Under the pieces are notes generated by a model that was not told the origin of the DNA, ran no database searches, and worked only from the letters and a program-made list of their open reading frames with translations. The position numbers and the translations under genes were made by a program. This document shows positions 1-30,207 of a stretch of DNA of 30,207 nucleotides, piece after piece. Within the stretch, counting starts at the first letter, position 1, and every line of letters begins with the position of its first letter. Origin of the DNA: a virus; the IMG/VR virus record IMGVR_UViG_3300007734_000557, positions 1 through 30,207 of that record, one strand, 5' to 3'.

Positions 1-1842
1 CGGGGTGAAGTCCTCAGGCGCGAAGATGGTAGGCGTGACAATCAAGGGAACGTACGGAGCATACACATAGCCTGTTTCCAGGTATGATCCGCCCTTGTAA
101 CTAACAAGGATCTTATTTCTGGGGAAGTAAGGGTCCTTGTACACGGTGAACCTGTTGCTCAGGCTGCCGATAGGTGTTGCACCGATCGAGAAGCTTGAAC
201 CAACTTGGCCCTGACCATCGAGGCTGTAGCTAGGTTTGTAGAGGACCGAAGCCTCGAGGACAGTCGCCACATCGGGTGAAACCACGATGAAGTTAGCTGA
301 ACCGCGGAGGGTCTTACGGTGAATCTCATTCGCCACGTCGATGATGGTCTCGATCAGTGTTTCGTACCACTCGCGCACAGTACCGGTGAAGTTCGGTCCA
401 GGATTGAGTGAAGAAGCACGAACGACTTCTGAGCCAGTCACCTTGTTGATGAACTTGCCCGGTGAGCGCGACCAGTAGTAATTGGCACCATTGGCCTGTG
501 TGAGCAGGTCATTGAGGATTTCTCTGTCCAACTCGAGGGCGATTTGCTCGCTCAAGATCTGGGTGAGCTCGACCTCTGCATCCAATGAGTGGTATGCATT
601 GAGGTCCTGTGCCAATTCAGGCGACCAGCGAGCGCGCAGCTTGCGGGTCGTTGCAGTCACTGCAATTGACTCAATCTTGATGTCAATTTCAGGGATCAGA
701 GGGCTAGGAGTCGTACCGAAGTTAGACTCAAAGCTTGGGATCACCAGGGTATCACCACCGGAAGCATCAGCTGAGAAAGAATCGGCGATGGCGAATGAAC
801 CGGTAAGGTTCTTGGCCGGGCCAGTTCCTGCTGTGGGTGATGATGCAGCCGCAAGAACGCCTGACACGACGCAGAGCATTGAAACACCAGCGGTGTTGAC
901 ATTTGCAAGTGCATTGGGTGTGAAGACGCCATTCGCGAAGGTACCAAGCTGGTTGAGACGACGAACATTCAAGAGGCCTGAACCACCTTGAATGGTATTC
1001 GCCACATTGCCAAGACCGACATCAGCACGGGTAACGGCTGCTGTGTAGATGCTGAAGTCTTTGGCCTGGGTTGTGTCGAATGTTGTCAGTGCAGAGAGGT
1101 CAACCACGAGGAACGAGTAAGCACCATTACCAGTTGCCGCACCAGCGCCACCGGTATTGGACTCAATAGCATTGGTGATTGCAGGATCGAACTGGAGATA
1201 ACGACCGTCTGTACCAGTAGCGAAAGCAGACTGACCTGCGACTATGGTATTTCCAGTGCGGTATGAACCTGATGCAAGCAGTGACAGAGTCGCTGTCTGA
1301 TGAACCTTGGAGTAGGAGGTACCAGCCAGATCGTATTGGCCACCGACAGCAAGCGATCCGCTCTGGATGCCTTTACCTGTAGGAAGGTTATAGATTGACT
1401 GACCTGCAGTATAGGTCTGTGCATAGGTTGAAGCACCATTGCCATCAGTTATTGATGAGTCACCACCGACGTTGGTTCCGTAGGTGTAATCTAGGTAGAA
1501 GAGCAGGCCTGAAGGCAGGCTCATCGGCTGGATTGAGACCAGCTCATTTGCGACCAGACCACCAAAGACCCTGCGGACTATGGGGAATGCGATCGAAGTG
1601 AAACCACGCAGATCGCCGCTGGAAGCAAGATTGCCACCGCCTGTTGACAGGCTGTTAGACTCACGAAGGACCTGAGCTGCTTGGTTCTCGAGAAGACGTG
1701 CCATATTGTCACGCTTGGTGTTCTCAAGACCGCGGAGCAGTCCGGTACGTGTCCACTTTTCGACGAGGCGTTGACCCTCGGCACCATTGTTACGCTCGCT
1801 GATTCCTTCAGTGAGTGTATTGAGAGAGAATGTCTTTGACAT
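1..1842 (-). CDS. 23: Major capsid protein, gp23-like (C-terminus cut by window edge)
   Basis: The frame is open from ATG at 1842 to base 1, giving 614 residues without a stop, so only the C-terminal end is missing. The start has a strong ribosome site (ACAGGAG, 7 nt upstream). It follows the gp22-like scaffold gene directly, as gene 23 follows gene 22 in T4. The N-terminus carries LLENQAAQVLRES, and an L-x-E site at E61/S62 fits the T4 prohead-protease rule; T4 gp23 is cut after residue 65. The visible C-terminal end reads YAPYVPLIVTPTIFAPEDFTP-like, typical of gp23 (APYVPL, then a D-F-T-P segment). T4 gp23 has 521 residues, so this protein is larger. Residues about 120-330 are rich in G, S, T and A and may form an enlarged insertion domain. 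Its GC content is visibly higher than that of the neighbouring genes, which suits a very highly expressed protein. It forms the hexameric shell of the head. Confidence 0.93.
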   Translation of the reverse strand, partial: MSKTFSLNTLTEGISERNNGAEGQRLVEKWTRTGLLRGLENTKRDNMARLLENQAAQVLRESNSLSTGGGNLASSGDLRGFTSIAFPIVRRVFGGLVANELVSIQPMSLPSGLLFYLDYTYGTNVGGDSSITDGNGASTYAQTYTAGQSIYNLPTGKGIQSGSLAVGGQYDLAGTSYSKVHQTATLSLLASGSYRTGNTIVAGQSAFATGTDGRYLQFDPAITNAIESNTGGAGAATGNGAYSFLVVDLSALTTFDTTQAKDFSIYTAAVTRADVGLGNVANTIQGGSGLLNVRRLNQLGTFANGVFTPNALANVNTAGVSMLCVVSGVLAAASSPTAGTGPAKNLTGSFAIADSFSADASGGDTLVIPSFESNFGTTPSPLIPEIDIKIESIAVTATTRKLRARWSPELAQDLNAYHSLDAEVELTQILSEQIALELDREILNDLLTQANGANYYWSRSPGKFINKVTGSEVVRASSLNPGPNFTGTVREWYETLIETIIDVANEIHRKTLRGSANFIVVSPDVATVLEASVLYKPSYSLDGQGQVGSSFSIGATPIGSLSNRFTVYKDPYFPRNKILVSYKGGSYLETGYVYAPYVPLIVTPTIFAPEDFTP

Positions 1843-1859
1843 TTGAATACTCCTGTTAA

Positions 1860-3194
1860 TTACTTAAGACCGGCTAGAATTGACCAACGATCAAGGGCAG
1901 TTGACTCATCGAGTCTCTTTGAACCACCTGATGTTATTGGACGTGATGCATGACCGGGTGAGAGTCTACGTGCTGATTCATTCAAAGATGCGGAATTGCT
2001 CTTATCTAGTGACTCAGATAGACTCTTGTAAAGAAGCTTTGCCTCTCTAAGGTTCTTAGCGCCATCAAGGGCCTCAACAACAGCACGACGTTGCGATGTA
2101 GTAACGTCTTTGTTCTGTGTTAATTTGTTGACGTAGAGAAGCTTAGCATTAAAGAGGTTAAGCTCTGAAAGTTGCTCACGGAGCGTTTCAATTGCGTTCC
2201 TGTATTCATTGAGCTGCTGCTGGAGGACTCGATTTTTGCGGACCTCATTATTGCGTGATTCCTTAAGCTTGGAGAACTTGTTAAGCACAACTTCATCCAT
2301 GTCCTTAAGGTCACCATCAGCAAAGGCTTTTGCAGCTGCCTTTGCGTGTGGTGAATTTTTGTTAGATTTTGATGTCTTTGCCTCACGGAGACGAAGAAGC
2401 TCTCTACGGAGCATTGCCTCATCGATCTCAAACATCCTGCTTTCATCTGCTGCAGGAGGCTCTTCGTCTTCCATGGGAGGAAGCTCAGCATCCATGTCAC
2501 CCATGTCCTCTGATTCTTCTTCTTCGGGCGGCTCCTCAAGAGTCACGTCCTCATCTTCTTCTTCAGAATCGTCAACGATCACAGAATAAGGATTCTCACG
2601 ATCGAATTTGACATCTTTGCCAAAGTCTATCGTGATCTTGTCTTCTTTGAGATCGTCAAAATCAAGCTCATAGAGTGTATCTTTCTTCATATTAGTATCT
2701 CCTGACGATTTCGTCACTTGTTTGGTATTTTTTGGTTTGAGATCTATCTCATGCACATCCTCGTCATCGTCTGTGTGCATTGTTCCCTTGACTAATTCAA
2801 GAATTGATCCTTGTTCGTCTTCAGAAAGCATATTGAAAGCTTCACGAAGTCTATCATTTTCTGACATCTTTTTTGTGCCAAGAAGATCAATGAGTGACTT
2901 AAGCGCAGTTTCATTTAATTCGATTTCATCTTCTTCTTGCTCTTCTTTTACTTGAGCTTTTGCCTGATGAGGCGAAATCAACATGCCCTCATCGTCATCA
3001 TTTTCATTGAGAGACGACATAAGAAAATTATTCGAGTCGCTCAAGGATGTTGTTTCTCCTGCAAGCTCTTTCTCGATAAACTCCTTAATCTTTGGTGTCA
3101 CCGCTTCAATGATAGCATTCTTCGCATTCTGCTCAGCAACAGAGCGCAGTTGCTTTGCATCTGCGATTGCTTCTTCGAAAAGCGATTTTGACAT
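1860..3194 (-). CDS. 22: Prohead core scaffolding protein, gp22-like
   Basis: This 444-residue protein has the hallmark gp22 helix SELNLFNAKLLYVNKLTQN at about 338-356 and the conserved C-terminus STALDRWSILAGLK. The N-terminal 50 residues are helical. The middle (about 60-255) is very acidic, with long E/D runs, followed by a coiled-coil stretch (about 258-350). In T4-like phages gp22 builds the internal core on which gp23 assembles and is then degraded by the gp21 protease; several L-x-E sites here could be cut. The start at 3194 has AGGAG a few bases upstream. The gene ends 17 nt before the capsid start. T4 gp22 has about 269 residues, so this is an enlarged version, mainly through the acidic middle. 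Confidence 0.9.
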   Translation of the reverse strand: MSKSLFEEAIADAKQLRSVAEQNAKNAIIEAVTPKIKEFIEKELAGETTSLSDSNNFLMSSLNENDDDEGMLISPHQAKAQVKEEQEEDEIELNETALKSLIDLLGTKKMSENDRLREAFNMLSEDEQGSILELVKGTMHTDDDEDVHEIDLKPKNTKQVTKSSGDTNMKKDTLYELDFDDLKEDKITIDFGKDVKFDRENPYSVIVDDSEEEDEDVTLEEPPEEEESEDMGDMDAELPPMEDEEPPAADESRMFEIDEAMLRRELLRLREAKTSKSNKNSPHAKAAAKAFADGDLKDMDEVVLNKFSKLKESRNNEVRKNRVLQQQLNEYRNAIETLREQLSELNLFNAKLLYVNKLTQNKDVTTSQRRAVVEALDGAKNLREAKLLYKSLSESLDKSNSASLNESARRLSPGHASRPITSGGSKRLDESTALDRWSILAGLK

Positions 3195-3207
3195 TTACTC
3201 TCCTGTA

Positions 3208-3226
3208 CGAATCTTAAATATGCTGT
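3208..3226 (-). promoter_or_regulatory. Candidate control element upstream of the scaffold gene
   Basis: On the minus strand the short gap before the scaffold gene reads ACAGCATATTTAAGATTCG. A 19-base relative (14 of 19 identical) sits at 4728-4746 before another head gene. The element overlaps the stop of the preceding gene by one base and ends 14 nt before the scaffold start. The AT-rich core could be a promoter -10 or a conserved leader. It is not a clear T4 late consensus (TATAAATA). A function is inference only. Confidence 0.25.
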
Positions 3227-3789
3227 TAGTCTTGTTCTTGCTGTGCTATTTTTATCATCAGATTGGACTTAGCAACAGACCTGATCCCAGGATCAATCAT
3301 GTCCTGTAGATTTGTGATTGTAAGCATGTCTCCCACAACATTTGTGTCTGGTGCTTGTGACCAACCACGAATAGTTCCAAAACTATTCTTACCTGGACCT
3401 GTCTTGTATGCCTGTGATGTTGTAGCACCACCTGCAGCAGGACCAGTAAAATGCTTATACAAAGATGAAAATGGAAATGGCACCATACCTGTCATGATAT
3501 TTGAGTCATTGACAGCTTCCGCCAAATCTAACCTCATCTTTGTAAAAGATCCTCTGTCTGTCCTACCTGTTGTAGCTTGCTTTGCAATATTTGACATGTC
3601 TATCTTTTTTGCAATATCACCGAAAGTCTCTTCATCTTCGTCTGTATAATCAAGCAAAGCTTCAACAGGCTCATCATAGGGATATGTTGAAGGCGCTGGG
3701 TAATCTTTACCTGAGAATTTTGCTTTTGTTGTCCCATAGCCTGCGCCCGTATTTCTATCACCGGATGGATTAAAGACGGTACGCATCAT
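3226..3789 (-). CDS. Unknown head-region protein (187 aa)
   Basis: I do not recognise this protein. It has 187 residues with no signal peptide or membrane segment. The N-terminus is Gly/Tyr/Pro-rich with an acidic patch (DYTDEDEETFGD, about 48-59). Later comes a Gly/Ala/Thr-rich segment (GPAAGGATTSQAYKTGPG, about 116-133) and a hydrophobic C-terminal stretch. The first ATG (3789) overlaps the stop of the preceding gene in an ATGATGA arrangement; the second Met at 3786 is an equally possible start. Lying between the protease and the scaffold, where T4-like phages keep small head or core genes, it is probably a head component or a core protein. That role is inferred from position alone. Confidence 0.8.
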   Translation of the reverse strand: MMRTVFNPSGDRNTGAGYGTTKAKFSGKDYPAPSTYPYDEPVEALLDYTDEDEETFGDIAKKIDMSNIAKQATTGRTDRGSFTKMRLDLAEAVNDSNIMTGMVPFPFSSLYKHFTGPAAGGATTSQAYKTGPGKNSFGTIRGWSQAPDTNVVGDMLTITNLQDMIDPGIRSVAKSNLMIKIAQQEQD

Positions 3790-4343
3790 GACGGGTTATA
3801 AGCCCCAACACTACCAAGATAAGACTTACCAGAGATATATGTTCCAAGCTTCTGACTTGCTATTCCTGTCGATGTTTCTGCAGGTGTAACAGCAGTGCCA
3901 AGACCTGATCCGTACTGATTGCCTCTCTGTGGCAACACACCTGTATATGCAGGTTGTGATAGCGGATCGCTTGCATTCGGTGCTGAGGCGAGATTAGGAA
4001 CATAAGGTGATGCAGGAAGTCCTTCACCACCTGTGACAACTTCATTCTCGATATCAGGCGCGCCAAGAAAATTAAGGTTGACAGCGCTTGGAAAACCGTA
4101 ATATGATGTCGATTCATTAATAGAACCGGCATTTATTCCGATATTTGGTATGTTATCACCAGGGCCGCCTGCACCATTTAGCACAGACAGGCCTGCATTC
4201 TGTACAGTTGCTGCATTGTATTCATTGTACAGCGGTGAAGTAGCAAAGATTGCTTTCAGATTCGTGTCGCTTCTACTTCCTGGGCCTGCGGTGAGACGAA
4301 CACCACCATCAGGCTCAACAGTCGCAGTCTTCATTGATGACAT
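3786..4343 (-). CDS. Unknown Gly/Ala/Asn/Pro-rich head-region protein (185 aa)
   Basis: This protein of 185 residues has low complexity and is rich in G, A, N, S and P, with very few charged residues after the first 30. It has no transmembrane segment and no recognised domain. It has the best ribosome site in the area (AAGGAGG, 5 nt before the ATG), suggesting high expression. Its stop overlaps the start of the next gene by an ATGA junction, so the two are probably coupled and may act together. Position between the protease and the scaffold suggests a head structural, decoration or core protein. I cannot name a family. Confidence 0.78.
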   Translation of the reverse strand: MSSMKTATVEPDGGVRLTAGPGSRSDTNLKAIFATSPLYNEYNAATVQNAGLSVLNGAGGPGDNIPNIGINAGSINESTSYYGFPSAVNLNFLGAPDIENEVVTGGEGLPASPYVPNLASAPNASDPLSQPAYTGVLPQRGNQYGSGLGTAVTPAETSTGIASQKLGTYISGKSYLGSVGAYNPS

Positions 4344-4378
4344 GAGATCCTCCTTGCAAACTTTGGAAACTTACTAAA

Positions 4379-4708
4379 TTAGCGTTTAGCCATGATTCTG
4401 TTGCGAAGAATCTGCTTGTTCTCGCGGATTTGCTCAAGTCTAGCAATGAGTGACTCTTCAAGCTTCTTAAGCGTCTTGTATTGAGCCACATCACCGGCGC
4501 CATTGCCGTCTTGCTTGACCTTGTTGCTTGTAGCGTGGGTGCGCTTAACAGCATGAGGAGGAGGTGCACTCCAGTCGCCCTCGTCCATGTCCATGTGCAT
4601 GTCTTTGAGCGCGGCCTTGTCCATCATAGGTGACTTGCTTTCAAGTTTCTTCTTCTCTTGAAGCACCATTCTCTTGAGAAGCTCAGGGGTAAGTTTAACA
4701 GATGACAT
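4379..4708 (-). CDS. Small basic, helical head-region protein (109 aa)
   Basis: This 109-residue protein has a basic N-terminal helix (LTPELLKRMVLQEKKKLESK), a Met/Asp-rich linker (about 28-46) and a C-terminal coiled-coil-like helix rich in K, E and R (about 76-107). A ribosome site (TTAGGAGA) lies 6 nt before the ATG. GC content looks higher than in the adjacent genes, as in the capsid gene. By size, charge and position it could play the part of T4 gp67 or gp68, the small prohead core proteins encoded between genes 20 and 21, but I see no sequence identity that proves this. Confidence 0.78.
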   Translation of the reverse strand: MSSVKLTPELLKRMVLQEKKKLESKSPMMDKAALKDMHMDMDEGDWSAPPPHAVKRTHATSNKVKQDGNGAGDVAQYKTLKKLEESLIARLEQIRENKQILRNRIMAKR

Positions 4709-4727
4709 TTGATTCTCCTAAGGGGTT

Positions 4728-4746
4728 CGATCTATAAGTATGCTGT
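4728..4746 (-). promoter_or_regulatory. Candidate control element upstream of the 109-aa gene
   Basis: In the 53-nt gap before the 109-residue gene, the minus strand reads ACAGCATACTTATAGATCG. It matches 14 of 19 bases of the element before the scaffold gene (3208-3226). It ends 20 nt before the start codon. It may be a promoter core or a conserved leader; neither is proved by the sequence. Confidence 0.25.
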
Positions 4747-4761
4747 TCCATCAATTTGGAA

Positions 4762-5232
4762 TCATGCACCTAATTTTTTATCAGAAAAAGCTAAAGTTGC
4801 CCATTTAGATGCAGATTCAGAAAAAATATCTATTGGATCACTCTTAAGCATGGCTTTTGCAGCAACGTCGCCTTGCACAGCTATCATAGATTCAGAACCA
4901 CGCCTATTGTCTTCCATTATTGGAGTTCCACGAAGTGCTGTGTCTGCAAGCATTGCTTGGATCATAGGATCAGATGATGCTTCTCTTATTGCTTGCCTGT
5001 CTACTCTTGGTTGCTGCGTAGGCGTATTTTGATTATTTCTTGGAAGAAAGGAAATCTTGTCAGCAACACTGGATCGCATATTTTGAATTGATTGCGCTTT
5101 AGGTTGTGCTGGTGAAGAGTCATATCTACGACTTTCATCAAGCTGCTGTTTTGTTCCAACAAGGCCCTCAGACAATATCTCAACAAGACATTCTTTGACA
5201 ATTCCTTTCAGCTCATCTCTTGATAACTTCAT
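4762..5232 (-). CDS. Unknown head-region protein following the protease (156 aa)
   Basis: I prefer the Met at 5232 (MKLSRDELKGIV), one base after the protease stop and preceded by GGAAATAAC, over the upstream Met at 5247 inside the protease gene. That gives 156 residues. The N-terminus is an amphipathic helix (residues about 3-22). The middle is Gln/Ser/Pro-rich and probably disordered, and the C-terminal third is helical (DPMIQAMLADTALRG and later KWATLAFSDKKLG). No family is recognised. It follows the protease without a gap, so a prohead core or other head role is likely by position. Confidence 0.75.
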   Translation of the reverse strand: MKLSRDELKGIVKECLVEILSEGLVGTKQQLDESRRYDSSPAQPKAQSIQNMRSSVADKISFLPRNNQNTPTQQPRVDRQAIREASSDPMIQAMLADTALRGTPIMEDNRRGSESMIAVQGDVAAKAMLKSDPIDIFSESASKWATLAFSDKKLGA

Positions 5233-5233
5233 G

Positions 5234-5833
5234 TTATTTCCATGCAATAATGTTGTTAAAGATTCTATCGATTCTATCTGAACGATTGAATGTCTTGTTT
5301 AGATCGCGGACATCAATGTTCTTTGATTCATTAATGAATGCACCTGGTGTCGATGGTTCAGAAACTATATCAAAACATATGAGCTGAAAATCATCTTGAA
5401 CAATTAGTGTATTGCCTTGTTGCTTTGTAGATCCTACACCTCTTGATGAGATGCCAAGCGTTACACCTGATTCTACTAAGCTCTGAAGAATTTTGCCACT
5501 TGGTGTATCAAGTAGTTCTATCACTCCAAAGACATCATCACCGTCCATTTTCGCTTCTTTGACAAGATGCGATGCATTCTTTAGCTCAACAACAGATGTA
5601 TCAGGATGATCACATTCACCTAGCGCTCGATTCTCTCTAATAAACTTCTGGTAGTTAATGATTTCTCTCTCAAGTATTCCTCGAGGATAAATCCTTCCAT
5701 TTTGGTTTAGTGTATCTGCGCGCTGGATAATACCTTTAAGCAATATTTTACCACCGTTCATGTCTCTTGATTCTTTAACAAGAGCGGTGCTATATTTGAG
5801 AGCAGTCCACTCTTTAAGCAATGTCATTGACAT
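5234..5833 (-). CDS. 21: Prohead maturation protease, gp21-like
   Basis: The 199-residue protein has the herpes/T4-type prohead protease fold signatures. These are a core beginning GGKILLKGIIQRAD (about 27-40), a NQNGRIYPR segment, the catalytic His in GECDHPDTS (H76), and the catalytic Ser in LGISSRGVGS (S129 or S130). An Asp in the strand ICFDIVSEPSTPGA (D155) may complete the active site. T4 gp21 has 212 residues, so length agrees. It degrades the scaffold and trims gp23 after L-x-E motifs, such as the one at E61 of the capsid protein here. Its ATG overlaps the previous stop as TAATG. Gene order portal, unknown, protease, scaffold, capsid matches T4 genes 20-23 apart from the inserted unknowns. 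Confidence 0.92.
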   Translation of the reverse strand: MSMTLLKEWTALKYSTALVKESRDMNGGKILLKGIIQRADTLNQNGRIYPRGILEREIINYQKFIRENRALGECDHPDTSVVELKNASHLVKEAKMDGDDVFGVIELLDTPSGKILQSLVESGVTLGISSRGVGSTKQQGNTLIVQDDFQLICFDIVSEPSTPGAFINESKNIDVRDLNKTFNRSDRIDRIFNNIIAWK

Positions 5834-6672
5834 TATGCCCCCTTTAGTTCTCTAATTAGTTGTGTAATTGTCATTAGCCGCGAAAGCTTATCATCATCTA
5901 TTGATTCAAAAGTAAGTTGTGCTAGTTTATTAGCAACAACTTCTGCTTTTTCAAGTACAACGTGATTTGTCTCAGTCTTCTTAAGAATGTCAAGCGCTTG
6001 TGTTGCTTCATTCTTTAACATCGCGGCTTTGAACTTAATCGATTCGCAATCATCATTTTGAACAGAGAAGACGTAATCGTTAATCAAGTCTTTTTGCTCA
6101 TTTGTGAGCTTGTCATTATATTTCTTGTTGAATTTTTCATTCATAATCTTAACAACTAAAGAGTCAACATTACGATCAACATCAGGCTCAACTTCAATTT
6201 CTTTCTTTTCTGACGTCAGCCATTCAATCAACGTTGACTCAATAACAACTACTTCAGACAGATTTGATCTGTCGCCTTGACGCCATTCATTTAGCAGCGT
6301 TTGTATTGATGCATAAACTCTGTAGTCAGGTATGCTACGTCTATAGAATTTATCATCTGCAAGACTGTAATTGATCTCTCTTATAAGAGAAGACTTTTCA
6401 TTATCTAATTTTGCAGCATCAAATCTACGAGAAGCTGCTCTAGACTCTGTTAAAATTGCTGCTGCAATTGATGAGTCTTTTACGGTAGTCTTTGCAAGTG
6501 CATTAAATAATCTGAACTCTTTATAAAGTTCTGTGTTCTTATTGTAGTGCGTTGTTAAGACATTTAGCGCAATTTGCGCTCGCGGCTTATCGTTCTCGAT
6601 AAGGTACGCAGAGACCGCGCGAACTAGAAGTTCGTAGATTATTCCAACATTACGTTTTTTATTATGACTCAT
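5833..6672 (-). CDS. Unknown protein between portal and protease (279 aa)
   Basis: The longest reading starts at 6720, but that begins deep in the portal gene. The Met at 6672 has AGGGGATGAAG just upstream and starts MSHNKKRNVGIIYELL, so I prefer it (279 residues, 11-nt overlap with the portal end). The protein is almost entirely alpha-helical and highly charged, with no membrane segment or known catalytic motif. It ends with helices (LEKAEVVANKLAQL, then KLSRLMTITQLIRELKG). I know no function. Position between portal and protease suggests a head-assembly or prohead-core partner. It is much larger than T4 gp67/gp68, which occupy this interval in T4. Confidence 0.82.
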   Translation of the reverse strand: MSHNKKRNVGIIYELLVRAVSAYLIENDKPRAQIALNVLTTHYNKNTELYKEFRLFNALAKTTVKDSSIAAAILTESRAASRRFDAAKLDNEKSSLIREINYSLADDKFYRRSIPDYRVYASIQTLLNEWRQGDRSNLSEVVVIESTLIEWLTSEKKEIEVEPDVDRNVDSLVVKIMNEKFNKKYNDKLTNEQKDLINDYVFSVQNDDCESIKFKAAMLKNEATQALDILKKTETNHVVLEKAEVVANKLAQLTFESIDDDKLSRLMTITQLIRELKGA

Positions 6673-9600
6673 CTTCATCCCCTGATGTATTTTCTGACTC
6701 AGAGATCTTTCTATTAGCATTCTTGAGTTTTTTCACAATTGATTCAATCTCAGATAACCGCATATCACCAAAAATTTGTCTTTGATCTAAGTATTCATCA
6801 ACATCGTCATCGTCATTCTCTGACATTGGATTTTTGAAAGGATTTATAAGATCTTGTTTATTTCCAAAAGGATGTGATATTGAATCACTTTGCTTTGACT
6901 TGCTGTGTGACACAAGCTTTGCATGATCAGTATCTTGATTAAGTGGATTTTTCCTTCGAGGCTTGTTTTTTAACTCTCTAGCTACGTAGTTAGGACCAGG
7001 AGATGTCTCTCCAAGCAGGCTCTTTTTAAGTGATAGACTATGTTTAGGCTTGACTGGATAGGGGGCGTAGCTTCCATTTCGATAAATCTCTTCGTCATTA
7101 TCAAAAGCTTCTTCATAATCGACTTCACCCAATGTTTGTTGACCACCTGACAAATCTGTAGTTTGACCATTATCTTCGGGCGGTGATGGTGGTGCTGATG
7201 TATCGCTAGGAATCACAGAACTCAGATCTGCATTTGGTGCAGATCCAGGAATTTCTGGAAGTTTGACTGCTTCAATCTTAAGTTCCATCGCCTTGTCTTT
7301 TAGCAATCCCTTTTCGATTTCCTTTATCTCATCATCAGACATCATAAAGACGTTCTTTCTAACCCAATTCTTATCAACGAGACCTGCAACACCGTTTGCT
7401 GATTGTGCAATTGTGAATTTCGTATTGAAAAGTTCTAGCTTTTGTTGCTGTGCAATCGTTGAAGGATTTGTAAGTTTCAACTCAAAATCTAGCAGATCAT
7501 CTCCGCTAAATCCATGTGTATGAAGATGAATTATTGCAATCTTGTTAAGTTCAGAGAGAATCGTTCTTTGGATTCTATTGATCGATCTTGAAAACCTGAT
7601 ATCTTCTTGTGACAGTGTTGCCTTAGCACCAAGACCTTCATCGTAGCCAAGATATGCTTTTGGTATTTTTAAAGCAGCAAATAGCTTTTTCTGGATGTAT
7701 TGAACATCTTCAACAGCCGCTGTATTCTGACCGCCTGTTAGTGTATCAATTTTTGTGCCTGTCGAAGCGCCACGAACAGGTAAGAAATAATCTTCATCAA
7801 CTGAGAGAGGATTATATCGAAGATCGACGCGCCCAGTGTTCTTATCAACGACTTGATTTTTCTTAAGCTGCGCTTGAGCCTGCTCCATGTAATTAGGAAT
7901 TTCTTCAGGTGGAATATTTCCTACATCAATGTAGAAGACACGACGATCTGGCGCTCTAACAATTCGATAGACTAACATCGCATCTTCGACAAGAATCAAT
8001 TGACGCCATATTCTTCTTGCAGCTTCTAGAACTGATGTTCCGTAAGGAAGAAATGCATCATTTCCTAAGATTCTAAAATGAGAAACTTGCCAATTTTCAA
8101 GGATCTGGTTTCCTTGAGTCATCCAGCGAAATCTAACTGCCAGAGGGTCATCTTTATCATAGCCTTCTTCGCGCTCAATTTCATTAACAGAGATTGGATA
8201 AACATTGATTACTCCAACCTCTGGCGAAACATCATTAAACAGGAAGAAGTCACCGTATTTACACATATTTCTGACCCAAGATGTCAAATTAAAATTGACA
8301 TTTAGCGTGTCATAGAAAAGTTCATTTAAGATCTTATGAACGCTTGGGTTCTCTGAGTAAATGTGCAGAACATTACCCATCTCATCAGGTGCAACAGATT
8401 CTTCTGCGTATATGTCAAGAGAGCTTGCAATCTCAGGTGTGTTGTGAGAAATGACAGTATCAGTTGCAAAATTCTTGTATCCATCAACTGTAAGATCAAA
8501 TAAAGGAATTACTCCGTGATATTCGATTGAAGATACTTTGAGATTATTATAAGACTCATTAAACTCAGAGTAATTCTTATATCCCCTATCTCTTAATCGC
8601 TTATCGATAATAGACGTAGTAGTTTGTAGCTCATTTGCAAGATTCTTTTTCTTCATTCCTTTAGTAAATTTTTCACAAATCTTATCAAAAGTTATGATTT
8701 TAACGTAACGAGGATTTAGATCACCGGTATTGACCCAACCAGCATTTTGCCAGTCAGGCCTATAGGCTTTAGCAAAAGTCTCAAAATTATCGTAACCGTG
8801 ACGACGCAAACGTCGCTTAATAACATTCGGGTCAGTATCAAATGCATCGCAAAGTCGATAAAGATTAAATCCAACTGATTCACAAGTTTCAAGAATCCTG
8901 CCAAATGTGATATCTTTACGTTCGGCTGGGTTGTTTTCTGTCATAAACTTAGAATGCTTTAATTTGAATTCTTCAATCCAAGAAGCATTTTCAGCTGACC
9001 ATTTGTTTCCATTAATAATTTCTGTATGCAATCGCTTATGATCTGCATCTATCATAATTTGTAGATTCTCGATCCTGTTATCATACTTGGTGAAATTCAA
9101 GTGATGGACAACTTCATTGTCATCAAGCTGTGAACCCTTGATCATCTCTGCAAGAAGACGATGTTCTGCTGTCCAACCATTCATTTTTGATCTACGATCC
9201 ATCGTGTAGATCCAGCGATATCCCTTGCCTTCTTCTTTGCAACCATTAAAAAGATCACGTCGATAGAAAGGCATCATTGCATCGTCGGTTTTAAGATCTT
9301 CAATCTTGCAAAAAGTACCATCTCGCTTCATTAGACGATGATTTGGAGTGCCTATAATCTTTTGACCGTTGTCAAAAGTGACCGTGTAGGCATGATCGAC
9401 TCGTGTCTGTCGCGCTTGCTTTCCAATTGCAGGAACAATTCGATGCTCATTATGATCGTATGAATAGACAATGAAAGTATGATCTGTGTCTTTCTCGCAA
9501 TCTTTTGCAAGCTCACCAATTGTCTTGTAGCCTCCAGGCACAGCAATCAATGTGTCTTCATGTAAGCAATATTCCATTTCTTGGAAGTCAGAATATCTTG

Positions 9601-9790
9601 CCATACGATCATAAGATCCATATGCAGACATTGCTGAGCTGTACACATGACTCTGCGTCTTTCTAAAGAGTTCAAAAGCCGACGTGTTCTTTGTGCTTGG
9701 CATAAAGTCACGCACTCTACGCTTGATAACAGGTCCGCTTCTAAATAACTTTGTAAGTCTACTAAATACGCTATCTTCTTGCTTCGCCAT
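6662..9790 (-). CDS. 20: Portal protein, gp20-like, interrupted by an intein
   Basis: The 1042-residue precursor consists of a 74-residue N-extein, a 376-residue intein (75-450) and a 592-residue C-extein; splicing would give a portal of 666 residues. The exteins join as DFQEMEY + TPEIASSLDIYAEES, a typical gp20 segment. Later gp20 signatures include RAPDRRVFYIDVGNIPPEE, YNPLSVDEDYFLPVRG and IPKAYLGYDEGLGAKATLSQEDIRFSR. T4 gp20 has 524 residues; the extra length is a hydrophilic, probably disordered C-terminal tail (roughly the last 200 residues, with Asp/Glu clusters). The portal forms the dodecameric ring at the head vertex, nucleates prohead assembly and is the DNA channel used by the terminase encoded just upstream. 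Without splicing the protein should not work. Confidence 0.93.
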   Translation of the reverse strand: MAKQEDSVFSRLTKLFRSGPVIKRRVRDFMPSTKNTSAFELFRKTQSHVYSSAMSAYGSYDRMARYSDFQEMEYCLHEDTLIAVPGGYKTIGELAKDCEKDTDHTFIVYSYDHNEHRIVPAIGKQARQTRVDHAYTVTFDNGQKIIGTPNHRLMKRDGTFCKIEDLKTDDAMMPFYRRDLFNGCKEEGKGYRWIYTMDRRSKMNGWTAEHRLLAEMIKGSQLDDNEVVHHLNFTKYDNRIENLQIMIDADHKRLHTEIINGNKWSAENASWIEEFKLKHSKFMTENNPAERKDITFGRILETCESVGFNLYRLCDAFDTDPNVIKRRLRRHGYDNFETFAKAYRPDWQNAGWVNTGDLNPRYVKIITFDKICEKFTKGMKKKNLANELQTTTSIIDKRLRDRGYKNYSEFNESYNNLKVSSIEYHGVIPLFDLTVDGYKNFATDTVISHNTPEIASSLDIYAEESVAPDEMGNVLHIYSENPSVHKILNELFYDTLNVNFNLTSWVRNMCKYGDFFLFNDVSPEVGVINVYPISVNEIEREEGYDKDDPLAVRFRWMTQGNQILENWQVSHFRILGNDAFLPYGTSVLEAARRIWRQLILVEDAMLVYRIVRAPDRRVFYIDVGNIPPEEIPNYMEQAQAQLKKNQVVDKNTGRVDLRYNPLSVDEDYFLPVRGASTGTKIDTLTGGQNTAAVEDVQYIQKKLFAALKIPKAYLGYDEGLGAKATLSQEDIRFSRSINRIQRTILSELNKIAIIHLHTHGFSGDDLLDFELKLTNPSTIAQQQKLELFNTKFTIAQSANGVAGLVDKNWVRKNVFMMSDDEIKEIEKGLLKDKAMELKIEAVKLPEIPGSAPNADLSSVIPSDTSAPPSPPEDNGQTTDLSGGQQTLGEVDYEEAFDNDEEIYRNGSYAPYPVKPKHSLSLKKSLLGETSPGPNYVARELKNKPRRKNPLNQDTDHAKLVSHSKSKQSDSISHPFGNKQDLINPFKNPMSENDDDDVDEYLDQRQIFGDMRLSEIESIVKKLKNANRKISESENTSGDEDES
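8441..9568 (-). mobile_element. Portal intein with HNH homing endonuclease domain
   Basis: The intein covers precursor residues 75-450 (376 aa). Splicing residues are intact: Cys at position 1 (CLHEDTLIAV, block A), a block B T-x-x-H (GTPNHRLM, about 73-80), block F (LFDLTVDGYKNFATD) and block G (VISHN) with His-Asn at the end, followed by Thr as the first C-extein residue. Inside lies an HNH-type nuclease segment (intein residues about 133-182: AEHRLLAEMIKG, EVVHHLNFTKYDNRIENLQ, DHKRLH). After it come two related helical repeats (about 220-270 and 291-341), each starting I-T-F and ending with K/R-R-L-R-x-x-G-Y; these look like helix-turn-helix DNA-binding units. The reading frame is open throughout, so both splicing and homing may be active. 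The insertion point lies in a conserved portal motif, as usual for inteins. Confidence 0.93.
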
Positions 9791-9795
9791 TTATC

Positions 9796-11394
9796 CTACT
9801 TGTAGATCCATAATAGATCAGCTGGTATATTGTATCTTGTTTGGAAACGACCGCTTATAAGATCTTTCTTTGCTTCGACTTTTTTCTTGCTTGCACCGGT
9901 AATTATGTCATTTGCAACGCCATTAAATTCTTGTGACTTAAGTGACATACTTGCAAGCATTGCTTTATTGAGAACGTCTGAGTCTCTATTATATTCTGAT
10001 GACGAGTCAAAAAGCCATGCACTTATTGCAAGACTCATTACGAGATCATCATTTTCGCCTTTCATTGCCTGAACTCTATTGTCAGTCCAGACAAACGTCT
10101 TTAATTCATCATAGAATCTTGATGAGTAAGAAATAAGTTGCTTGTTTCTTAGTAGCTCTTCAAGTTTTGTAAGAATTAGCGAACGTGACTTTCCGCTTGT
10201 GCTAAATCCTGCTGTTGTTGTATCGCCAGGAGGTATGTAGTCGCCAATATAGACAGCATTGCTACGTTGGTAGTACATCTTAGGATAGTTTAGATCTCTA
10301 AGTCTGATAATAGTTGCATAACCAAAGCTATTATTCTCTGGGCAGAGAAGTGCTTTATTGTACTTTAGACCATATTCATTAAGAAGATCACCAAATCTAT
10401 CTGGTGCTATTTTTCCTTTATACTCAACAACGATCTCACCTGTCATTAAATCGACAATATGAAATGTTGAGTAGTCTTTTCCATCGCCTCTAGCGATGTC
10501 GGCAGTCATGACGTATTTGTGTTCTGATAGTGGATATTTCCATGTCCAAACGTTTCGATCAAATCCTGATCTTTCAACAGGATTTGCAATGATAGAATAC
10601 AACCACTTAAGATCATCGTCGCCCAAAAATGTCTCGCCAGACGAAGCAAAATCGCACAAGTATTCTTGCGCGATCTGTCTTGCTGAAAGATTTTTAGTCT
10701 CTTTATCAAACCAAGCTTGATCTCGCTCAGGATGAACATCCCAATTCAGTTTGATTGATTTAAACTCATTCTGGTCAGCTTCGGCATCTTTATACAGCTT
10801 GTAATACTGACCACCTACACCATTAGGTGTGGATAAAAGAATTGCACGACCGCCCGTAGTTAGAGTAGGGTATAGACCTGTCCATAACGTATCGAAATCT
10901 CTAACCCATGCTGCTTCATCTACGATAAGAAGCGACAATGCCTCAGATCGACCTGCATCTTCTGATGTCGGTATCGCTTTGATCGATGAACCGTGGCTAA
11001 ACTCAACAAGCTGCTTGTTATTTGCAGTGACCTGCGATAACATTAGCCACGGTGGTAAATTAGTTAGAATCGTTTTGGTCTTCTTGATAAAATTCTGAGC
11101 GACTTGTAATTTCGTCGCAATAATCAAGATATTTTTGTCGCGCTGAAATAACGCGAGCCAAACTGCGTAGGCTGCAACAAGTGTCGAAAGACCAAGCTGT
11201 CTACCTTTCACAACAATGACGAATCTATTGTCAATGAATTCTTTGACACAATCATCTTGGAAAGGAAATGTCTTAAACGGTATTGTACCCTTTGTCGGGT
11301 GCTGAATTTTGACATAGTTGTTGAAAAAATAGGCAGGATCTTTGCCACACCTTACAATCTCAGCAACTTGTCTTGATTTGTTGACAATAGTCAT
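9796..11394 (-). CDS. 17: Terminase large subunit, gp17-like
   Basis: This 532-residue protein combines the packaging ATPase and headful nuclease. In order: adenine-binding Q-motif region (TFPFQDDC, about 42-49), Walker A-like VVKGRQLGLST (61-71), Walker B LLIVDEAAW (155-163), coupling motif LLSTPNGVGG (186-195), then the RNase H-like nuclease with MTADIARGDGKDYS (D299), CPENNSFG (E353) and GENDDLVMS (D449/D450). The P-loop has Leu where T4 gp17 has its essential Lys (SRQLGKTT). A start overlapping the previous stop (TAATG) suggests coupling to the small gene upstream. T4 gp17 has 610 residues; length is in range. It would work with the portal encoded immediately downstream. Confidence 0.94.
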   Translation of the reverse strand: MTIVNKSRQVAEIVRCGKDPAYFFNNYVKIQHPTKGTIPFKTFPFQDDCVKEFIDNRFVIVVKGRQLGLSTLVAAYAVWLALFQRDKNILIIATKLQVAQNFIKKTKTILTNLPPWLMLSQVTANNKQLVEFSHGSSIKAIPTSEDAGRSEALSLLIVDEAAWVRDFDTLWTGLYPTLTTGGRAILLSTPNGVGGQYYKLYKDAEADQNEFKSIKLNWDVHPERDQAWFDKETKNLSARQIAQEYLCDFASSGETFLGDDDLKWLYSIIANPVERSGFDRNVWTWKYPLSEHKYVMTADIARGDGKDYSTFHIVDLMTGEIVVEYKGKIAPDRFGDLLNEYGLKYNKALLCPENNSFGYATIIRLRDLNYPKMYYQRSNAVYIGDYIPPGDTTTAGFSTSGKSRSLILTKLEELLRNKQLISYSSRFYDELKTFVWTDNRVQAMKGENDDLVMSLAISAWLFDSSSEYNRDSDVLNKAMLASMSLKSQEFNGVANDIITGASKKKVEAKKDLISGRFQTRYNIPADLLWIYK

Positions 11395-11774
11395 TAGTTA
11401 TTGACAGTATAAACTGCTCTCCTCCTATAATACGCGGTGCGCTTAGGATTGAATGAAGACATAGAAATAACTTCTATCTCATCAGTAGATTCACCTTTCT
11501 TAAGCTTCAGAGTTTCATTAGCTGTTGTCTTATAATCTTTCTTTACTTGTGTGATAAAGTCATCAATCAGCTTCTCAGAGATTCTTTCTTGCTCGCGAAC
11601 TTGCTCGCGAGCTGGTTTGTCTGTAACGATATTTGTAATTGTCGTATACATCACATGAATCTCATTACCAGACATCTTAGTCTTGATTGAGAATGTAGCA
11701 TTCTTCGGTGTTGAAGATTTACCAAAAGTCGTGTCAAGAATCTGGCCGAGTATGTTAATCTGCTGGAAGTTCAT
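11394..11774 (-). CDS. Small protein before terminase; possible small terminase subunit
   Basis: The Met at 11774 is preceded by AAAAGGATTCAAA, a good ribosome site, and is preferred over the Met at 11792; it gives 126 residues. The protein begins MNFQQINILGQILDTTFGKS. A central charged helix (about 57-90, REQVREQERISEKLIDDFI) is followed by a basic C-terminus (RTAYYRRRAVY). In T4 the small terminase gene 16 directly precedes gene 17, and this gene has the same place with a TAATG junction. However, I cannot see the gp16 signature, and the protein is shorter than T4 gp16 (164 aa). The small-terminase idea is positional inference; a virion or unknown protein is as likely. Confidence 0.75.
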   Translation of the reverse strand: MNFQQINILGQILDTTFGKSSTPKNATFSIKTKMSGNEIHVMYTTITNIVTDKPAREQVREQERISEKLIDDFITQVKKDYKTTANETLKLKKGESTDEIEVISMSSFNPKRTAYYRRRAVYTVNN

Positions 11775-11997
11775 TTTGAATCCTTTTAGCATTCAATGCT
11801 AGCTCAATACGTTCATTTCTATATTTATCAATATCTTCGGCTTGTGGCCGCCAACCTTTAGCCCACTGCTCTCTATTTGCTTCTGCCCATTTCATAGCAC
11901 AATTCCTACAACACTTAAAGTGCTTGTAGTGTGTCTGGTCATGCCTGTAGTCTAATGAAAATTCACAGACTTCACAAAAGAGACTCATATCATTCAT
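11755..11997 (-). CDS. Small zinc-ribbon protein (80 aa)
   Basis: This 80-residue protein has two CxxC knuckles, FCEVCEF (C8, C11) and CCRNCA (C30, C33), separated by a His/Tyr-rich spacer, which together should bind one zinc ion. Then follow a Trp/Gln-rich stretch (KWAEANREQWAKGWRPQ) and a charged helix. The start at 11997 overlaps the end of the Mre11-Rad50 gene by 8 nt and has AAGAG 6 nt upstream. Its 3' end overlaps the next gene by 20 nt. The function is not known. Zinc ribbons of this size in phages may bind nucleic acid or a polymerase, but nothing here shows which. Confidence 0.8.
   Translation of the reverse strand: MNDMSLFCEVCEFSLDYRHDQTHYKHFKCCRNCAMKWAEANREQWAKGWRPQAEDIDKYRNERIELALNAKRIQNELPAD
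11822..11829 (-). promoter_or_regulatory. Possible T4-type late promoter core (GATAAATA)
   Basis: The minus strand reads GATAAATA, 7 of 8 bases of the T4 late consensus TATAAATA, 47 nt before the start of the small gene that precedes the terminase. It lies inside the coding region of the zinc-ribbon gene, where late promoters can occur in compact phage genomes. In AT-rich DNA such a match can arise by chance. Confidence 0.3.
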
Positions 11998-14900
11998 AAT
12001 TCACTCTTGATCTATCACCATCAGTTTCTATCACTATCATATTATCAACAACATCTTTGATTGCATCAACATGTGAGATAATAACTATCTTCTTAAAATA
12101 ACCCTTTAGATTCTGAAGTAAACGTGCGCATGCCTCAAGATTGCTTTCATCAAGTGCACCAAATCCTTCATCGATGATCAACATGTCTGATTTTGGAAGT
12201 GATGAAATACTAGTCAATGCAACACGTATTGCAATTGAAGAAATCATCTTCTCCATTCCTGATCCTAGCTCTATGATGCGCTTTTTGTCATCATAGACGA
12301 TATAGATCTCAATATTGTTGGATTCATCACATTCTATCTCGACCGTAAAGCCTGAGATGCCTGTAAGGATTTTGCTAATCTCAGCATTGATTAGAGGCAG
12401 ATACTTTGCAATGATGCTTTGTGGGATTCCTTTCTTTGAGAAAGCGTTCTCAAGAAGAGACAAGACTTCATGCTTTGCAAGAGACTCTTTAAGATCTTCG
12501 ATCTGCTTAATTGAATTGTTAATCTTTTCTTCATTTCTACCGCGATTTGACGCAGTAGAAATTAGATCACGTTCAAGAGATGCAACCTTGTTTTTAGCAG
12601 CAATAAATTCCTTATGCTGGTCAGCGACCCCTGCCTTATCTTGAAGATCTTTCTTCTTTTGAAGCGTTTTGAGTGACTCAACAGCATCTTGATGTTGTGT
12701 CTTCCTTGTTGTGATTCGTTCCTCAAACAAAGGTATATTTGACTCAGACTTTAACTTCTGTTGTGAGATCTCATTGCTTAGGCTTGCAAGCTTTCCAATC
12801 TTTTCAATCTTTCCTTTAATGTCATCTTTGTTGATCTCTTTAATTCTGTCTCCGAGAATCGACAGCGTTCGCTCTGTGGCATCGCGTGACTCTTCCTCGG
12901 CCTTGATAAGACCTTTTCCTTGATGTGCATCTTTGATAAAAATGCATGTTGGATAGCTGTCACCACATGGAATATCATCAAGAATCTTGGTGCGTTTTCT
13001 AAGTTTCTCAATATCAGAATTTTTTGTCTCAAGATCTTTTGTATTAATTGCAAACTTCATTTCTAGATCTTTTAAGGTCTCTTCCTGCTTTCGAAGATCT
13101 TCTATGCTAACTGTGCTTTTTACCGCTTCAATCTTCTCTAGCTTTTGCTTAAAGTCTTCGATAGACGCAATATTTTCATCCATCTTAGTCTGTAGATCAG
13201 AAAACTCATTCTCAAGACGGCTAATTTTCTGCGTTGCAGTTATGATATCAATATCTGATATGATCTCTGATGTAGGGTTATTGATAGCTTGCAGTCCTTC
13301 TTTCGCTTTGTCAAGCAGCAATGTAGTATTGTCTGCTTCTTTCTCGAGAAGACTTTTCTGCTCAATTAGATCGTCTCTATTTTTTATTAAGACATCTAAT
13401 GTCTGTGTTGTTTTGAGATTTGCTTTGATAGGCGACAAGTCTTGCTTGACTTTATCATGATAGAGATCAAAGATCTCTAAGTCAAGAAATCTGCTTAAGA
13501 TCTGCTTGCGACTTGTCGACTTTTCATTAATAAACATGTTCATCTGGCCTTGAGGGGCTAGACAAGTGTAGAAAAAATCGTCAGATGTGCCAATTAGCTT
13601 TCTAACGATCTTCTCTGTCTCGCGACGTTGCTCATCATTCAGGTCTTTAAGGACATCGCCTGTGCTACGCTTCTTAAGCGAAAGTTTTGTCGTTGCAGAA
13701 ACATCAGATTTCTTTGAGAAGACCTTGTTGGTCTCTCTCTCGATCTCATAAACTTCTTCTGCAACAGACATGACAACTTTAGCTTTGCATTCATTTGCTT
13801 GTGCATTTATGATATGCAAGTTTTTCATCGATCCGCGATCTGTTACATTAAACAATGCATAGGCGATTGATCCTATTACAGACGATTTACCTGACCTGTT
13901 CTTTCCAAAAATCCCAGTTATTCCATCAAGCTTGTCGAAGTTTATTGAATTGCCTGGTCCGTATGAAAACAAGTTGTCAAACTCAAACCGTTTAAGGCTC
14001 CAGACAATATTTCTCGCAACTTCATCATCAATTACAACTGAGTCGTAGTATTTGTCAAATAGTGTCATAGCCGCTCCGAGGCGGCGATCTTCTATCGACT
14101 TAGACTTTAAATAGTCATCGATGATCATCTTAAGGACATTCTTATCCCTAATATTTTCTGACTTTAGTGGTTGAAGTGTTGTCGTAGTTTTTTGCTCGAC
14201 AGACTCTGATTTTGTTGTAATCTCAGAAAATTTACCTGCTGACTGTGTCTGTGTGTAGAGAGAACGAACATCATGCTCATTTACATCAGAAGGTAATGAA
14301 TACCTGATTCTTGCTTTTGGTGTTATTCCTGAAAGCTTCCCAAGAGTTTGTGTAACATCACCATTCCAATCAATTGTGTGAAAAGGCATATCATTCTTCA
14401 CACTAATAAATTTAGTAGTGAAGTTGTTTTTGGTTTTTATGTCCCAAGACAAGAAACCTTTATCTACTTCTTCTCCATAGTTCTGCTGTATTGTCGAACC
14501 ACAATATGCTATTGTACCTGCATCATTAAGAAATTGTCGTTGGTGTATGTCACCAAGCAGTGCAAAATCAAACTTCTCAAATAGATCTATGGTGACTTCA
14601 CCTTCCAGCTCCATCCCAGAGTCTGATTTAGCGCCTTTTACAGCACCATGATAGAATGCAATATTAATGCTACCCTTATCAGGTACTACATCAGGCCATC
14701 CAGCAACATCGAATGGTGAGAAGACACACCATTTAAATCCGTCGACAGGTGCATCAAAAACACCTGACTGCTTAAACAGGCGCAATCTAGGATTATTCAA
14801 TGCTGAGATGATCGGAGTAATTGCGTCTTGTCGGTCCTTATTTAGGATTAGACCATCATGATTTCCAAGAATGACATCAACAGGCGCAATCTTGGTTAGT

Positions 14901-15100
14901 TCTGTGAACCACCATGATAAGACATCGATGACTTCAGGCGTTATACCTTGAGTCTTTGAATGGACAATGTCTCCACCGATGTAAATTACATCAGGCTTTT
15001 CGACCTTTAGCTTCTCAAATGCATCAATAAATGCATTTCGATATTCATCATGTCTAGCAAGACCGCGGAAATGTACATCAGCAAAATGGGCAATTTTCAT
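11990..15100 (-). CDS. 47-46: Fused Mre11/SbcD nuclease and Rad50/SbcC ATPase (gp47-gp46 fusion)
   Basis: One uninterrupted frame of 1036 residues holds both subunits of the recombination nuclease. Residues 1 to about 350 are the SbcD/Mre11 calcineurin-like phosphodiesterase: HFADVHF (D8, H10), GGDIVHS (D44), GNHDG (N80, H81), YHGAVKG (H151) and LGDIHQR (D184, H186). Residues about 365-1036 are SbcC/Rad50: Walker A GKNRSGKSS (399-407), Q-loop LAPQGQMN (Q517), two coiled-coil arms (about 545-710 and 730-880) around a CGDSYPTC hook (C712, C719), signature ELGSGMEKM (945-951), Walker B MLIIDEGFGALD (973-984) and H-loop IISHVD (H1010). In T4 these are the separate proteins gp47 and gp46, which resect DNA ends for recombination-dependent replication. 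All key residues are present, so it should be active. Confidence 0.93.
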   Translation of the reverse strand: MKIAHFADVHFRGLARHDEYRNAFIDAFEKLKVEKPDVIYIGGDIVHSKTQGITPEVIDVLSWWFTELTKIAPVDVILGNHDGLILNKDRQDAITPIISALNNPRLRLFKQSGVFDAPVDGFKWCVFSPFDVAGWPDVVPDKGSINIAFYHGAVKGAKSDSGMELEGEVTIDLFEKFDFALLGDIHQRQFLNDAGTIAYCGSTIQQNYGEEVDKGFLSWDIKTKNNFTTKFISVKNDMPFHTIDWNGDVTQTLGKLSGITPKARIRYSLPSDVNEHDVRSLYTQTQSAGKFSEITTKSESVEQKTTTTLQPLKSENIRDKNVLKMIIDDYLKSKSIEDRRLGAAMTLFDKYYDSVVIDDEVARNIVWSLKRFEFDNLFSYGPGNSINFDKLDGITGIFGKNRSGKSSVIGSIAYALFNVTDRGSMKNLHIINAQANECKAKVVMSVAEEVYEIERETNKVFSKKSDVSATTKLSLKKRSTGDVLKDLNDEQRRETEKIVRKLIGTSDDFFYTCLAPQGQMNMFINEKSTSRKQILSRFLDLEIFDLYHDKVKQDLSPIKANLKTTQTLDVLIKNRDDLIEQKSLLEKEADNTTLLLDKAKEGLQAINNPTSEIISDIDIITATQKISRLENEFSDLQTKMDENIASIEDFKQKLEKIEAVKSTVSIEDLRKQEETLKDLEMKFAINTKDLETKNSDIEKLRKRTKILDDIPCGDSYPTCIFIKDAHQGKGLIKAEEESRDATERTLSILGDRIKEINKDDIKGKIEKIGKLASLSNEISQQKLKSESNIPLFEERITTRKTQHQDAVESLKTLQKKKDLQDKAGVADQHKEFIAAKNKVASLERDLISTASNRGRNEEKINNSIKQIEDLKESLAKHEVLSLLENAFSKKGIPQSIIAKYLPLINAEISKILTGISGFTVEIECDESNNIEIYIVYDDKKRIIELGSGMEKMISSIAIRVALTSISSLPKSDMLIIDEGFGALDESNLEACARLLQNLKGYFKKIVIISHVDAIKDVVDNMIVIETDGDRSRVNYE

Positions 15101-15113
15101 ATACCAATCTTAC

Positions 15114-15413
15114 TCACATTTTGTAAGATTTACCAGTACATTTTTGTAATTTTACAATGTCGTCTTTGATGTGCGAAATGATCGAAGCAGCTTCATTTGT
15201 GAGTTCTGTCTCTTCAATGCTGTCATACAGGTCGATTAGCGACTGTATCGACTCATATATTCCGTACTTAGTTATGCCTGTATCCTGAACGTTTTGTCCG
15301 CCTCTGGGCTCAAATACGTCCTGGTCGCCAGGAATTTCTCTTGCGTGAAACAATGCCTCATCATTCAGGACTTGAATGATCTCTCTAATTTGACGTTTTA
15401 GTTGTGTGCTCAT
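15114..15413 (-). CDS. Unknown small protein (99 aa)
   Basis: This 99-residue protein is acidic and mostly helical. A basic N-terminal helix (STQLKRQIREIIQVLNDEA) is followed by a Gly/Asp/Pro-rich loop (GDQDVFEPRGGQN) and two more helices (about 49-92). No family is recognised. It lies between the primase and the Mre11-Rad50 fusion with gaps of 11 and 13 nt, so it is probably co-expressed with them. The ribosome site before its ATG is poor (no clear AGGAG), suggesting coupling to the primase end. A role in DNA metabolism is guessed from neighbours only. Confidence 0.75.
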   Translation of the reverse strand: MSTQLKRQIREIIQVLNDEALFHAREIPGDQDVFEPRGGQNVQDTGITKYGIYESIQSLIDLYDSIEETELTNEAASIISHIKDDIVKLQKCTGKSYKM

Positions 15414-15424
15414 GCAACTAATTA

Positions 15425-16387
15425 TCAGATCATTGACCCACTTTTAATATTTGCTATCTTATACTTGAAAGATGTGGTCATATTCCACATCTGCAGATTT
15501 GATTTTGCATGATCACGTTGATCTTGCGACATTTCTGCAATATCTTTTGCACTCGATGTGTCCATGATCGATACATCACACCCATATTCAACAAGCAAAT
15601 CAGCTATACGACCAATCTTTCGTGTCATGTCACTATCAAGACAGAGAACTACATCAGACTGATTTGCAACTATCTTTTTAAAGAGTAGAGAAGTTTCTGG
15701 AAGTGCTGAGCCGAGGAGGCATGTTCCATTTTCTCCCAAAGCAATCAAATCAAAGACACCTTCAACAAGATAGATCTTCTTATCCCAGTCTATGTCGACG
15801 TCATTAAAAATAATGCTAGTCTTATCTGCTGTAGCATTGATGTATCTGTATTTGGATTTCTTATCAGAAGTTCTGCTTACGAAGTAGTTTACTTCGCCCT
15901 CTGTATCAAGAGAAACAAAGATAGCTCGTCCTCTATGAGAAAACTCAGGTGAAACACCAATCCTGTATTTCCAGATTATTTCTTCTGTAATAGATCGATT
16001 AGAAAGATACCTCAATACAGACTTGACATCAGGATCACGAGCACTCTCTAGTAACGGAATTGGAACATACCCATCAGGTACTGAGACCTTATGCTCCATT
16101 TCGATCATATCTGCTGATAAGATCTTGTCGTTTAGATAGTTCGATCTATAGAAGTCAAGGCTTTCTCTTGAACCAAATTTCCTGATGATTGGAATCAGTG
16201 AATTTCCTTTGCTGCTGCAAACCCAGCAATGAAATTTCCAGTTTTCCAAATTAACTGCTAATTTCTTTTTTCCTTGCTCGTGACAAAATGGGCAGTTGAG
16301 TGTAATGTCATTTCCATCTCGCGAGATATTGCCTTTTCCCAATATCTTTTGGATGAAGTTGATTCGTTCTGTGTAAGTAGAAGACAC
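15425..16387 (-). CDS. DNA primase (zinc finger plus TOPRIM)
   Basis: The start codon is GTG at 16387 (reads MSSTYTERIN). A zinc-binding domain has C32-P-F-C35 and C54-W-V-C57, like the CHC2-type finger of DnaG and T7 gp4. A catalytic core follows (about 105-200), including the segment RGRAIFVSLDTEGEVNYFVSR. A TOPRIM domain has KKIYLVEGVFD (E209), VVLCLDSD (D251, D253) and KD at 281-282. At 320 residues it lacks a helicase domain, so it is a stand-alone primase that would need a separate replicative helicase, as T4 gp61 needs gp41. It probably makes RNA primers for lagging-strand synthesis. A weak AAAGATAAGATATT leader precedes the GTG. Confidence 0.87.
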   Translation of the reverse strand: MSSTYTERINFIQKILGKGNISRDGNDITLNCPFCHEQGKKKLAVNLENWKFHCWVCSSKGNSLIPIIRKFGSRESLDFYRSNYLNDKILSADMIEMEHKVSVPDGYVPIPLLESARDPDVKSVLRYLSNRSITEEIIWKYRIGVSPEFSHRGRAIFVSLDTEGEVNYFVSRTSDKKSKYRYINATADKTSIIFNDVDIDWDKKIYLVEGVFDLIALGENGTCLLGSALPETSLLFKKIVANQSDVVLCLDSDMTRKIGRIADLLVEYGCDVSIMDTSSAKDIAEMSQDQRDHAKSNLQMWNMTTSFKYKIANIKSGSMI

Positions 16388-16416
16388 ACAATATCTTATC
16401 TTTAGTCGAAGATAAT

Positions 16417-16938
16417 TTACACCAAAATTGCTGATCGAGCTATGACATATGAATCTGCCATATCATAACAGCAAGATTTCAGACTACCTGTTCTAGATTT
16501 AGGCCAATCAAATACTATCTGTTTAGATACCCATTCATAGATCTTGTCTTTAGTAGATCTTGATTTATCTTTATAATCTATCTTAATACCCAGTGAAGAT
16601 CTAGATTTAATAGCATTGATGAAAATAGGCTCAACTTTTAACACGTCAAAACAAATAAACGAAATTGCTCCATTAAATCTGGCTAAAGTGTTTATAGTGC
16701 TAGCAGACGACAACCCCGGTCGAAACGCCTGCAAGTTTTGTTCGATCGACACAATTGTCATCTGATATTTGACATTCAGCTCAATTAGTTTTTCTTTGAC
16801 AGCAATACATTTTGCTGAGAATGATTCGATCTTATCAAGTTTGATATGGCCTAATTCTAGAAGTGTCCCATCAGATTCTAGAATACAGTACCCAGTGCAT
16901 GATGTTGAGATATCAAGACCTAAAATCCTAGAAGTCAT
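16417..16938 (-). CDS. RuvC-like Holliday-junction resolvase (RNase H fold)
   Basis: The 173-residue protein has the RuvC acidic set: ILGLDISTSCTG (D9) on the first strand, VSIEQNLQ (E66), and CCYDMADSYVIA (D159, D162) in the last helix. Length matches E. coli RuvC (173 residues). It would cut branched DNA, resolving recombination junctions before packaging, the job T4 does with the unrelated endonuclease VII (gp49). Its start overlaps the end of the lectin-like virion gene by 11 nt, and it leads the DNA-metabolism group (resolvase, primase, Mre11-Rad50). RuvC-like proteins of phages may also act on other branched structures. Confidence 0.88.
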   Translation of the reverse strand: MTSRILGLDISTSCTGYCILESDGTLLELGHIKLDKIESFSAKCIAVKEKLIELNVKYQMTIVSIEQNLQAFRPGLSSASTINTLARFNGAISFICFDVLKVEPIFINAIKSRSSLGIKIDYKDKSRSTKDKIYEWVSKQIVFDWPKSRTGSLKSCCYDMADSYVIARSAILV

Positions 16939-19219
16939 ATTTCAGCCTAAACAAGAACTCATCAGAATTTCTCTTAGCAATAGGCTGAGCTAGATTTGCT
17001 CTCATAATCACGTTAAGATTCTCGTCATGAAGATTGATTCCTGTGATGTAGACAAACTCGCCCTCACGCTCATTGAGGTTTTCAGTGACTGGAAACGGTT
17101 CAAAACTTGAATTTGAAGATGAGTTTATCAGAGATGAAGGTGCTGGTGCATTGACAATAAAGACGTTTGTTCTCTGCTCACCTGTTAGTGTAAGATCAAA
17201 TTGCTCTTTCCCAAAAAGTGCAAGTGCCGGATTTGTTAACATCGACGTCCCTTCCACATAGAAGATATTTCCGACAGAATTCCATTTTGCATGAGGTGTT
17301 AAGCAGTCACTTCTGTATATCGTGCCATTGCTATCATCTGATAGAGAGATTGATACTTTTCCGTAAGAACCCGACATGTTTTCATCTATGATTGTGAAAG
17401 ATCCTGGTTGAATCTTTCTTCCAAAGCCTAAAGTTGTTAAGTCAAAGATCAATACGAGATTTGATCCAGTGTCTTTGAATCTTTGTGCAATCGTCAATGC
17501 AGAAGCAATTTTTACGGTAGGATCTTCTGGTGTTGCACCACCAAGAGCATCAAAATCTGCAGGTAGACCTTCATAGTATGATGATGTAGATACTACGTTT
17601 CTCATCGAAATGATTCCATGACTGACATTGCCAAGATCATTCTTGAAAAAATCACTTACTTCTGATTCTATCGCCGTGAAGTCTGGAAATTGTAGGCCGT
17701 TGTCATTTGGTAGTATTGTCAAATTACGCTTGGCAACATTACGATTTTGATACAAGATCGTGTCAGCTGTCATATCAAATGATGACGTGATCATTGATGC
17801 AGTTAAGTTGTAAAGTCTAGGTGACTGACCTGTCACAAGATCCCTAACAAAATTTTCCAGATTCATGTAGAAGCCGTTGACAGACAACGCCATGTCAACG
17901 TTAAAAGGGCTTGAAGTCACCTTGTTGACTGTCTGAAAAGGTGTGACTAACACATCATGTGTATTTGTGACTGATGAGAACACAGGTGGAACATAAAGCA
18001 GCAGATCTTCATCTGATGAGTTTGATTGTGCTGCAAGCTTACTGATATCTGTGCTGGAAAGAAATCGCTTATAGAGTTTTAGATCGTGTATCTCAGCTTG
18101 CAATGGATTAGAAAATGTGAAATTGACTGGGTCTGTAGAAAATCCTGCGATCTCTGGAATTCCATCAATCGGTGATATCGTAGAATTGAAGAACTTTGCT
18201 GTATAATCAGATCCATTGAAGTAGTTGCCAATGATCAATGCGTCTGATGTAAGTTGTGTTGATATTGAGGATGATGGAACTACAAAAGAAGTTTCATTCG
18301 AATCGATAAAAATGCTACCTGATCCGTAACTTCTTGAGTTTGTTCCCCATCTCACTGTAACATGGTGCCAGCAGTTGTATTTGAGTGAATTGTCTGGCGT
18401 GATGAATGCCAAATTATTAGGATAGCTTAGGCCACTCTCGACAGCTGCGAGATCCAAATTGCTTGGTGATGTGTCTGCACTCTGACTTAGCTGTAGAAGC
18501 AGACGGTATCCGTCACCAAGCTGGTTATTATCAAGGCTTGACCCAGAGACTAGTGACAATGCAAAAGTTGACGATAAGTGCAGGATTGTTCCTGCAACAA
18601 AGCCTTCATTCTTAGAAAATTTGTATCTGGGATTAATGTAGAAGTCAATAGAAAATGCACCATCAGGCGTATAGGGTCTGCCTAAAGATGATGTATTTGC
18701 ATAGATGATCGCGCTATTGTTTGGACCTGCGCTTGATGAAAAGAAATTCAACGTGTGGTAATTTCCACATGAGAAATCACTTGTGCTGTATCCATGCCTG
18801 TAAAAAGGCATCAAGTTTTCTGTGATAATTCGCTTCATCAGGTAGGGCGAACCATTATAGTCATCAGAAAAATTGACAGGCTGGCGATATCTGACGGGCG
18901 AGAAGAATATCGAGTTTCGCGCGGGATTAACCTGTGCATTAACATCTGCCAAGTAGGTAGACATTAGACTCGATACATCTGTTGTACCCTGGTTAATCGC
19001 TAAAGACGCGGCCTTAGTACTACTTATAATTTGTCCTTGCGACCAACCTGGTGAATTCTGGGTATCTTCTGGTATATTCTTGATGAACACACTGGGGCGT
19101 TCTACAAGTTTTATTGTACCAGTTACTCCACCTGTCGATGATGACATAATGTGACGCTCTGGGTGCAACACAAGCGTCACATTTTCAAGATGGTCACGTG
19201 TTATGGGTATGAATGCCAT
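16928..19219 (-). CDS. Virion protein with LamG/concanavalin-A-like lectin domain (763 aa)
   Basis: The N-terminal 130 residues are unassigned. A LamG-like jelly-roll domain covers about 185-395: GAFSIDFYINPRY (188-199), GTILHLSSTFALSLVSG (210-226), CWHHVTVRWG (283-292), IDGIPEIAGF and AEIHDLKLYKRFLS (375-388), the pattern of a concanavalin-A-like sandwich. The C-terminal third (about 420-763) is beta-rich and ends INLHDENLNVIMRANLAQPI...FRLKYDF, a module shared with the protein encoded next to it (19243-20487). Such lectin folds in phage tails often bind surface sugars or stiffen structure, so a tail, baseplate or fibre role is likely; the ligand cannot be read. GGAAAAGAG lies before the ATG. 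No signal peptide is seen. Confidence 0.87.
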   Translation of the reverse strand: MAFIPITRDHLENVTLVLHPERHIMSSSTGGVTGTIKLVERPSVFIKNIPEDTQNSPGWSQGQIISSTKAASLAINQGTTDVSSLMSTYLADVNAQVNPARNSIFFSPVRYRQPVNFSDDYNGSPYLMKRIITENLMPFYRHGYSTSDFSCGNYHTLNFFSSSAGPNNSAIIYANTSSLGRPYTPDGAFSIDFYINPRYKFSKNEGFVAGTILHLSSTFALSLVSGSSLDNNQLGDGYRLLLQLSQSADTSPSNLDLAAVESGLSYPNNLAFITPDNSLKYNCWHHVTVRWGTNSRSYGSGSIFIDSNETSFVVPSSSISTQLTSDALIIGNYFNGSDYTAKFFNSTISPIDGIPEIAGFSTDPVNFTFSNPLQAEIHDLKLYKRFLSSTDISKLAAQSNSSDEDLLLYVPPVFSSVTNTHDVLVTPFQTVNKVTSSPFNVDMALSVNGFYMNLENFVRDLVTGQSPRLYNLTASMITSSFDMTADTILYQNRNVAKRNLTILPNDNGLQFPDFTAIESEVSDFFKNDLGNVSHGIISMRNVVSTSSYYEGLPADFDALGGATPEDPTVKIASALTIAQRFKDTGSNLVLIFDLTTLGFGRKIQPGSFTIIDENMSGSYGKVSISLSDDSNGTIYRSDCLTPHAKWNSVGNIFYVEGTSMLTNPALALFGKEQFDLTLTGEQRTNVFIVNAPAPSSLINSSSNSSFEPFPVTENLNEREGEFVYITGINLHDENLNVIMRANLAQPIAKRNSDEFLFRLKYDF

Positions 19220-19242
19220 GTCTCTTTTCCGTGTCTAAGAGA

Positions 19243-20487
19243 CTAGAAATCAAGCCTCACTCGAACTGTCAGATCTTTCTCATCATTCTTCTCAATAGGC
19301 CTGCTCAATTTTGCAACAGCTAGAAGATCTCCTGCAGTGTCGTATAGACCTACAGATGTGATGAAAGAGAATGTACGCTGCGTGTCTTCCTGTCCCGTAT
19401 CAATTACGGTAAGCCTTCCATTCGTATCAGCTGCTGTTGGATTCGTCGAGTAGTTGAATTCATCTGCTGTTGCTCTACAGAAAACTAGTGTAGAATTGAT
19501 ATTTGTAATATTCTGGAATGTGATTGCTGTGTCTGATCCTGATGAGAAGCGACATGATGCAATATGATTCACAATATCATTAATCGATCCGGAGACCAAG
19601 AAATCAGGAATGAATTTTGCATTGGGATTACCTGATCCTGCTGCATCACCGATGATCACTTGATTTGCTGTTGCATCCAAGTAAGATCCATATGATAAGC
19701 CGCCGATGACGCCAGATACATGCTGTGATCCTGACATGATCTTCTTTAGATCCAAAATGGCAATTCCCTGATCATAGAACATCAAGCCTACATTTGTGCT
19801 TGAATTCAACGTGCTAACAATATTTCCTACTTGGCCGCCATAGGCATATTGTGTAGATGAAGCAGCACCAACATCAGAAAAGATGACTGAACCTGATGTC
19901 GATGTAGTTTTGACATTAGGCTTGTTTGGATACAAGGCAGTTGTCTGATCAAGTGATGCAGTTGTATAGAACCTCATCGCGAATGTCTCAGGCTTGATCT
20001 TGTCTCTAGCAAAGAGTCGCTTGAAGTTAATAAATAATGCTTCATCAATATACGCAGATGCATCTGTTGTAGTAAGCGTAAATGGTGACGTGAACTGGAG
20101 ATTTTTGTCACCCAGCAGTACCTGTGCAAATTCTTGATATAAAGAAACTTTCTCTCTCATCATCAATGACTGCGATGAGAATAAGAGTTTCCCAGTAGAA
20201 TCAATGCCCTGATAAGATGATCCTGTCACAGTGCTTGATGATGCATACAGGCCTATTGTCATATCAAAGACTTCATTTGCCGTAGCAAGAGTGAAATCTT
20301 GATCGTAGATTGTCTCGAATAACGAAGACGTAATGGCAGCAGTTGTCAAGACAAACGATGATGTCACAAATACATCATATGTTCGTCTTGTTGCAGAACC
20401 ACTGATGTTTTCCTGAAGTGCGTCTACAAGCTGGTTAAGGTATGATGTGCTTGTCTTGACATCATCAGGTGCAATTAACTTTATCAT
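19243..20487 (-). CDS. Virion structural protein (414 aa) with shared C-terminal module
   Basis: I do not recognise a named family for the body of this protein. It is Ser/Thr/Ala-rich and beta-prone after a short helical N-terminus (STSYLNQLVDALQENISG). The last 37 residues (SVGLYDTAGDLLAVAKLSRP...VRVRLDF) form a module that recurs at the end of the adjacent lectin-like protein and which I associate with phage virion proteins. AAGAGGAACTA precedes the ATG; the gap to the previous gene is 15 nt. A tail or baseplate-associated structural role is inferred from neighbours and composition. Confidence 0.82.
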   Translation of the reverse strand: MIKLIAPDDVKTSTSYLNQLVDALQENISGSATRRTYDVFVTSSFVLTTAAITSSLFETIYDQDFTLATANEVFDMTIGLYASSSTVTGSSYQGIDSTGKLLFSSQSLMMREKVSLYQEFAQVLLGDKNLQFTSPFTLTTTDASAYIDEALFINFKRLFARDKIKPETFAMRFYTTASLDQTTALYPNKPNVKTTSTSGSVIFSDVGAASSTQYAYGGQVGNIVSTLNSSTNVGLMFYDQGIAILDLKKIMSGSQHVSGVIGGLSYGSYLDATANQVIIGDAAGSGNPNAKFIPDFLVSGSINDIVNHIASCRFSSGSDTAITFQNITNINSTLVFCRATADEFNYSTNPTAADTNGRLTVIDTGQEDTQRTFSFITSVGLYDTAGDLLAVAKLSRPIEKNDEKDLTVRVRLDF

Positions 20488-20502
20488 TAGTTCCTCTTGT
20501 TC

Positions 20503-21195
20503 TTATGTTCCGGTGATCCTGATTTCGAACTCTTTGCTCAGGCCTGAGTTGCGTCCGACAATTCTCACATATGTGCTGATATACGACCCACCAGAGAATG
20601 CCGCGTAAGTATTATAGACTGCTTGCGAGATATTCCTTGCAATAAACGTCAGAGGCGTTGTGGCACTCGTTGTTGCAATTTCATATCTTGCTGTGTTGAT
20701 TGTTGGATTATTGGAGAGCGCCTGCGAATTGATAGGAACTTGTCCTGCTACAGACAAGAATAACCTGTTGAGATAGACAATGTAGACATTGTCGACCAGT
20801 TCAGGTGGCACAGATCCTCCTATTGTCGAACTCATCTGCACATTTATTGAAATGCCCGATGAAGATGCACCCTCAGCAAGTGTCAAAATGCCGCTTGTTA
20901 ATCCATTGATCGTCATAAGCGGCATGTAGATTTGATTTGGATTTGATATCGACGTCAATGTGTTCTTCATTGAGAGATTTGTATTGGTCAATGCTTCAAA
21001 CACAGGCGTGTTCTTTTCGATCTTTTCTTTTCCAACAGTCTGCCCGTATTTTGTTATGACTCCGTAATCGATCTCATCGTCGCTTAATGCAAACGCAAAG
21101 ATGGAAAAATTTCCTTGTGCAAGTTTTGCTCTACCTGCATCGGTAAGCACTGCATCTACAACGATGTTATTTGTATCTTGTCTAAGAAACGCCAT
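20503..21195 (-). CDS. Virion structural protein (230 aa) with shared N-terminal module
   Basis: Residues about 10-45 contain VVDAVLTDAGRAKLAQGNFS and then FALSDDEIDYG, a module that also starts the 322-residue protein at 28652-29620 (there DLIMTQEGKRQLASGDF). The rest is beta-rich and ends FEIRITGT. Proteins starting this way occur in virions of large myophages, but their exact place is not known to me. AGAGGAAG lies 7 nt before the ATG, and a GATAAATA late-promoter-like core lies 23 nt before it, so this may be the first gene of a transcript. A tail structural role is inferred. Confidence 0.82.
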   Translation of the reverse strand: MAFLRQDTNNIVVDAVLTDAGRAKLAQGNFSIFAFALSDDEIDYGVITKYGQTVGKEKIEKNTPVFEALTNTNLSMKNTLTSISNPNQIYMPLMTINGLTSGILTLAEGASSSGISINVQMSSTIGGSVPPELVDNVYIVYLNRLFLSVAGQVPINSQALSNNPTINTARYEIATTSATTPLTFIARNISQAVYNTYAAFSGGSYISTYVRIVGRNSGLSKEFEIRITGT

Positions 21196-21217
21196 GTGAG
21201 ACTTCCTCTTTCATAAT

Positions 21218-21225
21218 TATTTATC
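21218..21225 (-). promoter_or_regulatory. Likely T4-type late promoter core (GATAAATA)
   Basis: In one of the few real gaps (51 nt, 21196-21246) the minus strand reads GATAAATAATTATG. The first eight bases match 7 of 8 of the T4 late consensus TATAAATA, and related phages accept variation at the first base. A promoter here would express the 230-residue gene and those after it. Being in a gap makes this the better of the two candidates. Confidence 0.45.
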
Positions 21226-21246
21226 CACGTGATACCCGTTAAATTA

Positions 21247-23091
21247 TTAAGACACTTGTGTGTAAACCTTTGCTTCGCTCATGGGTATCGCTACAGGAAT
21301 CTTCGTATTGCCAGTCGTAATGTTCACAATTTGATCTTGTGCAAGATTTGTCTCAAGTATATGGATCTTATATGACGGACGCTTGCTGTTAAATGCTATC
21401 AGATTTAATCGATGACCGTCAGCATCAAGCAAGTCTGTATAATCAGGATCAAAATAGATAGTCATTCGTTTGTGTTCTGAGTCTTTCACAAGATCTGTAA
21501 AAAAGTCTTGTTCAAGATAAAGATTTGGATATGGTTTTGGGCATCCTTTTCTTACAACGGCATTGATCACAAGCGATTCAGTGAATAGATCTACACTGAC
21601 TTGAAATTGTGTCGAGTAATTTGATGTGTAGCCATGCGCATCAACAGAGATGATTGCATAGATGAACCTTGAATTCACATTGAACTCTAGATCGTTGTAT
21701 AGGCATGTTGGACTTTTCTTACGAGTAATAAGTAGATCAGGTATAAGTTCTGAACTTGGCGTCTTTACGACTGAATCATCGAAGTCAATCTCGCTAATCA
21801 ATTCAAACGCAACATCAAGCGAAGGTCTTCTAAATACCTGAAATTTCTTTATGTCACGCTGCTTATTAAATGGAAACTGCCAACCAATAAAAAGATGACC
21901 TTCTGGCAGAAGCTTAAAATAGACATCTTCAGGTGGAGGCGGCGGCGCATTTTCAACACAGAAGATGTCAATATTTTTACCAGAAGTCGCAAATAACATT
22001 TTTGCTTTTGCAATCTGTGCACCGCGTGACGAAGAAGTCTCTGCAGCAGCATACACAATAACTTCGTACAGGGTTCTAACTGTATATGAATATAGTCCAC
22101 CGTACCTTACAGCATTATCGATGTATTGTGTGTCCTTTGAGCTGAGATAAGTCGTCTCATTAATTGTCACAGTTCCATCTGAATTCTGTGTAGATTTGTC
22201 AATGATAAAACCTACATGATTTACTTCGACGCTAAGGTCAGCAGAAGTAATATCTGCCTCATCAAACAGCTCATAATCGTAATAAGGAAGTGTAAGATCG
22301 TATTCATCGGCAGACACTACATATGAGTTTGAGCTTTGCCTTGATTTCTTTTGTATCTTTTCTGATCTTTCTAATGCTGCAGCGAATTCATCTGCAAATA
22401 TCGAATTCTCATTTTCAATTATTCGATTAGTAATATCACCTATGAATAGGTTGCTGAATGAAACTGCGGGTGCAAATCCCTTTACGTCATTCAAGAAGTC
22501 ATTTTGCATGACACCAACTATATCTGTCTTTGCATATCTGTAGCTTGTAGATTGGATATTATTGAGTGCATTAAACAGAAAGCTTCTTTCGTTAGCTGTA
22601 GAAGAAGACATTCTTGACGAAGACAAGGAGACAGTCGGAAGACTTGTCATATCGCTTGTCGACAACGACCTAAGATCTGATGCTTTTGTGATTTCTCCTG
22701 TAAAGAGTGGGTCTGAGGAAGATGACATAATGTAATATGATTTAGCATCTGCAGATGTGTCTTGAACAACAATAGATGAGAAATTACTTCCAAAAGGTGC
22801 ATCTTCATAAAGTATGGGTGCTTTTGAATCCACTAGCGCCTGTATGTCTAGATACTTTGTTGTTGCCCATGTTTGATTCATTTTAATCTGAACGAATCTT
22901 GGTGCCTTTCCTATTCTAGATGCAAAATAGGCATTATCTGTAATTCCATCTCTGCCTAAAATTTGTGATTTTTCATTGACACGTTCGTCGGGCATAAAAA
23001 AGTTGTAGATGAATTTAGATTCAACAATTTCTGGATTTTTAAGACCTGCAACAATTGAAGGAAGTGATGGATATGTGTAGTTGTTTGACAT
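21247..23091 (-). CDS. Virion structural protein with fibronectin-III-like segments (614 aa)
   Basis: The N-terminus (MSNNYTYPSLPSIVAGLKNP) and first 260 residues match no family I recognise. Residues about 280-380 look like one fibronectin-III-like sandwich (YIDNAVRYGGLYSYTVRTLYEV), followed by a linker with five prolines (383-387) and a second such domain from about 388 (GHLFIGWQFPFNKQRDIKKFQVFRRP). FN3 domains are common decorations of phage tail and fibre proteins. The start overlaps the previous stop in a TAATG junction, so synthesis should be coupled to the 1192-residue protein. A tail or neck structural role is inferred. Confidence 0.83.
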   Translation of the reverse strand: MSNNYTYPSLPSIVAGLKNPEIVESKFIYNFFMPDERVNEKSQILGRDGITDNAYFASRIGKAPRFVQIKMNQTWATTKYLDIQALVDSKAPILYEDAPFGSNFSSIVVQDTSADAKSYYIMSSSSDPLFTGEITKASDLRSLSTSDMTSLPTVSLSSSRMSSSTANERSFLFNALNNIQSTSYRYAKTDIVGVMQNDFLNDVKGFAPAVSFSNLFIGDITNRIIENENSIFADEFAAALERSEKIQKKSRQSSNSYVVSADEYDLTLPYYDYELFDEADITSADLSVEVNHVGFIIDKSTQNSDGTVTINETTYLSSKDTQYIDNAVRYGGLYSYTVRTLYEVIVYAAAETSSSRGAQIAKAKMLFATSGKNIDIFCVENAPPPPPEDVYFKLLPEGHLFIGWQFPFNKQRDIKKFQVFRRPSLDVAFELISEIDFDDSVVKTPSSELIPDLLITRKKSPTCLYNDLEFNVNSRFIYAIISVDAHGYTSNYSTQFQVSVDLFTESLVINAVVRKGCPKPYPNLYLEQDFFTDLVKDSEHKRMTIYFDPDYTDLLDADGHRLNLIAFNSKRPSYKIHILETNLAQDQIVNITTGNTKIPVAIPMSEAKVYTQVS

Positions 23092-26000
23092 TATTTCATG
23101 ACTCCTGCTTTTGTGGCTATTGTGCTGATTTCTCTTGATCTGCTACTTAAGGGTATCGAGACGATTGAGTCTAATATCATAGAGGGTGTTGCTGCAGTTG
23201 CGACTCCTGCTTTTGCAACTATTGTGCTAATCTCTCTTGATCTGCTACTTAAGGGTGTTGAGACGATTGAGTCTAATATCATAGAGGGTGTTGCTGCAGT
23301 TGTCGTTGTATTGATTGCAGATGTCACTAATTCAACAGAGATGATTAAATCGCAGAGATAAAAATTGCTAGAACCGCTAAGGTCTGACCCGCTTATTGGT
23401 ATTGCTACAATTTTGTCAAAGACAAAACCTTGCAATGCTTCTTTCATGATCTGTTGTTTTTGAAGTTCTACGATATTGTCAACAGACTTTGTGTATCTTG
23501 ATTTAACAAGAGGATTGATCTGCAATCCAGCAACGTAGTTATCAAAGATCGTTTTTATACTCGCAAGGCTAGCGTATGCAGATGTAACATCAACAGCTTG
23601 ATTTTGATGAAATGCATTGATGTCAAAGTCAAGCCCATAAAGAAGTCGCATATACTCAAGGATCGAATTGCTCTGTATCTCTTGCGTTTTAACTTCTACT
23701 CCGGTAAAGTTGTCAGTTGCAATATTTCCATTTTGATCAAGATACTTCAATGTAGTTGAGTTTATAAGATCTTCTTGACTGCCTATTGAATTTGTCGTGT
23801 ATTTTTGTGTTGCTTGATCGACAAAAGAGACTGCAGGAAATCTATAAGTTTTTTCAAACTTAGTCGCTGTTCCGTAATTCACATCTCTAAATGTCAATGT
23901 GATGTTTATATCTTTTTCAACATTAAGCTTAAATGCACCAAGACGCTCTAGCATTCCGTAAGGAATGCCGCATACGACAATGAAGCTATCTTCTGTTGTT
24001 GGTAAGACAGTATCAGCATAATTTAGCATTCCTAACAGATAGCTGCTAGTTCGATAATAATCACATGTGTAATGAGAGAAGTCTGAGGTCTTTAAACCAT
24101 TCTGACGGCATCTTTCAAGCCATGTAACAGAATTAGTTGTGTACAAAGAAGCTAAATTTTCATTATATGCAGGGTTGTAGTTTTTAGCTGATGTAGCTGC
24201 AGTAGACAATAATGAATTTGTTTTTGCAATATAATCAAGTATGTAACTAAATGTGTCATAAACTACTTGTGTCTTATACATTGTTGGTGCTAGAAGACTA
24301 TCTACTAGAATCTTGATATTTGATTCGTATACATCTTTCGTGTCTAGTGCAGCTAGTCTAGACACAGTCAGATACTGTCCATCAAATGTTGCTGATACTA
24401 TTTCTTCTGCTTGTATGCCAAGAATCTCGGCTGCTAAATCAATATTATCTGCTGAACTAAATGTACTAACAAAGGTTGTTTTAATTTGATTTTCATAACC
24501 AGACATATCATTAGGCTGTGTTGTATCTGTCGTCGCAAGAATATTTGTTAATGATAGGACTTTATTGATAATTCCACTTACATTTGCAAAGAATTTGTAA
24601 TCGTAATAGAGCGAGTAAAAGATCTTATCATAAGTTCTGCTAGATGAACGACCACCACCAGCAGATGACACCTCAGTAAAACTATCTTGATAGCTTGTAA
24701 GTTGAAAGATCGCATCGTCGCTAGAATTAATCAGCCCTCTGAACCAGTAGATTGTCTTTAAAAAGAATGAAAACGCACGATGATCTCTATTCGATTCTAT
24801 GAATTGATTTATTATTCCAACTTTTGCTGTGAAAGGATTATCGTTTGTCATTCCGACTGATGTCAATGTTGAAGATTTTTCAAGATTCTTTGCAAATTCA
24901 TAAAATAAGTCGAGCTGGTTTGCATCATCAGTCAAAAAAGGGTCGAGGACGCTAGGCTTCCACAGATCAGACATATTATCAGGTTTTACTGAATTTTGCT
25001 GATCAGCTCCAGGCGTGACTAAATTTGCAATTGCAGGTATCTTAAGATCGAGAAGGCTCAATGACTTCTCGATAATATCATCTCCACTCGAGCATGTAGG
25101 ATAGTCTGTGAGTCCTAATATGCTTGCAAGTCGCGCCGCTTGCGTTTTAATACCAGCAAGTGCATTTGCCTTCAACACACCTACCTTTGTTGAATCTTGC
25201 TCGTAATCGCCAGGATTGCGCATCCGGTCTCTAAGACCTGCAATCTTAAATAGAACATTCATCAAGGCAGGATCATCAGCAGACTTCATAATCAGTGTAA
25301 ATCGTAATGCACTTTCTTCACGATCAACAATTGAGACAGGTATTTCTGTCATGAAAGTCCTATCAATATATGCAGAAATGCAGCTTAAGAACTCAAAAAA
25401 CATCGTTGTATCATTATTCAGCAGCATCTTCTTGCGCAATGAATCAAGATTGTCATAAAGATTCTGATATATCTGCTGAAACTTTTGCGACCGTGTGTCA
25501 AGAAAGCTTGGATTATTTGCGAGCGGATCAATCAGATAGTATTGATCCGCAACAACATAATCGCTTAAGAATGACTGACTTTGTGATGCATTGTCTAGAC
25601 TTAAGACGAAACGACCTTCATTTGTCAAACTAAGAATTTCACTAAAGACACCACAATTCTTGTTCGAACTTAAGTCTTGCTCATTGCTGAGGTCTGATAA
25701 GTTTCCTAATGCAGTTCTAAATACTGTCTTGACATCTGCACTAGGATCACTAAAGCCGCTCGAATATTGAAGACTTATATCTTTTGAAAGCGTAGTAAAG
25801 ATGCAATCTGCAACTTGTTCTAGCATTGTATTATTTAAATTGTAAGAATTGTCATAGATCGAACTTAACATTTCAATAGACTGATCATACACATCATTAG
25901 AAATAGATTCAATTGTGAATGTATTATCTTGAGATGCTTTTGTCGTTATTCCTGAGTATTTAAGCACACCATAACAATTTCTAGCAAGTTGTGCCATTTT

Positions 26001-26669
26001 AGTGATATTCAATCTGCTATCTGCATCTGTAACAGCTAGATTATCTGTTGCCCATGCAGATGTGCTAGATGCTTGCGAAAAACCGCTAAGATTCTTGACA
26101 GAAAAATCAATTACAGACATTATTGTGGCCGAAGTTCCAGCTGGATCTCGGCCTACAATTTGTGGATTAATTAACATCCATGATGTAGCATCTGTTGATT
26201 GCAAATTATAGAAGTCATCGATAAAATCAAGATAGCTAACTTTTGCACGATAAGCTGCTATAACGTTATCAACAGCATTATTAAATTCTGTCGTATAACC
26301 TGCATTAAAGTCAGTAGTCTGGGTCGTTGTAAATGATCCTGTCAAGCTATTGACAATTTCTGTTGCTGTTGTTAGCACTGCCTTGTTTAATCCACGCTGC
26401 ACAGTGATGACCGATTCTTCGGAACTTTCATTGCGAAGTGGAACTATTGCTAATACCGACGCGAGTGTCGAATTTATGCCTTTCGTAGCAATGAATTTAT
26501 CATAACCTGACTCACTAAGTGACAATTCATCATCAGAATTAGGTGTTATAGTGACTGTGTCTAGTATGGCAGATGTTACTCTTTTTGGCTCATAGCTGGC
26601 ACCTGACACAATGTCTAAAGGTCTTGAAAGAGATTCAATACCTGTCTGAAATACTAGAACTGGCTTCAT
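23091..26669 (-). CDS. Very large virion protein (1192 aa) with C-terminal tandem repeat
   Basis: This is the largest gene in the window. I do not recognise the family. The sequence is a mix of helical and beta stretches, Asn/Ser/Thr/Asp-rich, with no catalytic motif, signal peptide or membrane segment. A beta-rich part at about 900-960 includes SFIVVCGIPYGMLERLGAF and INITLTFRDVNYG. The last 70 residues are two copies of a 34-residue repeat (ATPSMILDSIVS...LSSRSREISTI...KAGV). The start overlaps the previous stop as ATGA and the end overlaps the next start as TAATG, so it is embedded in a coupled set of tail-type genes. A structural role in tail, baseplate or neck is inferred from context. 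Confidence 0.82.
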   Translation of the reverse strand: MKPVLVFQTGIESLSRPLDIVSGASYEPKRVTSAILDTVTITPNSDDELSLSESGYDKFIATKGINSTLASVLAIVPLRNESSEESVITVQRGLNKAVLTTATEIVNSLTGSFTTTQTTDFNAGYTTEFNNAVDNVIAAYRAKVSYLDFIDDFYNLQSTDATSWMLINPQIVGRDPAGTSATIMSVIDFSVKNLSGFSQASSTSAWATDNLAVTDADSRLNITKMAQLARNCYGVLKYSGITTKASQDNTFTIESISNDVYDQSIEMLSSIYDNSYNLNNTMLEQVADCIFTTLSKDISLQYSSGFSDPSADVKTVFRTALGNLSDLSNEQDLSSNKNCGVFSEILSLTNEGRFVLSLDNASQSQSFLSDYVVADQYYLIDPLANNPSFLDTRSQKFQQIYQNLYDNLDSLRKKMLLNNDTTMFFEFLSCISAYIDRTFMTEIPVSIVDREESALRFTLIMKSADDPALMNVLFKIAGLRDRMRNPGDYEQDSTKVGVLKANALAGIKTQAARLASILGLTDYPTCSSGDDIIEKSLSLLDLKIPAIANLVTPGADQQNSVKPDNMSDLWKPSVLDPFLTDDANQLDLFYEFAKNLEKSSTLTSVGMTNDNPFTAKVGIINQFIESNRDHRAFSFFLKTIYWFRGLINSSDDAIFQLTSYQDSFTEVSSAGGGRSSSRTYDKIFYSLYYDYKFFANVSGIINKVLSLTNILATTDTTQPNDMSGYENQIKTTFVSTFSSADNIDLAAEILGIQAEEIVSATFDGQYLTVSRLAALDTKDVYESNIKILVDSLLAPTMYKTQVVYDTFSYILDYIAKTNSLLSTAATSAKNYNPAYNENLASLYTTNSVTWLERCRQNGLKTSDFSHYTCDYYRTSSYLLGMLNYADTVLPTTEDSFIVVCGIPYGMLERLGAFKLNVEKDINITLTFRDVNYGTATKFEKTYRFPAVSFVDQATQKYTTNSIGSQEDLINSTTLKYLDQNGNIATDNFTGVEVKTQEIQSNSILEYMRLLYGLDFDINAFHQNQAVDVTSAYASLASIKTIFDNYVAGLQINPLVKSRYTKSVDNIVELQKQQIMKEALQGFVFDKIVAIPISGSDLSGSSNFYLCDLIISVELVTSAINTTTTAATPSMILDSIVSTPLSSRSREISTIVAKAGVATAATPSMILDSIVSIPLSSRSREISTIATKAGVMK
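23100..23303 (-). repeat. 102-bp in-frame tandem duplication (two copies)
   Basis: The copies are 23100-23201 and 23202-23303, with a period of 102 bp (34 codons). They differ at about 9 of 102 bases, so duplication is fairly recent. Both are in frame and encode nearly the same 34 residues, at the very C-terminus of the 1192-residue protein; the last copy ends only a few codons before its stop. Confidence 0.95.
25523..25550. repeat. Perfect 10-bp inverted repeat with 8-base loop inside a gene
   Basis: GCGGATCAAT at 25523-25532 and its exact complement ATTGATCCGC at 25541-25550 flank the 8-base loop CAGATAGT. It lies within the coding sequence of the 1192-residue protein (there coding ADQYYLIDP). 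No U-run follows in the transcript, so it does not look like an intrinsic terminator. It could form an mRNA hairpin or be a chance palindrome. Confidence 0.6.
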
Positions 26670-28648
26670 TTTGGAAATTCCACTACTAAGGTTTCGCCTG
26701 CGACTAAGACTGTTTTCAGTTTATAAACATCATCTTTGCTTCCTTTGATTGTTGCAAAATAATTTGACAATCTTGTCGAAGCAATACAACGATAAGTTGC
26801 ATTATTCGAAATCACTTCAAATCTATCAACATCATCTAAGTTTTCTGCTTTCCAAGAAAGAATCACACCGTCATTTCTAACAATGACTTTAAATGTAGTG
26901 ATCTTTGGAACGATCTTAACATTCTGGTATGCAAAAGTTACAAAGATATTTGTCCTACCAGATTCTACACCGACGCTTGACGATGATGAGGTCTTTCCGT
27001 ATTTAAGTTGACCTTTTGTAATTACGCTCTTATTGAAGAACTTTTGTGTGAAATTGCTGCTATTCTGGACCTGACCCACAGACAGAATCTTTGCGCCGAG
27101 TAATGGCGATAAAGCATTTTTATGACCACCAAGATCGTAAAAATCTGAAGATGCTCCGATCTCTTCTATTACGTCTGGAGCAGACTTTATGCAAATCTCG
27201 AATCGATAGACAATGTCTTCCATGATAGAATCAGATAAAACGATCTGTCCTTGACCAAATGTTCCAATTCGTTCTTCAAAGCCTGATATGAGTGTTGTCT
27301 TTGTGACAAGTATGCCAATGATAGGATCTAGCTGTGTTGATAGATTCTTTGTCTCATTTTGGAATAAGTTGTCTATGCCAAGTGTCTTTAGATCGCTAAG
27401 CACTTTAGATGTATTTGATGATTCTTTATAGACAACTGATGCATTAAAAATTCTAGAAGAAGTTGAATTTTCAATAGTTTCATTCACAAGATCAACTTGA
27501 ATTGATGCAACGTCTTGAAGTATCTGGGGAAATGCTGTGTAATTCGCATCAGATGTGCGAATATCACCATTCCTAAATTCCATCTTCACTTTGTAATCAT
27601 ATGAATTGTAAGGGGACAACGTCCTGTCTTCAAATGTAATAGTGCTTGTGCCAAAGCACTGCTTGCTAAGCACTATTTGACTAGCAACAGAATCAGATAA
27701 TTCTTGCACAGCTGTATAGACAATTTCTCTCTGCGTAATATTTCGTCTAAGCAGTGTTATCGCAATACAATTGGCAGGTATCGATGCCACAGTCAATGAG
27801 ACACTTGTTGTTGACATTGCAGTTGCATAAATCAGGCAATTTGTGTTTGAAAGATTCTCAGTATTGACAACAATCTCTTTGTAAAGAGATGACTGGGCTC
27901 CTGTTAAAATTGATGTTGGAACAATTCGATATGATCTTGCAATCGTATCAACTTCATTAATATCAATGAATGATTGTCCATTCTGGACTTCGACAGACAC
28001 AGGTTCATTGTCGACATCTTTTTGTCGTTGATGAGCACCATAGAGATTTGCTGAGTAGATCATAAATTTTTTGATACGCTTGTCATTTGATGAAATGCCT
28101 ATGCGTCGTTTATTGAATTTCACTGTCGATGAATCGACAGAGAAATCTGAGAATGGCATTACATAGCGCTTAATCTGTTCTGATTTCTCAAATGTCGTAT
28201 TTGCTATTATGCGTGACGCATTTGCATTTCGAGTGAAAAAATAGACTTGAACAACTTGGTAACTCGTCTGTTTGTTCTCAATAATAACATCAACATAGCC
28301 TTTCTTTGCATCTAGAAATGAAATGTCTATCGTATAAAATGCATCAATCTCTGTCGTGAAATCGTTTCCACGTGTTTTATCAAAATTCTTAATAGCATTG
28401 ATAGCATCATTAGACGTCTTAATGTTCTGATTTTTGAACATGTTTTTAGGCGTCTTGATAGGACTTACAAGTGAAAATGCCAAATAGACCTTATTGTTAA
28501 AGAATTCCTGTGATGTAACAGAAAATCTTACACGATAAGTGAAAGACATTACGCTAGTATCTGCATCTTGTTGGTGATCGATTATTTCTACTGGATTTGC
28601 CCGATCGAACTGGGCCCATGCATTATTTGGTACAATGATCTTAGGCAT
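26666..28648 (-). CDS. Virion structural protein with fibronectin-III-like C-terminus (660 aa)
   Basis: The protein has 660 residues, beta-rich and Asn/Ser/Thr-rich. The last 80 residues look like a fibronectin-III sandwich (ITTFKVIVRNDGVILSWKAE, then DRFEVISNNATYRCIAST and YKLKTVLVAGE). A similar pattern at about 280-370 (LLRRNITQREIVY, then YDYKVKMEFRNGD) may be another such domain. The N-terminus contains a further strand-rich domain with FTYRVRFSV. The start is 4 nt after the previous stop, and the end overlaps the next start as ATGA. It is probably a tail or fibre-associated structural protein; the family is not recognised. Confidence 0.82.
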   Translation of the reverse strand: MPKIIVPNNAWAQFDRANPVEIIDHQQDADTSVMSFTYRVRFSVTSQEFFNNKVYLAFSLVSPIKTPKNMFKNQNIKTSNDAINAIKNFDKTRGNDFTTEIDAFYTIDISFLDAKKGYVDVIIENKQTSYQVVQVYFFTRNANASRIIANTTFEKSEQIKRYVMPFSDFSVDSSTVKFNKRRIGISSNDKRIKKFMIYSANLYGAHQRQKDVDNEPVSVEVQNGQSFIDINEVDTIARSYRIVPTSILTGAQSSLYKEIVVNTENLSNTNCLIYATAMSTTSVSLTVASIPANCIAITLLRRNITQREIVYTAVQELSDSVASQIVLSKQCFGTSTITFEDRTLSPYNSYDYKVKMEFRNGDIRTSDANYTAFPQILQDVASIQVDLVNETIENSTSSRIFNASVVYKESSNTSKVLSDLKTLGIDNLFQNETKNLSTQLDPIIGILVTKTTLISGFEERIGTFGQGQIVLSDSIMEDIVYRFEICIKSAPDVIEEIGASSDFYDLGGHKNALSPLLGAKILSVGQVQNSSNFTQKFFNKSVITKGQLKYGKTSSSSSVGVESGRTNIFVTFAYQNVKIVPKITTFKVIVRNDGVILSWKAENLDDVDRFEVISNNATYRCIASTRLSNYFATIKGSKDDVYKLKTVLVAGETLVVEFPK

Positions 28649-28651
28649 ATT

Positions 28652-29620
28652 TCAGTCCAGTATGATTGTGAAGATATTTGCATATGTTGGTGAACCGTAT
28701 CTGTCGACAAACACCTTGCCTAAAAAGACGACACGTTTTGTTGGATGCTCCAGATCATCAGCGACATTGAACTCACCAAAATCAACCATATCTAGCTTTT
28801 TGACTGTGCTTGAACCAAGCTCAAATGCTTGCAAGCAAATATCATTTGTCTGTGACGTCTCAACGAATCTAATTGTCTGATTTGGACAACGTGGGCTTTC
28901 GGCATCCTTGCCAACAAGATCGGCTACTAGTTCGTTATACGTGTAAGAATCTACTTCTTTCACATTAGGGTAATCACCCATTACTTGCATTCCATCTTTG
29001 GTTTTGACAACAGGCGGAAGATAGCTAAAATTGAGAGAATTTGAAAATCGCTTGTGCGTGAAAAGTGAAGGTGCCTGGCTAACTGCTGGATATAAGTCAT
29101 CACCTGATATAGGGCCACTATTTGAGTAGTCAAACTTGACATCATTCGATGAAACAACAAACTGATCAGAATCATCAATTGGATCTCTTGACGCAATGAT
29201 TCCTTGTTTCCTAAAATTGTAAGTCGTATTACCGATTATGTTGTCAACAAGCGATGCAAATCTCGAGTCATTATTTGCATTATTCAAAAATGGAGAAGAA
29301 TCTTTAATTGTTGAAATTTTTCCATCTGTCACAATAATACGATCACCATTATTGTTGACATTCACACCATTTGGAAGCACATTTCCATGATCATTTGATT
29401 CAATTGTTATGGAATCAAATGGAAGATAACATGCTTCAAAAAATGGTCGTGTTACTGCATCGTCATAAGATCCCGTGATAGACGATTTGTCATAAAATGT
29501 ACCTCGATCTGTAAAAGATGCATACGCAACTCTAAAGTCGCCTGAGGCAAGCTGTCGCTTGCCTTCTTGCGTCATGATCAGATCCATGATTCTAGATTTT
29601 GGGTTTAGTATTCCTGCCAT
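28652..29620 (-). CDS. Virion structural protein (322 aa) with shared N-terminal module
   Basis: The N-terminus MAGILNPKSRIMDLIMTQEG and the following RQLASGDFRVAYASFTD are a module found at the start of some phage virion proteins, and a divergent copy starts the 230-residue protein at 20503-21195. The remainder is Asp/Asn/Ser-rich with an SLNFSYLPPVVKTKDG segment and a beta-rich end (FLGKVFVDRYGSPTYANIFT). No enzyme motif is visible. The ribosome site is weak (only an AT-rich TTAATAAAGC before the ATG), 25 nt after the preceding stop. A structural role is inferred from the module and neighbours. Confidence 0.83.
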   Translation of the reverse strand: MAGILNPKSRIMDLIMTQEGKRQLASGDFRVAYASFTDRGTFYDKSSITGSYDDAVTRPFFEACYLPFDSITIESNDHGNVLPNGVNVNNNGDRIIVTDGKISTIKDSSPFLNNANNDSRFASLVDNIIGNTTYNFRKQGIIASRDPIDDSDQFVVSSNDVKFDYSNSGPISGDDLYPAVSQAPSLFTHKRFSNSLNFSYLPPVVKTKDGMQVMGDYPNVKEVDSYTYNELVADLVGKDAESPRCPNQTIRFVETSQTNDICLQAFELGSSTVKKLDMVDFGEFNVADDLEHPTKRVVFLGKVFVDRYGSPTYANIFTIILD

Positions 29621-29645
29621 GCTTTATTAACTATCTTTTGTGCCG

Positions 29646-30207
29646 CTACTTCGAAGACAAAAGAGACGAGGGCTTGTTCAAAACGATTGTGGTCGGTGCG
29701 AACGGCGTGTTATTGATGATTGTTCCACTTGATCTATTTCTTGATATGTTATCAAAGAATGGAAGTGAACAAGTAAATTCTGTGCTAAGATTGCTTGACT
29801 TAGTAAGGGATGGAAGTACAACTGTATCTGATGATTGTGATACAAAAATGCATGCTGTAGGTGATTCTGTGAGTGTTATAGAAGTTGATTTACTAAAATT
29901 TAATTGCCCTGTTGATTTTTGAACAAAGCTCGTATCATATCTCTTTGAATCATGACGCTGTTCAAGTATATCACGATAATATCCGTAGTGATTTGCACGA
30001 AACACTGTTGTAGGATAAAGACGATCAGACAATACCTGCAATTCTGAAAAACATGTCTGTGATGAGAATCTATTCATCATAAAATAAGGATACGTGTTAT
30101 TGCTAGAATCTCTTCCAACAACACCGCGCTTGCCTTCTTTGATAAGAGAACCTGTGATGTAATTATCGAGATAAGATCCTGAATATAGTAAACGTTCGCT
30201 AAAGCAC
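29646..30207 (-). CDS. C-terminal part of a virion protein (5' end beyond the window)
   Basis: The frame stays open from the window edge to the TAG at 29646-29648. The visible part reads CFSERLLYSGSYLDNYITG first, so the Met codons at 30080 and 30077 are internal and the real start lies beyond base 30207. About 186 residues are visible. They are Ser/Thr/Asn-rich, with a Tyr-rich patch (FRANHYGYYRDILEQRHDSK) and a Ser-rich end. I do not recognise the family. As part of the same operon of large tail-type genes, it is probably a virion protein. Confidence 0.8.
   Translation of the reverse strand, partial: CFSERLLYSGSYLDNYITGSLIKEGKRGVVGRDSSNNTYPYFMMNRFSSQTCFSELQVLSDRLYPTTVFRANHYGYYRDILEQRHDSKRYDTSFVQKSTGQLNFSKSTSITLTESPTACIFVSQSSDTVVLPSLTKSSNLSTEFTCSLPFFDNISRNRSSGTIINNTPFAPTTIVLNKPSSLLSSK

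Follow-up and report, generated by a model that had tools for sequence, protein, structure and literature searches.

A predicted mobile class 1 HNH intein in the portal gene of a T4-like phage and its place among inteins at ten portal sites

The window analyzed here, i.e., the whole 30,207-nucleotide stretch of IMG/VR record IMGVR_UViG_3300007734_000557, comprises late and replication genes of a T4-like phage, encoded nearly throughout on the minus strand. Its portal gene appears to harbor a mobile class 1 intein after residue 74 of the T4-like portal protein, for which splicing and HNH-mediated homing are predicted; judged from sequence, a probability of about 0.9 is given to this reading. 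For elements of such anatomy, the established pathways are splicing of the class 1 type and homing through the HNH nuclease. In a census of homologous portals, inteins were found at ten sites. In uncultivated phages, the gene for the T4-like portal is likely to be a place where inteins land repeatedly and at many sites, one HNH family having settled at neighboring ones. The interest lies more in this collective distribution than in the window's intein taken alone.

The T4-like portal (gp20) precursor is encoded at positions 6662-9790 on the minus strand (stop codon included), and its 1042 codons run without interruption, in agreement with the open frame described in an earlier note on this DNA. 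The ORF was assigned to phrog_213 (portal), contains the Portal_T4 domain (PF07230, E-value of 1e-75, above the curated cut-off), and matches the T4 gp20 structures 3JA7 and 6UZC with an E-value of about 2e-30. Its identity as gp20 is given by this homology together with its neighbors, the large terminase (9796-11394) and the prohead protease (5234-5833). The major capsid protein Gp23 (1-1842) and a primase (15425-16387) are also encoded in the window, in which no group I intron, tRNA, or other known RNA family was detected (Rfam: no intron).

The precursor is comprised of three parts, all on the minus strand: a 74-aa N-extein (9569-9790) ending in SDFQEMEY, a 376-aa intein (8441-9568, precursor residues 75-450), and a 592-aa C-extein (6665-8440) beginning with Thr-Pro-Glu-Ile-Ala, whose +1 Thr is encoded at 8438-8440. 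The sum of the two exteins gives a calculated portal length of 666 aa after excision. The earlier note had placed an intein with an HNH endonuclease at 8441-9568, between EMEY and TPEIAS of gp20. These coordinates proved exact to the base, with the NCBIfam intein ends falling at the junctions. Specifically, NCBIfam intein_Nterm begins at residue 75 and intein_Cterm ends at residue 451, while Intein_splicing (PF14890, 1.3e-13) and HNH_3 (PF13392, 1.1e-6) both score above their curated cut-offs.

All residues expected of a class 1 intein are present in the window intein, as had been claimed: Cys1 (9566-9568), the block B motif T-P-N-H (intein residues 74-77, 9338-9349, minus strand), whose His77 is invariant in 44 relatives, the terminal His375-Asn376, and Thr at +1. 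The N-terminal splicing region (intein residues 1-105, 9254-9568, minus strand; TIGR01445) adopts a beta fold with Hint matches in the model, and the C-terminal splicing region with blocks F and G (8441-8539, minus strand; TIGR01443) ends at the His-Asn pair. An AlphaFold2 model of the intein, built with 44 related inteins, reached a mean pLDDT of 86.4, and its splicing part (residues ~1-105 and 344-376) was matched to inteins of solved structure, with NpuDnaE (4kl5), SspDnaB (6frg), and SspDnaE (1zde) at the top. The Hint fold is thus indicated by both the predicted model and PF14890, and excision of the in-frame insert from its homologous exteins gives an uninterrupted homologue. A full-length model of the precursor was set aside (mean pLDDT 52.9). 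Class 3 inteins, which lack a nucleophile at position 1, are characterized by a WCT triplet, i.e., Trp in block B, Cys in block F, and Thr in block G (PMC5050341). Class 3 was ruled out for the window intein by Cys1, by FDLTV in block F, and by Leu at the block B Trp position.

The HNH nuclease core (PF13392) occupies intein residues 132-182 (9023-9175, minus strand) and contains EHR, HH155-156, N164, N168, H177, and H181. PF13392 was found in 44/44 relatives of the window intein, in all of which E135, H136, H155, H156, N164, N168, H177, and H181 are invariant. Beyond what the earlier note described, two tandem helix-turn-helix repeats follow, at intein residues 218-269 (8762-8917) and 290-340 (8549-8701), both on the minus strand and seen as helices in the model. 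Their alignment score is 74, against a best score of 43 in 1000 shuffles; in the window protein, no Pfam model reaches its cut-off over these repeats. These presumed DNA-binding repeats are probably the DNA-reading part of the intein.

In the proposed pathway, Cys1 would take over the upstream peptide bond, Thr+1 would attack to form a branched intermediate, Asn376 would cyclize with the assistance of His375, and the exteins would join as EMEY-TPEIAS to yield the 666-residue portal. As the insert splits a head protein that is essential, splicing would be needed for a functional portal. In a co-infected cell, the HNH domain, aimed by the helix-turn-helix repeats, could cut an intein-less portal gene near the site-74 codon, and recombination repair of this cut would copy the intein into it.

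The insertion site was compared in portal relatives drawn from IMG/VR. Among 71 intein-free portals, the junction mostly reads unbroken as EME[Y/A/S]|[T/M]PE[I/L] where readable, so the comparison with intein-free homologues proposed in the earlier note bore out its placement of the insert. Looking for this insertion site in further phages, as the note had also proposed, was productive as well: counting the window, 79 distinct contigs carry an intein at the exact codon (78 in addition to the window), a number inflated by the use of the intein itself as the query in two scans. The frequency of inteins in portal scans is modest, with 7 of the 80 best matches bearing inteins in the scan near the window and 1 of 80 in the next clade. 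Bacterial chromosomal relatives were limited to two loci, one of which sits on a phage-like contig from a Wolfebacteria MAG. The +1 residue is Thr in 73/73 distinct carriers examined, and in the intein-free rows it is Thr in 47/71 and Met in 12/71, with some other letters arising from divergent or gapped alignment. The uniform Thr of the carriers fits the presumed need for a nucleophile at this position, the rows being related rather than independent. Closely similar portals may differ by the insert: intein-free L039 and intein-bearing L178 are 93.1% identical, and the corresponding values are 94.8% for L050/L056, 91.9% for L063/L014, and 91.4% for L026/L107.

Spread into the portal genes of related phages, which the earlier note had only inferred, is supported by tree conflict and synonymous divergence. 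At least 22 changes of intein presence/absence were counted on a portal tree of 137 rows, compared with ~45 for shuffled labels, so that presence is clustered yet repeatedly gained or lost; three contigs ending inside the intein were excluded from these counts. In the intein tree, the window forms a seven-row clade with L107, L004, L010, L134, L143, and L150 (support 100/99), while in the portal tree it groups with L107 and the intein-free L025 and L026. The seven-row clade was rejected by the portal data (AU p = 2e-72), and conversely the intein data rejected the clade that L004 forms with its relatives in the portal tree (p 5e-5); for a smaller portal clade, the AU test on the intein data was not significant (p = 0.136).

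Divergence points in the same direction. Between the window and L002, pS is 0.32 in the intein and 0.82 in the portal (186 codons), and between the window and L003, DNA identity is 90.6% in the intein and 76% in the C-extein. For L110/L064, pS is 0.00 in the intein and 0.61 in the portal. Among 620 intein-bearing pairs, intein pS was below portal pS by more than 0.3 in 26 and above it by more than 0.3 in none, although the 26 are non-independent cases drawn from a few clades, and synonymous sites are saturated in most of the remaining pairs. Due to this saturation, the overall shift between intein and portal divergence across all 620 pairs was uninformative. Taken with the tree conflict, these contrasts lend support to the view that inteins have passed from one uncultivated phage to another at the portal gene.

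It is conceivable, but unlikely, that splicing is intact while the nuclease is inactive, the intein being a passenger in ordinary portal-gene recombination. Late genes of phages recombine frequently, and an inactive intein could travel along by general phage recombination. The HNH domain has been lost in some homologues (the 245-aa site-74 intein of L183 and the 149-aa site-63 intein of L159). Moreover, the flanks of the window retain no co-conversion tract (pS 0.7-0.9 on both sides), so the lines that argue for transfer of the window's own intein are the divergence contrast and the tree conflict. On the other hand, the HNH residues are invariant across 44 relatives with identity down to about 31%, and pN is low across the HNH part; for the window-L002 intein pair, pN/pS is about 0.1 and is low over both the HNH and the splicing parts. 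In several pairs, low divergence is limited to the intein and short flanks. For L139/L148, pS is 0.00 over 30 upstream codons, 0.05-0.08 over 120 downstream codons, and 0.6-0.7 beyond; L137/L144 have a shorter near-identical tract around the insert, and L110/L005 share ten synonymously identical codons on the upstream side only. In L160/L158, the downstream side is near-identical and the upstream side is diverged right up to the insertion site. Among 155 intein-free pairs, by comparison, near-site pS was in no case reduced by more than 0.3. Tracts around the insert are what break repair at the site would be expected to leave, and ordinary recombination might produce them as well.

A second alternative, considerably less probable, is that the intein is a post-translational switch, whose delayed or conditional splicing would allow portal formation and head assembly only late or under certain conditions. 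Assembly of the T4 head begins from the portal. Conditional splicing is documented for mycobacterial DnaB inteins (PMC6195587, PMC7360933). However, close relatives without the intein speak against a conserved requirement, the patchy gain and loss suits a selfish element, and neither a sensor nor any feature pointing to regulation is evident in the sequence. The last alternative, an assembly or annotation artifact fusing the portal gene to an unrelated intein-HNH gene, has nothing found in its favor and is already refuted by independent contigs, the same exact junction recurring in 79 of them with an uninterrupted frame in the window and purifying selection on the intein. A mobile, splicing HNH intein hence remains the preferred reading.

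With sites numbered by the last window extein residue ahead of the insert, the ten sites and their carriers are 63 (L157, L159), 69 (L020, L159), 74 (the window and 78 others), 89 (L078, L022, L183), 133 (L073, L152, L230, L183), 209 (L163, L021), 222 (L021), 286 (L018, L149, L165, L183), 345 (L074, L150), and 347 (L021). The first four of these lie within 27 codons. Inteins group largely by site in the intein tree, but those of sites 63, 69, and 74 form one clade with the site-89 intein of L022 (100/99), which suggests short-range site shifting. In keeping with this, the site-69 intein of L020, inserted 5 residues (15 bases) upstream of site 74, is 38% identical to the window intein. Another clade unites sites 133 and 286 (100/96). 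Inteins at site 133 (L073, L152, L230, L183) and site 286 (L018, L165, L183) begin with Pro1 and have Cys in block F (YCMEV or YCMTV), and so carry what read as class 3 marks; the block B Trp (TPDHEW) is found in L073 and L152, and Phe replaces it in L018, L165, and others. A mixture of class 1 and class 3 features was observed in the site-345 intein of L150, which combines Cys1 with a block B Trp (TPDHKW) and a block F Cys (WCMEV). The idea that inteins occupy the most conserved portal positions was unsupported (mean conservation 0.755 vs. 0.744 for random positions, P = 0.39).

Several portals contain more than one intein. An intact 1878-aa portal frame in L183 (3242-8878) holds four, at sites 74, 89, 133, and 286, and Pfam shows four Intein_splicing stretches in it; its site-74 copy, lacking the HNH domain as mentioned above, has Ser at its start. 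This contig is filed in a Wolfebacteria MAG, and a phage terminase adjoins the portal. In L159 (2512-7431), three inteins at sites 63, 69, and 74 fall within 11 codons, spaced by 6 and 5 extein residues (SRYSDF and SEMEY); the first is the 149-aa mini-intein, and the middle one ends in Gln. L021 (LR756508.1), a 484-kb uncultivated phage, has inteins at portal sites 209, 222, and 347; of these three, two are mini-inteins of 141-150 aa without a nuclease.

Phage inteins concentrate in genes such as terminase and portal, and mycobacteriophage cluster C1 has a portal intein, PORT (PMC5050341). As portal inteins are known in mycobacteriophages, that of the window is of a kind already known, but PORT is reported for actinobacteriophages of cluster C1 rather than for the T4-like gp20 family. 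In text searches of open-licence papers, no description was found of inteins in T4-like gp20 portals or of a ten-site portal hotspot, which is weak evidence of absence. HNH inteins in other phage genes, such as the Hint protein of Bacillus phage SP-15 and metagenomic terminase and DNA polymerase inteins, match the window intein over its whole length in structure (E-values of 6e-18 to 4e-14), these matches being viral predicted structures in which the splicing domain and the insert are aligned. They differ in host gene and share only about 17-21% identity, whereas the window family occupies portal site 74 and has relatives at neighboring portal sites.

A parallel in pattern is the haloarchaeal MCM gene, which also has several neighboring intein sites and patchy, horizontally moving inteins (PMC10643990). 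At one MCM site, alleles with and without the intein differ at +1, with Ser in the former and mainly Pro in the latter (PMC10643990); similarly, portal site 74 has Thr in all carriers and Thr or Met in most empty alleles. MCM inteins carry LAGLIDADG nucleases in an archaeal helicase (PMC10643990), while the portal inteins have HNH nucleases in a phage structural gene with ten sites. Break-repair homing with flank co-conversion is likewise a feature of T4 phages, in their group I introns and homing nucleases (PMC2988022), but these are RNA-splicing introns and free-standing nucleases (PMC2988022), not an intein as in the window. The crAss-like and Jug phages are likewise uncultivated and intein-rich, with two inteins in one crAss-like TerL gene (PMC7886860, PMC12363816); in the available parts of these reports, the multi-intein gene is TerL, and no multi-intein T4-like portal is described.

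The portal is the head ring protein through which DNA enters and is needed early in assembly, and here it would be made from a precursor of 1042 residues; where relatives have several inteins, the precursors reach about 1390-1880 residues. Such portals are a natural case for asking how many rounds of splicing can be tolerated by an essential structural protein, and which of them come first. The patchy recent transfers of portal inteins offer a phage counterpart of haloarchaeal MCM for studying intein homing and competition between neighboring inteins. Where surveys or annotation take the portal gene (g20) to be uninterrupted, such loci will be misread.

Two other ORFs of the window deserve mention, both on the minus strand. 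One (11990-15100, 1036 aa) encodes a calcineurin-like phosphoesterase together with an SbcC/Rad50-like ATPase in a single frame, i.e., a fused nuclease of the gp47-gp46 type. The other (23091-26669, 1192 aa), which has no Pfam match, ends at its C-terminus in two near-identical copies of ~37 residues (ATPSMILDSIVS.PLSSRSREISTI).

Follow-up and report, generated by a model that had tools for sequence, protein, structure and literature searches.

A Mre11–Rad50 fusion gene with a Cx6C hook in a distant aquatic T4-like phage

Main finding

The gene described here encodes a genuine Mre11/Rad50 fusion, in which a nuclease domain is followed by an ATPase domain on a single polypeptide (Pfam, PDB sequence search, Foldseek). 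It lies in a stretch of 30,207 bases of a virus record (the window). The protein, an equivalent of gp47-gp46 of T4, is probably a fusion of the Mimivirus R555 kind, acting as a homodimeric DNA-end processor in recombination-dependent replication. Fusions of this type have been known since 2011, when Yoshida, Claverie and Ogata described thirteen of them, including Mimivirus R555 and examples from a Bacillus phage, bacteria, plasmids and eukaryotes (PMC3175470). Since these were already published, the suggestion in an earlier note on this DNA that two separate proteins are found everywhere else is wrong. Apart from the tip of its hook the gene is ordinary; the hook itself, in which the two cysteines are separated by six residues (Cx6C), is the least ordinary feature and may be unfamiliar to specialists.

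The fused gene and its genomic context

The open reading frame (ORF) of 1036 amino acids (aa) contains no internal stop, and the coordinates, strand, single frame and codon number given in the earlier note were all exact (Table 1). Pfam places a Metallophos domain at residues 1–115 (E 1.4e-10) and AAA_23 at residues 375–617 (E 1.2e-12); an SbcC Walker B match at residues 943–996 is weaker and stays below the Pfam cut-off. PHROG 77 (SbcC-like) matched with an E value of 2.9e-52, and the PDB sequences matched comprise E. coli SbcC and archaeal Rad50 chains as well as SbcD/Mre11 chains. The proposed order, nuclease N-terminal and ATPase C-terminal in one frame, was thus borne out by Pfam, PHROG and PDB sequence matches.

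ORFs run off both ends of the window, so the record is probably incomplete. Genes for a Gp23-type capsid protein (1–1842), a prohead protease (5234–5833) and a portal protein (6662–9790) represent the head, and the order RuvC, primase, fusion, two small genes, terminase and portal is kept in most loci. The window belongs to a distant aquatic T4-like tailed phage, of whose genome it is a fragment. Its arrangement of RuvC, primase, fusion and terminase fits the 2011 description, according to which R555-like genes stand beside primases in marine scaffolds resembling phages and abundant marine phages were inferred as carriers (PMC3175470). No recombinase gene was found within the 30-kb window, and no RNA family was detected in it by Rfam.

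Table 1 Features of the fusion gene and its neighbours in the window
Feature	Residues	Positions	Strand	Evidence or remarks
T4-type terminase large subunit, downstream neighbour		9796..11394	(-)	PHROG 2, PF03237; conserved synteny
Mre11-Rad50 (SbcD-SbcC) fusion gene		11990..15100	(-)	1036 codons + stop; single ORF
Mre11/SbcD-type metallophosphoesterase domain	1-239	14384..15100	(-)	Pfam Metallophos; motif conservation (n=81); model match to SbcD/Mre11 structures
Motif V GDIH	183-186	14543..14554	(-)	Alignment; canonical Mre11 has GHxH
Capping domain, strand-helix-strand-helix-strand (predicted)	240-300	14201..14383	(-)	AlphaFold2 models; Foldseek match to S. aureus SbcD 7dog
Flexible linker, predicted disordered	301-319	14144..14200	(-)	pLDDT <50 at 301-313
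Helix-loop-helix where Mre11 has its Rad50-binding domain (predicted)	320-354	14039..14143	(-)	Both AlphaFold2 models
Short tether leading from the Mre11 part into the first strand of Rad50 (predicted)	355-365	14006..14038	(-)	Models; 11 residues
Rad50 ATPase N-lobe	366-542	13475..14005	(-)	Pfam AAA_23; conservation; Foldseek match to Rad50
Outgoing coiled coil (predicted)	543-709	12974..13474	(-)	AlphaFold2 secondary structure
Hook apex, C712 and C719 (PCGDSYPTC, Cx6C)	710-722	12935..12973	(-)	Alignment (n=81); hook-anchored survey
Returning coiled coil (predicted)	723-887	12440..12934	(-)	AlphaFold2 secondary structure
Rad50 C-lobe	892-1036	11993..12427	(-)	Pfam; conservation; Foldseek
DnaG-type primase (zinc ribbon + Toprim), upstream neighbour		15425..16387	(-)	Pfam, PHROG 47; in most loci
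RuvC-like Holliday junction resolvase, upstream neighbour		16417..16938	(-)	PHROG 827 and 159; conserved synteny

The fused form among relatives

A long frame of this kind might arise if two neighbouring genes were joined through a mistake in assembly or base calling. Such a case exists in Listeria phage LMTA-57, whose fused ORF of 1010 aa is one base shorter than otherwise identical two-gene records; this counter-example illustrates what an artefact looks like. For the lineage of the window the same explanation is rejected, its probability being negligible, because this fused frame is shared by more than 80 further contigs, none of which shows the frameshift or stop at the junction that the earlier note had feared. 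The frame recurs in many independent IMG/VR contigs at 34–97 % identity and in the isolate Microcystis phage Mel-JY01, so that the search for other phage proteins with both domains in this order yielded many. Scanning of viral contigs brought up 25 relatives at first and, once based on an alignment, at least 578 confirmed stretches; such abundance means that many aquatic T4-like phages use the fusion.

An intact fused ORF is present in 88 fetched loci, a count in which the window record and that of Listeria phage LMTA-57 are included. Incomplete copies in close relatives run off the contig edge, except in L002, where the gene is interrupted by an insertion; distant matches are a further exception. 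A second survey was anchored on the terminase so that loci were not picked by the fusion itself. It returned 35 fused and no split genes, 15 genes truncated by the contig edge but with their Rad50 part present, and 26 loci without a Mre11-Rad50 gene in the stored stretch. A third survey, anchored on the hook, gave 97 fused, 22 cut and no split genes, plus one ORF of 215 aa without explanation; some contigs recur between the fetched, terminase-anchored and hook-anchored sets, and the counts are not fully independent. An intact split form among relatives was found in neither of the two anchored sets. Synonymous changes dominate across the junction: in comparison to relatives of 92 % identity, dN/dS is about 0.06 in residues 290–366 and 0.04 overall. 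Judged by these substitutions, the junction is under purifying selection.

Domain layout and the junction

A full-length AlphaFold2 model was built on an alignment of 73 sequences. It reached a mean pLDDT of 85.5 and a pTM of only 0.48, so that the relative packing of the domains is tentative; the Mre11 part modelled alone reached a pLDDT of 88.6 and a pTM of 0.78. The monomer prediction proposed in the earlier note thus covers both halves, and its PDB matches (Foldseek) include Rad50/SbcC as well as SbcD chains for the whole model. The model of the Mre11 part matches S. aureus SbcD, T. maritima Mre11 and E. coli SbcD, the match to the S. aureus structure 7dog spanning both the nuclease and the capping domain. 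The Rad50 half is predicted as a two-lobed ABC head with a long coiled coil and has Walker A, Q-loop, Walker B, D-loop and H-loop. Its N-lobe holds Walker A (GKNRSGKS, 399–406) and Q517 of the Q-loop, and its C-lobe holds the signature GSGMEK (946–951), Walker B IIDE (975–978), D984 of the D-loop and H1010 of the H-loop.

Between the halves, a linker of roughly residues 290–365 had been proposed to replace the Rad50-binding helices of Mre11. Linkers do exist in this region, but the capping domain reaches residue 300 and the helices are retained: two helices (320–333 and 338–354) are predicted in both models, and their hydrophobic spacing is conserved among relatives. The true linkers are therefore residues 301–319 and 355–365, and the real junction is the 11-residue tether. 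Capping domain and helix-loop-helix followed by such a tether correspond, on this prediction, to the R555-type layout, for which a tether of 9–12 residues has been proposed (PMC3175470).

The linker 301–319, predicted to be disordered, could be cut, and ATG345 of the window has a GGAG five bases upstream, likewise found in the 97 % identical relative L008. The fused ORF might hence also yield a separate Rad50 by proteolysis or from an internal start at M345, the working form then being partly a two-protein complex. This is improbable, since methionine occurs at column 345 in just four of 81 sequences and the GGAG is absent already from the 92 % identical relatives L005–L007. The internal start feared in the earlier note is accordingly not conserved beyond the closest relatives.

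Catalytic motifs

Motif conservation was counted over 81 distinct sequences, the window included. D8, H10, D44, H81, H151 and H186 are invariant (81/81), N80 and D184 are found in 80, and motifs I–IV of Mre11 (DxH, GDxxH, GNHD, H) are present. The canonical motif V GHxH is absent; GDIH stands in its place in the window and the fused relatives examined (GDLH in L093). GHxH is found in gp47 of T4 and of a cyanophage, in Staphylococcus phage Remus, in Herelleviridae and in bacterial Mre11. The full SbcD/Mre11 set claimed earlier therefore holds insofar as all listed residues are present and conserved, but D184 is not the canonical residue of motif V. On the Rad50 side G404 and K405 of Walker A, D977 and E978 of Walker B and H1010 occur in 81/81 sequences and Q517 in 79/81, which upholds these parts of the claimed SbcC/Rad50 set. 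The ATPase signature keeps S and G and has methionine at the third position (GSGMEK in the window, SGMEK or SGAEK in relatives, compared with S-G-G-E).

With GDIH or GDLH instead of GHxH in every fused member examined, the nuclease site might be degenerate and the protein a non-nucleolytic DNA tether or an SMC-like clamp. We regard this as very unlikely. All other metal ligands show little or no variation, D184 itself is kept in all but one sequence, aspartate can bind metal, and drift would be expected of a degenerate site. The aspartate is also present (GDLH) in a nuclease subunit of a T5-type phage, and the same His-to-Asp change of motif V was described for Mimivirus R555 (PMC3175470). The strong conservation of the changes in motif V, hook and signature argues for sites which are altered but working.

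The Cx6C hook

The conserved form of the Rad50 hook is CxxC (PMC5093744). This zinc hook is not present in the window protein, which carries Cx6C with C712 and C719 instead; the hook of the earlier description is correct only in a loose sense. Among the 81 sequences 72 have Cx6C, seven CxxC and two other spacings. The CxxC carriers are six fused proteins (L001, L003, L027, L028, L104 and L108) and the Listeria sequence. In the sets surveyed the Cx6C hook was seen on fused proteins only. Literature searches on altered Rad50 hooks returned nothing on Cx6C, which is weak evidence of absence.

It is conceivable, with somewhat less than an even chance, that in a large clade of aquatic-phage fusions the CxxC zinc hook has given way to a conserved Cx6C tip (consensus PCGDxFPxCKFIKD); the Rad50 coils would then be joined in a different manner, by a metal bridge or a loop. 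Although its loop is changed, the tip would most likely still bind a single metal ion shared by two chains. The displaced cysteines make these proteins a natural test case for the dimerisation of Rad50 coils.

Proposed function

The protein would act as a homodimer, in which nuclease and ATPase sites are each present twice. Within each chain the tether would let the helix-loop-helix pack in cis on the coiled-coil base. The Rad50 heads, opened and closed by ATP, may gate the nuclease, and the protein would resect or trim DNA ends. The resulting single strands could feed a phage RecA/UvsX-type recombinase for recombination-dependent replication and also serve the preparation of concatemers for packaging, as with gp46/gp47 in T4. 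Counted against this explanation are the aspartate in place of a metal-binding histidine in motif V, the non-CxxC hook, the S-G-M-E signature, the pTM of 0.48 and the lack of a recombinase gene in the window.

In 16 of 16 related viral contigs, some of them possibly fragments like the partial genome of the window, there is one SbcC-family match per contig, namely the fused ORF. Since gp46/gp47 act in the recombination-dependent replication of T4 (PMC3175470), we infer that the phage has no other Mre11-Rad50 machine than the fusion, which would supply resected ends to the recombinase. The T4 record also notes that gp46/gp47 are needed both in recombination and in the degradation of host DNA, and the main role could instead be host-DNA breakdown or counter-defence. 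This is unlikely in view of the conserved RuvC-primase-fusion-terminase cluster and of a RecA-family gene elsewhere, found in 14 of 18 related records (some contigs being fragments), which together point to replication, recombination and packaging. Recombination and host-DNA breakdown are not exclusive roles. A fusion fixes the 1:1 stoichiometry of the two subunits, and the DNA-end processor proposed here would offer a compact single-chain model of the Mre11-Rad50 machine.

Comparison with known systems

Across all fusions several origins have been argued (PMC3175470). A tree built on the Mre11 domain groups the fused sequences (SH-aLRT 88) and sets them apart from the T4-type, Herelleviridae and bacterial split forms; the tree is soft owing to long branches (PTm1, T5-type). 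This grouping is compatible with one fusion origin for these phages, and multiple origins within them were tentatively rejected on the same tree. A non-fused sequence, L112, is nested inside the group; it is an isolated Mre11-like ORF of 284 aa on a contig of a Bacteroidales MAG.

By its published description (PMC3175470), Mimivirus R555 resembles the window protein in domain order, capping domain and helix-loop-helix, short tether, aspartate for the first histidine of motif V, phage-like neighbours including primases and aquatic origin. Compared in the same way, the window differs in its length (1036 aa versus 1351 aa), its tailed-phage genome with T4-type head genes and its Cx6C hook. In a viral structure library the top matches are full-length giant-virus repair proteins (Tupanvirus with E 2.6e-63 and others), and Tenacibaculum phages pT24 and PTm1 are also among them.

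Cultured phages with a fusion are exemplified by Microcystis phage Mel-JY01 and Tenacibaculum phage PTm1. The Mel-JY01 protein (WWT39521.1) is a full-length fusion of 30 % identity, encoded downstream of a primase gene, from which one small gene separates it; unlike the window protein it has a canonical CxxC hook (CKHC), and it is annotated only as 'AAA domain containing protein'. The fused metallophosphoesterase / DNA repair proteins of PTm1 (1318 aa) and pT24 likewise unite both domains in a single chain and share the AGDIH motif V, but their identity is about 22 %, their coils are longer and their hook is CPTC.

T4 gp47/gp46 and SbcD/SbcC of Herelleviridae, the latter pair also near a primase, have homologous domains and the role proposed here; they differ in being encoded separately, as two genes that mostly have one or two small ones in the interval, and in having GHxH and CxxC. 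E. coli SbcCD (PDB 6s6v, 6s85, 7yzo) and Mre11-Rad50 of T. maritima resemble the modelled folds of both halves, whereas they consist of two polypeptides in a 2:2 assembly, with canonical motif V and zinc hook.

Features of the fusion gene and its surroundings

The third-position glycine of the Rad50 signature is replaced by methionine or alanine across the whole family. The small ORF which directly follows the fusion gene is kept in most loci, and its cysteine/histidine-rich spots suggest a zinc-binding product. The portal intein has a counterpart at the identical position in the related locus L065 (54 % identity) and a more distant one in L041/L042 (31 % identity), while most portal relatives lack it.

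Features of the window adjoining or within the fusion and portal genes
Feature	Position	Strand	Remarks
Small ORF directly 3′ of fusion	11755-11997	(-)	Cys/His-rich spots CEVC, CCRNC
Rad50 signature motif	12248-12274	(-)	GSGMEK
Intein with HNH endonuclease, 376 aa	8441-9568	(-)	C75 to N450; within T4-type portal ORF 6662-9790

Related loci

The phage gene cluster of the window is also found in four contigs with cellular bin assignments: L106 (Methylococcaceae), L107 (archaeon), L108 (Nitrosopelagicus) and L109 (Gemmatimonadetes); these look like phage contigs inside MAG bins. A Bacteroidales MAG contig (L112, 444-5822) encodes a RuvC-like protein, a primase and a lone Mre11-like ORF of 284 aa, in which IQQNFGE is present yet motif V reads GHIH; the locus may be what is left of a degraded phage, or else a relative with split genes. 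In L240 (5522-6167) an ORF of 215 aa carries the Cx6C hook. No ATPase match was found for this ORF, which is perhaps a broken copy or a sequence error.

In the 484-kb uncultured phage LR756508.1 (L002) the fusion gene is interrupted in the region 6640-7640 by an insert of roughly 900 bases directly past the catalytic GDIH motif. The insert possibly codes for a homing endonuclease; an Rfam search gave no match to an intron family.

The fused recombination exonuclease (1010 aa) annotated in Listeria phage LMTA-57 (L004) is probably a sequencing error, since it is one base short compared with identical or near-identical records (among H153-H204) that carry two genes. P100 has an additional break within its Rad50 gene.
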